64,000 nt of DNA, from NCBI GenBank assembly GCA_913061515.1, contig CAJXSF010000011.1, forward strand, positions 1 through 64,000, given 5' to 3'. The position numbers were made by a program, and so were the translations under genes. Below are positions 1-64,000 of this stretch, one piece after another. The notes beneath the pieces were generated by a model. That model was not told where the DNA came from. It did not search any database and saw only the letters and a list, made by a program, of their open reading frames with translations. The stretch comes from an uncultured Gammaproteobacteria bacterium. GTDB lineage: Bacteria; Pseudomonadota; Gammaproteobacteria; Pseudomonadales; Pseudohongiellaceae. Each line of letters opens with the position of its first letter. Within the stretch, counting starts at the first letter, position 1.

Positions 1-593
1 CTTCTGACTGGTATGCGGCAGTCAGTCGTGCGGCACTGCGCTCCGAAGCCGATTTGGTGATTAAGTCGACATTCCGTCACGGGAAATTGCAACGTCTTTT
101 GCATAGCACTTCTGATTTCACCATTATGCGTCACAGCCCAGCGCCAGTGCTGTTGGTTCGTGACCGCAAGAGCTTCAGCGGTAAAGTAATACTCGCGGCA
201 CTGGATATCGAATCTAAAGACGAAGGGCACATCGGTTTGAACAATGCGGTTATGAAGCATGCGCATCAAATGGCGGAGTTTACTGGCTTGCCGTTGCATG
301 TGATCGCCGCGACTTCACGTAAGCCTGACTGCAGCCATATTCTTGCCGGTGAAGAGCAACATCCCGATGGCGACGAAGCCACTATCGCCCATGCCTTTGA
401 CGTTGAACGTGCAAATTTCCATGTTGTGCGCGGTGATGCAAAGCGCGTCATTCCGGAGCAGGCAAATTTATTAAAAGCAGACATCGTCGTCTTAGGCGTG
501 TCTAAACGCAGTGGTGCACAAGGTGTGCTCGTAGGCACGACAGCACAGAAGATCCTCGATAAACTTGATTGCGACGTACTGGCAGTCAATTAA
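1..593 (+). CDS. Universal stress protein, UspE-like (5' end missing)
   Basis: The frame is open from the window edge (first full codon at position 3), so the gene starts upstream; the internal TTG at 54 is not a real start. The first visible residues, with the pattern AADLVIKSTFRHGKLQR...PAPVLLV, look like the end of a first Usp domain. A complete second Usp domain follows (from KVILAALDIES on). It ends with the nucleotide-loop pattern GVSKRSGAQGVLVGTTAQKIL, resembling G-2x-G-9x-G-S/T. Two tandem Usp domains are typical of UspE, a cytoplasmic stress protein. A hairpin at 607-630 may terminate transcription. The gene symbol is left empty because half the protein is out of view. Confidence 0.85.
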   Translation, partial: SDWYAAVSRAALRSEADLVIKSTFRHGKLQRLLHSTSDFTIMRHSPAPVLLVRDRKSFSGKVILAALDIESKDEGHIGLNNAVMKHAHQMAEFTGLPLHVIAATSRKPDCSHILAGEEQHPDGDEATIAHAFDVERANFHVVRGDAKRVIPEQANLLKADIVVLGVSKRSGAQGVLVGTTAQKILDKLDCDVLAVN

Positions 594-606
594 GTTTGTG
601 TTTGCG

Positions 607-645
607 GTGGCTGCGCGTGAGTGCGGCCACTTCTTCCTTCCTCGT
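607..645 (+). terminator. Probable intrinsic terminator after the Usp gene
   Basis: A ten-pair stem (607-616 with 621-630, two of the pairs G-T) closes a GTGA tetraloop and is followed by a pyrimidine-rich tract, ttcttccttcctc. It starts 14 bases after the Usp stop codon. The tail is not a pure T run, so termination may be partial. Confidence 0.45.
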
Positions 646-723
646 ATTGACTTAACACAAAGTGTCAATCTAGCAGCGTAGTATACTGGGAGCAATTTAG
701 CACAATTACACCCGAGAATTACT

Positions 724-2292
724 ATGAAGCGTCGCACGTTTGTACAAAAGCTCTGCGCAACATCCTTGCTGCTGGGCGCATCGCCTAAGCTGCTGCAAGC
801 GCAGTCGATGGCGCGGATAACACCCGCCACCGCCACCCCCGGCTTTATTCCCGATATTGAAATACTGCTACGGGCTGAAGTGGGCGAGGCCGCTCTTCGA
901 GATGGTGAGCCTACTAAGGTTTGGCGCTTTGCTGGCGAGATCATGAAAGGGCCGCAAGAGTCTCTCCAGTTTCTTCATGGTTCAGAACATATTCCTATTA
1001 TCCGCATCCGCAAGGGACAAAAACTGCGTATTCATTTCGAAAATCATTTGCCTGAAGACAGCATCGTGCATTGGCATGGTTTGAATATTGAGCAGCGCAT
1101 GGACGGGCATCCGATGTATGCGATTCCCCCAGGTGCACGTTATGTCTATGAGATTAATATCGAGAACCGGGCAGGGACTTATTGGTTCCATCCTCACCCC
1201 CATGAGCGCACCTCTTTTCAAGTTTATCAAGGGCTTGCCGGGATGCTTGTCGTACATGATGGCGAAGAGGAGGCGGCGGGATTGCCTGACATGGCTCATG
1301 AAATCCCCCTAATGATTCAGGATCGAAGCTTCGATGATAACAATCAACTTGTTTATATCGGGCCAATGCGTCACAACTGGATGATGGGGTTTCGCGGGGA
1401 CTATGTCTTGGTCAATGGTCGAGTGTCTTACGCACGAACAGTGGACAGAACAGCGCACCGGGTGCGGATCGTCAATACCTCGAACGCTAGTCTCTATCAC
1501 TTGCGTTGGAGCGATGGTTCACCTTTCACTGTCATAGCCACCGATGGTGGCTTGCTGGCGCAGTCGCGTGAACAGGCAACTCTTACTCTTGGCGTTGGAG
1601 AGCGTGTGGACGTATGGGTAGAATTCTCAGGCTTCCAGGCCGGCGAGCAAATGCATTTGCTTGCTGAATCGTACACGCCTTCGTTGCAAAATATTACGGC
1701 TGAGCAAGGCGGCGCAGATCTGCAAGAAGGCGCAAGGCCCATTGCGAGTTTTCAGTTTTCCGATCAGGCTCCAATACAGCATGCCCCTCCATCACACCTG
1801 AGCGAACAGCCTGTTTTGGCAGAGCGAGAGGCGGTGAATATTGATTCTCCACGCCCTATCGATATCGCCATGAGAAGAGGCAGTTTCTATTTGAATAACC
1901 GGCTCTTTGGAGCAATGCAAGATGTCCCTGAAGAGAATAAGGTAAAGCTTGGCAGTACAGAGGTTTGGGAGTTTAGCAATGACTCGTCCATGGGTATGGG
2001 CATGGGTATGGGTATGGGGGCGATGATGCAAATGGCCCACCCAATGCATGTTCACAATGTGCAATTTAAAGTGCTATCTCGAACAGGAACTAGGCAAGAC
2101 GATGCTCTGCATCAACGACTGCGCGCAGGGTTCACAGATTATGGACTGAAAGATGTGGTTGTCGTGATGCCAGGGGAGCGAGTCCGAGTATTGATGAAAT
2201 TTGAAAATCACACGGGAATCTATCTCTATCATTGCCATATTCTTGAACATGAAGATTTAGGCATGATGCAGAACTATTTGATTGAAGCCTGA
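724..2292 (+). CDS. Tat-exported multicopper oxidase with Met-rich segment (CueO/laccase-like)
   Basis: This 522-residue protein should oxidise a reduced substrate (Cu(I), metal ions or phenols) with O2 in the periplasm. It begins MKRRTFVQKL with a hydrophobic stretch ending LLQAQS, a twin-arginine signal suited to a folded copper enzyme. All four copper-ligand motifs are visible: HWHG (116-119), HPHPH (156-160), HPMHVH (439-444) and HCHILEHEDLGM (503-514), with Met514 as the likely type-1 axial ligand. A run of alternating Met and Gly (423-432), then AMMQM, sits just before the third motif. Such Met-rich elements in CueO deliver Cu(I), so copper tolerance is the favoured but unproven role. 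The 3' end overlaps the convergent epimerase gene by 19 bases. Confidence 0.93.
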   Translation: MKRRTFVQKLCATSLLLGASPKLLQAQSMARITPATATPGFIPDIEILLRAEVGEAALRDGEPTKVWRFAGEIMKGPQESLQFLHGSEHIPIIRIRKGQKLRIHFENHLPEDSIVHWHGLNIEQRMDGHPMYAIPPGARYVYEINIENRAGTYWFHPHPHERTSFQVYQGLAGMLVVHDGEEEAAGLPDMAHEIPLMIQDRSFDDNNQLVYIGPMRHNWMMGFRGDYVLVNGRVSYARTVDRTAHRVRIVNTSNASLYHLRWSDGSPFTVIATDGGLLAQSREQATLTLGVGERVDVWVEFSGFQAGEQMHLLAESYTPSLQNITAEQGGADLQEGARPIASFQFSDQAPIQHAPPSHLSEQPVLAEREAVNIDSPRPIDIAMRRGSFYLNNRLFGAMQDVPEENKVKLGSTEVWEFSNDSSMGMGMGMGMGAMMQMAHPMHVHNVQFKVLSRTGTRQDDALHQRLRAGFTDYGLKDVVVVMPGERVRVLMKFENHTGIYLYHCHILEHEDLGMMQNYLIEA

Positions 2293-3173
2293 ACGCTCGC
2301 CAGCGCTTGCTGTATTTCTGTGTGCTGGAAGCTATAGCCACTTGCCTGCAGTTTTTCCGGAATAGTTTTAGTGCTGCTCATTAACAATTTTGCTTGTTCG
2401 CCTAGCAATAGGCGTAAAACCCATGCAGGGGGTGTCATAAACACGGGGCGATGCAAGGTCTTGCCAAGTGCATAAGCAAACTGTTTATAACGTACTGGGT
2501 TTGGCGCGCAGAGATTAAACGGCCCTACCGCTGAGTCTTTATCGAGCAAATGAATTACAGCTTCGACCCAGTCTTGTACATGTATCCAGCTAAACCAGAA
2601 TTGCCCGTCCCCTAATGAGCCTCCTAAACCCAGTTTAAATAAAGGCAACAGAGGTTTGAGTAGGCCGCCATTTCCCAAGACTAGCCCTGTTCGCAAGCTG
2701 ACAACTCGCAGGTCTTTCAGGTTTGCACTTGCTGTTTGCGCGGCGGCCTCCCAATCGGCGACTAATTGCGCGGCCCAATCACTACCCTTTGGGGCTTGTT
2801 CGGTTAGAGCTGTGTCTGAGCAATCGCCATAGAATCCAATCGCAGACCCAGTTAGTAGGACTCTTGGCGCTTTATCTTGGCGGCTTAGCCAGTCCATTAA
2901 AGTCTCGGTGGTGTCAATCCGGCTTGCACGAAGCGTCTTTTTGCGCGCTTGCGTCCAAAGTCCTGAAAACAAATTCGCACCGGCAAGATTAACAACCGCG
3001 TCAACAGCTTCGCTGATTTGTTCTAGCGAACTGATCCATTCGCTTGCCGATTTTCGAGGTGTATGTTTGCTCGTGTCACGGCTCCACACAATGACATGGT
3101 CGCCTCTTGCAATAAGCGCCTTGCTTAGAGCTTGCCCCAGAAATCCGCTACCGCCAGTAATCAAAACTTTCAT
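2274..3173 (-). CDS. TIGR01777-family NAD-dependent epimerase (YfcH-like)
   Basis: A 299-residue protein from the ATG at 3173; a GTG three codons upstream is possible, but MKVLITGGSGFLG is the usual family start. The Rossmann motif GGSGFLG lies at residues 7-13. The C-terminal part (from about VFMTPPAWVLRLLLGEQA) is the DUF1731 region that marks the TIGR01777/YfcH group of extended SDR proteins. Cytoplasmic; the substrate is not known for the family. It lies 22 bases downstream of the HAD phosphatase gene on the same strand and may be co-transcribed with it. Confidence 0.9.
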   Translation of the reverse strand: MKVLITGGSGFLGQALSKALIARGDHVIVWSRDTSKHTPRKSASEWISSLEQISEAVDAVVNLAGANLFSGLWTQARKKTLRASRIDTTETLMDWLSRQDKAPRVLLTGSAIGFYGDCSDTALTEQAPKGSDWAAQLVADWEAAAQTASANLKDLRVVSLRTGLVLGNGGLLKPLLPLFKLGLGGSLGDGQFWFSWIHVQDWVEAVIHLLDKDSAVGPFNLCAPNPVRYKQFAYALGKTLHRPVFMTPPAWVLRLLLGEQAKLLMSSTKTIPEKLQASGYSFQHTEIQQALASVQASIK

Positions 3174-3195
3174 AGGAAACACTCAAGGGATGTTA

Positions 3196-3846
3196 TCAAA
3201 GCGTGACTAGCACTTTGTCTAATTCGGAGACGGTACTCACTAGTGCCGCCGGCGTAAAACGAGACAAACGCTCATCGTCATGGACTCCCCAGCGCACTCC
3301 AACACTGGGCATGCCGATGCGATGAGCCATTTCTAAGTCGTAGGTTGTGTCGCCTATCATGACCGCTTCGTGCGGCTGTAGCTCAAAGAAGGCGAGTATT
3401 TCTTCTAACATTGTAGGGTCTGGTTTAGAGCGTGTTTCATCGGCGCAGCGTGAAATATCAAAATGTTTCTCTAAGCCGCTGGACTGGAAAGCCGCATCGA
3501 GTCCGCGACGACTCTTGCCGGTGGCAACGGCCCTGCCAATGCCGCGATCACGCAAGCCGATTATGAGTTCGGTCATACCAGGAAAAATCTGCTGAGGCGT
3601 CGCTTCTTTGGAAAAAAAGTAGCGGCTATAGGCTGAGCGAATTGACTCAATGTCTGGGTCTTGCGCATCGGGGTAGAGCGTCTTTAATGCATCAACCATC
3701 CCAAGCCCAATGATATTTCTGTAGGCCGATTTTTCCAAAGTTGGAAAACCGAGGTCTTCCGCCGCCCTATGCAAACTGTCGGCGATATGGTCTATCGAAT
3801 CTACGACGGTGCCGTCCCAATCGAAGATGGCGATTTTGATAGTCAT
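3196..3846 (-). CDS. HAD-IA hydrolase, phosphoglycolate-phosphatase-like
   Basis: About 216 residues. I start at the ATG at 3846, which has GAGG about ten bases upstream; a TTG three codons earlier is less likely. HAD motif I is FDWDGTVVDS (Asp9 nucleophile, Asp11). The cap is alpha-helical. The motif III lysine is in SKPDP and motif IV is GDTTYD, so the enzyme looks catalytically complete. Related proteins hydrolyse small phosphomonoesters such as phosphoglycolate. Specificity cannot be read from sequence, hence no symbol. It is probably transcribed with the downstream epimerase gene. Confidence 0.88.
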   Translation of the reverse strand: MTIKIAIFDWDGTVVDSIDHIADSLHRAAEDLGFPTLEKSAYRNIIGLGMVDALKTLYPDAQDPDIESIRSAYSRYFFSKEATPQQIFPGMTELIIGLRDRGIGRAVATGKSRRGLDAAFQSSGLEKHFDISRCADETRSKPDPTMLEEILAFFELQPHEAVMIGDTTYDLEMAHRIGMPSVGVRWGVHDDERLSRFTPAALVSTVSELDKVLVTL

Positions 3847-4017
3847 GTTATGCAAACCTCGTTTAAGTTCTTAATACTGACATACCGTAAAGAACTACGC
3901 CACGTTGGGTAATTCAGACCTATTGTTGGGTTGTCTAATTGCGCTTGCCAGAGCTTCTTTGTACTCTGCAAGGCAAGGGTTCGTGGCTAACTTAGGGCTT
4001 GTTGAGCAGGTGACATA

Positions 4018-5706
4018 ATGAGTGTGAGTGCAATACTGACATTTCTAGGCGGAATTGGTTTGTTTCTTCTAGGTATGCGCTTGATGACCGAAGGTCTGAC
4101 CAGTGCCGCAGGGAGCACTTTACGGGTGATCTTAAGCTCGGCTACTCGTTCTAGAGTACGTGCTATTGCATCGGGGATTGGTATTACTGCCGTGGTGCAG
4201 TCCTCGGGTGCCGTTATTTTCGCGACTGTAGGGTTTGTGAATGCTAGCCTATTAAGCCTTGGTCAAGCCATTGGCATAATCTACGGGAGCAATATCGGTA
4301 CCACGTTTACATCATGGATCGTTGCGTTAATTGGATTTAATGTCGATTTGCAAGCATTGGCGATGCCTGCGATTGGTGTCGGCATGGCAATGTCTGTGAT
4401 GGGCGGTGCAAGGCGGTATGGCTCTCTAGGCCGAGCGCTTGCAGGGTTTGGTTTGTTTTTTCTTGGCATTGATGTGCTACGCGGCGCCTTCGAAGGTGTT
4501 GGCGATGTCGTGTCCCTTAATCAATGGGCTGGAGAGGGGGTTTTGAGCCTATTGCTTTTTCTTGTTATAGGCGCTCTGCTCACCACGCTTATGCAGTCCT
4601 CTAGCGCTGCATTGGCACTAACTCTTACAGCGACAGCCGGTGGCCTTATTCCTTTGGCTGCTGCCGCGGCAATGGTGATTGGCGCAAATGTTGGCACGAC
4701 ATCTATTGGTCTTTTTGCGGTGTTTGGTTCGACCGCGCCGGCCAAGCGTGCCGCCATGGCTCATGTCATCTTTAATGTGGTCAGTGCTTGCGTCGCTTTT
4801 GTTTTGTTGCCCGCATTGTTGTGGGTGGCTTTGCAGATCGCATGGTTGCTAGGCAGCACCGAAAATTTAGCGACCTCGCTAGCCATTTTTCATACTTTGG
4901 TCAATATTCTAGGTTTATTGATCATGTGGCCGCTCACCGACATATTGGTCGGTTTTTTGCAAAAACGGTTTAAGTCTGCAGTGGAGGATTTCAGCAGGCC
5001 GATGTTTTTAGACCGCAATGTACAAAGTACGCCAAGCCTCGCCTTGGATGCTTTGGCGCAAGAGTTGCTGCGCATGAACAAAATTGCCTGTGACATGGCA
5101 AAGGCAGCCATTAGCAGCGAAGTGACACAAAGAGACTTGTTGCAAGAAGGGCGCCTTGCCCTAGAGAATCTAAGTTTCGAAATTGGAGAGTTTGCCAGTG
5201 GTATTTCACGCGAAGGAATGCAAGCAGAACAAACTGGCGCGATTCCTGATGCGCAGCGCGTTGCACAATACTTAGTCAATGTTGTTGAGCATGCCAGTAC
5301 GATGGTCTCTCTTCACTCTACAGCGCAGTTGCAGGATGCACATTTGATGGACGCGCGTAATGCTTTACGCGCCCATGTGGCGCAATTATTAGAAAGTGTG
5401 ACTAGTGTTGGATCTGATTGGGATGGCAAGGCATTGAATGTGTCACGAGAAGCCTTTGAAGTGGAGTATCAAGCCCTTAAAGCTGATTTTCTGACGTCCG
5501 GCAGTTCTGGAGTATTAGCGCCGCGAATAATGGCAAATGCCTTAGAACGTCTAAGTGAGCTACATCGAATTGCTGACCAAGCTTATAAAGCAGCAGTTTA
5601 TATCGATCGTTATATACGGCACACTAAGGTGATATTGACTAAGCCTGAAGCAATACCCGCAGACGTCATTAAGTCTGGTAGTGCGTCCGACCTAAGTCAG
5701 CAGTAA
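4018..5706 (+). CDS. Na+/phosphate cotransporter family protein with PhoU-like domain
   Basis: A 562-residue inner-membrane protein. The first ~320 residues are strongly hydrophobic and contain the inverted repeat typical of Na/Pi-cotransporters (PF02690): AVVQSSGAVIF in the first half and TLMQSSSAALAL in the second. The first copy has QSSG where QSSS is usual. The C-terminal ~230 residues are polar and helical, resembling PhoU. Family members import or export phosphate with sodium. The acid phosphatase gene follows after 10 bases, so released phosphate is a plausible substrate. An imperfect inverted repeat (CTTGCC at 3944-3949 with GGCAAG at 3972-3977) lies in its upstream region. A second paralogue is at 20505-22166. 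Confidence 0.92.
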   Translation: MSVSAILTFLGGIGLFLLGMRLMTEGLTSAAGSTLRVILSSATRSRVRAIASGIGITAVVQSSGAVIFATVGFVNASLLSLGQAIGIIYGSNIGTTFTSWIVALIGFNVDLQALAMPAIGVGMAMSVMGGARRYGSLGRALAGFGLFFLGIDVLRGAFEGVGDVVSLNQWAGEGVLSLLLFLVIGALLTTLMQSSSAALALTLTATAGGLIPLAAAAAMVIGANVGTTSIGLFAVFGSTAPAKRAAMAHVIFNVVSACVAFVLLPALLWVALQIAWLLGSTENLATSLAIFHTLVNILGLLIMWPLTDILVGFLQKRFKSAVEDFSRPMFLDRNVQSTPSLALDALAQELLRMNKIACDMAKAAISSEVTQRDLLQEGRLALENLSFEIGEFASGISREGMQAEQTGAIPDAQRVAQYLVNVVEHASTMVSLHSTAQLQDAHLMDARNALRAHVAQLLESVTSVGSDWDGKALNVSREAFEVEYQALKADFLTSGSSGVLAPRIMANALERLSELHRIADQAYKAAVYIDRYIRHTKVILTKPEAIPADVIKSGSASDLSQQ

Positions 5707-5716
5707 AACCTAAAAT

Positions 5717-7030
5717 ATGAGAGATGCTATGAATCGGCTTACAGCGTTCACCTTTACACTATTTCTATTGCACAGTGTGCAAGCGAATTCTCAAGAGCCA
5801 ATGCAAGAGATGGCGCCTCGTGATGCCTTGCCATACGCGCTAGCGTGGAAGCAGACCGCTGCCGAGTATCAAGCCTTGTATTATCAAGGTTTTAATATCG
5901 CACGCATGCATGTGCAGGCGGCACTGGATGCCCGGCAAGCTGGCGAGCGCCCCTTAGCGATTATTACAGATGTGGATGATACGGTGCTGCACTCCCTTAG
6001 CTACTGGGGGCACTTGGTGCAACGCAATATGGATTTTTTCGATGATGCAATTTGGGATCGCTGGGTGCAAGCCAATCGGGTGACGGCGACTCCTGGTGCC
6101 GCTGAATTTTTAGCGTTCTGTGCTGCCAATAATGTCGAAGTGTTCTATGTCACTAGTCGTGACCAAGGCGAGAATACCTTTGAGCTCGCATTGGAAAATT
6201 TGCGTTCAGTGAACTTCCCCTATGTTGATGAAACACATGTGACGGTTCTAAGGGATTCGTCTAATAAAGAGCCGCGTCAGAAAGAGATCATGGAACAATA
6301 CAATGTTGTGACTGTGTTGGGGGACAATCTCAATGATTTTCAACGCAAATATCATATTAGGGATGATATAGATGGGCGCCTAGCGGCCATGGCTCAGGAC
6401 AAAGACAAATTTGGTCATGACTATGTGATTTTCCCCAACCCGACTGATGGACATTGGCTTGCTGCCATCTTTGGGGAGTCCGAGCCCGCGGCGAGTGAGG
6501 AGAATCGTGATTTGCTGCGCGGCTCCGCTCAGCGCTCGCGTTGGGACGATCCGATGGAGAGTGCTCGTAATGCCTATTATGAAGGAGATTTTTTGCAAGC
6601 CTTGTCAATTTGGCGCCCCTTGGCCGAGCAAGGCAATGCGCGTGCACAAAATAATTTGGGCATTTTGTACCGCAATGGTGAGGGAGTCGTTCAAGATCTA
6701 GATGCCGCAAGGCGCTGGCTATTGCAGGCCGCCGAGCAAGGCTATGCGCGCGCACAATTCAGTTTAGGAATGATGTATGACTTCGGCCAAGGGGTGGTGC
6801 AGGATTACGCGCAGGCTATTCGCTGGTATCTGCAAGCGGCAGCCAATGGAGACCCAGATGCTCAGTTCAACTTGGGTGTGCTCTACGCTGATGGGCGCGG
6901 GGTCACAAAGAGCCTAGCAGAGGCGGCACGCTTTTACGCCTTGGCCGCAGAGCAGGGCCACGAGAACGCGCAGAATGTGCTCGCGCGAATGTCGATTGCA
7001 AGAGACGACGTGCCCGATCTTGCGCAATAA
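5717..7030 (+). CDS. Secreted class C (P4-type) acid phosphatase fused to Sel1 repeats
   Basis: A 437-residue protein with a signal peptide (hydrophobic to about residue 20, QANSQ junction). The alternative ATG at 5729 gives a cleaner signal peptide. The N-terminal two thirds is an HAD-type acid phosphatase resembling lipoprotein e(P4): motif I is DVDDTVL (residues 85-91), with FYVTSRDQ and LGDNLNDF as later HAD motifs. From about residue 280 the protein carries about four Sel1 repeats (AEQGNARAQNNLGILYRNGEG and relatives). No lipobox cysteine is visible, so it is probably periplasmic. Position directly after a Na/Pi transporter suggests phosphate release and uptake. The Sel1 tail is not part of classical P4 enzymes. 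Confidence 0.87.
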   Translation: MRDAMNRLTAFTFTLFLLHSVQANSQEPMQEMAPRDALPYALAWKQTAAEYQALYYQGFNIARMHVQAALDARQAGERPLAIITDVDDTVLHSLSYWGHLVQRNMDFFDDAIWDRWVQANRVTATPGAAEFLAFCAANNVEVFYVTSRDQGENTFELALENLRSVNFPYVDETHVTVLRDSSNKEPRQKEIMEQYNVVTVLGDNLNDFQRKYHIRDDIDGRLAAMAQDKDKFGHDYVIFPNPTDGHWLAAIFGESEPAASEENRDLLRGSAQRSRWDDPMESARNAYYEGDFLQALSIWRPLAEQGNARAQNNLGILYRNGEGVVQDLDAARRWLLQAAEQGYARAQFSLGMMYDFGQGVVQDYAQAIRWYLQAAANGDPDAQFNLGVLYADGRGVTKSLAEAARFYALAAEQGHENAQNVLARMSIARDDVPDLAQ

Positions 7031-7105
7031 AGATAAAGCTATTTTACTTGCACGGTTAAAACTTCTATCCTCCTGTTTCTGTTAGTTATTAGGAGTTACA
7101 CCGCC

Positions 7106-8884
7106 GTGTCCATTTTTCAAAAGAAAACTCTCGTTCGTTCTTTGCAGACAACGCTTTGTGCTGCACTCCTTGTTGCATGTTCCGAAGGGCCGCAAGAGCC
7201 TCAAGAATTAAACATCGTGGCAGACATGGTGCTGACGGACGCGAAAGTTTACTCCTTTGCTTGGGATGCCCCTTCTTCTGAGGGCGTGCCAGCCGCTAAC
7301 GCTCCCTATGCCAATGGCGTATGGACTCCGGATGCCCAGGCCGTAGCAATTAAAGATGGCATTCTCTTAGCTATCGGCAACAACGACGACGTTCAGGAGT
7401 TTGTTGGCGCCGCAACCGAAGTGCTGTCTTTAGATGGTGCTGTGGTCATGCCTGGTTTCGTGGACACCCACACTCATATCAATGAGCTCGGGGCAACGCT
7501 TGACGTCGTCGACTTAAAAGGGGTCGAGAACGAAGAGGAGGCGGTGCGCCGAGTGGAAGAGTATGTCGTATTGAACGATGTCCCGCAGGGTCAATGGATA
7601 GTGGCCAGAGGTTGGGATGAAGGGCTTTGGGCGGATAGCTTTCCCACGCACGCCTTGTTGACCTCACGGGTTCCCAACAATCCAGTATTGATGGATGGTA
7701 TGAATGGATTTGGTGCTTGGGGCAATAAGCTCGCAATGGAAGCTGCAGGGATCACTGCCGAAGCGCAAGACCCTGTTGGCGGCGAAATATTGCGTGATGC
7801 AGCGGGCCAACCGACAGGCGCGGTGCGTAATCGCGGGGTGGCACTCTACCGTGAAGCTGTACCGCCTTTGACTCTTGAGCGCATGCAGAATCGTCTTGAA
7901 AATGGTTTGCGCATCATGAGTGAATCTGGCTTCACTGCCGTGCACCACGCAGGGGTTGATACAGCGCAGATGGCTGCTTACGAGGCGCTTGCCGCGCAAG
8001 ACCGCTTGCCTATTCGCGTCAATGCAATGGTCAGTGGCCGCGATAAGCCTCTAATGGAACAATGGCTTGAACGAGGCCCTACGCGTTTCGCTGGAGATAA
8101 GCTGTTCGTGCATTCAGTGAAGGGATACTACGACGGCTCTTTAGGGGCCAGAGGTGCGAAACTAATAGAAGAATACACTGATCAGCCCGGGCATTTCGGA
8201 GTCTCTGGCGAAGAGTATGGGTTCTTCACCGAAGAAATTTCCTCGATGTTGCAAGGTGGCTTCCAAGTCAATATTCATGCGATTGGTGACGGCGGCAACC
8301 GCGAAGTATTGCAGTTCTTTGCAGATAATTTTGCACGCAACCCTAGCCTAAAAGAAAATCGACACCGCATTGAGCACGCACAAGTTGTGCACCCTGATGA
8401 CTTCGCTGTGTATGACGAGCTCGATATTATTGCAGCGGTGCAGCCGCCATTCGTAGCAGAAGATAAAGTCTGGACGGTCGACTGAATAGGCTTGGAGCGT
8501 GCTGCAGGTGCTTACGCATGGCGCACCTTCCGACGCCATAATGTGCCCTTAGTGTTTGGTTCGGATTTAATGGGTTACGACTGGAGCATCTTCTACGGTC
8601 TGCACTCGGCAATCATGCGTCAGAGTATTGATTCAGAACCTGCAGGTGGCTGGTTTCCCGAAGAGAAACTCAGTGCAGAAGAAACTATTCGCGGCTACAC
8701 GGTCAATGCCTCGTACGCGAATTTCACAGAAGAGTCGACAGGCAAGCTTGTTGAGGGAATGTGGGCTGACATCACTGTGCTAGACACTGATGTCTTTGCC
8801 GATGTTCGAGAAGACCCTGCCAGCTTATTAGCTGGCAAAGTCTTAATGACAATCGTGAATGGTGAAATTGTCTATCAACAGTAG
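7106..8884 (+). pseudogene. YtcJ-type metal-dependent amidohydrolase interrupted by in-frame TGA (codon 460)
   Basis: The GTG start has AGGAG ten bases upstream. A lipoprotein-like signal ends LLVACSEG. Amidohydro_3 features include the metal-binding HTH in GFVDTHTHIN (122-124), NIHAIGDGGN and RHRIEHAQ. The frame stops at TGA 8483-8485 and continues in the same frame, without another stop, to TAG at 8882-8884. Across the stop the protein would read WTVD-stop-IGLERAAGAYAWRTF, then VFGSD. Family members normally have Arg before [IL]G.ERA, so CGA to TGA is the simplest change. The full length would be 592 residues, normal for the family. It is either an inactivated gene or a base error; the upstream piece alone lacks the last metal-site Asp (FGSD). 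Confidence 0.85.
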
Positions 8885-8885
8885 A

Positions 8886-10049
8886 TCAAGGAGCCTCGGC
8901 GGTTTCCAATAAAAACTGGTAATCGCCTAGGTGCTTTAAACGAACGTTAAAAGTGTCTGGGCCTACTTTTACTAATGGCAGAATAAGGACATTGTCGGTG
9001 CCATCGAAGAAAGCTGGCACGGAATCCATGTTATCGCTGTTATTCTCTGTGGCACTAGTGAGCGAGAAATTAAAATTTCCATTGTGCTTTAGCACTACTG
9101 AGTAGTTGATATTGCCGCCGTACACTTTCGGTATGACCACTGTGTCATTTGCCGCTTCATAGGTGTTATAGCTCACTTGCATGTCGGCGATGGAGTCGAT
9201 CATCGTCGTATCATTAACGTACTCGCTGATAAACGACTTCAAAGCAGAGATTTTAGCATAGACCCCTGGCGAGCCTGGGGTGCCGCAATTGGCATTTTCA
9301 CTGCCACCGAAGCTCGTAATGCCTAGTTGCATAGCTCCTTGGTTTAGGCTCACAAATAACGGGCCGCCGCTGTCGCCTTGGCAGGTATCAGATGTGTCAG
9401 TGTCGGTGTAACCTCCAGCGCAAAACATATTGCCTGTGATAATGCCCTCGTGGGCGGCTTCACACACGCTAGCTTTGCTTGTTAGTAGTTGTGTGGCCAA
9501 TAGGTTTTCTGCGGCGCTACTGCCGTCGCCGACTGTGGCTCCCCAACCTGCCACTATCGTTGGGAGATTCTCGGGTAACGCGCCCGTAAATAGGCGCACA
9601 GGTTCTATGCTAACAGCAGCGCTCAGCTCCACTAAGGCTATATCGAAATCGTTTGAATTGGCGCTCGTTTGTGCGTCTGGGTTGTAGCTTGGGTGGACAA
9701 TGACTCTGTTGGCATCTCGCACCACAGCGCCACTAGCTGGTGTGTTGATATTAGTAGTATTAAGCGTAATTGAAGTACGTGTAGCCGCATCAGTACTGAC
9801 TTGATCGCCGGCCTCGTTTAAAAAGCAATGGGCCGCGGTTAGCACCCAGCGCGAAGAGATGAGACTGCCGCCACACCCACCACCAGTTTCAGGGTCAGAT
9901 TCGCTGCCGACGTAGAGGCTCGCTAGCCAAGGGTAACTGCTAATATTAGCCGGTTTGCCATTGATGATTCGGGTTTGTTGGGCAAGCCCTGTAGCGCTAA
10001 GCGAAGCTAAGCAAGCAAACAAGATGGTGCAGCGAAGTAGCGTGGACAT
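8886..10049 (-). CDS. Secreted trypsin-like serine protease (S1) with C-terminal repeat domain
   Basis: A 387-residue protein. The signal peptide ends near TGLAQ, followed by a very short propeptide ending in Arg27 before the mature start IINGK. The catalytic triad is complete: His73 in TAAHC, Asp136 in FDIAL and Ser227 in GDSGGP. Asp221, six residues before Ser227, corresponds to Asp189 of trypsin, so cleavage after Lys or Arg is expected. Beyond the ~280-residue protease domain is a ~105-residue tail with two similar beta-strand units (YSVVLKHNGNFNFSL and FNVRLKHLGDYQFLL). It is probably extracellular or surface-attached. Cysteine pairs are consistent with an exported enzyme. Confidence 0.92.
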   Translation of the reverse strand: MSTLLRCTILFACLASLSATGLAQQTRIINGKPANISSYPWLASLYVGSESDPETGGGCGGSLISSRWVLTAAHCFLNEAGDQVSTDAATRTSITLNTTNINTPASGAVVRDANRVIVHPSYNPDAQTSANSNDFDIALVELSAAVSIEPVRLFTGALPENLPTIVAGWGATVGDGSSAAENLLATQLLTSKASVCEAAHEGIITGNMFCAGGYTDTDTSDTCQGDSGGPLFVSLNQGAMQLGITSFGGSENANCGTPGSPGVYAKISALKSFISEYVNDTTMIDSIADMQVSYNTYEAANDTVVIPKVYGGNINYSVVLKHNGNFNFSLTSATENNSDNMDSVPAFFDGTDNVLILPLVKVGPDTFNVRLKHLGDYQFLLETAEAP

Positions 10050-10119
10050 AGGTGAGGTTCCTTACTGGATTTTAATAATTATTAATCATCATCATTAATG
10101 TAAAAGACAAGGTCAAGTG

Positions 10120-10551
10120 TTAGGTGTCCCGTGGGTCAATGACGGCCATGGTAATCCGCGAGATACAGCTTGTTTTTCCCTCATCGTTTTCAATGCGAAT
10201 TTCCCATATTTGCGTGCTGCTGCCAATATGTATTGGGCGTGCGGTGCCTGTCACCCAACCAGAGGCAACGGCGCGTATATGATTAGCATTGATCTCTAGC
10301 CCTACGGCTCGCTGCTCTTTTTTGCGTAAGCAATAATTCGCGGCAATGCTACCTAAGCTTTCTGCTAAAAGTACTGACGAGCCGCCATGCAAAATGCCGA
10401 AGGGTTGCACGGTGCGCGCGTCAACCGGCATGCGGCCTATTATATAGTCGTCGCCTATTTCGGTGAATTCGATGCCTAGGCTCGCAACGGCGGTGTTGCG
10501 GTTGTTGGCGTTCAGGGTGTCTAGGTCCAAAGCGCGTGTCCAAATGCTCAT
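10120..10551 (-). CDS. Hotdog-fold acyl-CoA thioesterase (PaaI/MenI-like)
   Basis: About 143 residues when started at MSIWTRALD (ATG at 10551); a longer frame reaches 10599 but adds an atypical hydrophobic leader. The segment VQPFGILHGGSSVLLAESLGS is the hallmark of the PaaI/YbdB/YdiI subgroup, where the Gly-Gly after His and the downstream Glu form the active site. Family members hydrolyse aryl- or acyl-CoA thioesters in the cytoplasm; 1,4-dihydroxy-2-naphthoyl-CoA is one known substrate, but none can be assigned here. It is a single gene divergent from the MarC-type gene. Confidence 0.9.
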   Translation of the reverse strand: MSIWTRALDLDTLNANNRNTAVASLGIEFTEIGDDYIIGRMPVDARTVQPFGILHGGSSVLLAESLGSIAANYCLRKKEQRAVGLEINANHIRAVASGWVTGTARPIHIGSSTQIWEIRIENDEGKTSCISRITMAVIDPRDT

Positions 10552-10661
10552 AGAGAATACCGTTAAACTATTGAAAAAAAGTTGTAGTGGAATGATCAAT
10601 TTTAAGAAGACAGTGTTAGTATGCGCGCCCTTAAAAGCCTAATTGCCCATAGGAAGCTCTA

Positions 10662-11264
10662 ATGGACTTTTTTATCGCTACATTTCTCAAGATGTTCTTT
10701 GTCATGACACCGTTCTTCGTGTTGTCTGTGTTCTTGACTGTGACGAACGAGGCTAGCCTGCAAGAGAAGCGCCATCTCGCGGTCCGCGTGACATTTTCGG
10801 TCATCATCATCAGTTTAATTCTGATGTATTTCGGCCGTTATATTTTTGCCATTTTTGGTGTGACGCTAGATGCTTTCCGTATTGGTGCGGGCGCACTGTT
10901 GTTTATGTCGGCAGTGGGCTTGGTCAATGGCAACAAAGACAGTCAAAAACTCGCGGATTTTAAACTGTCTGAGCTTGCGGTAGTCCCTTTGGCGCTGCCC
11001 ATTACCGTAGGCCCAGCGACAATCGGTGTGCTTCTGGTCATGGTGGCAGATAACGATACTCTTGGAGAGTTTTTTCTAGAGAGCTCAGCGATGACTTGCT
11101 CGATTCTTGTCGTCGGCCTTATGCTGTATTTTTCAAACTTAATTGAAAAGTCTGTTGGCAAGCAAGGCATCGCCATCATCTCCAAGATCACGGGCATCAT
11201 TCTGGCAGCGTTGTCTGCGCAGATTATGTTTACCGGGATCAAAAACTTCTTAGTTGTGGCCTAA
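10662..11264 (+). CDS. MarC-family integral membrane protein
   Basis: A 200-residue protein with about six membrane segments. It shows MarC-family features: an N-terminal helix with TPFFVLSVFLTVTNE and a later PLALPITVGPATIGVLL segment containing the conserved P-x-x-x-GP pattern. The length is typical for the family. These inner-membrane proteins were once linked to multiple antibiotic resistance, but their transport function is unsettled. It is flanked by a divergent thioesterase gene and a convergent aldo/keto reductase gene, so it is probably a single transcription unit. Confidence 0.9.
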   Translation: MDFFIATFLKMFFVMTPFFVLSVFLTVTNEASLQEKRHLAVRVTFSVIIISLILMYFGRYIFAIFGVTLDAFRIGAGALLFMSAVGLVNGNKDSQKLADFKLSELAVVPLALPITVGPATIGVLLVMVADNDTLGEFFLESSAMTCSILVVGLMLYFSNLIEKSVGKQGIAIISKITGIILAALSAQIMFTGIKNFLVVA

Positions 11265-11273
11265 GTGTGCCGC

Positions 11274-12293
11274 TTACCCCATTGGATAGGGGATGTCGCG
11301 GTGCACCTCATCACAAGCTTTGAGTACTTCGTCACTCAGCTTGACGTCTAAGGCCGCAAGAGAGTCGTCTAGTTGCGAAGCATCTCTTGCGCCAATGATC
11401 GTTGAGGCGACAAAGTCGAAGTTCATGCTCCAAGCTGTGGCAAGAGTCGTTGGGCTCATGCCTGCCTCTTTTGCGATCTCAATGTAACGTGCAGTCGAAT
11501 CTAGGGTGCCTTTGTTGAGGAAACGATCGGCCATGGCGCGTTGACGAGCGGTGGGCAATTGCTTGTATTCACCGAAACGGCTGCGCGCAGGGATTTCTTT
11601 CACATTGTATTTGCCGCTTAGCACGCCCCCGCCAATCGGTGAGTAAGGCAGCAACGAGACTTTCTCGCGACGGCAAACCACGGCGAGCTCATCGAGAAAG
11701 CGGCGATGCAAGAGTGAGAAGTTATTCTGTATCGATTGAAAGCGCGCATAGCCTTCGTATTCGGCGATGGTGTTGGATTTTGTTAGGCCATAGGCGTTCT
11801 CATTCGAGGTGCCGATGTAACGCACTTTTCCTGATTCGACAAGGCGATCTAAGGCCGCCATAGACTCGGCCATAGGGACGATCATGTCCGGCCAATGCAC
11901 TTGGTATAGATCGATATAGTCGATGCCCATACGTTTTAGGCTGCCTTCCACGGCACGCTCGATATGATGGCGGTCAATGGCTGTTGAGCCACTACGAATT
12001 GGTGGAACAAACCAACCGGAGGCAGCGCCTGCGACCTTGGTCGCTATGATGAGGGAGTCTCTATCACGGGTCTTGATCCACTTGCCGAAAATTGTCTCAG
12101 TTAGCCCAGCCAGTTCGCCTGTTGGTGGGACGGGGTAGACTTCGGCTGTGTCGTAGAAGTTGATGCCGTGCTCATAGGCCTTGTCGAGAATACGGAATGC
12201 TTCTTTCTCGTCGCTCCATGTGCCAAAACTCATCGTACCCATGCAAATAGGGCTTACGCGGAGGCCGCTGGTGCCTATATAACGATAATCCAT
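11274..12293 (-). CDS. Aldo/keto reductase
   Basis: About 339 residues from the ATG at 12293, which has AGGA upstream; a longer frame to 12344 adds an unlikely leader. The start MDYRYIGTSGLRVSPICMGTMSFG is typical of the AKR superfamily (YdjG/YajO-like subgroup). The catalytic Tyr is in FYDTAEVYP (Asp-Tyr pair); IDLYQVHWPD and the C-terminal cofactor-binding STIIGARDASQLDDSL are also visible. It should be a cytoplasmic NADPH-dependent carbonyl reductase of unknown substrate. It stands alone between convergent marC and the divergent exporter locus. Confidence 0.92.
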   Translation of the reverse strand: MDYRYIGTSGLRVSPICMGTMSFGTWSDEKEAFRILDKAYEHGINFYDTAEVYPVPPTGELAGLTETIFGKWIKTRDRDSLIIATKVAGAASGWFVPPIRSGSTAIDRHHIERAVEGSLKRMGIDYIDLYQVHWPDMIVPMAESMAALDRLVESGKVRYIGTSNENAYGLTKSNTIAEYEGYARFQSIQNNFSLLHRRFLDELAVVCRREKVSLLPYSPIGGGVLSGKYNVKEIPARSRFGEYKQLPTARQRAMADRFLNKGTLDSTARYIEIAKEAGMSPTTLATAWSMNFDFVASTIIGARDASQLDDSLAALDVKLSDEVLKACDEVHRDIPYPMG

Positions 12294-12419
12294 GTGTTTA
12301 TTCCTGCTATTGAAAGTGAAATGATGACAGGGATGATACAACAATGAGTCGCGTATCGTACAAGTGCTCGATTTTTAAGGCAGCAAGCTCTTTGTTCCTT
12401 AATTATTTAGGAGTTAATG

Positions 12420-12518
12420 ATGCGCAAAATAACAATTCTGACCGCAAGCATTGCCTGTTCTTTATCCTCTTGGACTTATGCCGCTGGGCCGGCTGCCACG
12501 ATTGAAGATGTTGCGTAG
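12420..12518 (+). CDS. Possible 32-residue secreted peptide upstream of a C39 exporter
   Basis: A short frame begins with ATG at 12420 (a second ATG at 12417 is out of frame) and has TAGGAG about six bases upstream. The peptide starts MRKITILTASIACS, has a hydrophobic core and an AxA-like site (TYAA), then only about eleven residues ending EDVA. It could be a tiny exported peptide, a leader, or the 5' remnant of a deleted secreted-protein gene. It has no double-glycine leader, so it is not an obvious substrate of the downstream C39 exporter. It lies in the 296-base stretch between the reductase and HlyD-type genes. Confidence 0.35.
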   Translation: MRKITILTASIACSLSSWTYAAGPAATIEDVA

Positions 12519-12589
12519 TGTTTGGGCGTAGTCGTTTGACGATGTAGCGTTCTATTCCTATAGTCAAAATAAACGAAAAGGATTTCGTT

Positions 12590-13834
12590 ATGACTAGCAG
12601 TCTCTTCCGTGCCCAAGCATTAAATTTTTCGCAAGATCAAAGCGTTGGTGAGAGGGTTTTTTACCAACCTTTGGGATTGCGCTTTGCCTCTATTGCATTG
12701 CTGACCATCGTGGCCGCCTTACTGGGCTTTGCAGCCCTTGCTCCTATATCCCAAACAGAGTTAGTTCGTGGTCATCTGCAAGCGTCTCAAGGCAGCCTGC
12801 GGGTGTTCAGCTCAGCAGCCGGAACCGTTGCCGATATTCTTGTAAGCAATGGCGAGGTGGTGCGTGCCGGTGATGTGTTGGCAACGGTGCGCAGTGCAGC
12901 ATTCGATGCGAACGGCACATTGACATTGTCCCACTCGATTGCGCAAGTACAGGCGCAGCTGCAACAAGAAACTGTGCTGCGCGATTCGCTAGTGAAAAGC
13001 GCAGCCTTAAACGAGCACAGTCTGCGTAAACGCACTGCTGCGTTGCGCAATGAATTGCGCAGTATGCAAGAGCAACTAGATGTATTGATGTTGCGTCGTG
13101 AGCTGAGTTTGGCGCAAGTGCAGCGACAAGATTTTTTACTACAGAAACGGCAAACGTCAGTAGTGCAGCAAGAAGGTGCGCTTGATACTTTTTACGGGTT
13201 TGAGCAAACGATTGAAGGCTTGAATGCACAGAAAGACTCGCGCTATGGCGTTTTGTTAGCAATAGAGCAAGAGCTTGTCCAGACGCCGCTGCTTCTCGAG
13301 CAACAGCTCGCGGCAAACAATAATAAGATTTTGCAGTTACAGCGCAGCTTGAAAGAGTTAGAAAGCGCCGAGCTTTTCAGTCTTACGGCACCGGTCGATG
13401 GTGTTGTTAACAATATACTTAGCAATGCAGGTGCCGCGATAGACTCCCATACACCATTTGCCAGCATTGTGCCAACGAACACCGAGTTCGAGGCCTTGTT
13501 GTTTGTACCCTCGCGAGCGCTAGGCAACGTGGATGTACAACAGTCAGTTTTTCTCGATTACGACTCTTTTCCAGCACGAAGTTATGGCTACTCCAATGCC
13601 GAAATCGTAGAGATATCGCAGGTGCTTTTAGACCCGCGAGAGCATCTATTGCCAATCGAAATGCATGAGCCATTTTACTTAGTGAAGGCCTCGCCGCTGT
13701 GGGAAGAGGGGCAGTGGGAGGAGGCTGGGAATATGCGCTCAGGAATGCAGTTTACGGCTCATCTTGTCGTGGGTGAGCAGACCTTGCTAGAAAGATTAGT
13801 CGCCCCGCTTAAGACTTTGCGAGAAAGAGTATGA
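12590..13834 (+). CDS. HlyD-family membrane fusion protein of a peptide exporter (CvaA-like)
   Basis: A 414-residue adaptor protein with a strong ribosome site (AAAAGGA) upstream. A cytoplasmic N-terminus is followed by one membrane helix at about residues 35-52 (IALLTIVAALLGFAALAPIS). Then come the first half of a lipoyl/barrel-sandwich hybrid (GTVADILVSNGEVVRAGDVLATV), a long helical hairpin rich in Gln and Leu (about 125-250), and the second lipoyl half (LTAPVDGVVNNIL). This is the layout of CvaA and related periplasmic adaptors of type I secretion. Its stop overlaps the exporter start by four bases (ATGA), so the two are translationally coupled. No TolC-like gene is nearby; a distant one would be needed. 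Confidence 0.9.
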   Translation: MTSSLFRAQALNFSQDQSVGERVFYQPLGLRFASIALLTIVAALLGFAALAPISQTELVRGHLQASQGSLRVFSSAAGTVADILVSNGEVVRAGDVLATVRSAAFDANGTLTLSHSIAQVQAQLQQETVLRDSLVKSAALNEHSLRKRTAALRNELRSMQEQLDVLMLRRELSLAQVQRQDFLLQKRQTSVVQQEGALDTFYGFEQTIEGLNAQKDSRYGVLLAIEQELVQTPLLLEQQLAANNNKILQLQRSLKELESAELFSLTAPVDGVVNNILSNAGAAIDSHTPFASIVPTNTEFEALLFVPSRALGNVDVQQSVFLDYDSFPARSYGYSNAEIVEISQVLLDPREHLLPIEMHEPFYLVKASPLWEEGQWEEAGNMRSGMQFTAHLVVGEQTLLERLVAPLKTLRERV

Positions 13835-15960
13835 TTGCGCAGTTGTTCGCGCGCGGGTATGCGCTGCCCATAGTCTTGCAGTCTGAACGTAGCGAGTGTG
13901 CCCTTGCATGTATTGCAATGTTGGCAAGTTATTTTGGTTATAGAACGAATCTCAATGCATTGCGGCAACAGTTTCCGGTCTCGGCAAGAGGCGCAAGCTT
14001 GAGTGATATTCTAAATATGACGGCGGCACTGCGCCTGCATGCCCGTGCTTTACGGCTCGAAATCGAAGAGTTAGCGAATCTCCAAGTTCCAGCGATCTTG
14101 CATTGGGATATGAGCCATTTTGTGGTGCTTAAACGCGTCGATAAAAAAGGCATTGTGATTCATGACCCCGCAAGTGGCCAGACCCGTTGCGTGTGGAGTG
14201 AAGTGAACAAGCATTTTACGGGTGTGGCTGTTGAGTGCATGCCAGCGGCAAATTTTGTCAAAACAAGGCGAACAGTGCGCAGTAAAATTAACGAACTATT
14301 CACCCGTTACCCAGGGTTCAATTCGGCAGTCGTACAACTGTTTGTGCTATCTCTGTTCATGCAATTGCTTGTAATTAGCAGCGCCTTCTATGTGCAGCTT
14401 GTGATCGATGAAAGCATCGCGAAAAACGACACTGATATTTTAATTGTGTTGTTTGTGGGCTTTCTCCTTTTGATGGCAATCAATGTGTTTATGACCTTTG
14501 CTAGAAATACAGTGCAACTGTATTTTGCCAACCAGCTTGGTTTTCAGATGGTGAGCAATGTGTTCTCACAACTGATGCGACTGCCGGTGGACTTTTTCGC
14601 TAAACGCCATGTTGGCGACATCGTGTCTAGGTTTGGCTCGGTGCAGGAGGTCAGAAGAATTCTTGCTGAAGATATGATCACCGTTGTGCTTGATGGTCTT
14701 TTTGCTTTGGTCACCATCAGTGTTCTGTTCTATTTTAATACTACATTGAGCTCGATCGTGCTGGTGTTTGTATTGCTTTCAACTGTGTTCAAATTATCGT
14801 TGATTGGTCCTATTAAAAACCTTACCGAAGCGCATATTGTGGCTGAGGCTTCAGCCAGTAGTATGTTGATGGAGAATATGCGCGCGATCGAAGTCATTAA
14901 ATTTTATTGTCGTGAACTGCCGCGAATCTATTCTTGGCGAAATCGCTATGTGCGGCAAGTAAATGCCAATGTGCAGCTGTCGCGTTTCGGAATCCGTGTG
15001 GAGCTAGCCAATGGTTTGCTTGCTGGGGTCGAACATCTTTTGGTAATTTATTTCGCTGCGCTGTCGGTGTTGGAGGGCAGTGTCACTCTAGGCTTTATGA
15101 CGGCATTTTTAGCGCTAAAGTCAAACTTCTCGACATCTGTGTCTTCCTTTGTCGACAAGCTAGTACAAATCCGTTTGGTGCGCCTGCAGCTCGAGCGTTT
15201 GTCTGATATCACTTGCGCCGAAGTGGAGTTTGAAGCGTTCGATTTTTCACCAAGAACGCCTGACTGGTTAGGCAGTTTGAGTTTGCGCGATCTTCGCTAT
15301 GCCTATGCAGGCAATGCCCAGAGCGTCTTTGAGCGCGTCAATCTTGAGGTAGAAATAGGAGAAATCATCGCGATTACTGGGGCGTCGGGGGCTGGTAAAT
15401 CAACGCTTTTGAAAGTCATGGCGGGCCTAGTGCAGCCGCTGGCGGGGCAAGTGCTTGCTGGGGGCATTCCGATTGCAAGCATTGGAGTGCGGCAGTACCG
15501 CGACGCCTGTGCTGGAGTTCTGCAATCAGATCAGTTGTTGTCTGGCACTTTGCTAGAAAATATCACCTTGTATGATGAGTCGGTCGACCACGGGCGTTTA
15601 GAAAGGGCAGTGTGCAAGGCAGGGATTGAAGAGTTTATCGCGCAACTTCCCATGGGTTTTAATAGTTTGATCGGAGATATGGGGTCATTGATGTCGGCCG
15701 GGCAGGCGCAACGTATTTTGCTGGCGCGTGTTTTCTACAAGAAAGCGCGAATCTTATTTCTGGATGAAGCGACAGCTAACTTAGATAAGGAAGTTGAAAT
15801 GCGGGTGCTGCAAGCGATTCGTGCGCTGGGCACAACAACGATCATGGTGTCCCATAGAGAGGCGCCACTGCAAATGGCCGATAAGGTGTATGTATTGCAA
15901 AATGGGCGGCTGGAGCTAGTGAGCCGAGCCGCCCATATAGATGCAGAGATGAAAGATTAG
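13831..15960 (+). CDS. Peptidase-C39 ABC exporter for bacteriocin/microcin-type peptides (CvaB-like)
   Basis: A 709-residue peptidase-containing ABC transporter. The N-terminal C39 protease is complete: Gln17 (oxyanion), Cys23 in SECALACIAM, His96 in MSHFVVL and Asp112 in HDPASG. Membrane segments run from about 165 to 420. The ATPase has Walker A GASGAGKST (517-525), Walker B ILFLDEA (641-647) and a degenerate signature MSAGQ (621-625) in place of LSGGQ. Such proteins cleave double-glycine leaders and export the mature peptide with an HlyD adaptor, here coupled just upstream. No clear precursor gene was seen nearby, so the cargo is unknown. The 3' end overlaps the convergent carbonic anhydrase gene by four bases. 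Confidence 0.92.
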   Translation: MIAQLFARGYALPIVLQSERSECALACIAMLASYFGYRTNLNALRQQFPVSARGASLSDILNMTAALRLHARALRLEIEELANLQVPAILHWDMSHFVVLKRVDKKGIVIHDPASGQTRCVWSEVNKHFTGVAVECMPAANFVKTRRTVRSKINELFTRYPGFNSAVVQLFVLSLFMQLLVISSAFYVQLVIDESIAKNDTDILIVLFVGFLLLMAINVFMTFARNTVQLYFANQLGFQMVSNVFSQLMRLPVDFFAKRHVGDIVSRFGSVQEVRRILAEDMITVVLDGLFALVTISVLFYFNTTLSSIVLVFVLLSTVFKLSLIGPIKNLTEAHIVAEASASSMLMENMRAIEVIKFYCRELPRIYSWRNRYVRQVNANVQLSRFGIRVELANGLLAGVEHLLVIYFAALSVLEGSVTLGFMTAFLALKSNFSTSVSSFVDKLVQIRLVRLQLERLSDITCAEVEFEAFDFSPRTPDWLGSLSLRDLRYAYAGNAQSVFERVNLEVEIGEIIAITGASGAGKSTLLKVMAGLVQPLAGQVLAGGIPIASIGVRQYRDACAGVLQSDQLLSGTLLENITLYDESVDHGRLERAVCKAGIEEFIAQLPMGFNSLIGDMGSLMSAGQAQRILLARVFYKKARILFLDEATANLDKEVEMRVLQAIRALGTTTIMVSHREAPLQMADKVYVLQNGRLELVSRAAHIDAEMKD

Positions 15961-16589
15961 TCTTGTGCCTCTTCTACGATCGTAGAGATCGTGTCTTGGT
16001 CATGAATCTGTTTGAGCGAGCCGGTGACGATATTGTAGTGCCAGCCTTTCAGCGTCAACTTGCCGGCCTCAACGCGTTCTTTGATGAAAGGGAAGGTCAT
16101 CAAGTTTTGCAAGGAGAACCCAACTGCCGCTTGTTCGCAATAGTTAAAAGTGGCGTAGTCATGAAGCCGGTTCGGGTCGGCTAACTCTGCGACGGGCGCC
16201 ACAATCGACATCCAACGCGATATAAATGTGTCTTGCGGAAGCTTCTTGGCGTCCATCACCAAAGAGCGAATCCCCCCGCAACGAGAGTGTCCAAGCACTA
16301 TGATCTCGGGGACTTCTAACACCGTAATGGCAAATTCTAGCGCCGCGCTTGTGCCGTGATACGAGCCTTCAATTTCGTAGGGAGGCACAAGGTTGGCCAC
16401 ATTGCGTATGACGAATAATTCGCCGGGCTCTGTGTCGAAAATGAGCGCCGGTTCCATGCGCGCGTCACAGCAAGTAATCAACACGTGCTTTGGCTTTTGC
16501 TCTTCTGCTAATTGTCGGAGTTTGTCGCGATTTTCAGAAAAATAGCCTTCTTTAAAGCGTTGATAACCAGCTAAGAGTTCGTCAGTCAT
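15957..16589 (-). CDS. Beta-class carbonic anhydrase
   Basis: A 210-residue zinc enzyme interconverting CO2 and bicarbonate in the cytoplasm. The zinc ligands and catalytic dyad are all visible: Cys40-x-Asp42-x-Arg44 (CCDARMEP) and His101-x-x-Cys104 (HSRCGG). The segment ELFVIRNVANLVPPYE and the length match ordinary bacterial beta carbonic anhydrases (Can/SulP-associated type). It stands alone on the minus strand, convergent with the peptide exporter. It follows the PQQ-type dehydrogenase gene on the same strand at a distance of 42 bases, so co-transcription is possible. Confidence 0.95.
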   Translation of the reverse strand: MTDELLAGYQRFKEGYFSENRDKLRQLAEEQKPKHVLITCCDARMEPALIFDTEPGELFVIRNVANLVPPYEIEGSYHGTSAALEFAITVLEVPEIIVLGHSRCGGIRSLVMDAKKLPQDTFISRWMSIVAPVAELADPNRLHDYATFNYCEQAAVGFSLQNLMTFPFIKERVEAGKLTLKGWHYNIVTGSLKQIHDQDTISTIVEEAQD

Positions 16590-16631
16590 TTTACGGTATG
16601 CCTCTTTAGTACTTCGTGTTTCGAGTGTTTC

Positions 16632-17741
16632 TTATTCTGGCAAGATGCGCATTATGCCATCGCCTTCGGTTGCCACGTAGATATAGCCATCGGGCCCTTG
16701 TTTGATGTTGCGCACACGGCCGATGCCGTCAAATACGATTTCATTGGCCACGATGTTATCGCCCTCTAACACCAAGTGTACGATGTAGCGGAATTTCAAC
16801 GAGCCGACCAACAAATGATTGCGCAGTTCAGCGCCATAATTGTCGCTGTCGATAAAGGCCATGCCAGAAGGAGCAATAGACGGATCCCAGTAAAACTTAG
16901 GTTGCTCGATGCCGTCACGAGAAGTTGCAACAGCCAAAGGTTGGCCGTTGTAATTGACGCCATAGCCAATGATGGGCCAACCGTAGTTTTTGCCAGGTTC
17001 GATTAAATTGACTTCATCGCCGCCCATTGGGCCATGCTCATGCTCCCAAATCTTGCCAGTCATAGGGTTCATTGTGAGCCCTTGTGGGTTGCGGTGCCCG
17101 TGGGAATAGATCTCTGGCTTCGCATCAGGCGTGTTAACGAAAGGGTTGTCCGCAGGGACACGGCCATCGTCATGCAGGCGATAAATTTTGCCGCCATCAC
17201 GATCGAGTTGTTGAGCATTTTCGAAATGTGCGCCACGGTCACCTATTGAAAAATACAAATAGCCGTCACGGTCGAAAGCGATACGGCTACCGTAATGTTG
17301 GCCGCGAGTGGTATTTTCTTCGCCCTTATACAGGACCTCTTGGTCTACGAGCGTATTGCCTTGCAGCTTGGCGCGCATGATGGCTGTGTGGCTGCCCTCG
17401 CCAGGGCCTTCGGGGCTTGAATAGCTGATGTAGATCCAGCCATTTTGCGCATAGTTAGGGTGGGCAACGACATCGAGTAATCCGCCCTGACCATTGACGT
17501 GCACCTCAGGTAAACCACCGATTGGCGCGCTGAGATTGCCGTCTTGGACTAGAAACAATTGGCCTGAGCGATTGCTTACTAGCATTTGTTCAGCAGACAA
17601 CCATGCCATGCCCCAAGGAACGTCTATGCCTTCGACGACTTTCTCTAAACGGAATCCGGGCTGATTCTGTGCTGTGGCGGTGGCGAAGGGTAGCGCTACT
17701 AAAAGGAGTGCCGCTGTTAGGACCTGCGTCAAAGTTCTCAT
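16632..17741 (-). CDS. Periplasmic PQQ-dependent aldose sugar dehydrogenase (YliI/GdhB-like)
   Basis: A 369-residue protein with a signal peptide ending PFATATAQ. The six-bladed propeller of soluble quinoprotein sugar dehydrogenases is indicated by GIDVPWGMAWL, GGLLDVVAHPNYAQNGWIYISYS, GQHYGSRIAFDRDGYLYFSIGDRG, YSHGHRNPQGL and EHEHGPMGGDEVN. The His in the GQHYGSR and HRNPQGL segments contacts PQQ and sugar in the family. It should oxidise aldoses in the periplasm. No PQQ biosynthesis genes are in this window, so cofactor supply cannot be judged. Confidence 0.92.
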   Translation of the reverse strand: MRTLTQVLTAALLLVALPFATATAQNQPGFRLEKVVEGIDVPWGMAWLSAEQMLVSNRSGQLFLVQDGNLSAPIGGLPEVHVNGQGGLLDVVAHPNYAQNGWIYISYSSPEGPGEGSHTAIMRAKLQGNTLVDQEVLYKGEENTTRGQHYGSRIAFDRDGYLYFSIGDRGAHFENAQQLDRDGGKIYRLHDDGRVPADNPFVNTPDAKPEIYSHGHRNPQGLTMNPMTGKIWEHEHGPMGGDEVNLIEPGKNYGWPIIGYGVNYNGQPLAVATSRDGIEQPKFYWDPSIAPSGMAFIDSDNYGAELRNHLLVGSLKFRYIVHLVLEGDNIVANEIVFDGIGRVRNIKQGPDGYIYVATEGDGIMRILPE

Positions 17742-17822
17742 GGAAAATTCCTGTACCGTCTAGTTACTTAGCGCTCTATTGTATCGAACTCTCATACCAA
17801 GAGCAGCAATTAAGCGCAGCCA

Positions 17823-18776
17823 TTAGACGGGGGTTAGTAGTGATTGCTTCATAAAAAACGCGTTTAAGTTATCAACAACTAGCTGGCCCATGGCCCGCCG
17901 AGTCTCAATTGTCGCACTGCCTATATGAGGGAAAAGCACGACATTGTCCAGTTTGCTCAAGGCCTCTGGAATATGTGGCTCTTGTTCATAGACATCTAGG
18001 CCAGCCGCGGCGATTTGCTTACTGCGTAGGGCTTCGGTGAGTGCGCTCTCATCAACTGTGCTGCCGCGCCCCACATTAATAAAGATACCCTCAGGGCCAA
18101 GGGCGGCAAAAACTTCTTTGTTGACGATCTTATCAGTGGCGCTTCCCCCAGGCAGCATGGACAGTAGGATATTGCTGTGATGCGCTAGCTCTTCTATGCT
18201 AGCGAAGTAAGGAAAGGGCAGCTCTTTTTCGCGACGGTTGTGGTAGGCAATCTTCATTCGAAATGCCAGTGCTCTTAAGGCGATTTCCTCGCCAATAGCG
18301 CCTAGTCCGATGATGCCTAGAGTCTTGCCTGTAAGGTTGCGGCCAAAGGGGAACGGCGCCAATGGCCAGTTGCCACTACGGGCATAAGCATCGGCATTGA
18401 TGAGGTTGCGAGACGTGGCGAGCACCAATCCCATTGCTAAATCGGCAACGGCGTCATTGAGCACTTCGGGAGTATTGCTTACCTGAATTCGGCGTGAGGT
18501 AGTTATGTCGAAATCGATGCCATCTACCCCAACCCCAAAACAACTGATCAGTTTGAGGTTTGGCAATTGGTAAATGAGAGGGTTGGTCGTCCAAGAGGCC
18601 GTTGCGACGGTTTCGCAATAGGGGCCTATTTCTGCGATCAGGGCTTCCTGCTCGGCAGTGGACTCCAATAGCCACAGCTTGTGTGTGGTGTACATTGTAT
18701 CGAGTAAAGCGATCGTTTCTGGGTGAAACTCATTGGCAATGAGGACGTGCTTATCTGTAATCGTGGATATTGTCAT
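17823..18776 (-). CDS. D-2-hydroxyacid dehydrogenase (GhrB/hydroxypyruvate-reductase-like)
   Basis: About 317 residues from the ATG at 18776; the frame extends to 18833, but the extra N-terminus is unlike the family. The NAD(P)-binding motif GIIGLGAIG and the substrate-binding GVGVDGIDFD are present. Catalytic Arg is in NVGRGSTVDE, Glu in DVYEQEPH and His in FPHIGSAT. Enzymes of this type reduce 2-oxoacids such as glyoxylate or hydroxypyruvate in the cytoplasm; exact specificity is open. The upstream 253 bases (18777-19029) are shared with the divergent copC-type gene. Confidence 0.9.
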   Translation of the reverse strand: MTISTITDKHVLIANEFHPETIALLDTMYTTHKLWLLESTAEQEALIAEIGPYCETVATASWTTNPLIYQLPNLKLISCFGVGVDGIDFDITTSRRIQVSNTPEVLNDAVADLAMGLVLATSRNLINADAYARSGNWPLAPFPFGRNLTGKTLGIIGLGAIGEEIALRALAFRMKIAYHNRREKELPFPYFASIEELAHHSNILLSMLPGGSATDKIVNKEVFAALGPEGIFINVGRGSTVDESALTEALRSKQIAAAGLDVYEQEPHIPEALSKLDNVVLFPHIGSATIETRRAMGQLVVDNLNAFFMKQSLLTPV

Positions 18777-18876
18777 GACGGCGATTCTAGCAGATGAATT
18801 GTGAAGTTTGACGTCTCTGCAAATATTCAGCAAAGGTTCATAGTCACTTTGTTATAAAAGAGGCTATGCTTCAGCC

Positions 18877-18891
18877 GCGACAAAATGTCGC
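18877..18891. promoter_or_regulatory. Perfect 6-bp inverted repeat upstream of copC-copD
   Basis: GCGACA at 18877-18882 and TGTCGC at 18886-18891 are separated by AAA, in the divergent spacer between the dehydrogenase and copC-type genes. The compact dyad resembles an operator. Its regulator is unknown, and no copper-responsive regulator gene is in the window. Confidence 0.4.
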
Positions 18892-19029
18892 AGCAATATA
18901 CGTTGCATAGGCTTAGAATATAAAGGGGCCTCAGTTACACTAAGGGCACAGGATGCGAACTGCATAATCGCGAAACAATGCTCAGTTCTATTGGTAGACG
19001 AGCAAACTACAAGATGCTAGGGGATCGAG

Positions 19030-19473
19030 ATGAATAAATTTAAAGTATTTCAGTTGCTTACGGCTGTTGTGTTGGCCTTTGGCGTGCAAATGTCTGCGCT
19101 GGCTCACACCCATTTAGAGATGACTTCACCTAAGGAAGGTGAGACGGTGTCATCTCCAACGGTCATGATGCTGACTTTCGGCGGCGAAGTGCGCCTTGTA
19201 CGTGTAGAAGTCAAAGGCAATGCTGGCCCAGTCGATATCGGCTTTACTCCAGTGGCAGCGGCTCAGGCGCGTTTCCATATGCCTATGCCTTTTTTAGCGG
19301 CGGGCCAGTACGTTGTGACTTGGACGGCCATTGGTGAAGATGGTCATTCTGTCAGCGACGAGTTTTCATTCACGGTGGATCCAAGTGCCCCTGCGGCAGT
19401 AATGGATCACGGCGATTCCCATAGCCACGGCGCAAGTGGCGAGTCACATTCACACGATGATCACGCACATTAA
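19030..19473 (+). CDS. CopC-domain periplasmic copper-binding protein with His-rich tail
   Basis: A 147-residue protein. The signal peptide ends at SALA, leaving a mature N-terminal His (HTHLEMTSP), the N-terminal copper ligand of CopC/YobA/PmoD-type proteins. The domain continues through LTFGGEV and the conserved VVTWTAIGEDGHSVSDEFSF segment, which holds the Asp and His ligands. A His-rich tail (DHGDSHSHGASGESHSHDDHAH region, last ~24 residues) is an extra metal-binding stretch. Five bases separate it from copD, so the two form an operon for copper handling in the periplasm. SD-like GGGGATCGAG precedes the ATG. Confidence 0.93.
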   Translation: MNKFKVFQLLTAVVLAFGVQMSALAHTHLEMTSPKEGETVSSPTVMMLTFGGEVRLVRVEVKGNAGPVDIGFTPVAAAQARFHMPMPFLAAGQYVVTWTAIGEDGHSVSDEFSFTVDPSAPAAVMDHGDSHSHGASGESHSHDDHAH

Positions 19474-19478
19474 TCAGC

Positions 19479-20408
19479 ATGGCAATAAACCTATGGGCGC
19501 TGGCGATAATACTGACTAAGCTTACTTTATACATCAGCTTCGCCAGCCTCATAGGGGGCTTTTTCGTTATTTGGCTGTTCGCTACGCAAGCACGTGGTGC
19601 AGCTCCCCGCTCTAACCCCTTCGCCTTAGCACAACGTCTTACTTTTTTTCTATTGATCCATAGTGTGCTCGGGCTTGTAAGCGTGACCTTATTCTTCTTA
19701 CTGCAGGTCGGGTTAATTAATCAAAATGGCCTAGCTGGTATGTTTGATTGGTTTATGAGTTCGATCGTCATGCAATCGGCTATCGGACAAGGCTCTGTGT
19801 TGAAGGCGGCGGGGTTTGTTGGCTTTGGGCTGGCGGCGCTAGCGCTACACTATAGTCTTCGCTATCCACAATATTCTTCGTTCAAACTAGTGAGTGTCTT
19901 CGTGCTATTGCTAGGTGTCGCCAGTGCTTGCGCGGGGTTTGCTGAGCTTGGGCACATCGTCAGCCTTGGTGTGGTCGAACAGTGGCTAATCGCTATTCAC
20001 GTCCTAGCCATTGCTATGTGGGTGGGAGCTTTTTACCCCTTAATGCTAGTGAGTAAGACCGAGCCGGGCGCAACAGTGCACGCATTCATGAAGCGTTTTG
20101 GTGATTGGGGCTGGTTGATCACTGTCAGCCTAAGTGTCGCTGGGGGCTATTTGCTCACACAGCTGCTAGCATCGCCTTTAGAGCTGATCAATACGGCGTA
20201 CGGTGCATTGCTATTACTAAAAGTTCTGTTAGTGCTGTGTTTGCTAGGCTTGGCTGCACTGAATAAATTCCGCCTTGTGCCTGCGTTGCTCGCTGCTGGG
20301 CCTATGCCACTAGCACGTTCTATCAAGGCCGAAATGGGCCTGGCGATTTTGATTCTGATCATCACAGCGATTCTTAGCACTGTGACGGGGCCAGCGCACC
20401 TGATGTGA
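19479..20408 (+). CDS. CopD-family copper transport membrane protein
   Basis: A 309-residue inner-membrane protein with about eight transmembrane helices. It contains the CopD core (GHIVSLGVVEQWLIAIHVLAIAMWVGAFYPL), where the conserved histidines of helix 5 and the WVGAF motif lie, and NKFRLVPAL near the end. It is co-transcribed with copC five bases upstream. CopC and CopD together are thought to move copper from periplasm to cytoplasm. In this window they may also work with the multicopper oxidase at 724-2292, but nothing in sequence proves joint regulation. Confidence 0.92.
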   Translation: MAINLWALAIILTKLTLYISFASLIGGFFVIWLFATQARGAAPRSNPFALAQRLTFFLLIHSVLGLVSVTLFFLLQVGLINQNGLAGMFDWFMSSIVMQSAIGQGSVLKAAGFVGFGLAALALHYSLRYPQYSSFKLVSVFVLLLGVASACAGFAELGHIVSLGVVEQWLIAIHVLAIAMWVGAFYPLMLVSKTEPGATVHAFMKRFGDWGWLITVSLSVAGGYLLTQLLASPLELINTAYGALLLLKVLLVLCLLGLAALNKFRLVPALLAAGPMPLARSIKAEMGLAILILIITAILSTVTGPAHLM

Positions 20409-20504
20409 GAATCAATCTCAACAAGACATCTTAGTGAAGTCGTTTCTGTAAAAAAAATGCAAAGAAATTGTAATATGGGTTCTCTTTGAATAGACTTCGC
20501 GGCA

Positions 20505-22166
20505 ATGAATTACTTTGAAATTTCATATACGGCTATCGGCGGCTTAGGGGTCTTTTTCCTAGGCCTTAAATTCCTTTCCGAAGGCTTGCAGTCTGGCAGC
20601 ACTGATGCAATTCAGAGTATTCTCGCTACCCTCACTAAAAATCGAGTCCTAGCCGTCTTGGCAGGGCTTGGTATTACTGTATTCGTTCAATCTAGTAGTA
20701 TTTCCACGGTCATGACCGTCTCCCTTGTTAATGCGGGGCTCATAGAGCTCAAGCAGGCGATTGGGGTGATTCTCGGGGCCAATATCGGCACGACGATCAC
20801 AGGGTGGATACTGTCCATCAAAGTGGGTAAATACGGGCTCTTACTCATAGGCTTGGGTATCTACCCCATGATGGCGGGCAAGACCGCCCGCACTAGTGCC
20901 ATTGGTAAAACTTTTGTCGCCCTAGGCCTAATCTTCACCGGCCTTGAGTTCATGAGCGGTGCCTTTGCACCACTGCGAACCGATCAGAATTTCATTTCTT
21001 ATCTTCACCTATTTGATGCACAAACCCTCGGCAGCCTTTTGGCTTGCGTAGCCATTGGCTGTCTTCTCACGGTAATTATTCAAAGTAGCTCAGCAATGCT
21101 GGGGATCACGATCACTCTCGCCTCGACGGGGGTCATTGACTTCAATACAGCGGTAGCCTTGATTATCGGTGAGAACGTCGGCACGACTATTACAGCGCAG
21201 CTGGCTGCGATAGGCGCGAATACCTCGGCAGTACGCACGGCTCGCGCGCACGCAATTTTCAACCTGTTGGGCGCCTTGATATTTATACTCATGTTCCCGT
21301 TCTATGTGGATTTCATAGAGTGGATAGTGGCTAATCCTGCCGATGCCGTGGACCCAGATGGTTCGCGCCCTCATATTGCTTGGCACATCGCCGTTGCACA
21401 CACAATGTTTAACGTATTGAACGTGCTGCTGTGGATTCCATTGATTGATTTCTTAGTGCGTTGTGTGACGTGGCTTGTCCCAAGTCGCGGCGAGAAAGAG
21501 GTTCACAAGCTCAAATATCTTGGCACACGCTCAACGATGGCGCCGGAAGTTGCTCTGCAACAGGCTGATCTAGAAATGGATAACCTGATTGAGATCACTC
21601 GGGAGATGTTTAATCTCACCAAGGAATACATCAGTAAAGATGCGCATGACAAAGAGCTATTTGAGCGCATTAATCATCTTGAAGATATTACCGACAATAT
21701 CGAAGAGGAGATGATCAACTTCATTACAACGCTGCTGACCGATAGCATCACGCAAGGGCAGTCCGCACGCGCCTATGGTTTGATCAGAATGGCCGATGAG
21801 CTAGAAAGTATTGCTGATAGCCTACAGTCATTTAGTATTTATCGTGCGCGCTTGTATAAACAGAAGGAGTCTTTAAGCCCTGAGGCATGGGCTGACTTGC
21901 AGAGCTTCTGCAATGAAGTAGACACCTTTGTAGGGCGCGTATGTAACGCCCGTAAGAAGCGCGCCGATTCAACACGTATCACAAGCCTCATTGAAGAGTC
22001 TAAGCGCCTTAATCGGATGGCCAACAATATGCGTGATGACCACCTTGATCGCTTGAAGTCAGGTAACTGTCAGTCAATTCCAGCGCAGTCCTATAGCGAT
22101 ATGTTCGTCTCCTTACGCCATATTAAAAATCACGCCGTTAATATCCTTGAAACCTATAACAACTGA
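20505..22166 (+). CDS. Second Na+/phosphate cotransporter family protein with PhoU-like domain
   Basis: A 553-residue paralogue of the protein at 4018-5706. Both inverted-repeat motifs are intact (FVQSSSISTVMTVSLVNAGLI and VIIQSSSAMLGITITLAS), each followed by a GANIGTT or GENVGTT loop. The hydrophobic half (~330 residues) is followed by a ~200-residue charged helical region of PhoU type. It should be an inner-membrane sodium-phosphate symporter. It is not next to other phosphate genes and its stop nearly touches the convergent MFS gene. The two paralogues differ enough that they are not a recent duplication. Confidence 0.92.
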   Translation: MNYFEISYTAIGGLGVFFLGLKFLSEGLQSGSTDAIQSILATLTKNRVLAVLAGLGITVFVQSSSISTVMTVSLVNAGLIELKQAIGVILGANIGTTITGWILSIKVGKYGLLLIGLGIYPMMAGKTARTSAIGKTFVALGLIFTGLEFMSGAFAPLRTDQNFISYLHLFDAQTLGSLLACVAIGCLLTVIIQSSSAMLGITITLASTGVIDFNTAVALIIGENVGTTITAQLAAIGANTSAVRTARAHAIFNLLGALIFILMFPFYVDFIEWIVANPADAVDPDGSRPHIAWHIAVAHTMFNVLNVLLWIPLIDFLVRCVTWLVPSRGEKEVHKLKYLGTRSTMAPEVALQQADLEMDNLIEITREMFNLTKEYISKDAHDKELFERINHLEDITDNIEEEMINFITTLLTDSITQGQSARAYGLIRMADELESIADSLQSFSIYRARLYKQKESLSPEAWADLQSFCNEVDTFVGRVCNARKKRADSTRITSLIEESKRLNRMANNMRDDHLDRLKSGNCQSIPAQSYSDMFVSLRHIKNHAVNILETYNN

Positions 22167-22167
22167 T

Positions 22168-23361
22168 CTACTCGTGCCCCTTCGGCACTAGAGCCTTAAA
22201 GAACAGTAATGATAGGATCGACGCGCTAAGCATCAAGAAGAGCATCGGGTAAACGGTGCCATTGAAGATCAAAGCCACTGCTTGCGCTGCCACCGCTGAA
22301 AACCCCATCTGCATAAAGCCTGTTAAACCTGATGCTGTGCCTGCCATTTTGGGTGCCGCGTTGATTGCACCTGCCTGAGCATTCGGCAGCGTGATGCCAT
22401 TACCAAAGATCGCAAGCGCTACAGGGAAGAAAAGTCCTGCCGGGTGAGTGATTCCCGCTAGATGTAACAGGAGGGCTATGGTGATACCGAGGATTGATAT
22501 GCGTGAACCGTAGTCAATCATTCGGTGAATGCCGAACCGTCTACCCAAATGCCGTGTCACATAATTGCCGATCATGAAACCGAGTGGGATGCTGATAAAG
22601 TAATAGCCATACTCGGTTGCTGGCCGTTCTAATACGCTGACCATGATTTCTGGAGCAGCGGAAATAAAGCTGAAAAAAACCACCGAGACAAAGGCGACGC
22701 TATAGCCATAGCCGCTAAAGATTGGGTCTTTTAATAGGGTCCAATAGGATTTCAGTAGGTTGCTCACGCCGGTAAATGGCACTGGCTCTTGCAGAGTTTC
22801 AGGCAGTGCGAGCAAGAGTAGCACTAATAATACAATCGAAATGCCTGCCACGAGATAGAACACCGCATGCCAATCGAAGCGCACCATAAGCTCGCCGCCA
22901 ACCGCAGGCGAGAGCATCGGCATTATCACCATCACCATGACGAGTGTTGCGATCACCGAAGCTGACTCGCGAGCATTGTAAACATCGCGAACTATGGCGC
23001 GAGCAACGACCAAACCAACGGCGCCACCAGCGGCCTGCACAATACGGCCAGCAATCAGTAGCTCTATCGTGGGCGCCATGATGCACAATATTGACCCAAT
23101 AATGGTGATGCTGATACCTGTGATCAGAACGGGGCGGCGGCCATAACGATCCGACAATGGTCCATAAGCCAATGTGGCAACGGCAATAGCAGCCATGGAC
23201 AGGCTCAGTGTTAGCTGTGCGACAGAGGTGCTGACAGCAAAACTATCTTTAATGATTGGAATGCCAGGCAATAAAATTTGCATAGCAATGGGGCCAAGTG
23301 CTGAAACGCCAGCAAGCAGCAATATGAGCCCTTTGGAAAGACTCTGAATTGGAGTTGTCAT
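22168..23361 (-). CDS. Bcr/CflA-type multidrug efflux MFS transporter
   Basis: A 397-residue inner-membrane protein with 12 predicted helices. It shows the DHA1 antiporter features of Bcr/CflA: MQILLPGIPIIKDSF in helix 1, the loop 2-3 motif YGPLSDRYGRRPVLI, and motif C-like GGAVGLVVARAIVRD. Homologues export drugs or small metabolites such as dipeptides by proton exchange. It is the last gene of a minus-strand run and begins 14 bases after the TPR gene, so it may be transcribed with the MoxR cluster, though a functional link is not evident. Confidence 0.92.
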   Translation of the reverse strand: MTTPIQSLSKGLILLLAGVSALGPIAMQILLPGIPIIKDSFAVSTSVAQLTLSLSMAAIAVATLAYGPLSDRYGRRPVLITGISITIIGSILCIMAPTIELLIAGRIVQAAGGAVGLVVARAIVRDVYNARESASVIATLVMVMVIMPMLSPAVGGELMVRFDWHAVFYLVAGISIVLLVLLLLALPETLQEPVPFTGVSNLLKSYWTLLKDPIFSGYGYSVAFVSVVFFSFISAAPEIMVSVLERPATEYGYYFISIPLGFMIGNYVTRHLGRRFGIHRMIDYGSRISILGITIALLLHLAGITHPAGLFFPVALAIFGNGITLPNAQAGAINAAPKMAGTASGLTGFMQMGFSAVAAQAVALIFNGTVYPMLFLMLSASILSLLFFKALVPKGHE

Positions 23362-23375
23362 AGAAACCTTTGCTG

Positions 23376-25415
23376 CTAAGGACGCAGCACAGCATCGCGG
23401 TTTTGCCGCGCATCGGTATTGTTTTGTGAGCTAAGGATAACGCTGGAGCCAAGCAATCTCATCCGTTGAGATTGGCTGATATCATACCCCAAACCGAAGG
23501 TTTTTTCGTGGAATTCTTGTACCAATTGCTGCTCTGGTTGCAGCGTTAATGTTTCATCAATTGGGCCCATCTGCACACACGATAGCGGCACGCCACCGCG
23601 TGTGCTGAGACAAATGGTCAATTCGTTCTGCGGAAACACCTCTAAATTCAGTCCATCAGCTGCGGCGCTAAAGCGTGGCGACGCTTCTAGGTAGGCAATG
23701 ACTTGGCGTTCGAATGGCGCATCTACACCGCTGATATTGACCGGTAAGCTAAGCCCCAAACGTCTGAAAATACTAGGGTCGGACTGTAAGGCAACCTCGT
23801 AATTATTCAGCGCAACTTCGGTATTGCCACGGCGCCATGCGACTTCTGCGACGCGCGCCGACAACCGCGCTTTGAGCATATGCTCTTCGTTGGGCAGTAA
23901 AGCCAGAGCACGATTGGCGTATTCCAAGGTCGCCTCATCATTGCCTTTCAGGGCGCTCACTTCTGTGTGGTAGGCAAAATAATAGCCTTCGTTTAGCGTG
24001 AATGCGCCTTCGGCAAGAGTGTCTTCGAGAATTGCACCGATCACGCCTTCGCCTAATAAAGTCACCAGCTCCGGCTCAAGCCACTCGGGAATGTGCACGT
24101 CCAAAGGGGCGTAAGGGCGAAGACGATTCATGAGTGTTTGCGGTTGAGCAAAGAGCGATGCGGCGTGACGGCCTGAGCGCCAAGACTTAAACCAAAAGCC
24201 TAAGGCATCGGCACGAGCGTATAGGGACTCTGGGAAGTCTAGCCAAGCCGCTTGTTCGAGCTTGCTCTGGTAAGCAGTTCGATTGGCGATGTAATTGATC
24301 AGTGCGGCGATTGAATCCTTCTGCGCTTCATCGGCACTGAATGAGCCGGTGCGGTCCGGTTGGTTCAATGCAGTAGCACTCAGAGTTGCTGCGTCCTCTG
24401 GATAGCCCGCTAAGAGTAGAAAGCTCGCACTGACAAGGAAGTGTTCGGCCCGGTTCATTACACCAACGATTGGCTCCTGTTGGTCGCGCCAGATCAGTAG
24501 ATTGTCCAGCGCACGCCTTGCCTCATCGAAACGGCTTTGGTTCATGTATAAGTACAAAAGATTAATCCACGGGTCGCCGACGCTATCAGGGTTTAATGAG
24601 CGCGAGGCGCGAGTTAAATACTCTTCGGCCTCGCTAAAGCGCAGCATGCTTAGGGCGACTTCGGCAGCGTTGAGTAGATAAACAGTATCAATATAACTGT
24701 CATCATCAATGGCGAGGCTCTCGTCTTCACTGATCGATTTGTCGCAAGCCTCTAGTGACTCGGATGGACGTAAACTTGCAAGCTCTACCGCGCATAGAGT
24801 ATTCCAAGCGCGGCTGCGTTCACGTGGGTCGTTGCTGGAAGCGAGAACTTTATTGGCACTTTCCCGTGCCTCATCCCAACGCTGCATCTTGATAAGAGGC
24901 CAGCCACGGAATGATTCCATCTCTTGACCGTATACCGCTTCGACCTTGTCGAGGTAGGACAGAGAGGCTTCTTGGTTGCCCATCAACTGATGAATATAGG
25001 AAAGCTGCGAGAGGGTGAGATAGTGCCACTCTGCATTGCCTGCGGCGATTGCCCTGCCCATGGACGTATAGTCTGTGAGCGCTTCGGCGCGATTCAAATG
25101 AAACAAGGCGCGAGCCAGATTGCCTTCAACTCTGACTAATACCTCGGCAAGGGCAAATTGGGCAGCGGCCGAACCTGGTTGTTCTGCAATCCAGCGTTGT
25201 GCCAGTTCTCTTGCTTTAATATTTTCCTTCAATGCGAGTGCGTCGCAAATCTGCAGAGCACGCTGTTCACTGATGCCTAGCATGCCGAAACACACCGTGG
25301 CTGCCCCTGGCATCTCAACTCCATCTAGGCCATCTTGCGCAGTGGCCGAGTGATTGAGCGATAACACCAAGACAGAGGCGGAAATAGTTTTTACAAAGCC
25401 TGACAGCTTGCGCAT
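23376..25415 (-). CDS. Secreted TPR-repeat protein in a MoxR/DUF58/transglutaminase cluster
   Basis: About 679 residues from the ATG at 25415 (MRKLSGFVKTISASVLVLSLN...ATAQ, a Sec signal); the frame to 25487 would overlap the MoxR gene and lacks a signal. The mature protein is helix-rich with many degenerate TPR units of ~34 residues from about residue 55 (ALKENIKARELAQRWIAEQP, LARALFHLNRAEAL and so on). The last ~110 residues are less helical and may be a separate beta-rich domain. It is likely periplasmic and may scaffold envelope proteins, as TPR proteins beside MoxR/BatA-type genes are thought to do. Only 10 bases separate it from the MoxR gene. Confidence 0.82.
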   Translation of the reverse strand: MRKLSGFVKTISASVLVLSLNHSATAQDGLDGVEMPGAATVCFGMLGISEQRALQICDALALKENIKARELAQRWIAEQPGSAAAQFALAEVLVRVEGNLARALFHLNRAEALTDYTSMGRAIAAGNAEWHYLTLSQLSYIHQLMGNQEASLSYLDKVEAVYGQEMESFRGWPLIKMQRWDEARESANKVLASSNDPRERSRAWNTLCAVELASLRPSESLEACDKSISEDESLAIDDDSYIDTVYLLNAAEVALSMLRFSEAEEYLTRASRSLNPDSVGDPWINLLYLYMNQSRFDEARRALDNLLIWRDQQEPIVGVMNRAEHFLVSASFLLLAGYPEDAATLSATALNQPDRTGSFSADEAQKDSIAALINYIANRTAYQSKLEQAAWLDFPESLYARADALGFWFKSWRSGRHAASLFAQPQTLMNRLRPYAPLDVHIPEWLEPELVTLLGEGVIGAILEDTLAEGAFTLNEGYYFAYHTEVSALKGNDEATLEYANRALALLPNEEHMLKARLSARVAEVAWRRGNTEVALNNYEVALQSDPSIFRRLGLSLPVNISGVDAPFERQVIAYLEASPRFSAAADGLNLEVFPQNELTICLSTRGGVPLSCVQMGPIDETLTLQPEQQLVQEFHEKTFGLGYDISQSQRMRLLGSSVILSSQNNTDARQNRDAVLRP

Positions 25416-25425
25416 AGATAAGACC

Positions 25426-26511
25426 CTAGCGCAGCGTGGCTCGTGCCAGCTGTTCCATCGGTTCGCGCATGCAGTCTTTGAGTACACGGGACAGATCGGA
25501 AACCCCTGGCGCGAGTTCTACACGGTGGCCTAAAACCCGTGGCAATAATGTTTCGATGTCTTCAGCGGCCACAAAGGCGCGACCACGCATGGCGGCCAGT
25601 ACTTGTAGTGCAGGTAACATCAATACCATGCTGCGGGTCGAGTTGCCTTGCAGTACGCGTTCATCGGCGCGCAAATTGCGAGAGATATCGACCAATGCCG
25701 TTTTAATAGAGGCGCTAATCACCACCTCGTTATCGATTGTGGTGCGTGCCTGTAATAGCTCGCTACGGCTAACCTGAATTTTCTCTGCCAACTGTGTATC
25801 GCGACGTTGTTTATAGCTTTCAAGCACATCTAATTCTGCATCACGGTCGATGTGTTGCATGGTGATCTTAAACAGGAAGCGATCTAATTGAGGCGTTGGT
25901 AAAGGGTAGGTGCCAACAAGATCCAAAGGGTTCTGTGTGGCGATGACAAAGAACAGCTTGTCTAGCGAATAGGTAGCGTTGTCGACGGTGACTTGTTTCT
26001 CGCCCATGGCCTCTAGCATGGCAGACTGCACTTTTGGAGAGGTGCGATTTATCTCGTCGGCCAAAACAACATAGGCGAATATCGGCCCATGCCGAAAATG
26101 AAAGTGATTAGCGTTGGCATCAAAGACCGAACCGCCAGTGACATCTGAGGGCAAAAGGTCTGGCGTAAACTGAATGCGACGAAATGGCACGATAGAGCTG
26201 AGGTCAGCGTTCTCACTATCTGGCTGTGAGTTCACAATGGCCTCACCTAGCGCTTTTGCTAAGGTGGTTTTGCCAGACCCTGGAAAGTCCTCCAACAGAA
26301 CATGACCATCGGCAACCAGTGCAATGATGACAAGCTCTATGACATCATCGCGGCCGAGCACTTGTTGTTGCACCGCTTGCGTAAGGCGTGCAAGTACGCC
26401 CACTGCTTTGCGCAATGGTTCGGATTGTGCGCCTGTTGCGGAGTTGGCGTTGTGCGGCCGGGCTTGTGTTGATTCAGCCTTAGACTCTTCGTTAATGGCT
26501 TCCAATGTCAT
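25426..26511 (-). CDS. MoxR-family AAA+ ATPase
   Basis: A 361-residue cytoplasmic ATPase. Walker A is PGSGKTT (77-83) after the MoxR pattern VLLEDFPG. Walker B and the following helix read VVLADEINRTSPKVQSAMLEAM, and sensor 1 is FFVIATQNPLD. The C-terminal lid has ILPALQVLAAMRGRAFV. MoxR proteins act as chaperone-like ATPases, often with a DUF58 protein and a von Willebrand or transglutaminase partner. That set is present just upstream here (DUF58 at 28797, transglutaminase at 26574). The first ~35 residues are low-complexity and probably disordered. Confidence 0.95.
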   Translation of the reverse strand: MTLEAINEESKAESTQARPHNANSATGAQSEPLRKAVGVLARLTQAVQQQVLGRDDVIELVIIALVADGHVLLEDFPGSGKTTLAKALGEAIVNSQPDSENADLSSIVPFRRIQFTPDLLPSDVTGGSVFDANANHFHFRHGPIFAYVVLADEINRTSPKVQSAMLEAMGEKQVTVDNATYSLDKLFFVIATQNPLDLVGTYPLPTPQLDRFLFKITMQHIDRDAELDVLESYKQRRDTQLAEKIQVSRSELLQARTTIDNEVVISASIKTALVDISRNLRADERVLQGNSTRSMVLMLPALQVLAAMRGRAFVAAEDIETLLPRVLGHRVELAPGVSDLSRVLKDCMREPMEQLARATLR

Positions 26512-26573
26512 TATTTATCTCCAATACTTCACCTGCAACAGCTTAGGCTGCATGGGCAAATGTTGCGTCGAAC

Positions 26574-28739
26574 TTAATGGGTTTTCATCCAGGCGATTGG
26601 ATTGATGAACGCTATTAGACGCCTCCACCAAGGAATATGCTGCTGGACTTCCTTTCTGATAGTTTTGTCTAGTGCTAACCAGTCAGGCTCGCTAGCGATG
26701 TCGACGGTGATGATCTGAGCAGTTGTTTTCTCGTTGCCCATGGCCGCCATTAGGTGTGAATAAGTCATGGTGCTAAATGAAGGGGTCATGTCACTTATTC
26801 TTCGTGCGAACGCCTCGCGTGACTCGCCATAGTGTCTGCGCACGCCTAAGGCGCTTAGTGTGTCGAGTGTGGCGCGATAGCTGAGCTTGTATCGTTGAGC
26901 GGGCTGCGCGAGGTAGGGCGCTCGTTGTCGGTAAATTTTAATGCCATAAGCTAGTAGCAATAGGGCGGCTGCAATCAATACCAGTGCGCGTAAAATTGTC
27001 GCAAGGGGAAAGCCCGCGCCTTCTTGGGCACTAATGAACTCGTCGAAAGAGGCTTCATCGCGCAGCATATCGCCTAAAAGTTGTTGCAGGCTGTTTTGTG
27101 GGTCCACCGACATATCGACCAGGGTGCGCGACGGGGCGGGGTCAACAATTACCCAACCAATACCGTCTAGATACACCTCTGGCCATGCGTGCCCGTTAAT
27201 GGCTTGAATCAGCAAAGACGAGCCACCGGCACGATTGCTAGCAGGTACCGAATACCCTATGCCCACACGAGCGGGGATGCCAATACTGCGATAAAGATAG
27301 GTAGAAGCAAAAGCAAAGTGCATGCAATAACCGGTGAAATCGCCAAACAGGAACGAAGCCGCTGGGTCTTCAGCATAGGCGTGTTCGTTCTTCAGGCTAT
27401 AGATACCGTTGCGATCCATATAATCTTTAATCGCTAATGCTTTGGCATAGGGATCATCGGCAAACTCAGGGCGTAAATCAGCAATGATGGTTTGCGCAAG
27501 TTGTTGGTAGCGTGGGTCAGCAGGCATTTCTAAATAGGCTTGGCGCTGTGCTTCTGTCCAATCCGAATCCCCTGCTTCACGCCCAATCAAGTTCGAAAAA
27601 TCGTACTCTGGCACCATAGAGTAAGCATCGTAAGTTTGTTTGAAACGCAAATTATTGGGGTTGGGAGTGTTGGCATAGGCGATGGGAGTGTCTAGACCAA
27701 ACGGGGTGCGGTGTGGCGCTAACAAGCCAATAGTCGTGCGCACAGTTTTGCGTAACTGCGGGGAAGGCAGTGGTTCGTTAATCTCAACGCGGGTTGGCGT
27801 GAAAAAATCGATAAGATCTTCGTCAAGGTCCTCTCGGTTCGGAAAGCTGAGCATCGTGCCATTGAACTGCGAGTACGCCGATTCGCGGAAATAATAGGCG
27901 CCACCGGTGGGTTCATAATCGTCGCGGAACAACACGATGGCCACGGGGGCTTGCTTGTCGCTAGTGTCATTTTCGCCGTCACGAAATGGGTTTTCATCTT
28001 GCGTGCTGCCTTCGGCACGAGCGGCTCCGGTTAAGCCAAGATCATCGGTCATCCGCGGTGTGGGCATGCCGAAAAACTGCACATAAATCAGCAGAGAAAA
28101 ACACAAGATACCCAGTACGGTGAAATGATAGGGCAGGCGGCGATGGTTTTGCTCGATCATCAACAAGGCTGCAAGTGAGAGCACAGCACCACAACCAAAT
28201 GCCATAAGAATGGAGCTAGGGTCGATGCCGCGGGTCAGGGCGAAATCACCGATAAAGAAGGGGCGATGGATCATCCCTTGTCGATGGGCAGCCAGGGTAA
28301 TCACAAAGGCAGTCGCAACGAACAGGATCTCGAGAACACGGCCAAAATCAGCGCGCTGGGCAATGCTGCGCAAGATGGCACTAAGGCCTGCGCTAAAGGT
28401 AAGCCATTGCAATACTTCGCCGGTTTCATAAGCGCCCATCGGGGAGAATAAGTTGGCCAACCATGTACTGGAGGTCAGCACAGCGCTCAGGCCCATACCC
28501 ACTAGGAGTAATAATAGAGCCGCTAAGGCAATGATGCTTAATCGCAGCTGTTTGAGTGGCGGGCGATCGATGAAACTATCGATTAATAGACAACTAAGGG
28601 TGCAGCCAATAAACGCTGCGATCGAACCACTTTCTGTGGTCAAAGAAATACTCAAGACCCAATAACTCGAGGCGATAATAAACGCCCGAAGACTAGAAGG
28701 AAGGAGATTGCTGTTTGTTGTCTGTTTGCTGGTCATCAC
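26574..28739 (-). CDS. Transglutaminase-like membrane protein (TgpA-type)
   Basis: A 721-residue protein (start MMT at 28739 or the second ATG at 28736). The first ~220 residues contain several membrane helices. A periplasmic region includes a transglutaminase core with catalytic Cys in GDFTGYCMHFAFASTYLYRS, His in NGHAWPEVY and Asp in GWVIVDPAP, then one more helix and a cytoplasmic tail. TgpA-type proteins are found with MoxR and DUF58 genes and are essential in Pseudomonas; the substrate is unsettled. It sits between those two genes here, 62 bases from MoxR and 57 from DUF58. Confidence 0.92.
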   Translation of the reverse strand: MMTSKQTTNSNLLPSSLRAFIIASSYWVLSISLTTESGSIAAFIGCTLSCLLIDSFIDRPPLKQLRLSIIALAALLLLLVGMGLSAVLTSSTWLANLFSPMGAYETGEVLQWLTFSAGLSAILRSIAQRADFGRVLEILFVATAFVITLAAHRQGMIHRPFFIGDFALTRGIDPSSILMAFGCGAVLSLAALLMIEQNHRRLPYHFTVLGILCFSLLIYVQFFGMPTPRMTDDLGLTGAARAEGSTQDENPFRDGENDTSDKQAPVAIVLFRDDYEPTGGAYYFRESAYSQFNGTMLSFPNREDLDEDLIDFFTPTRVEINEPLPSPQLRKTVRTTIGLLAPHRTPFGLDTPIAYANTPNPNNLRFKQTYDAYSMVPEYDFSNLIGREAGDSDWTEAQRQAYLEMPADPRYQQLAQTIIADLRPEFADDPYAKALAIKDYMDRNGIYSLKNEHAYAEDPAASFLFGDFTGYCMHFAFASTYLYRSIGIPARVGIGYSVPASNRAGGSSLLIQAINGHAWPEVYLDGIGWVIVDPAPSRTLVDMSVDPQNSLQQLLGDMLRDEASFDEFISAQEGAGFPLATILRALVLIAAALLLLAYGIKIYRQRAPYLAQPAQRYKLSYRATLDTLSALGVRRHYGESREAFARRISDMTPSFSTMTYSHLMAAMGNEKTTAQIITVDIASEPDWLALDKTIRKEVQQHIPWWRRLIAFINPIAWMKTH

Positions 28740-28796
28740 TGGCCCATCATACTGCTTTTGCTAGGGATTTGCGTAGAGACAGCGATAGGGCGTCTC

Positions 28797-30173
28797 TTAA
28801 ATACGGTTTAAACGCTTATCGAAGCTTTGACCTGTTTGCCGGTCAACGACAAGAGTTGATTCTACAAGTTGACCGATTTGCGTCAATAAACTGCTCAATT
28901 GCGCTACTTGCGTGCTCTCTTGCGGTGATATATCCGATTTGTCTGCTCGAAAGAGCATCCGCCTCCATGAGCTCACTGGGGTTTCGGAGACTAACCCATC
29001 GGTGGCTAATACCACCGAGAAGCGCACATTGAAGCGACTGATCGTCTGTCTTAAGCGCTCTAAATTGGGCGACATATGGGCACCGGCAAAGATGATGCAA
29101 TGCACACTGTTTTGCCCGGCATGCAGGCTGAGGAAGTTATCGAGGCCGTAAGCAAGGGGCTGGGCGAGAGCACGTGAACCAGCGATAAGCTCCAACGCTT
29201 CGTCAATCGCTTGCGTGCTTTGCGAGCTGCCATCAGCACCCATTAGCCAGTCTTCTCCTAACGCGCCGGATTCAACGGCGACGCGTGCGACTGCGGCGGC
29301 CGCTTCGTCATGATCGCTTGAGAGCATATAGGCAAGGGTTCTGCTGCTATGGAAAACACTGCGTTCGGCAAGGCGCACATTTAGTAATCGATTGCGCGCA
29401 TAAACCTTCCACATAATATTGCGCACTGAGTCGCCTGGGACGTAGGGGCGAATCTCCATGCGGTCGCCCTCTGGGTTGCCACCAGGGTCGGGAATGCCAT
29501 CTTCGGCGGTTAGGGAGCGCAGAAGAGGGAGCGATTTGATGTTACCAGCCTGCGGCAGCGCTAAAAGCTCACCCTCTTGCGAGAATCGCCAAGAGAAACG
29601 ACTAAAGCCGAGGACATCACGAACAGTAAAGCGACGCGTAATCTCTTTGGTGTGGCAGCGTTTGTTGGGCAGGATCTCTTCTTCCCAGTGGCTTTCGTCC
29701 TCAGAGAGTCGGTTGCGTGAACTGATAGCATCGGGATAAACCACCTCCCAACTTACGCCGATCAAAGGAAGCCAGGGCATTGTTGATAAACGAAAGCCGG
29801 TCTCGTTTGGGTAACCAGCCTCTACTTTAATACGTGGTGTGCGGCGACTTAGTAAGGCCTCCATCTCAAGCTGGTGTCGAATCTGGTGGCGCAGGATTAA
29901 GCCGCCAAGTAAGACGATAACCGTTGAGAAGCAGACAATAGCTAGGGCGCAGACCGCCAACGCAAAGACGACCAAATCCATGCGTCCATAAGCAAAGCGC
30001 TGCAGGGCGAGGATTGCGATCAACAAGACGGCAATGCCCTGGCTGGTCAGAGGAAAGCGCTCGCGCACCAACTGAAAGGATTTTTGCAGGGCGAGAAGAA
30101 GCGGCGGTTTGCTGCCTGTGGCGCGCGACGTTTCGGGTGCTGCTGAACTTGCGCTGTTAGTACTCACTGACAT
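28797..30173 (-). CDS. DUF58 membrane-anchored protein
   Basis: A 458-residue protein with two membrane helices near the N-terminus (about residues 43-100). The DUF58 signature EIRPYVPGDSVRNIMWKVYAR is clear, followed by the LNVRLAERS segment. The C-terminal part resembles a degenerate von Willebrand A fold. DUF58 proteins are constant partners of MoxR ATPases. This is the first gene of the DUF58-transglutaminase-MoxR-TPR series, and the start at 30173 is 84 bases from the antiporter gene stop. A role in envelope protein maturation is inferred from that context only. Confidence 0.9.
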   Translation of the reverse strand: MSVSTNSASSAAPETSRATGSKPPLLLALQKSFQLVRERFPLTSQGIAVLLIAILALQRFAYGRMDLVVFALAVCALAIVCFSTVIVLLGGLILRHQIRHQLEMEALLSRRTPRIKVEAGYPNETGFRLSTMPWLPLIGVSWEVVYPDAISSRNRLSEDESHWEEEILPNKRCHTKEITRRFTVRDVLGFSRFSWRFSQEGELLALPQAGNIKSLPLLRSLTAEDGIPDPGGNPEGDRMEIRPYVPGDSVRNIMWKVYARNRLLNVRLAERSVFHSSRTLAYMLSSDHDEAAAAVARVAVESGALGEDWLMGADGSSQSTQAIDEALELIAGSRALAQPLAYGLDNFLSLHAGQNSVHCIIFAGAHMSPNLERLRQTISRFNVRFSVVLATDGLVSETPVSSWRRMLFRADKSDISPQESTQVAQLSSLLTQIGQLVESTLVVDRQTGQSFDKRLNRI

Positions 30174-30256
30174 TGACGCCCCTTGGTTTGCTTAGGCATT
30201 AAAGAGACCGTACGCAAGGCTGGTCACTTACAACGAATCGGACTGCAAATGGCTGC

Positions 30257-31183
30257 CTAAGGCCATATATAGGCCATATAGCTGAGATATCCTAGCAGAA
30301 GCACAGTGCCTTCTGGGCGACTCAAGGTTTTGCCACTCCAAGCCATCGGCAGCAAAATTATCGCAAAACCGATCATGACGAGGTAGTCCGCTGTGTTCAA
30401 GCCTAAGCCAGATAGCGGGCTGATCATAGAGGCGATCCCCAAAATGGCTAGGATATTAAATATATTGGAGCCGACAATATTGCCAATCGCGATATCGGAT
30501 TCTTTGCGCAACGCGGCCACTGCGGATGTGGCCAACTCCGGCATGCTCGTGCCAATCGCGACGATGGTCAGGCCGATGATCGCCTCATCCACTGCAAAAA
30601 TTCTCGCTATTTCAACGGCGCTATCGACGAATAACATGCCTCCGCCGACAAGGCCTGCAAGCCCTGCCACTATTAATAAAACGCAAAACCAAGTGCGGTT
30701 TTGAAGTGCGGCCGAGTCGCAAGGCAGCGGCTCTTCATCGTCTTCATTAGAGCTACGATAACTGTGAACGAGAAAGCCAATCAGTGCGCTGACCAGTAGT
30801 AATCCATCCCACAGGCTAATAACCCCGTCAGAGGCCATATACCAAATGACAAAAGAGATGAGGATCATCAAAGGGATTTGTTCTTTCAACAAAGAGGGTT
30901 GCACTGACATGGGCTGTATCATTGCCGTGATGCCCAGAATCAAACCGATGTTGGCAATATTGGAGCCAATCACATTGCCTAGGGCGATGGAGCTACTGCC
31001 ACTGAGGGCTGATTCGATGCTCACTGCAAGCTCTGGGCTGCTGGTGCCGAATGCCACAATCGTCAGGCCGATCACTAATGGGGTAATGCCAAGACGCAGT
31101 GCTAGCGCCGAACTGCCGCGGACTAAGCTTTCGGCGCCTCCCACTAGAATCAAAAGGCCTGCTACAAACAATACCAAGGTCAT
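30257..31183 (-). CDS. Ca2+/Na+ antiporter family protein (YrbG-like)
   Basis: About 308 residues from the ATG at 31183 (a GTG two codons upstream is possible). It has about ten membrane helices with the two inverted alpha-repeats of the CaCA superfamily: FGTSSPELAVSIESAL...GNVIGSNIANIGLILG and IGTSMPELATSAVAAL...GNIVGSNIFNILAILG. These hold the acidic and Asn residues that bind cations. An acidic cytoplasmic loop (SSNEDDEEPLP) lies between the halves. It should exchange Na+ or H+ for Ca2+ at the inner membrane. Confidence 0.93.
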   Translation of the reverse strand: MTLVLFVAGLLILVGGAESLVRGSSALALRLGITPLVIGLTIVAFGTSSPELAVSIESALSGSSSIALGNVIGSNIANIGLILGITAMIQPMSVQPSLLKEQIPLMILISFVIWYMASDGVISLWDGLLLVSALIGFLVHSYRSSNEDDEEPLPCDSAALQNRTWFCVLLIVAGLAGLVGGGMLFVDSAVEIARIFAVDEAIIGLTIVAIGTSMPELATSAVAALRKESDIAIGNIVGSNIFNILAILGIASMISPLSGLGLNTADYLVMIGFAIILLPMAWSGKTLSRPEGTVLLLGYLSYMAYIWP

Positions 31184-31289
31184 TGCCACAATATTTTGTC
31201 CTGCTTTAGCTTTACAGCATTAGTCGATTTAGGTGCGAGAGAAGCATCGTATGCAACGGGTTTAGGCGGGGCATCCTAGCATGGGCTCG

Positions 31290-31685
31290 TTAGTCATAAC
31301 GAGGGGATTTTCTGACCTGCGCTAAGCAATGACGCATGATGTTGTTATTGTGGGCGTGCACCAAATGCTCGTAATTAAGAAGCTGTGGAATCTCCACAAT
31401 CGCCATCGCTAGCAGTATGACACTGCCATAGAGGATTTGCCCACTGCTGATTAATGATAAGGCGCTGACACCAAGTAGCAGGGCGATGGCCCCTCGTAGC
31501 CAACGCTTCAGGTAAAAGTGCTGTGCCCCTAGAAAAAACAAACAATTGAGAGAGGCATAAACGCTAGCGCGTTTGACGCCTGCGCTTTCACACAGGTGAT
31601 AGGCCGCTTGCTCGGACTCGCTGAGCATCGCCACTTGCTCGCGCAGTTCTGTTTCGTCTAGGTTTAACTCTTTTTCTGAAAACAT
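31290..31685 (-). CDS. Small membrane protein with TM2-like domain
   Basis: A 131-residue protein of unknown function. The first ~45 residues are acidic and polar (MFSEKELNLDETELREQV). A two-helix membrane region (about 46-105) contains FFLGAQHFYLKRWLRGAIALLLG, which resembles the TM2 domain pattern (G..xFYL....G..qLl). The tail is basic. It starts 22 bases after the TRAP permease stop, so co-transcription with the transporter is likely. Whether it assists the transporter is unknown. Confidence 0.7.
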   Translation of the reverse strand: MFSEKELNLDETELREQVAMLSESEQAAYHLCESAGVKRASVYASLNCLFFLGAQHFYLKRWLRGAIALLLGVSALSLISSGQILYGSVILLAMAIVEIPQLLNYEHLVHAHNNNIMRHCLAQVRKSPRYD

Positions 31686-31707
31686 GGGGGTAAGCGCTCA
31701 AATTGAC

Positions 31708-33720
31708 TTAGCTTAAGGCAAGTGTGCGTTTTTGCCAGAACATCACGGCAAAGAGTAACCCAGCGCCAACGATATGATAAGGGGTAGATAGTGGTGCCCA
31801 CATCAACAACCCCGCTGCCACGACGAGCATTGCGGCACTGAGCGGGTTTAATGGCTTGTCTAGGCGCCATTGCAATAGCCCAGCGAGAGCATAAAGCCCT
31901 AAGCATGACCAAGCAAAGACACTGAGTCTTTCTGGCCAAGTGCCGGAGATCAGCGGCGAATAAGCAAACAATACGGGGATCAAATACAAACCTTTGGCAA
32001 GTTTCCAAGAAGTAAGCCCCGTTGCCATCGGCTTGGTGCCTGCTATGCCCGCAGCTGCGAAGGCCGCCAAGCACACGGGCGGGGTGATGTTGCTGTCTTG
32101 AGAGAGCCAGAAGATGATCAGATGCGCACTCAATAACATGCCGCCAAGCACGGCAGGGTCTAGTAACTCGGTGCGTAAGATTTGCCGCATTTCCAATGGC
32201 ATCTCTCGAAGCGCTACCACAGGGTCCCCGCCAAATAAGCCCAGAGTCGCCCGGACAGACGTTGGCAGGTCTGTAGCCTGCAGTGCCTGCAGCAAGTAGT
32301 CATGAGCGATCAAGTCATAGATCACTGGCGCCGAAAGCGTTGCGAGTACGATGTAAGATGCGGTGACGGGAAGGCCCATGCCGAGGATCAACGAGGCAAG
32401 TGCCACCAAGGCAATGGTGATCAACAGATTGCCTTGTGCCCACTCCACAATCATCAATGAAAAGGCATTGCCGACACCGGTAGTCGTGACGACGTTGATG
32501 ACAAGGCCTACGGCGACTAGGAGAAGTGCCGTTGCGGTCATATTGCGAACGCCATCGACAGTGGCATCGAAACAATCTTGCAGAGACATGGGTTTTGGCG
32601 AAATCCAAGAAGCGGCAATGGTGGCGGCAATTGCGAACACCGCGGCAAGCAGTGCGGTATAGCCGATTAACAAACTACCGACTAAGACTGCTAAAGGGAT
32701 GATGAAATGCCAGCCTTCCTTGAGGACAGTTTTGACGCTTTGTGTTTGCTCTATCGTGTCGGGTAATAAGCCGAGACGCTTCGCTTCGATGCGCACGAAA
32801 AAGGCCACTGTTAAGAAGTACAACATTGCCGGCAGGATGGAGACGGCAATGATTTGTGTATAGGGCAACTGTGTATATCCGGCCATGACAAATGCGCCAG
32901 CCCCCATGATGGGTGGCATTAAGGCACCGCCTGTAGAGGCAGCGGATTCGACCCCCGCGGCAAATTGCGCAGGGAACCCAGAGCGCTTCATCATGGGGAT
33001 GGTGATCACGCCGGTAGAGACGGTATTGGCGACGGCAGAGCCAGAGACTGAACCCATCAGCCCGGAGCCCACCACGGCGACCATTCCTGCACCGCCGATG
33101 AAACGACCCGCTAGGCAGCGTGCCAATTTGACGATGAACTCGCCCGCACCAGACTTTAGCAAGAATGCCCCGAACAAGATGAACATAAACACATAGGTCG
33201 CCGAGATATTGGCGGTGTTGCCAAACATCCCTTCGGAGCTGAAAAAGCTTCGATATAGCACAGTCTCTACGCTGAGCCCGGGGAAAGAGAATACACCGCT
33301 AATATAGCGGCCGAGGAATAAAATATAGGCAAGAGCAATAGTGATTAGTACAGGAGTAAACCAACCGGTTGTGCGTCTTGTGAACTCAATCGCTAAAAGC
33401 ACGGCAATTGCTGAGACGACATAATCGCTGAAGATAAACTCTGCTTCGCGCGCATACAATGCGTTTTCGAACAACATTAGATACACGGGGATGGCAAGCC
33501 CGAGCAGGGCTAAGAAAATATTAAGGCTGTATTTGAATTTGCGGCCTGCGTCGTCTGGGCAGAGGCGCTCATTGGCGCTGAAGGCGCACAGGGCGCAGAA
33601 ACCACCAAAGTGAATAGCGGCAAACCATAGTTCTGAAAGTGCCGCGAAAAGATTCGTGTAAACGTGAAAGATGGCGAAGAAAAACGCTGCCCACCGAAGC
33701 ATTGGGGAGTTCATGGTCAT
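31708..33720 (-). CDS. TRAP transporter fused permease (DctQM type)
   Basis: A 670-residue inner-membrane protein. Four N-terminal helices (small subunit) are joined to the large subunit. Typical DctM-like segments of the TAXI group are present: SGLMGSVSGSAVANTVSTGVITIPMMKR, AGVESAASTGGALMPPIMGAGAFVMA and ILGMGLPVTASYIVLATLSAPVI. It should use a sodium gradient to import an organic acid delivered by the binding protein encoded just upstream (3 bases away). TAXI systems usually have this fused permease. The substrate cannot be named from sequence. Confidence 0.94.
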   Translation of the reverse strand: MTMNSPMLRWAAFFFAIFHVYTNLFAALSELWFAAIHFGGFCALCAFSANERLCPDDAGRKFKYSLNIFLALLGLAIPVYLMLFENALYAREAEFIFSDYVVSAIAVLLAIEFTRRTTGWFTPVLITIALAYILFLGRYISGVFSFPGLSVETVLYRSFFSSEGMFGNTANISATYVFMFILFGAFLLKSGAGEFIVKLARCLAGRFIGGAGMVAVVGSGLMGSVSGSAVANTVSTGVITIPMMKRSGFPAQFAAGVESAASTGGALMPPIMGAGAFVMAGYTQLPYTQIIAVSILPAMLYFLTVAFFVRIEAKRLGLLPDTIEQTQSVKTVLKEGWHFIIPLAVLVGSLLIGYTALLAAVFAIAATIAASWISPKPMSLQDCFDATVDGVRNMTATALLLVAVGLVINVVTTTGVGNAFSLMIVEWAQGNLLITIALVALASLILGMGLPVTASYIVLATLSAPVIYDLIAHDYLLQALQATDLPTSVRATLGLFGGDPVVALREMPLEMRQILRTELLDPAVLGGMLLSAHLIIFWLSQDSNITPPVCLAAFAAAGIAGTKPMATGLTSWKLAKGLYLIPVLFAYSPLISGTWPERLSVFAWSCLGLYALAGLLQWRLDKPLNPLSAAMLVVAAGLLMWAPLSTPYHIVGAGLLFAVMFWQKRTLALS

Positions 33721-33723
33721 GGT

Positions 33724-34782
33724 TTATTCCAATATCAGATGGGGAGGGATTTCGAGGCCAATCTCTCGATAATAGCGCAACGCCCCAGGGTGCAGCGGTG
33801 CTTTTAACCCCCGCAGTGCCAATTCTAATTGCATATCTTTAGTCGCGGCATGAATGTCTTGCAGCGTCCCTAGATTTTCCCAAATCATTTTAGTGATGCG
33901 GTACACGGCTTCCTCAGGAATGTCTGAGCGCACGACTAAGACGTTTGGTGAGGCGATGGAGCGGGTGTCGAAATCAAGATTCGGGTAGGTGCCGGCTGGG
34001 AAGTCATACCAATCCCAAATATTATGGCGCGCGTTAAGAGCGTCTAACTCCTGTTGCGAGAATGTCAGAAGAGTGATGCGCTCGCCCATCTGTGCGAACG
34101 CCTGAGTAATGGCGCTTGTCGGTGCCCCTGCTGGGACATTGATGCCCACGACATTGCCATCTTGGAGAGCACTGGCCGAGCTTTCATAGCCCATGTAGGC
34201 CAGGTTCATGCCTTCTTCGTAGTCGATACCAAGCGTTTCGAGAATAAAGCGGCCTGATTGCTCAGCGCCGGAGTTACGAGCGCCTAGCACCACGCGTTCG
34301 CCGTCCAAATAGCCGAAATCGCTGAGCGTGCCGTCGCGCACTAAGGAGCTAAGCAGCACGAAATGCTCAACGTTAAACCACAGCGCACTGACGCTGCGCA
34401 TGCCCGTTTGCGGATTACGAATAGGGCCGTCGCCTTCCCATGCCCAAGCCGCGAATATGCCTTGCAGGATCGCAAATTGAGCTTCATTGTCGCGCAGTAA
34501 TTTCACGTTCTCGAGCGAGCCTGCTGAGCTGATTGCCGATAGTGAGATATTGTGCTCAGGCTGTAGCTGCGATTTAGAGATGGTCGCCATGGCGACCCCA
34601 ATAGGGTAGTAAGCGCCTCCTACCGTCGCCGTGGTGAGGATATAGGGGCGATTGGTATTGAGCTCGTCGGAACAGGCGGCGAGCAGGCAAAGGCAGACCA
34701 GTGCCATAGCACAGCGGCGCATCGTAACAAGCGAGAAAACGGGGGGTGTGGGATTGCTTTTTATCAGTATCAATTTGGACAT
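33724..34782 (-). CDS. TAXI-family TRAP solute-binding lipoprotein
   Basis: The mature protein starts at the lipobox LLAAC (Cys-Ser-Asp). I give the ATG at 34782 as start; the ATG at 34722 (MRRCAMALVCLCLLAAC) is an equally good signal-peptide start, and neither has a strong ribosome site. TAXI features are TATVGGAYYPIGVAMATI, SAGSLENVKLLRDNEAQFAILQG and GARNSGAEQSGRFILETLG. These proteins bind an anion in the periplasm and pass it to the fused TRAP permease. As a lipoprotein it would be tethered to a membrane. It forms a two- or three-gene operon with the genes at 31708 and 31290. Confidence 0.9.
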   Translation of the reverse strand: MSKLILIKSNPTPPVFSLVTMRRCAMALVCLCLLAACSDELNTNRPYILTTATVGGAYYPIGVAMATISKSQLQPEHNISLSAISSAGSLENVKLLRDNEAQFAILQGIFAAWAWEGDGPIRNPQTGMRSVSALWFNVEHFVLLSSLVRDGTLSDFGYLDGERVVLGARNSGAEQSGRFILETLGIDYEEGMNLAYMGYESSASALQDGNVVGINVPAGAPTSAITQAFAQMGERITLLTFSQQELDALNARHNIWDWYDFPAGTYPNLDFDTRSIASPNVLVVRSDIPEEAVYRITKMIWENLGTLQDIHAATKDMQLELALRGLKAPLHPGALRYYREIGLEIPPHLILE

Positions 34783-34944
34783 AATGCATTTTTCTTTTTG
34801 GTTTGAATCGTCTAAACAAAGCAAGATTCTGAAAGTCTTAGTCGCGCGCAAGAAGGTGCAATCCATGCCCTTGCGGGGCGCTCGATGAAAACATACTTTC
34901 TATAAAAGCACAAATTCAGCGCCATTGCTCGACTAGGTTTTTCA

Positions 34945-36174
34945 CTAGGCGAAGAACCAGTAGCAGGCAAAGATCGCGGTCACGATTCCTGCGAAGTCGG
35001 CGGCGAGTCCGCAGGCGATTGCATGACGGGTTTTGCGGATGCCAACGCTACCAAAATAGACTGCTAACACATAGAAAGTTGTTTCTGTGCTGCCTTGTAA
35101 AGTGGCGGCAACACGGCCAGGGAATGAGTCGACCCCATAGGTGTTCATGGTCTCTAACATCATCGCCCGAGCACCGCTGCCGCTCAAAGGTTTCATAAAG
35201 GCGGTGGGCAAAGCTTCAACAAACTCGGTATTGAACCCTAAGGCGCTGACGCCAGCGCGGATTGCGTTCAGCAGAATATCCAGACAGCCACTGGCGCGAA
35301 ATACACCAATGCCGACGAGCATGGCGAGCAAAAAGGGAATGATTTTAATGGCGACATTAAAACTTTCTTTAGCCCCTTCAACGAATAGCGAGTAACAATC
35401 TAGTTTGCGTTGCACTCCAGCGAGCAAGAACAACACAATAATGCTAAACAACAGTAGGTTGCCGATAAGGGCAGAGCGCAGGGCAAGCAGTTCTGCTGGC
35501 TGGCTCACGATCCAACTTAACGCGGCGGCAAGCATGGTGGCAAAGCCTGCAAACCAAGCTAACAGCACCGGATCGCCAAGTTTGAGTTTTTGCACCCAGG
35601 CAACCGTCAGCACGCCTACCAGAGTCGATGCACTCGTCGCCATTAAAATGGGCAGGAATACGGCGGCAGGCTCTGCGGCGCCTTGCTGTGCGCGATAGAG
35701 AAATATCGTGACCGGCAGCAGTGTTACTGAGGAGGTATTTAAGACTAAAAACAATATTTGGGCATTCGTGGCAGTGTCTTTGTCGGGGTTAAGGCTTTGC
35801 AGGTCATTCATCGCCTTTAAGCCCATCGGGGTTGCCGCATTGTCTAGCCCAAGGAAGTTGGCGGCCAAGTTCATAGTGACTGAGCCTAGCGCGGGGTGTT
35901 GGCTAGGCACCTCGGGCATCAGTCGGCGAAATAGCGGCGCCATGCCTTTGGCGATAAAGGCAATAAGCCCTCCGCTTTCAGCGATGCGAAAAAGCCCGAG
36001 CCACAATGCCATAACGCCGATCAGGCCAATGGCAATTTCCACAGCAAGATTGGCCATATCAAAACTGGCGGAGATCAGATCGCTAAACACTTCGGGATTG
36101 CTGCCTGACAACCATTGCCAGAGCGCGGCTATGAAGGCAAGAAAAAAGAAACTGAGCCAGAGTACATTAAGCAT
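34945..36174 (-). CDS. Nucleoside-recognition (Gate) domain membrane protein, SpmA-SpmB fusion
   Basis: A 409-residue inner-membrane protein with about ten helices. It is made of two Gate/nucleoside-recognition halves. The first has ALGSVTMNLAANFLGLDNAATPMGLKAM, as in SpmA; the second has FVEALPTAFMKPLSGSGARAMMLE, as in SpmB. The 'spore maturation' name comes from Bacillus and is misleading here, because nothing in the window suggests sporulation. The function in Gram-negatives is unknown; transport of a small solute is the usual proposal. It lies upstream of the TAXI-TRAP genes, separated by about 160 bases. Confidence 0.88.
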   Translation of the reverse strand: MLNVLWLSFFFLAFIAALWQWLSGSNPEVFSDLISASFDMANLAVEIAIGLIGVMALWLGLFRIAESGGLIAFIAKGMAPLFRRLMPEVPSQHPALGSVTMNLAANFLGLDNAATPMGLKAMNDLQSLNPDKDTATNAQILFLVLNTSSVTLLPVTIFLYRAQQGAAEPAAVFLPILMATSASTLVGVLTVAWVQKLKLGDPVLLAWFAGFATMLAAALSWIVSQPAELLALRSALIGNLLLFSIIVLFLLAGVQRKLDCYSLFVEGAKESFNVAIKIIPFLLAMLVGIGVFRASGCLDILLNAIRAGVSALGFNTEFVEALPTAFMKPLSGSGARAMMLETMNTYGVDSFPGRVAATLQGSTETTFYVLAVYFGSVGIRKTRHAIACGLAADFAGIVTAIFACYWFFA

Positions 36175-36260
36175 AGAGAGGCATCATAAGCGCAAAACGC
36201 CTAATAAGACGATTTTTTGTGAAAACTAAGGAAGTGGAATTCATTCATTACACACTTGGT

Positions 36261-36266
36261 TATAAT
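36261..36266 (+). promoter_or_regulatory. Candidate -10 box for the O-acetyltransferase gene
   Basis: A consensus TATAAT at 36261-36266 lies 69 bases before the acetyltransferase start. The matching -35 region is poor. It is the only strong promoter element seen in the 160-base divergent spacer. Confidence 0.4.
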
Positions 36267-36334
36267 GGCCCCAATTACGACTTTATACATTCGGGATGTT
36301 CCCCTAGAAAAGCAGAGTAAAACAAGGATTTTCA

Positions 36335-37015
36335 TTGATTAACCGTATTCGCTATTTTTTCGCGCAGCGCAAAGCAAACCGATGCCATGTGGTTATCAAA
36401 GGCATGGAGCGTATCTCTTATCAATCTTGCATTGTCTTCGAAGCCCACGCGAAGCTGCGTTATGTCCATGTTGAGTTAGCCGATGCGCAGACCCCTCTCA
36501 AAATGGGGGCGTATAGTTATGTGCGCTCAAATAGCCGCATTCTTCATGTTGACGAGATAGGGCGTTTTTGCAGCATTGGTCGCGATGTCACGCTAGGCGA
36601 AACACCTCGAAATCATCCAGTGGATTGGGTCTCTACTAGCCTCAGCGTAAGTCACCAGTATAAGCCAGAGTTGCACCTGACAAGCATTGGTCATGATGTG
36701 TGGATCGGTCATGGTGCTGTGGTGATGGCTGGGGTAAAAGTGGGACATGGCGCCATAATTGCGCGCAACGCGGTAGTTACGAAAAACGTCGAGCCCTATC
36801 AGATCGTTGGCGGTAACCCTGCCAAAGCAATTCGCTATCGATTTGATGAGGCCACGAGAGAGGCGCTATTGCAAAGCCAATGGTGGCTCTATGATCGAGA
36901 GCAATTATGCGCGTTAGACTTTAGTGATTGCCAACGCTTTCTCGAGCAAATTAAAGAATTAAAACAAGTGGTAAAATACCCAGAGCTGCGTTTGCACAAT
37001 AGGGGTATAACTTGA
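36335..37015 (+). CDS. Hexapeptide-repeat O-acetyltransferase (CatB-related)
   Basis: A 226-residue protein with a TTG start supported by AAGGA six bases upstream; no ATG lies near. A left-handed beta-helix is indicated by SRILHVDEIGRFCSIGRDVTLGE and HDVWIGHGAVVMAGVKVGHGAIIARNAVVTKNVEPYQIVGGNPAK, a xenobiotic/sugar acetyltransferase pattern. The active-site His is in LGETPRNHPVDWVS. The C-terminal helix (WWLYDREQL) is as in CatB. It may acetylate a cell-surface sugar or a small molecule. It is alone on the plus strand between two minus-strand groups. A hairpin at 37021-37052 follows it. Confidence 0.88.
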   Translation: MINRIRYFFAQRKANRCHVVIKGMERISYQSCIVFEAHAKLRYVHVELADAQTPLKMGAYSYVRSNSRILHVDEIGRFCSIGRDVTLGETPRNHPVDWVSTSLSVSHQYKPELHLTSIGHDVWIGHGAVVMAGVKVGHGAIIARNAVVTKNVEPYQIVGGNPAKAIRYRFDEATREALLQSQWWLYDREQLCALDFSDCQRFLEQIKELKQVVKYPELRLHNRGIT

Positions 37016-37020
37016 ATCGC

Positions 37021-37052
37021 TTAGGAGCACTGTCAGTTGGCAGCGCTCCTAA
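37021..37052. terminator. Hairpin between convergent genes, probable two-way terminator
   Basis: TTAGGAGC at 37021-37028 pairs perfectly with GCTCCTAA at 37045-37052. After one mismatch, CTG (37030-37032) pairs with CAG (37041-37043). It lies in the 47-base spacer between the acetyltransferase and the dienelactone hydrolase genes. There is no long T run on either strand. Confidence 0.5.
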
Positions 37053-37062
37053 AGCAAAGCGG

Positions 37063-37941
37063 CTAAGCTAGCGCTGTTTCAAATGTGGCTAAAAGGCGAG
37101 ACCAAGCACGCTCTGCCTGTGCCTCGTTATACACCGCCGAATCTGGCACGCACCAACCATGCATGGCCCCTTCATAGACTTCAATTTCAGCAGGCACATC
37201 AGCAGCGGCAAAAGCTGCGCGAAGTACATTCTTAGACTCTGGGTCACGTTGGTCATCGTTCTGGGCGATGGCGATCAACATGCGCCCATCCATGTTTGGA
37301 ATACCTAAGTGCGGGCTATCAGGGTTTTGGGTGTTCAAGCCGCCACCGTGAAATGAGCCGCCGGCGCCGACACGCTCTGGGAAATTGGCTACCGTTCGCA
37401 TAACGATTGGGCCGCCCATGCAATAGCCCGTTGTGCCTATCTTACGGCTGGTATCTACGGAGTCTTGTTGGTCTACCCAGTTGATAAATGCGCGGGCATC
37501 GGAAATATGCGTCGTGGCATTCAATTGCCCGGCCATTGGTCTTACGATGGCGGCAACCGCAGGGTCTTGAAAACTAGCGCCAGGGCCCACTACGGGAGAT
37601 TTGGCGCTTCGATAGAAAGGGTTTACGACCAGTACCGAGTACCCCGATTGCGCAAGGCGTTTGCCCATCGCTCGAAAGGCAGGGCGTAAGCCGAGAATGT
37701 CGGGCCAAATAATCACCGCCGCGTGTGTTCCGGTGGTGGGGTGGACAAAATAACAATCTGCAACCCCGTCCGGCGTCTGAATATCAACATCCATTTCCAT
37801 TACATCTTGGGCATTGGATACGGCAGGAAGCATCATCATCAGGGCGGCACTGGCCCCTAGTTTGCCAAAATCGCGCCGATTCATTTTCTTGGCCAAAGCA
37901 AGATAGGCCTCGTTTTCTTCGACAGTATGGTTGTCACACAT
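37063..37941 (-). CDS. Tat-exported dienelactone hydrolase family protein (copy 2 of tandem pair)
   Basis: A 292-residue alpha/beta hydrolase. The start is supported by AGGAGATC. The N-terminus MCDNHTVEEN is a polar extension before a twin-arginine signal (NRRDFGKLG, then a hydrophobic run ending SNAQD). The nucleophile is Cys in GYCMGG, with Asp near AQNDDQRD and His in GAMHGWCVP, forming the DLH triad. Dienelactone hydrolases open lactone rings in aromatic degradation; exported members such as YghX have unknown substrates. Its neighbour at 37987 has the same layout, and the two are clearly tandem duplicates. Confidence 0.9.
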   Translation of the reverse strand: MCDNHTVEENEAYLALAKKMNRRDFGKLGASAALMMMLPAVSNAQDVMEMDVDIQTPDGVADCYFVHPTTGTHAAVIIWPDILGLRPAFRAMGKRLAQSGYSVLVVNPFYRSAKSPVVGPGASFQDPAVAAIVRPMAGQLNATTHISDARAFINWVDQQDSVDTSRKIGTTGYCMGGPIVMRTVANFPERVGAGGSFHGGGLNTQNPDSPHLGIPNMDGRMLIAIAQNDDQRDPESKNVLRAAFAAADVPAEIEVYEGAMHGWCVPDSAVYNEAQAERAWSRLLATFETALA

Positions 37942-37986
37942 CGCTTCGATCTCCTGATTGATTATTAAGACGCGGCTAGGCGTCGT

Positions 37987-38862
37987 TTACCCCAGCGCAG
38001 TTTCGTAAGTCGCTAGTAAGCGGCTCCAAGCGCGTTCAGCAAGCGCCTGGTCATAGACTGGAAAGTCGGGCATCGTCCAACCGTGCAAAGAACCTGCATA
38101 CACTTCAATCTCCGCTGGCACATTGGCGGCAGCAAAGGCGTTACGCAATGTGGTCTTCACTTCTAAGTCACGGGCATCGTCGTTTTCGGCAATAGCGATT
38201 AGCATGTGGGCGTCCATATTGGGAATGCCAAGATGCGGGCTATCAGGGTTGCCAGTGGCAAGATTTACGCCGTGGAAGGTTGCGCCAGCGCCAACTCTTT
38301 CTGGAAAGTTCGCCACCGTTCGCAGCACTTGTGGGCCGCCCATGCAATGGCCAATGGTGCCGATCTTACGGCTAGTGTCCACAGCCATCTGTTGATCGAT
38401 CCACGCCAAGTAGGCGCGTGCATCGGTCACATCAGAGTTTTCTGATAGTGATGCCATCATTGGCCGAACAATGGCGGCAATCTCAGGGTCAGCGAAAGAG
38501 GCGCCATCGGGAATCACGGGGGCTTGTTGAATGCGATAAAAAGGGTTAACCACTAATACCGAGTAACCGGCTTGTGCCAAGCGCTTTCCCATGGCGCGTG
38601 AGGCTGGTCGCAAACCGAGGATGTCAGGCCACATCAATACCGCGGGGTGTTTGCCACTGCTAGGATGGACGAAGTAGCAGTCCGAGATGCCATCGGGAGT
38701 TTCAATGGTGACTTCCATTTCCATGACATCTTGTGCATTTGCCAGCGGTGGCAATAAAGCCGCGATTGCCGCCGTTACGCCAAGTTTGGCGAACTGTCGG
38801 CGGCTGATTTTGCTCATCTTGAGCATATGGGCGTTTTCTTCTTCACTATGGTTGTCACACAT
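37987..38862 (-). CDS. Tat-exported dienelactone hydrolase family protein (copy 1 of tandem pair)
   Basis: A 291-residue homologue of the downstream copy. AGGAGAAC precedes the ATG. The N-terminus MCDNHSEEEN and the twin-arginine signal SRRQFAKLG (hydrophobic run ending ANAQD) match the other copy closely. The triad is Cys in GHCMGG, Asp in AENDDARD and His in GSLHGWTMP. Forty-five bases separate the genes, so they are probably one transcript. The copies differ mostly in signal and surface residues, which suggests that both are maintained under selection. Confidence 0.9.
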   Translation of the reverse strand: MCDNHSEEENAHMLKMSKISRRQFAKLGVTAAIAALLPPLANAQDVMEMEVTIETPDGISDCYFVHPSSGKHPAVLMWPDILGLRPASRAMGKRLAQAGYSVLVVNPFYRIQQAPVIPDGASFADPEIAAIVRPMMASLSENSDVTDARAYLAWIDQQMAVDTSRKIGTIGHCMGGPQVLRTVANFPERVGAGATFHGVNLATGNPDSPHLGIPNMDAHMLIAIAENDDARDLEVKTTLRNAFAAANVPAEIEVYAGSLHGWTMPDFPVYDQALAERAWSRLLATYETALG

Positions 38863-38981
38863 TATTCTTGTTCTCCTGATGGAACGAGTTCGGTATAGCG
38901 GGCTTGAGACTACTTAATATGACACGGAGTGTAGGAGGAAACGCACCGAAAGGGTAGGTCGGCAGAAACTTTATCTGTCAC

Positions 38982-39320
38982 TCACGCCAAACGCGTCCCG
39001 TTTGGCACTTGGGAATCTGGGACGGCCAGCACAACGGCGCCATCTTCACGATGAAAGCCAGTCACCAAGCACTCAGACATAAAGGGGCCAATTTGCTTGG
39101 GAGGAAAATTGACAACAGCAAGAACCTGTCGGCCGACCAGAGTTTTCTCGTTATAGGCTTCTGTGATTTGCGCGCTGGAACGCCGCACACCTATCGTCTC
39201 ACCAAAATCTACAGTCAATTTGAACGCGGGTTTGCGTGCCTCGGGGAATTCATCGACAGCGATGATGGTGCCGACACAAAGCTGCACTTTCTGAAAATCG
39301 TTCCAATTAATGGGGTCCAT
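38982..39320 (-). CDS. csaA: CsaA-type tRNA-binding protein
   Basis: A 112-residue protein with AGGGAGA before the ATG. It has the OB-fold of the EMAP/Trbp111 family: FQKVQLCVGTIIAVDEFPEARKPAFKLTVDFG, then SAQIT and VLAVVNFPPKQIGPFMSECLVTGF. The length and sequence match CsaA, a dimeric cytoplasmic protein with tRNA-binding and proposed chaperone activity. It lies between the hydrolase pair and a glutathione S-transferase gene, 58 bases from the latter. Confidence 0.92.
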   Translation of the reverse strand: MDPINWNDFQKVQLCVGTIIAVDEFPEARKPAFKLTVDFGETIGVRRSSAQITEAYNEKTLVGRQVLAVVNFPPKQIGPFMSECLVTGFHREDGAVVLAVPDSQVPNGTRLA

Positions 39321-39378
39321 GCGAATGTTTCTCCCTGCTGTTGATTCAATGCCGTTAGCTTAGCATCAGTAATTCTTA

Positions 39379-40032
39379 TTATGGCACTTGCAGAAATACA
39401 CGTTCGTTGTCTGGTTGCCACTGCGCGTATTTCTGCATGACGGCTTTAAACTTGGGCGCTTCTAGCCACCCATAGAGCCACCTTCTAAGCGCCGGATACG
39501 GGGCTTGGTCAAACCAAGCCTTATCCACCATCGCAAATTGCCGCACAAAAGGCATGATGCCTAAGTCGGCAATAGTGATCTGTGGGCCGCACAAATAGGG
39601 GGTCAGGCTCAGTCGCTGTTCGAGTTTGCGCAGAAAACCCTCGCCGCGTTCGCGGTAAACCTCTGCCGACTCTTCTGGATAACGATCGGCATATTTATAA
39701 CGATCGAGCCAGTGTTTGAATTCATTGTCGTTCTCATCGAATAGTTTGCTGGTTGCGCTCGGAATTTTGCCGTCGGCAAGCATCGCATCGGGGTCATTTT
39801 CTGCTAATGCCCATAGCATGACGTCGCGGCTCTCATCGATCACACAATCCGCTAATTGCAAAACTGGGACGGTGCCTTTAGGGCTGATCGCCAGCATGGC
39901 TTCAGGTTTATCTTTTAGAACCACCTCGCGCAATTCAACGCGTTGTTTGGAATAGGCAATCGCCAAGCGCGCCCTTATGGCATAAGGGCAGCGACGAAAT
40001 GAATAAAGGATTGCTAGTGGGGTGTTGGTCAT
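39379..40032 (-). CDS. Glutathione S-transferase
   Basis: A 217-residue protein. The thioredoxin-fold N-terminus has YSFRRCPYAIRARLAIAYS, with Cys-Pro at the active site as in Omega/Beta-like or glutaredoxin-like GSTs, then GTVPVLQLADCVIDESRDVM, which binds glutathione. The helical C-terminal domain contains the ITIADLGIMPFVRQF motif with the N-capping Asp. It may detoxify or reduce small electrophiles in the cytoplasm. No ribosome site precedes the ATG; a promoter -10 box lies only nine bases upstream (see the separate entry), so the mRNA may be leaderless. Confidence 0.9.
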   Translation of the reverse strand: MTNTPLAILYSFRRCPYAIRARLAIAYSKQRVELREVVLKDKPEAMLAISPKGTVPVLQLADCVIDESRDVMLWALAENDPDAMLADGKIPSATSKLFDENDNEFKHWLDRYKYADRYPEESAEVYRERGEGFLRKLEQRLSLTPYLCGPQITIADLGIMPFVRQFAMVDKAWFDQAPYPALRRWLYGWLEAPKFKAVMQKYAQWQPDNERVFLQVP

Positions 40033-40040
40033 GGCGCAAG

Positions 40041-40046
40041 ATTATA
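40041..40046 (-). promoter_or_regulatory. Extended -10 promoter immediately upstream of the GST start
   Basis: On the minus strand TGcTATAAT occurs, with TATAAT covering 40046-40041. The expected start of transcription falls within a few bases of the GST ATG at 40032. The box overlaps the stop codon of the upstream MocR gene. The -35 region is weak. Confidence 0.45.
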
Positions 40047-41436
40047 GCAGTTTTGCCAAGGCAATTAGCGCCCGCTCTACTCGTGCGTCCCAATGTACAG
40101 CGCAGTTTAGTCGTAAGCAGTTGCCGTATTTGCCGCTGGCAGAGAACAAAGACCCTGGTGCAAAACTGACACCCACCTCTAGTGCCCGCTCCATTAGCGC
40201 GGTGGTATCGATATCCTCAGGCAATTCTACCCAGAGTACGAACCCACCCTCTGGGCGGCTCACGCGGGTTTGGGCGGGAAACAATTGTGTGACTCGATCA
40301 GTCATGCGCGCCACGGCGCGAGCATGTTCTCCGCGCACTTGTTTAAGAAAGCGCTCATAGCGGCCATGTTGTAAATAATGGGCCATCGCTAACTGTGAGG
40401 GCGTGCCAACAGCCACGGTATTCATATATTGCAGCGCTTCGGCGCGGGCATTGTGTTTGCCAGGCACTAGCCAGCCTACGCGCATGCCTGCCGATAAAGT
40501 CTTTGATGAGGACGAGCAATAATACACAAGCCCGTCTTTATCCCAGCTTTTGATGGGCCTAGGTCGTTTGCCAGAGAAGGGCAGGTCGCCATAAATATCA
40601 TCTTCTACCAACGGCACATTGTGTTTGTGCAATAAGGCTAGCAACTGTTGTTTACGCTCATCGGATAAACACACGCCAAGCGGGTTGGAAAAATTAGGAA
40701 TCAGCACACAGGCTGAAATTGTCCAACGCTCCAATGCCTGTGTTAATGCTTCAATGGAAACACCTTGGACTGGGTCGGTGGGAATCTCTAGTGCTTTGAG
40801 CCCCAAAGACTCAACGACTTGTAACAAGCCATAATAAGTAGGGGACTCGAGCGCGACGGTATCGCCGGGCTTCGTAATGAGCTTCAATGCGATGCTGAGG
40901 GATTCATGACAACTATTGGTGATGAGTATCTGGTCAGCAGTGATATTGCATTGGCAGGCAGCAAGGCGCTGGGCAATTTGATTGCGCAGCTCAGGGGCGC
41001 CAGGGGGAAACTCATAGCCCACACAACGTCGACGTTGCTCGCGCAGCACCGTACGGTAGGCGCGCTCAATCCCCGCAACAGGCATCAAATCGGGGTTTGG
41101 AACCGCCGCGCCGAGGTTGACGATGTTGGGGTTGTTAGCAGCCTGGGCAAGCCGAAGCATCCGCTCTTGCCCTGTCACTGGCCGTGGTGTTCGGCTCACT
41201 AAACTTAGTCGTGGTGTCTCTCTTAGTACCGGTGGCTGTAGAACAAAAAATCCTGAGCGTGGCTTTGCCTCTAGCATGCCGCGCCGTTCCAACTCTTGGC
41301 AGGCATTGACTGCCGTTGAGACGCTGACACCGTGCTGCTCGCTAAGGCGACGCACACCCGGTAAGGCGGAACCGATGGGATAAACTTGTTCTTTTATTAG
41401 CCCTTGCAAGCGATCGGCTAAGTCTTGATATAACAT
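40042..41436 (-). CDS. MocR/PdxR-type transcriptional regulator (GntR HTH plus aminotransferase domain)
   Basis: A 464-residue protein. The N-terminal ~70 residues form a GntR winged helix (LADRLQGLIKEQVYPIGSALPGVRRLSEQHGVSVSTAVNACQELERRGML). The rest is a fold-type I aminotransferase-like domain with ITNSCHESLSIAL, NFSNPLGVCLSDE and the PLP lysine at Lys312 (SSSSKTLSAGMRVGWL). Such regulators sense PLP or amino-compound adducts. The gene is divergent from a LysE-type exporter across a 200-base region full of repeated sites, so it probably controls that exporter and itself. Confidence 0.94.
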   Translation of the reverse strand: MLYQDLADRLQGLIKEQVYPIGSALPGVRRLSEQHGVSVSTAVNACQELERRGMLEAKPRSGFFVLQPPVLRETPRLSLVSRTPRPVTGQERMLRLAQAANNPNIVNLGAAVPNPDLMPVAGIERAYRTVLREQRRRCVGYEFPPGAPELRNQIAQRLAACQCNITADQILITNSCHESLSIALKLITKPGDTVALESPTYYGLLQVVESLGLKALEIPTDPVQGVSIEALTQALERWTISACVLIPNFSNPLGVCLSDERKQQLLALLHKHNVPLVEDDIYGDLPFSGKRPRPIKSWDKDGLVYYCSSSSKTLSAGMRVGWLVPGKHNARAEALQYMNTVAVGTPSQLAMAHYLQHGRYERFLKQVRGEHARAVARMTDRVTQLFPAQTRVSRPEGGFVLWVELPEDIDTTALMERALEVGVSFAPGSLFSASGKYGNCLRLNCAVHWDARVERALIALAKLL

Positions 41437-41504
41437 GCCTTGGTCTCAAAATGCGTTGGTGATTAGTATCGCCCATAGGGTAGCGCTTAGTAGCTTGATA
41501 GGAG

Positions 41505-41591
41505 CGATACAGAGAGGGTGCATGCTAGCGATACAGATGTCCATTTCTCGTAACTGTACCGCTTCAATTTTAGTAAATTGATACTGTACCG
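41505..41591. promoter_or_regulatory. Array of four 8-base sites between mocR and lysE (probable MocR operators)
   Basis: CGATACAG occurs at 41505-41512 and 41529-41536. CTGTACCG, its near reverse complement, occurs at 41554-41561 and 41584-41591. Spacings between successive starts are 24, 25 and 30 bases. A weaker reverse copy (tagtatcg) is at 41464-41471. MocR-type regulators are known to bind direct repeats upstream of divergent targets, so these are strong operator candidates for both genes. Confidence 0.6.
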
Positions 41592-41636
41592 TTTGCTATT
41601 GTCTGCCTAAACTGCGGCTCCTTCAAGGAGATAATC

Positions 41637-42233
41637 ATGAACCCGGAACAAATTTTACCGTTAATCGCTTTTGTTTTTGTAATGGTCGGCACGCCAGGCC
41701 CGAATAATCTTATGCTGCTTAGCGCCGGTGCTAACTTCGGGTTTCGTCGGTCGGTGCCGCATATTTTGGGTATCAGCGTAGGGTGTCAGGTTTTGTTGTT
41801 TGCGATTGCCTTGGGTTTAGGGCAATTGCTTGCAGCCTATCCTTCACTTGCAATTGCATTAAAGGTGATGGGCGGTTTGTTCCTCATCTATATGGCTGTG
41901 CAGCTGGCGCGGCCAAAACCTGCCAAATTGGAAACTGTAAAGGAATTAAAACCACTGACCTTTTGGCAGGCTGCGTTGTTTCAATGGGTCAATCCGAAGG
42001 CATGGCTGATGTTGATCGCGGTGATCGCAACCTTTACTCATCGTGAGTCATTTTTCTTGAACGTGTCAGTCATCGCCGTCATCTTTTTCTTTATGGGCTT
42101 GCCACTCATCTCTGCTTGGAACATAGGTGGGGTAGCGCTTAAAGGCTGGCTGCAAATAGGGCGGCGCTTACAGTATTTCAACTACTTGATGGCGGTACTT
42201 TTATTATTGTCGATGTATCCCATGATGGTTTGA
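41637..42233 (+). CDS. LysE-family amino acid exporter
   Basis: A 198-residue inner-membrane protein with AAGGAG six bases before the ATG. Six helices are expected. The LysE/RhtB motif VFVMVGTPGPNNLMLLSAGANFGFRRSVPHILGISVG covers the first loop, and QWVNPKAWLMLIAVIATF is the second conserved element. These proteins export amino acids or related small compounds. The divergent MocR-type regulator suggests induction by an amino compound. Confidence 0.93.
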   Translation: MNPEQILPLIAFVFVMVGTPGPNNLMLLSAGANFGFRRSVPHILGISVGCQVLLFAIALGLGQLLAAYPSLAIALKVMGGLFLIYMAVQLARPKPAKLETVKELKPLTFWQAALFQWVNPKAWLMLIAVIATFTHRESFFLNVSVIAVIFFFMGLPLISAWNIGGVALKGWLQIGRRLQYFNYLMAVLLLLSMYPMMV

Positions 42234-42309
42234 GCTAGATTAGTTTTTGCTTAGCAGCGGTAAACTCGTTAAAGTTGGCGCCACTTTTAGGCTGACGGGA
42301 CGATTTATT

Positions 42310-43699
42310 ATGATTGATGCAAGGAAGGGAGCAGGTTTTTCTGCTTTAGGGATCTGCCTAGTGTTAGGCAATAGCGTGCAAGCACAAAATGCCACCCCCT
42401 ATCGATTGCTAGAGCCAAGTGAGTCATTCGAGCTAAAGTTTTCGCTACTCAATCGAGTCGATTTATTGGATGGCCAGTTTCGCAAAGCCAATAATGGGAG
42501 CTCCGACCAATTATTCACCTCGCGCTTCTTGGCCGACGGAGAGTATCGCAATGAATCGTTGCAACTCAATTTCGAGATCGCCGATACTCGCCAAGCCCTT
42601 GCCGATGACGGCACCCCTGTCAACTCCCGCACATCGGGCGCTTTAGACCTACAACAATTATATATGACATGGCGCTGGGACGATGCCTTTGCCGGTAGTG
42701 ACGATCTGCAAGTGCGAGTCGGGCGTCAAACGGTCAATCTTGAGGCACGACGCTTAGTGGCGCGCAGCATCTCTATCGAACCGCATAGTTTTACGGGGGT
42801 CGCTTTTGACCTAGATCGCGCGAACGGCGATCAATTTAAAGCATTCTATTACGCGCCAGTATTGCGCTTTCCTAATAATCGTGCCGATATTATTGACAAT
42901 AAAATTGAATGGAATGAAGAGAGCAAAGGCGCTAGATTCTCTGGCCTATTCGCGACCCTGCCAAATTTATTGCCTAGCCTGCGTAGCGAACTCTATGTCT
43001 TCCATTTAAAAGAGCAGGACGATGGCGCTGAGCAATATGCCGATCTTGATCTCACCACCTTCGGTGCGCGTATACAAAAACCTGCGGCCACTGGGCAACT
43101 GGATTTTGAAGTGCAGACTGCTTGGCAGCTAGGGGAGTCCCGCGTTAGTTCTAATCCTATTGATAATCGCGATCTTGATCATCGCGCTGCTTTTTATCAT
43201 CTAGACATTGGCTATACCTTCAATACAGTGCTGCGCCCACGCGTCCAATTGTTATATGACTATGCTTCAGGCGATGACAGTCCTGCTGACAATGAGAATA
43301 ATCGTTTCGATAGCTTATTTGGTGCACGTCGCGCCGATTTTTGGTCAAACCTCGATCTACGGACCAATCTGGCGAACTAATCTTTCTAGCATCGGAGCGC
43401 GCGCCACATTTAATTTATACCCGCAACTAAACCTTATTGCGACACTGCGCGACTATGATTTAGCAAGCAATAAAGATTCTTGGGGCAGCACTGGCTGGCG
43501 TGACGGGCTGGGGATGTCGGGGAAAGATCTTGGCCAACAATTAGAAGCACGTCTTCGTTGGAATGCTATCCCTGGCAATCTTGCGCTCGATGCTGGATTA
43601 ACGTGGTTAAGCTCGGCGCAATTCGTAGAGAAGCTCTCATTTGGGCAGGCGAGCACTAAGAGCCGACTGTTTTATTTGCAGACGGTGCTTTCTTTCTAA
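42310..43699 (+). pseudogene. Alginate-export-type outer-membrane porin, broken by a +1 frameshift
   Basis: The start is the ATG at 42310, with a signal peptide ending NSVQAQ; an upstream TTG at 42247 is unlikely. Barrel strands follow, for example LQVRVGRQTVNLEARRLVARSI and FKAFYYAPVLRF. In frame 1 the protein ends at TAA 43378-43380 after FGARRADFWSNL. In frame 2 the expected family ending continues as GQTSIYGPIWRTNLSSIGARATF and on to the terminal LQTVLSF at 43699. Reading the T5 run at 43338-43342 as four Ts joins them as RADFGQTSIYGP. The family pattern FGARR.DFG.TGIYG supports this join. It is a single-base insertion in a homopolymer: a recent mutation or an error. Confidence 0.82.
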
Positions 43700-43767
43700 G
43701 GCGCGACTTTAGCGCGCAGTGCCTTTCAAAAACGCGACAAAAAGAATAAAAGAGGTTGGTTTTGGCG

Positions 43768-46008
43768 ATGATTTTTAGAACACGGAAGTTTTTACACGCA
43801 CTCGCGGTTGCTAGCGTTATTGCAACTTGTTGTGCGCCGCTTGCAAGTGCGCAGGATACTCCAGCCTTTCATATTCCACGAGTAACGAATTCGCCCCGCA
43901 TTGATGGCGACGTGCAACGCAGCGAATGGGCTACAGCCACGAAAGTAATGCTCGATACCCAGTTTAATCCGGAGGAAGGGGTTCCCGCGCCAGTGCAAAC
44001 CGAAGCGTTCATCATGGAAGATGGCGAGCATTTATACATTAGTTTTATCGCCGAAGACCCAGACCCCAGCCGGATACGAGCGTTCTATCGTGATCGCGAT
44101 CAGATCGGTGGCACCGATTTTGTCGGTGTGGCACTAGATACCTTCAACGATGGTGTGCGCTCGTTTAATTTCTTAGTGAGCCCGCTTGGGGTGCAATACG
44201 ATGCGATCGCCGATGATCTCAATGATAGCGAGGATGACTCTTGGAATGCGCTTTGGGAAAGTGAGGGGCAGATCACTGAAACGGGCTATATGGTTGAGAT
44301 GGCGATACCCCTCAAGCAATTACGTTTTCCCAGTGGTGCCGAAGAAAAAATTTGGGGAGTGCGTTTCATTCGTGACTATCCCCGCGATCGTCGTTATCGA
44401 CTCTCTGATTCCAATGTCGAGCGCAATATCTCTTGTTTCGTGTGCCAATTTCAGAAGGCCAGTGGCTTTGCCGATGTGCAACCAAGTCGCAATATTGAAG
44501 TCATCCCGACGCTAACCTCGCGCGTGCAACGCTCGCGGCCGAACCCTGTTGTGGACTCATGGGGAGACGCCGAACATAAAACGGAGGCTGGGGTTGACCT
44601 ACGCTGGGGAATTAACCAAGACACCTATTTGAACGCCACGCTAAACCCTGACTTTTCGCAAGTAGAGGCGGACAGCGCTCAACTCGATATTAACAACACG
44701 TTTTCTCTATATTTCCCAGAGAGGCGTACTTTTTTTCTGGACGGCGCCGATTATTTCAATACGAATTTAAACATTGTGCATACACGCAATATCGCAGATC
44801 CGGATTATGGCTTGAAGCTTACCGGGAAGAGCGGCAACCATAACTATGGTGTGATGCAAGCCAACGATACCTCCACTAGCTTTTTGATCCCCGATAGTCA
44901 AGGCTCCACTATCGCTAATCTGATGAACACCCAGAGCGAAGTGTCAGTGTTGCGCTATCGCCAAGATGTGTTAAACAATTCTAGTTTCGGAACGGTGCTG
45001 ACGCATCGTGAAGGCGGGGACTATTCCAACACGGTTGCCGGCATCGATGGTCGCCTGCGTCTAAGTGATAGCGATGTGATCAATGTCCAATATTTGCGCT
45101 CGCAATCTGAATACCCCACAGCCATTCAGACGCGCTACGGGCAAGACGATAGCCTCGATGACGACACCGTATTCTTAGAATATCGCCATGACGATCGACG
45201 CTGGGATGTGTGGGCTGAGCATATTAGTTACGGCAAAGATTTTCGTGCAGACATGGGCTTTATTAACCGTGTCGACTTTGATCGCAATACGCTGCGCGTT
45301 GGGCACACCTGGCGCTGGGGTGGTGAAAGTTTCTTTGACCGCATTCGTATCGCCTTGGACTGGGATAATACTCATGATCAATCGGGCTTAGAGCTCGAAG
45401 AAGAGTTTGAAGTATTCCTTGAGATGGACGGCCCCTTGCAATCGAAGGTGTTCGGTTTATTCGGTGGCAGCGAGACTTACTTCAATGGCCGCTATTTCGA
45501 TGAGCAATTTAATCAACTGTCATTGTCATTGCGCCCGCGCAGTAATATCTATGCAAGTATGCAAGTGCGTGTCGAAGACGTGGTTGATTTTGCTAACACA
45601 CGTTTAGGAAAGTCTAAGCGTTATACGCCCGAGATTAATTTCCAATATGGGCGTCACTTACAGTTTGACTTGGAGCATGTGTATCAAACCTTCGATGTGC
45701 AAGGGGGGCGATTATTCACGGCCAATTTAACCGAGCTCAAGTCGACGTATCAATTTAGCACACGTAGTTTTCTGCGCTTAATTTTGCAATACGCAGACAC
45801 CGAGCGAGAGCAATCGCTCTATATCCGCCCTGTGCAAGCGCTGGCAAGAGAGTTAACGACACAGCTGCTATACAGCTATAAATTAAGTGCGCAAACACTA
45901 TTCTTTGTCGGCTATTCTGATGCGGGCTTTCAGAATGACGACCTGAACTCAATAGAGACTAGCTCACGTACGGTGTTCGCTAAGTTCAGCTATGCTTGGC
46001 AGCCATAA
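43768..46008 (+). CDS. CBM9/DUF5916 outer-membrane-type protein
   Basis: About 746 residues from the ATG at 43768; in-frame TTG codons at 43756 and 43762 are possible starts. The signal peptide ends CAPLASAQ. The N-terminal ~220 residues look like a family 9 carbohydrate-binding (DOMON-like) domain: PRIDGDVQRSEWATATKV, FIMEDGEHLYISFIAEDPDPSRIRA and MVEMAIPLKQLRFP. The remaining ~500 residues fit DUF5916, a beta-barrel-like region (YFPERRTFFLDGADYF, TLNPDFSQVEADSAQLDIN). It ends with Phe-x-Tyr-Ala-Trp-Gln-Pro, a near-terminal aromatic strand. It is probably a surface protein of unknown ligand and lies 56 bases after the broken porin. Confidence 0.85.
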   Translation: MIFRTRKFLHALAVASVIATCCAPLASAQDTPAFHIPRVTNSPRIDGDVQRSEWATATKVMLDTQFNPEEGVPAPVQTEAFIMEDGEHLYISFIAEDPDPSRIRAFYRDRDQIGGTDFVGVALDTFNDGVRSFNFLVSPLGVQYDAIADDLNDSEDDSWNALWESEGQITETGYMVEMAIPLKQLRFPSGAEEKIWGVRFIRDYPRDRRYRLSDSNVERNISCFVCQFQKASGFADVQPSRNIEVIPTLTSRVQRSRPNPVVDSWGDAEHKTEAGVDLRWGINQDTYLNATLNPDFSQVEADSAQLDINNTFSLYFPERRTFFLDGADYFNTNLNIVHTRNIADPDYGLKLTGKSGNHNYGVMQANDTSTSFLIPDSQGSTIANLMNTQSEVSVLRYRQDVLNNSSFGTVLTHREGGDYSNTVAGIDGRLRLSDSDVINVQYLRSQSEYPTAIQTRYGQDDSLDDDTVFLEYRHDDRRWDVWAEHISYGKDFRADMGFINRVDFDRNTLRVGHTWRWGGESFFDRIRIALDWDNTHDQSGLELEEEFEVFLEMDGPLQSKVFGLFGGSETYFNGRYFDEQFNQLSLSLRPRSNIYASMQVRVEDVVDFANTRLGKSKRYTPEINFQYGRHLQFDLEHVYQTFDVQGGRLFTANLTELKSTYQFSTRSFLRLILQYADTEREQSLYIRPVQALARELTTQLLYSYKLSAQTLFFVGYSDAGFQNDDLNSIETSSRTVFAKFSYAWQP

Positions 46009-46016
46009 AGCACTCT

Positions 46017-46442
46017 CTAGCTTTGAAACTCTTCACGGCGCAGATAGTGAGCAGGTATTAACGACAATAAGCCCAATAGCGCGAGAGTGATGTAGATAGG
46101 TGGCCACTGGAAAGGTTCCGGTGGTGCCTCACCTGTGCGAACTGTTCCCGTTACACTCTGGCCGTTAACCGCAACGGTTAGGCGATAATCCGTTTCGAAG
46201 GCGCCGCTTAGGGTAAAGACTCCGGCGGTGTCGGTCATTAGAGTCGTTATATCGTTAGCCTGTGTCGTGTTCTCCACAGTCACTGTGGCATCGTTCGCCG
46301 CATCACCGCTGGCCGTATTCACAATGCCAATGATTAAATTGCCATCGACTAACAGGTCAAGCTGAGGTGTCTGCGCAAAGCTGGCGCTTGAAAATAATAC
46401 TGCAGCGAGAGTTAACGCCTGGAGTAAACGTTTAGTGAACAT
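46017..46442 (-). CDS. Exported beta-sandwich protein with C-terminal membrane anchor, HupE partner
   Basis: About 141 residues from the ATG at 46442, with GGAGGAGAAC upstream. The start overlaps the end of the HupE gene by 11 bases, so the two are coupled. A signal peptide ends SASFAQ. The middle (about 25-105) resembles a carboxypeptidase-regulatory-like Ig fold (NTASGDAANDATVTVENTT...TDTAGVFTLSG). One C-terminal helix (YITLALLGLLSLIPAHYL) is followed by RREEFQS in the cytoplasm. It may bind or position metal-handling partners of HupE. I know no named family for it. Confidence 0.72.
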   Translation of the reverse strand: MFTKRLLQALTLAAVLFSSASFAQTPQLDLLVDGNLIIGIVNTASGDAANDATVTVENTTQANDITTLMTDTAGVFTLSGAFETDYRLTVAVNGQSVTGTVRTGEAPPEPFQWPPIYITLALLGLLSLIPAHYLRREEFQS

Positions 46443-47220
46443 GGGGTTCTCCTCCATCGTGGCTATGCATCACTCCGGCGGCAGGGCTGCTTTCGGCAGG
46501 GCCATGAACGTGGCCACTTTCGTGCAAATATCCGTGTAATTGAAACAACAGCAGTAAAAAACCAAAAAACACTAAGGCGCCGTTGACGATGCGCGTGATG
46601 GGTTCCCATACGATCGTTTTTTGCCAAGCTCGAATTACCACACCCATGACAAGCAATGCGGCGATTTGGCCTAATTCCACCCCTAAGTTGAAGAATAAAA
46701 TCTTACCTAGAAGCCCTTGCTCGCCGCTCATGGTTAAGTCTTGTAAGCGGGCAGATAAGCCAAAGCCATGAATCAATCCGAAACCAAAGACCATGAATAG
46801 AAGGGAAGGGGCGGCTGTGCCGATCCAGCGCCGAAAACCATCCAAGTTCTCAAAACCTTTGTACATGACCGTGACTGCAATGACGGCATCGATTAAGTAG
46901 TGATCGGCGCTAATGCCTGCGAATGTCGCAAAGACGAGTGTAATGGTGTGGCCTACGGTGAACGCCGTCACGAACTTCAGGATGTCTCGGAAGTTGTTGA
47001 GGAAGAACATGACCCCTAGCAAGAATAGAAGGTGATCATAGCCGGTGAGCATATGCTCTGCGCCGGTCCAAATATAGTCTAAGATGCCACCGTTTTGCAT
47101 ACGATCACGTGCAGCTTCGGAGACATCGTGAGCCAAGGCTAGCGGGCTTAGGCTCGCAATTAGAAGTGCAACTAAAAGCCCTAGACCTGTCCTTAGGTTA
47201 TTTTTCCTTATTTTCGTCAT
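46432..47220 (-). CDS. HupE/UreJ-2 family membrane protein with His-rich tail
   Basis: A 262-residue protein with AAAGGGAAA before the ATG. A signal-like first helix ends LALAHDVSEAARDRM, then IWTGAEHMLTGYDHLLFLLGVMFFL, GHTITLVFATFAG and FGFGLIHGFGLSARL, the HupE/UreJ membrane pattern with conserved His and Asp. Related proteins carry nickel for hydrogenase or urease. No hydrogenase or urease gene is here, so another metal (for example copper or cobalt) is possible. The C-terminus holds His clusters (HSHDGGEPHVH) expected to bind metal. Confidence 0.88.
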   Translation of the reverse strand: MTKIRKNNLRTGLGLLVALLIASLSPLALAHDVSEAARDRMQNGGILDYIWTGAEHMLTGYDHLLFLLGVMFFLNNFRDILKFVTAFTVGHTITLVFATFAGISADHYLIDAVIAVTVMYKGFENLDGFRRWIGTAAPSLLFMVFGFGLIHGFGLSARLQDLTMSGEQGLLGKILFFNLGVELGQIAALLVMGVVIRAWQKTIVWEPITRIVNGALVFFGFLLLLFQLHGYLHESGHVHGPAESSPAAGVMHSHDGGEPHVH

Positions 47221-47375
47221 GTTTTCCCTTTTTGCCTGTCTTATAAGTTACTGCCAGTATTTATCAGATACTGGGGTATGATACCAATGCTTTACAAGAC
47301 ATTGTTGTGGCCAAGAATCTTCCCAGCTTTTTGGCACATGCTAAGTTCACAAAACCCTAGTCAGGAGCTGTACTC

Positions 47376-48179
47376 ATGAAAAAACTGCTTGCCCTTGTGT
47401 CACTTTGCCTTTGCGCAGTTGGCACGTCGGCCATTGCTCAACACGATCACGATTTAATGATGGCGATTAACGGCGCAAACCGTTCCGATGCCAATAAGGC
47501 GCGTGATGTGTATCGTCACCCACAAGAAACCTTAAGTTTCTTCGGGATTAAAAAGAATTTCACAGTCGTTGAGATGTGGCCAGGCACTGGCTGGTACTCA
47601 GAAATTCTCGCCCCCTACTTAAAAGAAGAAGGCAAGCTAATCGCCGCGACCTATGATCGTTCGGACAACCCTCCTGCGGCCTATATGGCCAATGCGGTTA
47701 AGAATTACGATGCGTTTCTTGCAAGCAACCCTGTGTATAGCGATGTGCAAGTGAGTGAGCAAGTGTCAGAGCGCGTCTCTGTCATTGCCGAGCCAGGCAC
47801 CGTCGATATGATATTGGATTTCCGTAATGCGCATAACTGGATTCCTGCTGGCGGTGACAACATCGTGATGGCATGGCATGCAGCACTGAAACAAGGTGGC
47901 ATTGTGGGCATCGTTGACCACCGCCGTGATGCAGATGAGCCATTCCAACCAGGGACGGGCTATATCCATGAGCAGCAATTGATTGACCTAATGACCAAGC
48001 ATGGGTTTGCTTTAGTGGCTAAGTCGGAAGTCAATGCCAACCCCAAAGACAGCAAAGATCACGAAGGAGGTGTTTGGAACTTGCCGCCAAATCTAAGCGG
48101 TGTTTCGGATGCGGATCGTCCTAAATTCTTGGCGATTGGTGAGAGTGATCGTTTGACGATGAAATTCGTTAAAGAGTAA
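47376..48179 (+). CDS. Exported predicted SAM-dependent methyltransferase (COG4798-like)
   Basis: A 267-residue protein with AGGAG before the ATG. An N-terminal signal peptide is clear (MKKLLALVSLCLCAVGTSAIAQ). The body is a Rossmann methyltransferase: FTVVEMWPGTGWYSEILAPYLKEEGKLIAATYD is motif I and the region after it, and ALKQGGIVGIVDHRRD is a later strand. COG4798 members often carry such signals. How SAM would be available outside the cytoplasm is unclear; the domain might bind another ligand. It is a single gene divergent from hupE and convergent with a barrel gene. Confidence 0.85.
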   Translation: MKKLLALVSLCLCAVGTSAIAQHDHDLMMAINGANRSDANKARDVYRHPQETLSFFGIKKNFTVVEMWPGTGWYSEILAPYLKEEGKLIAATYDRSDNPPAAYMANAVKNYDAFLASNPVYSDVQVSEQVSERVSVIAEPGTVDMILDFRNAHNWIPAGGDNIVMAWHAALKQGGIVGIVDHRRDADEPFQPGTGYIHEQQLIDLMTKHGFALVAKSEVNANPKDSKDHEGGVWNLPPNLSGVSDADRPKFLAIGESDRLTMKFVKE

Positions 48180-48188
48180 GTCATAAGC

Positions 48189-48233
48189 CATCAGCCTGAC
48201 TATTTGAGAATATGCATTATGGTCAGGCTGATG
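48189..48233. terminator. 12-bp perfect inverted repeat at the convergent ends of two genes
   Basis: CATCAGCCTGAC (48189-48200) and GTCAGGCTGATG (48222-48233) are perfect reverse complements with a 21-base loop. The right arm lies inside the last codons of the barrel gene and the left arm just downstream of the methyltransferase stop. It would form a stable hairpin in either transcript; no T run follows. Confidence 0.5.
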
Positions 48234-49117
48234 CGATCGTTTGAATAATCGACGCCCGCTCGGGCGGCGATGTCCTGCCTGCTGTAAGCTGCCGTGAGCG
48301 ATGTATCTCTGCCTAGCGGATAACTCCAATCTACCGTCCAAATATGGGCCTTTGTTTCTAAGGTATAGGAAACGATATTGCGCCCTATGGGGGCTGGATA
48401 GGCGGCATCAATCGTCAATGCTTGTGCAATTGCCAGTAGCCTCGGGTTGGGGGCAAGAGCGCTAGAAACGGTATTCCCATCCACATAGCTGTAGCTCGCA
48501 TTGAGGGTGGAGTAATTAGCGAGGGTATAGCTAATTTGCGAGAACGCCGAAGCCTGCGTGAAATCGAAAATGTCATTATGAGGGCTGTACATATTGGCGT
48601 ACTTGGCACCATCGTATTTACCATAGCTTTGCTCGCCACTCACCCCTGCCGAAAAATCCCATGCATTGTTCAGTCTTTTGCGAAAGTTAATCTCGAAGGT
48701 ATTGAGCTCACGGGTGCGCACCTGCGTGCGGCTATCCTCAAGCGTCCAGCTTAATGATGCACTAAGTGTAGGCGCAAATGCGCCGAGGCCAAATTTGCGT
48801 TGATAACTTGCGCCAAGCGCGAGTGAATTATTATTCAAACCTTTGAGCGTGCGAAAGTGATGCGTCCCAAGCTCGGCAAAAAGGGTGACGGTGTCTAGGT
48901 TAGGTAGTTGCCATAGGCGTCCAGCGGAGAGTGCTAGATGCGCACTATTATCGCTACGCCGGTCGCTGCTGAGAAAAGAGCGACTAATATTGTCGTCGTG
49001 TTGACCGGCAAGGCTTATATCGAGGAAGTTGGTTGTTTGCGCATTGGCGATTTTGCTTAGAGAAAGCATTACTAGGGCGGCTAACAGCAAACGGGTGCGC
49101 CTTGAATACGGCTGCAT
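48200..49117 (-). CDS. Outer-membrane beta-barrel protein of unknown function
   Basis: A 305-residue protein with AGGAG before the ATG. The signal peptide ends SKIANAQ. Most of the rest alternates polar and hydrophobic residues, as in a barrel (NFLDISLAGQHDDNISRSF, STLNASYSYVDGN, DTSLTAAYSRQDIAARAG). It ends ISLTIMHILK rather than in the usual terminal Phe, so outer-membrane assembly is likely but not certain. Similar 'QHDDN' openings occur in barrels of exopolysaccharide or surface-protein clusters, but I do not recognise a named family. Confidence 0.7.
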   Translation of the reverse strand: MQPYSRRTRLLLAALVMLSLSKIANAQTTNFLDISLAGQHDDNISRSFLSSDRRSDNSAHLALSAGRLWQLPNLDTVTLFAELGTHHFRTLKGLNNNSLALGASYQRKFGLGAFAPTLSASLSWTLEDSRTQVRTRELNTFEINFRKRLNNAWDFSAGVSGEQSYGKYDGAKYANMYSPHNDIFDFTQASAFSQISYTLANYSTLNASYSYVDGNTVSSALAPNPRLLAIAQALTIDAAYPAPIGRNIVSYTLETKAHIWTVDWSYPLGRDTSLTAAYSRQDIAARAGVDYSNDRISLTIMHILK

Positions 49118-49169
49118 GCAATGAAACTCCTAAAGACGGCTTGCGACATTACGCAGTTTAACGCTAGAG

Positions 49170-49190
49170 CTAGGCTTCGCCTAGGGTTTT
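49170..49190. repeat. Short perfect hairpin upstream of the SPFH gene
   Basis: CTAGGC (49170-49175) and GCCTAG (49179-49184) flank TTC and are followed by GGTTTTG. It lies in the divergent spacer (49118-49266). It could be a terminator-like or regulatory element; no upstream plus-strand gene exists for it to terminate. Confidence 0.35.
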
Positions 49191-49266
49191 GCTGTGATTG
49201 GTAATGCGCTTGCAAATAGATGTCAAAATGATATCTTATAGGTGTCAATTATCTGGAGATTATCCA

Positions 49267-50130
49267 ATGAAAGAAAAAACAATAGCGTCGATCCCTGGTA
49301 TCCCAATGGCCTTACTACTGGTGCTGATTGCTGGCCTAGCGGCATTCGGATTCCTGATCGCTGCAGAATCAAGCTATTTTCCGGGCTTAGTGCTGGCCTT
49401 CTTCACGATACTGCTTAGTGCTTTCGCAACCGCTGGCTTTATCATGGTGGAGCCAAATCAGGCCGCCGTACTGAGCTTATTCGGCAAGTATGTTGGAACG
49501 GTGAAAGAGCCTGGCCTGCGTTTTCAAAACCCCTTTTATCGCGCTCGCAAGGTGTCATTGCGCATCCGCAATTTTGAGTCGGGTAAGCTTAAAGTGAATG
49601 AGCTTGAAGGCAGCCCGATTGAGATCGCCGCCGTCGTCGTGTGGAAAGTTCTCGACTCAGCCGAGGCCGTTTACAATGTCGATGATTACGAAAGCTTTGT
49701 GCATATTCAGGCCGAGTCGGCTCTACGCAGTATGGCGACCAGCTACCCTTATGATCAGGGTGAAACAGAGCAAGTGGCACTGCGTAGCCATGCCAACGAA
49801 ATTTCCCACGATCTAGCGAAGCAGTTGGCTGAGCGACTGCAGCAGGCGGGTATTAGCGTGCAAGACGCGCGAATTAGTCATCTAGCCTATTCGCCAGAGA
49901 TTGCCGGTGCCATGTTGCAACGCCAACAAGCAGGGGCCATCATTGCCGCCCGCGAACGATTAGTCGATGGTGCAATTGGGATGGTCGAGCTAGCATTAGC
50001 AAAACTGCAAGCCAAAGAAGTGGTTGAATTAGACAATGAGCGCAAAGCGCAAATGGTTAGCAACCTGCTTGTGGTCCTTTGCTCGGATAAAGCCACCCAA
50101 CCTGTAGTGAATACTGGTAGCCTGTATTGA
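49267..50130 (+). CDS. SPFH (stomatin/flotillin-like) membrane protein
   Basis: About 287 residues from the ATG at 49267 (GGAG upstream); a longer frame to 49198 is less likely. Two N-terminal helices (about 10-55) are followed by the SPFH domain: [40 protein letters not shown], then [41 protein letters not shown] coiled region ends in [21 protein letters not shown] proteins form large ring assemblies in the inner membrane with proteases or lipids. The small RHH gene follows after 13 bases. Confidence 0.92.
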
Positions 50131-50143
50131 TCATGGATATTCG

Positions 50144-50335
50144 ATGAGTAGCAAAAAAGCCTATCCATTGCGCATAAGCCCGGCGGTCATCGAAGCGATG
50201 CAACGCTGGGCAGATGACGATCTACGCTCATTAAATGGGCAGATCGAATATGTGTTGCGCGAGTCTTTGCGCCAATCGGGCCGTTTAAAAACGGCTATCA
50301 CTGCGCCAGTGGAAGAGCCTGAGCAGGATCAATAA
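50144..50335 (+). CDS. Small Arc-like ribbon-helix-helix protein
   Basis: A 63-residue protein. [44 protein letters not shown] matches the Arc/MetJ ribbon-helix-helix pattern, with the beta strand YPLRI and the [10 protein letters not shown] helix. The tail is acidic. Downstream of SPFH genes such small proteins recur, so it may be a functional partner or autoregulator. Its 3' end overlaps the convergent gene at 50298 by 38 bases. Confidence 0.8.
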
Positions 50336-51338
50336 TCGATTGTTCCTGTGCCTGCAAGCTAGCATCGTGATCTTGTCGCCTGGCCCCACCTAGGCTGCCT
50401 ATTACCGACATATTGCCTTCATGACAGGCATATTCATATAAACGAGTGCCCTGCGCTAAGGCTCGCAATGGAATCTCCGCAGTCCATGGCTGGGTGTAGG
50501 CGACGGGGTCATCGATAGTGACGCGATAATTGATTTGAGCGTTAGATTCTTTGCTGAACCACTCGGTGGTAGTCAGCGCTTGTGTTGAGCCGCGAAAGGT
50601 TTGCTGAGGGTGGATCTTATTCGTTTTGACCACTAATGTGTCGCCCTCCCAGTGGCCAACAGAGTCCCCCATCCAACGAGTCATTGCTTCCGGCAATGGC
50701 TCAGAATCGATACGAATAATACGCGCATCATTGACCATCTCGGTCATGATCATTAGATAATCTTCGGTCTGCACGATTTGATAATTACTATTATAGATCA
50801 TAGGAACCATGGGTGGACCTGCAGTGGAGAGCACTGAAAGCAAACAACGCTCTCCCACCGTTCGTACTTCCGGTCCGTCAAACTCATCCACGCCGTCTTG
50901 AGCGAGAATTTTAGAGCGCCAGTCTTGCATTACTTCGTTGTCGACGTGGGGAATGCGACCATTCTCAGGCTCGATAATCATTGAGGTTCTTGCCTCGCCG
51001 TTTACCGTGATGACGTGACTATTTGGAAAGCGCCAATCTGCCTCTAGCCCGATAGGAGCCCCTTTTTCAGGAGCCGGTCGGTCTGGGTCAATAGGGGCTG
51101 AATCCCTAGCAAAACGCTCTTGCGAAGCGAGGACTCGCTGGGCAGCTTCTTCGGCGGTGTAGGCGCGTTTGTTGCCAAGAGCCTCTGGTCTCTCTAAAGG
51201 AGTCTGAGTGGCGTTTGTCCACACTCCTTGGAAGTCGGGTCTGCCTTCGGGGGTCCGGCTAATTGGGTTGCTTTGTGCTTGTATGCTGAGGCTTGTGCAC
51301 AATGCGACGACGAAGCCTAAATAGGTCGAACACTTCAT
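50298..51338 (-). CDS. Secreted protein of unknown function
   Basis: A 346-residue protein with a signal peptide ending LSIQAQ. The mature protein starts SNPISRTPEGRPDFQGVWTNATQTPLERP, an opening seen in a large family of uncharacterised exported proteins in Proteobacteria and Acidobacteria. Later segments include GERCLLSVLSTAGPPMVPMIYNSNYQIVQ and DSVGHWEGDTLVVKTNKI. The latter resembles the 'GDTLVV.T' motif of that family and suggests a beta-propeller-like or lipocalin-like fold. The function is not known and I do not assign one. It ends within the RHH gene on the other strand. Confidence 0.8.
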   Translation of the reverse strand: MKCSTYLGFVVALCTSLSIQAQSNPISRTPEGRPDFQGVWTNATQTPLERPEALGNKRAYTAEEAAQRVLASQERFARDSAPIDPDRPAPEKGAPIGLEADWRFPNSHVITVNGEARTSMIIEPENGRIPHVDNEVMQDWRSKILAQDGVDEFDGPEVRTVGERCLLSVLSTAGPPMVPMIYNSNYQIVQTEDYLMIMTEMVNDARIIRIDSEPLPEAMTRWMGDSVGHWEGDTLVVKTNKIHPQQTFRGSTQALTTTEWFSKESNAQINYRVTIDDPVAYTQPWTAEIPLRALAQGTRLYEYACHEGNMSVIGSLGGARRQDHDASLQAQEQSIIDPAQALPLAQ

Positions 51339-51384
51339 GAGCCAAATGATCCTTGTAAATCCTTATGAGAGCACACTGCTAACG

Positions 51385-51606
51385 CTAAGTGGTTTGATCT
51401 GGGTCATTATTAGGTTTTTCAGTTTCGAAAAAGCCCAGTAGAGCGGCAGCGCCCGTAAAAATACCGGTAATGAACATGATCCCGACAATCAATGCAAAGC
51501 GAAACATAAAAGCGATAGGGACATCGGCAAAGCGCTCTACCAAATAAGCCAGTAGGTTGACTAAAACGACTGCAATAACAAAGGTAACCAGGAGAATTCT
51601 TTTCAT
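51385..51606 (-). CDS. Small two-helix membrane protein
   Basis: A 73-residue protein with GGAG before the ATG. Two membrane segments are evident (about 4-23 and 33-58: FALIVGIMFITGIFTGAAALLGFF), followed by a polar tail ending NNDPDQTT. No family is recognised. It lies 43 bases after the second FG-GAP gene and may be the last gene of the M16/ABC/FG-GAP operon, or a separate gene. Confidence 0.55.
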   Translation of the reverse strand: MKRILLVTFVIAVVLVNLLAYLVERFADVPIAFMFRFALIVGIMFITGIFTGAAALLGFFETEKPNNDPDQTT

Positions 51607-51649
51607 TGTTGCTCCGGTGTAAACGTGCGTTCAATAGCCCACTGCCAAG

Positions 51650-53356
51650 CTATGGTTTCGATAATAGCAATGTGCCAGTAATGCTGTCTTCTCCACGCTC
51701 GTAGAAAATGAACAAGTCGTCGAGCTCGTCGGCATTGAGCGCCGCGCTCATTAGGTCGCCATTGCGCAAGGTGTGCTCCAAATCTAAGCTTTGGTCGGCA
51801 CTGCGCCCTTGCACTTGTCGAAGCTCGCTGTTGAGCTCTATTTCAAACTCGTCAATGATGCGGCGAATGTCGATCTCGTAGTCGTCGCGGGTTTGACTGT
51901 AGTTCAAAGAAGCTAGGAAACGATCTTCGGCCAGCGCAGGCTCGGGGGTGATGCTGTTATGAAACACTTGCACTTGTTGGTCTAATAATACGAGCAAATC
52001 TTGCGCATCGCCGATACCACTGATATTGGCCACAAGTGTAGGGATATGGGCTTGTTCACGCACATTTTCGGCTTGCTCACGAATATCGATTACCGAGCTA
52101 AGCATGCGAACGGCTGAGGGGAATTTGAGCGCCACTGTAAGTTGTCGAGCAGGGCGCCGCGCAAAAGTTTCTCCCTCATTGCGGTATACAAATGCTTCGA
52201 CATTGATGCTGCCAGAGATCGCGAGCCAAAGGAAAATGTCACCCACTGAAACTGGCTCGACACGCCACAGCCAAAGATCTTTGCGCCCATCTCCGTCTTC
52301 GTCATGAAGGAAAACAGTCAGTACATTGCCCCCTGAACGAAGCACTTGTTTGGGTTGCGAGAAATCCATCCCTGTTGCGGTGCCTGCGAATAATGAGACC
52401 TTGCCTCCCTCACGCAAGATAAAGTCGTCGATATTGTCACCATCAACGTCTTGCAGGAGTTCCTCATGGGTTAGCGCGAGAATGCCGGTGAGATTGGCGA
52501 AGTCCAATTGGTCGAAATCGAAGTTGCCAAGGCGTTCACGGATCTCAACGCGGTCAACGGAATAGGTCGGCATCTGTGGGAAATAATCGCCACTAGCGTT
52601 GGCCAGAGACACATCAAAGCGCTCGTCTGTTTCCGAGATTAGGTCCGGTCGTCCATCGTTATTGACGTCACGCAGTTCAATTGAGGGAATGCTAATAGTT
52701 TGTCCGACATCTCGCTCTAAGGAGTCTTGGATGAAGAGTGTTGTGAAATTGCGTATATCGGACAGCACGCTAATAGCGGACTGATATTGATTGTCCTCAT
52801 TGCGGATAAAAAGCTGCAGCGTGCCGGCATTGGGGATGATCAAATCTTCGCGGTTGTCGTTGTTTAGGTCTTGTGAGAAGCGCAGACGGTTGATGCCTGA
52901 CCCAGAGAACCCATTCAGGCCATCTAAAAGCTCGATAGGCTCAGAGAACTGTCCGGCAACGATGGGCCATTGTAGGACACGATTGCCGTCGATAAGCGCG
53001 AGCAAAGAAAAGCGGGTAATACCGTCGCTGTCGACGTAGTTATCGCTCAGGTCCCAGCCCACATTGCGCCCTTGGAAAGTGACGGAGGTGCTTGCTTGTG
53101 TGAAGTCAAAACCAGTGTCACTTGTTTGAAAGTACAGGCCGATAGCAGTCTCGGTAATACTGAGAATATCGGCTAGCCCGTCTTGATTCGCATCGACGAT
53201 GAGAAGCCGATCAATGTCGGCAGGTAATTCAAAATCGAGCCGTTGGTAGTTTTCCAAACTCTCGCTATTAGTTTGGCTAAACCCTTGCGCGGGCAAGGCG
53301 CCCAATAGAAATAGCGAAGCAACTTTCAATGTAAGATGGCGGGAAAATCGCTTCAT
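51650..53356 (-). CDS. Secreted FG-GAP/VCBS repeat protein (second of a pair)
   Basis: A 568-residue protein with a signal peptide ending PAQGFSQ. The body has several FG-GAP/VCBS calcium-loop motifs: LLIVDANQDGLADIL, RFSQDLNNDNREDLI, LRDVNNDGRPDLI, LQDVDGDNIDDFI and FLHDEDGDGRKDLW. This indicates a beta-propeller outside the cytoplasm. The terminal ~90 residues are less repetitive, with NADELDDLFI. Its ATG overlaps the previous gene's stop by four bases. It probably acts with the other propeller, the PDZ lipoprotein and the ABC transporter; the role is unknown. Confidence 0.88.
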   Translation of the reverse strand: MKRFSRHLTLKVASLFLLGALPAQGFSQTNSESLENYQRLDFELPADIDRLLIVDANQDGLADILSITETAIGLYFQTSDTGFDFTQASTSVTFQGRNVGWDLSDNYVDSDGITRFSLLALIDGNRVLQWPIVAGQFSEPIELLDGLNGFSGSGINRLRFSQDLNNDNREDLIIPNAGTLQLFIRNEDNQYQSAISVLSDIRNFTTLFIQDSLERDVGQTISIPSIELRDVNNDGRPDLISETDERFDVSLANASGDYFPQMPTYSVDRVEIRERLGNFDFDQLDFANLTGILALTHEELLQDVDGDNIDDFILREGGKVSLFAGTATGMDFSQPKQVLRSGGNVLTVFLHDEDGDGRKDLWLWRVEPVSVGDIFLWLAISGSINVEAFVYRNEGETFARRPARQLTVALKFPSAVRMLSSVIDIREQAENVREQAHIPTLVANISGIGDAQDLLVLLDQQVQVFHNSITPEPALAEDRFLASLNYSQTRDDYEIDIRRIIDEFEIELNSELRQVQGRSADQSLDLEHTLRNGDLMSAALNADELDDLFIFYERGEDSITGTLLLSKP

Positions 53357-54906
53357 GGCTGTGACACCAACACTGTCAATGCTGAGGAGTGGCGAAGGAA
53401 AAAATCGCTTACTCCGTCTGCATTGATGTCCTCAACGCCAAAATTCATAATGCTGCGCTCTGGCACATATTGCCAAAACGGGGTGTCGGCTATGCGTAGA
53501 TCTGCGCCAATGCTCTTCGCGGCCAAGGTCCCATCGTCGGTGACATAAACGGCGTCATTGGTGCCGTCATTATCCACATCGGCTTGTAGGTTCATCTGCG
53601 ATGAAAGGCCGCGCAAGGTGTCTGCCGAAAAATTCTGATCGAGTTTGAAGTCGGGGCGAGAGTTAAACACCTGACCGTTACCGCCTTGCTGAAACAATAA
53701 CTGCGAACGCACGATGCTCGCGTTGCGCACCGCGTTGATCACGGGGATCGTGTAGTAGCTAACACTGAGTTGCCTTCGACCATTGTTTTCTATGTCGACG
53801 ACAGAGACGTCCAAATCGTAACCTGAGAATTTCATGACCTGATCAGGCGCTTGAAAATCAAAACTGGCACCTTTGTTTAAAAAGAATTGCACATCCCACT
53901 CGTTGGATCGGTCGAGTGTGCGCACGACGTCGATCTGCGCATCGCCATTGATATCCATCAGGCGAATATCCCCGCGAGTGTCGATTGGGCCTTGCCATTG
54001 CGGTTGGGCCGCAAACCCACCGGCGTTATCTTGCACTAAGATATTGATTTGGCCGTATAGATCATTGCCGATATTCATAAATACAAGGTCAGGGCGAGAG
54101 TCGGCGTTTAAGTGGCGGCTGACGGCAGAGGGGCGCCATTGTCTTGAGCGCAGGAGCTCTTCCTGCTCATTGTGTGTCCAGTCACTCACAAAATCGTCGA
54201 AGGCTGAACGGCCGCGAGCGCTAACCCGTAATACAATGCCGTCGCGCTCGTTGATAGAGAGGTCAGTGTTAAAACGAGCACTTCCTAGTGGAACTTCTGA
54301 TGGATCTAAGTCTTCATTGACGGTATTGAATCGGTAGGCTAGTGAGAAGCTTTCATCATCACCCCCTAGAAACAACCCATAGTCTTTAATGCCTGGTAGC
54401 AATAAATCCACTAAGCCATCACCATTAAAATCAGTCAAGGCAGGGAATACATGCACATCTCGTCGGTCCGGCACCGCCGCGACTAGATCCCATTCGAACA
54501 GGGGTTTTAAGTTGTCGGTGTAACTGGCAATCGCGCTCGAAAGGCTAAACACCGCGTTGGCGGCGATTAAAATTAATTCTTGCCCTGGCTCAGGGCGAAG
54601 GTCGGCAAAGGCGATCGCAATAATTTCTGGCTTGATCTCCACGAGCCTAGAGGGCCGGTCGGGAAAGCTGCCGTTGGCTTGTTGCAAATAAATTTGCAGC
54701 TCGCGCCCTGTGTTTTGTTGCCAGCGCGGCAGAATTAAGTCTTTGCGTGAGTCGCCATCCATGTCTTCGAAATACAGGGATTCTGGCCACTCATCGAGAC
54801 TAAGTTGTGTGGCAGTAAAATTGGCCTGTGCGAAAGCGTTACTGCCATAGGAGAGCAGTAAGGTCGACAGTGAAAATAGAACGAAGCGATGCATGATCTG
54901 ATTCAT
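53353..54906 (-). CDS. Secreted FG-GAP/VCBS repeat protein (first of a pair)
   Basis: A 517-residue protein with a signal peptide ending GSNAFAQ. FG-GAP/VCBS motifs include FEDMDGDSRKDLI, LTDFNGDGLVDLLL, HLNADSRPDLV, LMDINGDAQIDVV, QADVDNDGTNDAVY and GVEDINADGVSDFFL. At least six calcium-binding-like loops suggest a seven-bladed propeller in the periplasm or on the surface. Its start and stop each overlap a neighbour by four bases (ATGA). It is related to the next gene, but far enough apart that the two are not a recent duplication. Confidence 0.88.
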   Translation of the reverse strand: MNQIMHRFVLFSLSTLLLSYGSNAFAQANFTATQLSLDEWPESLYFEDMDGDSRKDLILPRWQQNTGRELQIYLQQANGSFPDRPSRLVEIKPEIIAIAFADLRPEPGQELILIAANAVFSLSSAIASYTDNLKPLFEWDLVAAVPDRRDVHVFPALTDFNGDGLVDLLLPGIKDYGLFLGGDDESFSLAYRFNTVNEDLDPSEVPLGSARFNTDLSINERDGIVLRVSARGRSAFDDFVSDWTHNEQEELLRSRQWRPSAVSRHLNADSRPDLVFMNIGNDLYGQINILVQDNAGGFAAQPQWQGPIDTRGDIRLMDINGDAQIDVVRTLDRSNEWDVQFFLNKGASFDFQAPDQVMKFSGYDLDVSVVDIENNGRRQLSVSYYTIPVINAVRNASIVRSQLLFQQGGNGQVFNSRPDFKLDQNFSADTLRGLSSQMNLQADVDNDGTNDAVYVTDDGTLAAKSIGADLRIADTPFWQYVPERSIMNFGVEDINADGVSDFFLRHSSALTVLVSQP

Positions 54907-55871
54907 TCCTCTAATAGTTCGCCATAACCGGTCGCAAAACGGAATAAGCTAAGAAGGCTATACTCTTTCTCACCCTCTACTTGTTGGTAAGAAAATACAG
55001 AGAATAACCACAGGTCGAGAATAGAAAAGCGTGTTTGGGCCGGGTTAAGGCTGGACTCGTATTGCAGCAGCGGGCCCAGCGCGACACGGCTTATTCGTCG
55101 GCCTGGGTCCCAAAGTGCTAGCTCTACATCGAATGTTTCTAGCTCACTAATATTGTCTCGGGCCATGCTAAGGCGGACAGTATCGCCAAGTTGGTATTGA
55201 GTATTGAGCTGGGTGATGAAGTCTTGTGCCGATTGAACAGCGCGGCCGTCCAAGGCAATGATGGTGTCGCCAAGAGCGAGTTCGCGCGCGGGCAGTGGGC
55301 TTTGCGGGAAAAAGTTCACGATGCGGGCGCCACTGATGCGAGAACCTTCGGGCGTCTCAAACACTTCTGTAGTATAGCCTGCGCGGGTGGCGATTGGGTC
55401 GGCTCGATACAACTCAACGGGCACGGCGCGCTCATCATTGATCATGCGTGCATTTAGGGTTGTTTCAAATACCGTAGTGTTGCGGCGCACATGGAGCACA
55501 AAGCTGCTGGCACTACCAAGTTGCTGTGCTAATGCCTCGATTGCATCGGGATGATTGACCTCTTGCCCGTCGATCTCTAAGAGCACATCGCCGGCTCGCA
55601 GTCCTGCTAAATCAGCCGCGCCGTTTGGCGTTACGCTGCGGATGCGAACGCCAGGCAGGACGGTGATATTGCTGAGAGAGTCGCTTTCATTGAGCGCCGT
55701 TTCCATCCCAAAGTTCAGGCCCGCACCGATGGCCTCACCGCTGCTAAGGCTAACAGTCTCCCCCGACAGAGTGATACTTGGCACCAGTTGGCGTGGTTCG
55801 TGGCTGACACATGCCATAAGCGTGGTGCAAAGAGAGAGCGCCAAAATACAGCGCATTAAGGGAATGCTCAT
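54903..55871 (-). CDS. PDZ-domain lipoprotein linked to an ABC-2 transporter
   Basis: About 322 residues from the ATG at 55871, which has AAAGGAAAAG upstream and overlaps the permease stop (ATGA). The signal ends in a lipobox (LMACVSH, Cys). Two PDZ-like domains are visible: GVRIRSVTPNGAADLAGLRAGDVLLEIDGQEV (about 70-140) and GARIVNFFPQSPLPARELALGDTIIALDGRAV (about 180-255). No protease triad is present, so it is a binding or scaffold protein in the periplasm. Co-translation with the transporter and propeller genes suggests one complex. Confidence 0.87.
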   Translation of the reverse strand: MSIPLMRCILALSLCTTLMACVSHEPRQLVPSITLSGETVSLSSGEAIGAGLNFGMETALNESDSLSNITVLPGVRIRSVTPNGAADLAGLRAGDVLLEIDGQEVNHPDAIEALAQQLGSASSFVLHVRRNTTVFETTLNARMINDERAVPVELYRADPIATRAGYTTEVFETPEGSRISGARIVNFFPQSPLPARELALGDTIIALDGRAVQSAQDFITQLNTQYQLGDTVRLSMARDNISELETFDVELALWDPGRRISRVALGPLLQYESSLNPAQTRFSILDLWLFSVFSYQQVEGEKEYSLLSLFRFATGYGELLEE

Positions 55872-56722
55872 ACACTTTTCCTTTGCACCACTAGTAATGC
55901 GATGACCACGAACAGTGCCATCTGCGGAATCGGCACCCATTCATTTAATTGCAACATTTGGGTGTCGATCATGACATCCGAGTAGCCTCGTACAAGCCTG
56001 CTGACGTCTTGTAGATAAGACTGGTCGATGAGAGAAGGTTGGAAGCTCGCATAGACATAATAGGCGCGCTCACCCAACACGCCTTTGAATACATCGAACG
56101 CCAAGCTGAGCCCTAAAGCGCTAGTAACCGCTTGGGTCGCAGATTGTGCCAGCACAGAGACTAGTAGGCCAAAGGCTAGCGCGGCAGGCAATGGCAGTAT
56201 CGCCAAGCGTAGGCCAAGCATGACTTCCTCTTGAATCTCTGCACTGCTAATCAGTTCATAGCCGTCCTCGACTACGGGCCCAAAATCCCATAGCAAAGCG
56301 CTAATGATGACTATGCTGATGCTCAAAAGTGCAAGCGTGCAAAGCGCAAGTAAGTGAATGTTTACTAATTTGGCAACGACGTACCATGGGCGACTTACAC
56401 GTCTTATAAGCGCGTGGCGAATAACACCGGTATCTGCATCATTGGCAAATGACCATGCGGCGTAGGCGAGCATCGACAGCGTAAGAAAGGTCAGCCCAAC
56501 AGAGAAACTGTCGACTAATTGCCCCCAAGCATTGCTGCCCTCTGTAGCTATCTGCGCTTGGCCGAGCAGGGCATCGCGGGCCTGTTGGCTAGACTCAGAT
56601 AGTTTAACGACAATGGCTCGAACTAAGATGATGAGCGTAGGCAGTAGCAAAATAATACGTGCACTTTGACTGCGTAGTGTCACGTAGATTTCGGCCTTCA
56701 ACGCCGCGATAAAGCCTTTCAT
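55868..56722 (-). CDS. ABC-2 type transporter permease
   Basis: A 284-residue inner-membrane protein with six helices. The layout is an N-terminal helix, a periplasmic stretch (residues ~40-65), then five helices including LTLSMLAYAAWSFANDADTGVIRHALIRRVSRPWYVVAKL. That cytoplasmic segment, with R-x-x-R-x-x-R, couples to the ATPase in ABC-2 exporters (GldF/NosY/CcmB-like). The start overlaps the ATPase stop by four bases and the stop overlaps the PDZ gene start. The ABC-2 class moves lipids, glycans, lipoproteins or metals; the cargo is unknown. Confidence 0.87.
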   Translation of the reverse strand: MKGFIAALKAEIYVTLRSQSARIILLLPTLIILVRAIVVKLSESSQQARDALLGQAQIATEGSNAWGQLVDSFSVGLTFLTLSMLAYAAWSFANDADTGVIRHALIRRVSRPWYVVAKLVNIHLLALCTLALLSISIVIISALLWDFGPVVEDGYELISSAEIQEEVMLGLRLAILPLPAALAFGLLVSVLAQSATQAVTSALGLSLAFDVFKGVLGERAYYVYASFQPSLIDQSYLQDVSRLVRGYSDVMIDTQMLQLNEWVPIPQMALFVVIALLVVQRKSV

Positions 56723-57651
56723 GAGGCCACCTGTTCATCGTTCTCGCGCGCGGTAATCGAGTGAAACAGGCTGTTGAGGGAGGCGCGCTTCCAAAGCAAC
56801 TGTTTGACCATGATGCCTTTGCTAACCAATTGTTGATTGATATAAGCCGAGTCCACTTGCAGCAGTTCAAGGGTTAGCACGCCTTGTTCACTATTGTCTT
56901 GGATTGTGACGCCGGGGATGCCTTGGACGATTGAGCAAGCGCGTACCACGTCATCACAGTGGATCTGCAGTTGGCTACTTTGCTGATTGAATAATTGTTC
57001 GACCCGATCGCTGACGACGATCTGACCTTGGTGAAGAATTGAGAGGTGACTGCAGATCTTCTCGAGATAGGCTAGTTGGTGGCTAGAGAGCAGAAATGCG
57101 GTGCCTTCTTCTTGATTGAGTTGTCGAATCAGGGCCATGACATCCTCAACCCCGCCAGCGTCTAAGCCATTAAAGGGCTCGTCCAGAATGACTAAACGTG
57201 GGCTGCCTAATAGCGCTTGCGCGATGGATGTGCGCCGTCGATTGCCTAAAGAGAGCGTTCGGACACGGAACTGGCTGTATTGGCTAATGCCTAAAAGCGA
57301 TTCAACTTGTGCAGGAGTGCGCACGGGTTTTTCGCAAAGAAGAAGGGCATGTTCTAGTGCCTGGCGAACTGTTAATTGTGGGTGCAGACTTGGGCTGTCG
57401 AAGATGCTTACCACGCCGCCTTGGCTGCGATGTAGTTGGCTAGGAGGGTAGCCGAGTAAGCGCACATCGCCGGCGTTAAATTGCTGCATGCCCAGTAGGC
57501 ATTCCAGTGTTGTCGTTTTGCCAGCGCCATTCAGGCCTACTAAACCATGAATGGCGCCGTCGACAACTTCGAGATTCAGCGCACGTAATACCTCGAATTC
57601 ACCAAAGCGTTTGCTCAGGTTTTCCACCTTGATTGGCAGTGCGTTACTCAT
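56719..57651 (-). CDS. ABC transporter ATP-binding protein
   Basis: About 310 residues from the ATG at 57651 (another ATG at 57666 is possible). Walker A is GLNGAGKTT and the signature is LSLGNRRRTSIAQALL, an LSxGxRRR variant of the LSGGQ/LS.GMRQR group. Walker B is RLVILDEPFNGLD and the H-loop is LLSSHQL. The C-terminal ~85 residues are an extra domain, as in NosF/GldA/NatA-type exporters. It pairs with the ABC-2 permease by a four-base overlap. It follows the M16 peptidase gene by 27 bases. Confidence 0.93.
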   Translation of the reverse strand: MSNALPIKVENLSKRFGEFEVLRALNLEVVDGAIHGLVGLNGAGKTTTLECLLGMQQFNAGDVRLLGYPPSQLHRSQGGVVSIFDSPSLHPQLTVRQALEHALLLCEKPVRTPAQVESLLGISQYSQFRVRTLSLGNRRRTSIAQALLGSPRLVILDEPFNGLDAGGVEDVMALIRQLNQEEGTAFLLSSHQLAYLEKICSHLSILHQGQIVVSDRVEQLFNQQSSQLQIHCDDVVRACSIVQGIPGVTIQDNSEQGVLTLELLQVDSAYINQQLVSKGIMVKQLLWKRASLNSLFHSITARENDEQVAS

Positions 57652-57678
57652 GACGGCGCTGGACACGGTGTGACCCTT

Positions 57679-60669
57679 TTATTGAACAAACAGCTCGTCG
57701 ACATCGATGGTAGTCACTTCACCATATTCCGCCAAAGCTTCTTCATCAATGCGGGACATGTCGCCCACAATGGAGATGAGTTTCGCCTTCCCTGCAATAT
57801 GATCGCGTTGGAAAGCCAACATATCTTCTAGAGTAGCGCTTTGTAGCTGGTTGAATCGGCTCGCGCGTGGGTCGTCGCTAATTCCTAGTCGCTCCCAATT
57901 GCGTGCTGTGTTGTTAATCTGCCTGAAACCGACAGTCGAGGTACGGTAGCGATTGGCTAAAGCGCTCTTAGATTCTTCGAAACGTTCTCCAGACACTGGC
58001 ATGTTTTCAAATAAATCTAGGAAGGCCGCAAGTGCATCGACAGTCTTATCGTTCTGTGAGCTGATAGCGCCAAGCCCAAGATTCTCTGCGTCCAGGCGTC
58101 CGCCTTGGGCATATTGTGCTTGTGCTGAGTAGGCTAGTGCACGCGCTTCACGCAGCTCCTGGAACACAACGCTAGACATGCTAGTGCCGAAATAGGAGTT
58201 GTATAACGATGCAGGGATGACGAGTGATTCATCGTATGTGCCGTCAGGGAATTCAATACGGACTTGTGCCTGCGCCGTTTCTTGGTTCACAACATAGATC
58301 TGGTTACTGCTGACCTCGCGTGCGGTACGGAACCGGTACGCGGGGGTGTCGAGCAATTGTGATGGCACCTCGTAGTGGGCGCGCAGCTTCTCCAGTAGCG
58401 TGTCTAATGGCAATGAGCCCGTGTAGCTGAGCGTGTGCTTGTATTGCAGTAAGCCGGCGATTAACGCCTGCAGCTCTTCGACTGTCGCCGCTTGAATCTG
58501 CTGCGAACTTAGGGACTTGAGCATTGGTGAGTCTTCGCCATAGCGATTGTAGAGGAACAAGGCTTGGCTAATGGCGCGGGGGTCTTGCTTCTGGTCTTCA
58601 CGAGACTTCAGGATGATGGCTTTGAGCTCTTCTAGAGTCGCCTCGTCAGTGACAGGGTTGCGAACCAGTTCGAGCATTAGGTCGAGTGTTGCCTCAAATT
58701 GTTCATCTAGGCCAGAGATCGCAATAGTCGACTCGTTTGCGCCTGCACCAATGCCAAACTCACTGCCAAGTCGATACCATTGCTTTTGCAGCTCTTCGGC
58801 GCTTAGATCGCCAGCGCCGGACTTGTCGAGTAAAGCGGTCGCTAATCCTAGCGCGTCATTCTCCTCTGTACCCACTTCGATCCCGATTGAGAACGAGAAC
58901 AAATCATTTAATGGGTTTGGCGCGTAATACAACGGCACGCCTGGGGCGAATTCAACGATCTGATAGTCCTGACCTGCTTGCACATAGGTCGGTTCAATTT
59001 CTTCGTAGGGCATTGCCAAAATAGCCGCTGCGAATTGCGACTGACGTGTCGGGTCGATTGAGACCGGATCAATCTGCGGTTTCTCTACATGGGGAATATC
59101 TTGCTGTTCGTCGATGCGCTGCACGGCAACATAGTTATCGCCTAAGTATTGATTGGCCACGCGCACGATATCTTCTTTGCTCACGCGCTCTAGGCGTTCG
59201 ATCTCTGCGGCGTATTCATCCCAATCGGCCTCTTGAATAAAGGCCGCACGCATATTGCTTACGCGGGCGGTGTTGGATTCTAGTGCTTGTTTTTCGGTTT
59301 TCTTAAAATCATTGACGATGGCCGGAATGATCCAGTCTTCGAACTCGCCGGCTTTGACCAAGGCGATTTGATCTAACAATAGCTGCTCAACCTCTTCGAG
59401 GGTTTGGCCTTGCTTTGGCACCCCCCAAAGGCGTTGCGAGCCATAGTCATTGAGAAACTCCGGTGAGGAGCCAGCCGCTTGCACCGCTTGCGCCTGGTTC
59501 AGGTTTAAGTTGATCAAGCCCGCTGTCCGGTTGTCCAAAATCATATCAACCAGCATTAGGGCTTCTTTGTCAGGGTGACCATTGGGAACAGTGCGGAAGG
59601 CAATCTCGACTTCCTCCTCACCTCGGTAGCGCACAGTCATGCGCTCAACTCCATTGATAGGGTCTTCGATCCACGGGCCAACCTCTGGCACCGGCTTGGC
59701 TTGCCACTGGCCAAAGGCGTCGCTGATCGTGGCGATCGTCTCATCAATGTTGATATCGCCACTGATAAAGATCGCCATATTATTGGGCACATAATAAGTG
59801 TCGAAATAATTTTGGATATACACCAAAGAAGGGTTTTTTAGGTGCTCGGCGTCACCAATCGTAGTTTGCTGGCCATAGGGGTGTTTTTTATAAAGCAGTT
59901 CGCTGATGGCGTAGTAAGACACTCTGTCGCGGTTATCGACGCTTTGATTCTTCTCCTCATACACAGTCTCTAGCTCAGTATGGAACAAGCGGAAAACTGG
60001 GTTGATGAAGCGGTCGGACTCGATGGCCGCCCATTGCTGCAAGCGATTGGATGGCAGGCCTACCTTATAAACAGTCTCTTCATGTGAGGTGTGCGCGTTG
60101 AGCCCACCCGCGCCCATGCTGTTGTAGAGTTTGTCGATCTCATTGGGGATTGCATAGGCCGATGCCTCTTGGGCAACGCTGTTGATTTGCGCATAAATTT
60201 GCGCACGGACATCAGGGTCTGTCTCGTTGAAATGTTGCTCGTACAAGGCGGTGATCTGGTCTAGATAGGGCTTTTCAGCGGCATAGTCTAAGGTGCCAAG
60301 GTTTTGGTTGCCCTTAAATAGAAGGTGTTCTAAATAATGAGCAAGGCCTGTGGCATCGGCAGGGTCATTTTTGCTGCCCGCTTTGACGGCGATCTCTGCA
60401 TAAAAGCGTGGTTCTTGATGGTTTTCAGTAAGATAGACTTGCAAACCATTGTCGAGCTCATAGATATGGACACTCATCGGGTCATCAGCATCAGGCGCAT
60501 GAATCTGGCGATAGCCTACATCGACACTCTGCTCGGGTACCCGCATTTCAGGTTCCGACGGGGCAGTTTGCTCTTGAGGGCTACACGCGCTAAGGCCTAG
60601 AGCGGCAAGCGTCGTGACGGCGATGGCGGCGAAGTGTTGGTAGCGTCTGATAAAGCAAGACGATGACAT
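57679..60669 (-). CDS. M16-family zinc metallopeptidase lipoprotein (pitrilysin/insulinase-like)
   Basis: About 996 residues from the ATG at 60669 (TTGGAGA upstream). The frame runs to 60717 but without a signal-like start. The signal ends LGLSACSPQ, a lipobox. The N-terminal M16 domain has the inverted zinc motif HYLEH with downstream Glu in ELETVYEEKNQ. The second half (from about residue 530) is an inactive M16-like partner domain, as usual for one-chain enzymes. It would degrade peptides in the periplasm. It is the first gene of the ABC/PDZ/FG-GAP operon. Confidence 0.92.
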   Translation of the reverse strand: MSSSCFIRRYQHFAAIAVTTLAALGLSACSPQEQTAPSEPEMRVPEQSVDVGYRQIHAPDADDPMSVHIYELDNGLQVYLTENHQEPRFYAEIAVKAGSKNDPADATGLAHYLEHLLFKGNQNLGTLDYAAEKPYLDQITALYEQHFNETDPDVRAQIYAQINSVAQEASAYAIPNEIDKLYNSMGAGGLNAHTSHEETVYKVGLPSNRLQQWAAIESDRFINPVFRLFHTELETVYEEKNQSVDNRDRVSYYAISELLYKKHPYGQQTTIGDAEHLKNPSLVYIQNYFDTYYVPNNMAIFISGDINIDETIATISDAFGQWQAKPVPEVGPWIEDPINGVERMTVRYRGEEEVEIAFRTVPNGHPDKEALMLVDMILDNRTAGLINLNLNQAQAVQAAGSSPEFLNDYGSQRLWGVPKQGQTLEEVEQLLLDQIALVKAGEFEDWIIPAIVNDFKKTEKQALESNTARVSNMRAAFIQEADWDEYAAEIERLERVSKEDIVRVANQYLGDNYVAVQRIDEQQDIPHVEKPQIDPVSIDPTRQSQFAAAILAMPYEEIEPTYVQAGQDYQIVEFAPGVPLYYAPNPLNDLFSFSIGIEVGTEENDALGLATALLDKSGAGDLSAEELQKQWYRLGSEFGIGAGANESTIAISGLDEQFEATLDLMLELVRNPVTDEATLEELKAIILKSREDQKQDPRAISQALFLYNRYGEDSPMLKSLSSQQIQAATVEELQALIAGLLQYKHTLSYTGSLPLDTLLEKLRAHYEVPSQLLDTPAYRFRTAREVSSNQIYVVNQETAQAQVRIEFPDGTYDESLVIPASLYNSYFGTSMSSVVFQELREARALAYSAQAQYAQGGRLDAENLGLGAISSQNDKTVDALAAFLDLFENMPVSGERFEESKSALANRYRTSTVGFRQINNTARNWERLGISDDPRASRFNQLQSATLEDMLAFQRDHIAGKAKLISIVGDMSRIDEEALAEYGEVTTIDVDELFVQ

Positions 60670-60784
60670 AGTGGTCTCCAATTTGATGAGCAAAGGCTTA
60701 CACGCCTTTTTCGACAACAGTTAATGTAATGAATTCCACGCAGAAGTCCAATACAAGCTAGACAAGACCCGAGAAGAGCCGCGG

Positions 60785-61105
60785 CTATTGCGCGGTGGCT
60801 TGTTCGGCAGGCTCACCTTGAATCATCTCGCGTGCTTCCTGCAAAGACTCAGAAAGCAGTAACAACTGGCGCGAAGAGTTCTGTAGATTAGCCTGTAAAC
60901 TGGCAACTTGTTCTTGTATTTGCGCTGTATGGGCTTCATTTTGCGCTAATTGTGCCTCAGTTTGAGTAAGTTGCTCAGCAAGCGTTGCTCGCTCTGCCTC
61001 ACTTTGGACTAGCTCAGTTTTCAGTTGTAATGCGGCTGAGAACTGTAGAAATGCCGCTGCCAACGCTGCTAAGACGAAAATGGTCGCAATAATGGTTGTT
61101 CTCAT
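60785..61105 (-). CDS. Small membrane-anchored coiled-coil protein
   Basis: A 106-residue protein. A single N-terminal helix (MRTTIIATIFVLAALAAAFLQF) is followed by ~70 residues of Glu/Gln/Ala/Leu heptad repeats (QSEAERATLAEQLTQTEAQLAQNEAHTAQI), a coiled coil. It is probably anchored in the inner membrane and faces the periplasm. No family is recognised. It lies upstream of the M16 gene on the same strand (116 bases) and could be in the same transcript. The start overlaps a doubtful short frame by four bases. Confidence 0.6.
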   Translation of the reverse strand: MRTTIIATIFVLAALAAAFLQFSAALQLKTELVQSEAERATLAEQLTQTEAQLAQNEAHTAQIQEQVASLQANLQNSSRQLLLLSESLQEAREMIQGEPAEQATAQ

Positions 61106-61308
61106 GAGATCTGTTGAGCTCCTTGCAAATACTGCATGTAGTCTATCTGTTCAATGGGGGGGAATGCATCCTTTTGCAAGTAACGATGAGCTGGAGCGGT
61201 TAGTGTGAGAGCTTGTTTGATAGCGCTACTGCGGCAGCTTTTTTGTAACATATTGTTGCAATTGGTGGTAAATACGTAGGATATTGAGAGGCCTTGAAAA
61301 TATTTCAT
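61102..61308 (-). CDS. Doubtful 68-residue open reading frame
   Basis: The frame overlaps the next gene's start by ATGA, which would suit coupling. However, it has no ribosome site, no recognisable domain, a mixed composition (three Cys, many polar residues) and lies within the divergent regulatory region of the TonB receptor. If it is not a gene, the stretch 61106-61531 (~425 bases) is non-coding and holds the palindromes described separately. Confidence 0.25.
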   Translation of the reverse strand: MKYFQGLSISYVFTTNCNNMLQKSCRSSAIKQALTLTAPAHRYLQKDAFPPIEQIDYMQYLQGAQQIS

Positions 61309-61389
61309 CTTATGGATCGATCATCACAGAAAAAAGGTTTGCTCCGCGCAAAAAAAACTGTTTAAACTGCAGCTGTGAAGGAAGAGTAA

Positions 61390-61473
61390 CAATTTGTCGC
61401 AACCTGTGGGGGGAGTCGTTTCGACTTAGACAAATTGCATAATTGTTTGAGGATGTATTCCTTGTTGTCGCAA
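61390..61473. promoter_or_regulatory. Nested and repeated palindromes upstream of the TonB receptor
   Basis: CAATTTGTC (61390-61398) and GACAAATTG (61429-61437) form a perfect 9-bp inverted repeat. It encloses a smaller perfect dyad, AGTCG-TTT-CGACT (61414-61426). The string TTGTCGCAA occurs at 61394-61402 and again at 61465-61473, each a TTG-N3-CAA dyad. These are candidate operator sites. No regulator gene is adjacent. Confidence 0.45.
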
Positions 61474-61531
61474 TGCTTATTGATTGAATAAAAATAAAAT
61501 TTTCGTAAGTAGCAGCACACTGGAGAGAACT

Positions 61532-64000
61532 ATGCCTCACTTTAATCGGCGCGGGAAGCTGCGCCATTTGATCCATACCTGTCTGTTCACATCACTCGCA
61601 CTCCCATTAACAACAATTGCACAGCAAGAAGATGCTGACGTAGAAGAAGTCGTAGTAACCGGTTCCTATATCAGGAACAGTGCATTCGCACAAAACTCCC
61701 CTGTAGATACTGTTAGTCAGGTTGACCTATTCGAATCGGGTGCTCCTAGCATTTCGAACTATATTCGAGACCTAACGTATACACAGAATACCGATGTGGT
61801 CGCTAATGTTTTGTCTTCACAAGATGGTGCGCAAGACGCTATCGGAGCCTCATTTAACCTACGCGGGCTTGGTGAGAATTCCACACTGACTTTGATCGAT
61901 GGAACGAGGACTTTGTCTCCTGCGCTCTCATCGTCTTTGCCTGAAATTGCCATTGACCGACTAGAATTGGTTCTAGACGGTGGGTCCGCCCTATACGGTT
62001 CGGATGCTGTGGCGGGGGTGGTCAATATCATTCCCATGAAGACCTTTGAAGGCCTGCGAATGCGCTCTTATTATCAGGTAACCGATGAGCCGGGAATGGA
62101 GAGCATTTCTGCCTCTGCACTGTGGGGTAAAGGCTTTGATAATGGCCTGCACTATGTAGGTGCTTTTGAAGTACAAAAGAAAACCCCATTGATGCAATAC
62201 GAGCGGCCGCGCGAGTGGGCGAAGGACAATGGTTCGTCATCTTCAGGAAACCCAGGCACTTATAGGCAAATTAATAATGCACGTGATGGGCTGCATCTCT
62301 ACGAAAAGCACGGCGGCACTCCTTCGGGCGCGGTTTTGACAGACCCATCCTGTGAGACTTTCAACGAAGGTTACCCTGGCCATGCAGAGGGCAAATACAG
62401 TATTCCTTCAGGGGTGAGGCGCGGTTCACTCTGTCTTTTTGAGTACACAAAGCAGTTTGCCTATTCGACCGAAGAGAAAGTGTATAATTTGTATAACTCT
62501 TTGAACTTTGAGGCGACCGATTGGCTACGCTTTAACGCGACATTGAATAACAGTTATCGTATGGCCTTGGGTTGAACTACCTCAACCACTGCGGTCAGTG
62601 GTAATAACCGAGAAGTGCTGTTGGTGCGGGCAGATCACCCAGCGAACCCCTACGGCGTCGATGTCAGCCCTTGGAACTGGCGCCCCTTTACAGAGGTGTA
62701 TACCCATCGTCCTAGCTACATCGAGGACTCGGGTGGTTCTCGTGCTTATGAAATTCATAATTCCCTAAACCGTGCTCGCCTGAGTGTTGAGTATGACTTG
62801 ACTGATACTTGGTCTGGTTATTCCTATTACTCTAAGCAAGAAAGCAAGGCGATGAACGATTCCTACTCCATCCATTTAGGCAAATTGCAGTTAGGGCTTG
62901 CAGGAATGGGTGGCCCCAATGGCAACGAATATTGGAATCCCTTCGGTTCAGCTGACCCGCGTTCGCCTTTCTTTGTGGACGGCGTGACAAGCAACTCTGT
63001 CGACATCACCGAATGGCTATTTGAGGTGGATAAAAACCGAGTTTCCGATCGCGATAGCCTGAATATTTTCGAGACAGTGCTGACAGGTGAGCTATTTCAA
63101 TTGCCGGCGGGCGTTGTTCAAACAGCGTTTGGTTATCAGTGGCGAGATCTGGAAGAGAAAGAGTTTGCGAATCCCTTCGACGTGGCAGGATGGGACTACA
63201 ATACAGTAGTGGGGGCCGAGCCGCCTACCGATAATACTTATGTGTCGGAAGTGCGCGCGGCATTCTTAGAGTTACAAGTGCCAATATTGGAAACTCTCGA
63301 TCTGCAAATGGCGGTGCGTCATGAGCAGTTCAAAGATTTTGGCCTTGAGGCGACAACTCCAAAGATTGCCCTGCGTTATGAGCCGTTCGCCTCGGTGGCA
63401 CTGCGTGCTTCTTGGGGCGAGAGCTTTTTAGCGCCCACGCCTACGCAGGCGCGCCCGTTCATTCCAGATGAAAACTGTGGTGAATTGTTCAGTGGTGTTG
63501 ATGATATGACCGATACCCTGCTTGTTGGGGCAACAGTCTGTTCTTCAGGCAACCCGAACTTGCAGCCAGAGACTTCTACTATCCAGAACGTGGGTGTGAC
63601 TTGGGAGCCTACCGGCGCGCTAGACGGTTTGAGTGTGTCTTTAGACTATCAAGAAATCGAATACGTCGATCGTATTCGAACGCTTACGAGCCAAGATACC
63701 GTTGCAAACCAGTTCAATCAGTTCCTCGCGCAGTCTGGGTATACAGAGGCAAACTATGACCCAACGCCTGGTTCTGCAAGCCGTATAGCCGCGAATGCCT
63801 ATCTTGCCAGCATCGCTGGTAAGGCAAGCAACCCGGTTGTGCGTTATCCCGATAACTCGGTGCGAACGGTGTACACACAGGCGGCCAATATCAGTTCTGT
63901 ATGGATTGATCTTTTGGACCTGAAAACTCAGTACAGCTTCGATACCAATGATTGGGGCACGTTCACAACGACTCTGCAAACTACCTACTACACCACCTAC
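61532..64000 (+). pseudogene. TonB-dependent receptor interrupted by in-frame TGA (codon 348); 3' end beyond window
   Basis: The start is the ATG at 61532 (GGAGAG upstream) with a signal peptide ending TTIAQ. A TonB-box-like stretch EEVVVTG (38-44) precedes the plug domain: SFNLRGLGENSTLTLIDGTRTL, then LPEIAIDRLELVLDGGSALYGSDAVAGVVNI. The frame stops at TGA 62573-62575, then stays open in the same frame for the 1,425 bases to the window end. It gives good barrel and loop sequence: ADHPANPYGVDVSPWNWRPF, VQTAFGYQWRDLEEKEF, FGLEATTPKIALRYEPF and LRASWGESFLAPTPTQARPF. The gene would import a bulky substrate across the outer membrane. It is disrupted by one codon or by a base error. Confidence 0.85.

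Follow-up and report, generated by a model that had tools for sequence, protein, structure and literature searches.

A conserved gene cassette of an ABC-2 transporter, a tandem-PDZ lipoprotein and two FG-GAP propellers, linked to an M16 peptidase: a candidate cell-envelope machine in a gammaproteobacterial family

The window, that is, the whole stretch of 64,000 nucleotides that was analysed, carries six minus-strand genes between positions 51650 and 60669 (Table 1). Open reading frames and Pfam matches supported every label that the initial annotation had given them: M16 peptidase, ABC ATPase, ABC-2 permease, PDZ lipoprotein and two FG-GAP propeller proteins, hereafter FG1 and FG2. The ATPase scored 88.8 bits against ABC_tran (cut-off 25), the permease 32.1 bits against ABC2_membrane_2 (cut-off 27.2), and FG1 and FG2 scored 61.4 and 53.8 bits against FG-GAP_3 (cut-off 26.9). 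An ABC_tran ATPase and an ABC2_membrane permease are thus both present above cut-off, as in the broad class of ABC-2 exporters. The four overlaps described earlier between the last five genes all read as ATGA on the minus strand. The gap between the M16 and ATPase genes, first given as 27 bases, had to be corrected to 12, counted from the M16 stop (57679) to the GTG start of the ATPase (57666); the longer figure fits a later in-frame ATG within the ATPase start VSSAVM.

Table 1. Genes of the cassette and its possible extra member in the window.
Feature	Position	Strand	Basis
M16 metallopeptidase (lipoprotein), a partner linked to the cassette	57679..60669	-	Pfam Peptidase_M16 and M16_C
ABC ATPase (NosF/ABCA-like), GTG start	56719..57666	-	Pfam ABC_tran; full-length match to solved NosF
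ABC-2 permease with conserved acidic predicted periplasmic loop 144-170 and second conserved loop 217-260	55868..56722	-	ABC2_membrane_2
Tandem-PDZ lipoprotein	54903..55871	-	PDZ_2, two stretches; lipobox-like N-terminus
FG-GAP propeller protein 1 (FG1), Sec-type signal	53353..54906	-	FG-GAP_3, five stretches; five DxDxD-type motifs
FG-GAP propeller protein 2 (FG2), Sec-type signal, FG1 paralogue	51650..53356	-	FG-GAP_3, four stretches; five DxDxD-type motifs
Small one-helix coiled-coil protein, possible extra member, upstream of M16	60785..61105	-	Cluster recurrence; helix and coil by eye

A promoter and terminator scan of the window gave counts similar to those of shuffled sequence. Downstream of FG2 lies a gene for a 346-aa protein (50298-51338, minus strand) whose N-terminus looks signal-like by eye and which gave no match to Pfam (E up to 1) or NCBIfam models (E up to 0.1). 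On the plus strand, positions 61484-64000 hold what appears by eye to be a gene for a TonB-dependent receptor, with one in-frame stop at 62573-62575, after which the frame stays open to the window's end; in the nearest relative (L011) the receptor is uninterrupted and 968 aa long.

We then looked at the gene order in relatives. The synteny set comprised 48 loci, 46 from the window's family and two from a second family, with the window itself excluded; the order was thus counted in 46 of the 108 matching family genomes besides that of the window. The succession M16, ATPase, permease, PDZ, FG1, FG2, all in the same orientation, was found in 45/46 family loci. In the remaining one the contig stops within the locus; M16, the ATPase and the beginning of a permease were found on a different contig of that genome. 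Both second-family loci (2/2) have the last five genes in order and no M16 nearby. Short extra FG1 or FG2 matches in eight rows of the synteny set were attributed to cross-matching of the two paralogues. One further locus (L125, genome G371), inspected outside the 48, has its permease, PDZ and M16 frames in pieces, perhaps owing to assembly errors. The order is therefore not a peculiarity of the window's genome, since it recurs in 45/46 loci of the family and 2/2 of the second one, nor do homologues of the exporter regularly occur without the PDZ and FG-GAP genes, 45/46 family loci being complete. Given this recurrence in order and orientation, the arrangement is more than chance. When neighbouring genes were clustered across 49 loci, the six cassette clusters were each present in 46 or 47, and the commonest non-cassette cluster in 22/49; no such neighbour was constant.

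The overlaps seen in the window were not equally frequent in the other loci. With the window excluded, a 4-nt overlap was possible at the ATPase/permease junction in 43/47 loci and at the FG1/FG2 junction in 44/48, and it was possible at PDZ/FG1 in 24/48 and at permease/PDZ in 17/48. Frequent at ATPase/permease and FG1/FG2 and scarcer around PDZ, these overlaps suggest that the core consists of two obligate pairs on either side of the PDZ gene. At the M16/ATPase junction no such overlap was possible (0/45 loci), and in one locus (L062) 3.4 kb separate the two genes.

The position of M16 was further clarified by one relative, G110. At the corresponding locus (L122) this genome keeps M16 and the outer neighbours, which have closed up, and the other five genes are missing at that place: M16 is followed by the gene found beyond FG2 in L013, a locus of the same genus. 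The permease profile had no match anywhere in the G110 genome, and the other four genes were checked at the locus only. We read this arrangement as a probable loss of the five-gene block. As G110 retains M16 without the block, the cassette behaves as a unit with a five-gene core, to which M16 is linked as a separable sixth gene. The six-gene unit first described thus holds for its core, but not for M16 as a fixed member, which is absent from the vicinity in the second family and stands without the block in G110. Thirteen family genomes devoid of a permease match were tested for M16, and a close orthologue was present only in G110 (66% identity) and G326 (80%); in the other 11 (genera g4, g120 and g123) the best M16 matches reached 24-27% identity. 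The lack of the cassette in G326 may be an assembly gap, since its contig ends inside M16.

The distribution was measured on samples of genomes, not on all genomes. The permease profile matched 109/137 genomes of the window's own family, or 72/92 when the count was restricted to assemblies with a completeness of 90% or more and a contamination of 5% or less. Matches came from 5/8 genera of the family, with none in g4, g120 and g123. At the level of the order, the single permease sequence matched 9/293 genomes (E up to 0.001) and the profile 15/390 (E up to 1e-10); all of these belong to the window's family except G260, found in both searches, and G835, found with the profile only, which are from one genus of the second family. 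In that family the profile matched 2/100 genomes, both in this genus, of which six genomes were sampled. In a sample of the class 11/369 genomes matched, namely that of the window and ten others; the matches in these ten were weak and partial, covering 62 to 80 of 285 positions, and we took them as generic ABC-2 proteins. Plasmid records gave no permease match, and a contig search with one query sequence gave two loci.

Within the family the median identity to the window was 65% for M16, 54% for the permease, 52% for the ATPase, 49% for FG2, 47% for PDZ and 45% for FG1; between the two families the permeases share about 38% identity and the FG2 proteins about 25%. The five-gene tree groups the loci mostly by genus (g121 falls inside g3) and therefore fits mostly vertical descent.

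Turning to the proteins themselves, the core nucleotide-site residues of the ATPase were kept in 48/48 loci. Among bacterial proteins of solved structure, NosF matched it best over the full length (E 2.8e-45), and ABCA proteins, which are lipid exporters, matched it as well as or better than NosF in the same comparison. Matches to the defence library were limited to the ATPase; the best, to the mad3 model, was taken as generic. Compared with solved structures, the permease profile gave no match up to an E value of 1, so that the likeness of this protein to NosY is one of Pfam class. Its topology and segment limits were set manually from hydropathy. On this basis, two predicted periplasmic loops, 144-170 and 217-260, ranked highest in conservation by z (2.4 and 2.8), and the acidic one contains 7 acidic and 0 basic residues in 27. 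As a control we used a second ABC-2 permease from 30 family genomes and the window's own; its matching loops gave z values of 0.5 and -1.8, for a protein that is far more conserved overall (mean 0.88 versus 0.69). A third predicted periplasmic loop of the cassette permease (43-74) was poorly conserved (z -2.7). When conservation was expressed as a ratio, the two loops reached 1.14 and 1.13, and three other segments, namely a short one in the cytosol and the membrane segments TM4 and TM5, had comparable values of 1.16, 1.12 and 1.10. These loops may contact extracytoplasmic partners or the substrate.

We next considered the four remaining proteins. The PDZ protein has a lipobox-like N-terminus by rule in 41/48 loci and, by eye, a Cys after a hydrophobic stretch in the other seven. 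M16 conforms to the lipobox rule in 38/45; of the remaining seven rows, six show by eye the same Cys following hydrophobic residues, and the seventh begins within the protein. A simple rule detected a Sec-type signal in 44/48 FG1 and in 44/48 FG2 proteins: the four FG1 misses were just under threshold, as were two of the FG2 misses, the others being lower (L073) and far lower (L094). Since lipoprotein or Sec-type N-termini are present in most loci, M16, the PDZ protein, FG1 and FG2 should lie outside the cytoplasm. The idea that the PDZ protein and the propellers are extracytoplasmic parts is thus upheld by the N-termini, but the propellers, previously described as extracellular, carry Sec-type signals only and would most simply be periplasmic.

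FG1 and FG2 of the window each contain five motifs of the Dx[DN]xD type in their FG-GAP repeats, and FG-GAP-type propellers are described as having calcium blades (PMC3123361). A profile comparison aligned the two proteins with 99.6% probability, as judged from which they are paralogues, and in a tree of eight loci the FG1/FG2 split predates the split of the copies between the two bacterial families. Structure models built from three sequences (window, L011 and L012) were too poor to use for both FG2 (mean pLDDT 43.3) and the PDZ protein (mean pLDDT 45.4). Binding of the FG1 and FG2 C-termini by the PDZ protein was considered and set aside as a lead only, the tails being partly conserved but resembling closing strands. 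Distant FG2 relatives of similar length occur in two other Gammaproteobacteria (L129 and L130), where no ABC exporter was seen by eye among the surrounding open reading frames.

In M16, the HxxEH residues were conserved in 45/46 aligned proteins (one gap) and E239 in 46/46, so that the peptidase motif, HxxEH plus a downstream Glu, is present; we take these residues to be the M16 zinc site. The last four residues of the protein (57682-57693 in the window, minus strand) follow a pattern hydrophobic-Phe-Val/Ile-polar in 44/45 orthologues, with an acidic final residue in 39, and this motif was absent from the distant M16 paralogues listed. They may represent a candidate tail for the tandem-PDZ lipoprotein. 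A dependence of the tail on the cassette found no support, as G110 has the tail without the cassette.

How does the cassette compare with known systems? The NosF system couples an ABC-2 exporter to a periplasmic partner. Like the NosDFY exporter for copper-site assembly, the cassette has a permease of the ABC-2 class and extracytoplasmic partners; its ATPase matches NosF over its whole length, with ABCA proteins scoring as well or better. Unlike in NosDFY, these partners comprise a pair of FG-GAP propellers and a tandem-PDZ lipoprotein, and the permease matches no solved structure. Moreover, a search for NosD (PF05048) gave no match in the window's genome, which is 98% complete, whereas 6/14 control genomes matched. 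The GldA-GldF-GldG exporter shares an ABC-2 motor of the same broad class, but the permease is followed here by the PDZ and FG-GAP genes and not by a GldG-type partner. The ATPase scored 102.8 bits against the GldA model TIGR03522, far below the cut-off of 402.6. Elsewhere in the window's genome, on contig C1 (locus L133 of G000), lies a distinct GldA/GldF-like pair, so named by eye, together with a long third open reading frame. The label of a Nos/Gld-type exporter fits the broad ABC-2 class, but not the Gld system itself. As for the LanFEG and BcrAB peptide-immunity exporters, their lantibiotic-protection subunit family TIGR03740 is the best NCBIfam match of the ATPase, but at 135.8 bits it falls below the cut-off of 309.75, and the cassette has a single permease gene and partners of the Gram-negative envelope. 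The family-model and NosD tests that we ran rule out the cassette as NosDFY, GldAFG or a lantibiotic-immunity exporter. In agreement with the initial annotation, which had not recognised the six genes as a described system, a literature search of titles and abstract starts (FG-GAP/VCBS with ABC, PDZ and M16/insulinase) retrieved the combination nowhere, although its parts are known.

The cassette is conserved and co-inherited across much of the family, being found in most of its sampled genomes, and probably constitutes one cell-envelope machine. In the reading that we favour, and hold with about even confidence, an ABC-2 transporter of Nos/Gld-like type would form the basis of a dedicated machine for envelope export, together with a periplasmic propeller pair and a PDZ lipoprotein. 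Two ATPases and two permeases would spend ATP at the inner membrane, either to transport a substrate that may be small and hydrophobic or resemble a peptide, or to perform mechanical work. FG1 and FG2, as a calcium-blade pair in the periplasm, would engage the conserved permease loops and take the substrate, while the tandem-PDZ lipoprotein, which probably sits at the periplasmic face of the outer membrane, would tether the complex or hand it on; the M16 lipoprotein would act as an associated periplasmic peptidase, of use to the process but outside the core. The analysis establishes gene identity, conserved order, absence of the block as a unit in one relative, predicted locations, and the conservation of catalytic motifs and of two permease loops; the complex, its direction, its substrate and every contact in it are inferred. 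We counted in its favour the fixed order, the lack of a constant neighbour, the block absence in G110, the overlaps, the permease loops, the ATPase residues, the NosF match, the paralogy and early split of FG1 and FG2, and the calcium blades (PMC3123361). Against it we counted the looser PDZ junctions (17/48 and 24/48), the exporter-free FG2-like proteins, the permease segment data and the permease's lack of a solved-structure match. As originally put forward, a dedicated export or assembly machine retains its conserved, co-inherited unit with extracytoplasmic partners, through synteny and N-termini, and loses a fixed M16, the Gld identity and extracellular propellers. A bolder version, which we regard as possible but doubtful, is a previously undescribed class of trans-envelope ABC system in which a heterodimer of integrin-like calcium propellers would be the periplasmic receptor of the ABC-2 exporter, and the tandem-PDZ lipoprotein would dock this receptor to the outer membrane by recognising protein tails, the conserved M16 tail being one candidate. 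If the cassette does form one machine, it would provide a new kind of periplasmic partner for ABC-2 exporters and give the integrin-like bacterial propellers a testable job, and the relative without just the five-gene block (G110) offers a natural comparison.

Other explanations have to be weighed against this envelope export machine. The genes could serve peptide self-protection or clean-up, the exporter expelling membrane-active peptides, the propellers and the PDZ protein catching them in the periplasm and M16 digesting them. The lantibiotic-protection match of the ATPase points that way but is far under the family cut-off; an M16 with a conserved metal motif does lie upstream in all 45 complete family loci, and G110 and G326 are the only permease-less genomes of the 13 with a close orthologue, yet the second-family loci have no M16 nearby, G110 has M16 and no cassette, and the defence-library matches involve only the ATPase. 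We consider this explanation unlikely. A maturation machine like NosDFY, whose motor and partners would supply or reshape one periplasmic client enzyme or cofactor with no free export, would account for NosF as the best full-length solved bacterial match and for an acidic loop conserved on the predicted periplasmic side of the permease. Against it, no constant client gene adjoins the cassette, neighbour clusters reaching 22/49 loci at most, and the genome has no NosD by PF05048; this makes the proposal rather improbable. Finally, the exporter, the PDZ lipoprotein and the propellers could act separately under shared control, in a co-inherited operon with no physical machine, as the looser PDZ junctions and the FG2-like proteins with no exporter seen nearby would allow. 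The order is nevertheless fixed across a deep divergence between families, and the five genes are absent as one block in G110, which leaves this the least probable of the explanations considered.

Around the cassette, some neighbour clusters recur within and between genera. Those of a dicarboxylate symporter, a flavin oxidoreductase and an outer-membrane efflux protein were each found in 15/49 loci. Some loci have efflux genes, for an outer-membrane efflux protein, an HlyD-type protein and an ABC ATPase, as a set placed divergently beside the cassette, for example at 110-4704 of L012, and a reversed ATPase match at the far edge of five synteny rows was read as a neighbouring efflux ATPase, on a family scan in L012 only. 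Five of the 48 other loci also carry, upstream of M16, a member of the cluster to which the small coiled-coil protein of Table 1 belongs. More generally, coiled-coil proteins with one N-terminal helix by eye recur beside the cassette (clusters c8, c14 and c20): short ones lie upstream of M16 in the window's genus, and longer ones occur in other loci, upstream of M16 or downstream of FG2.
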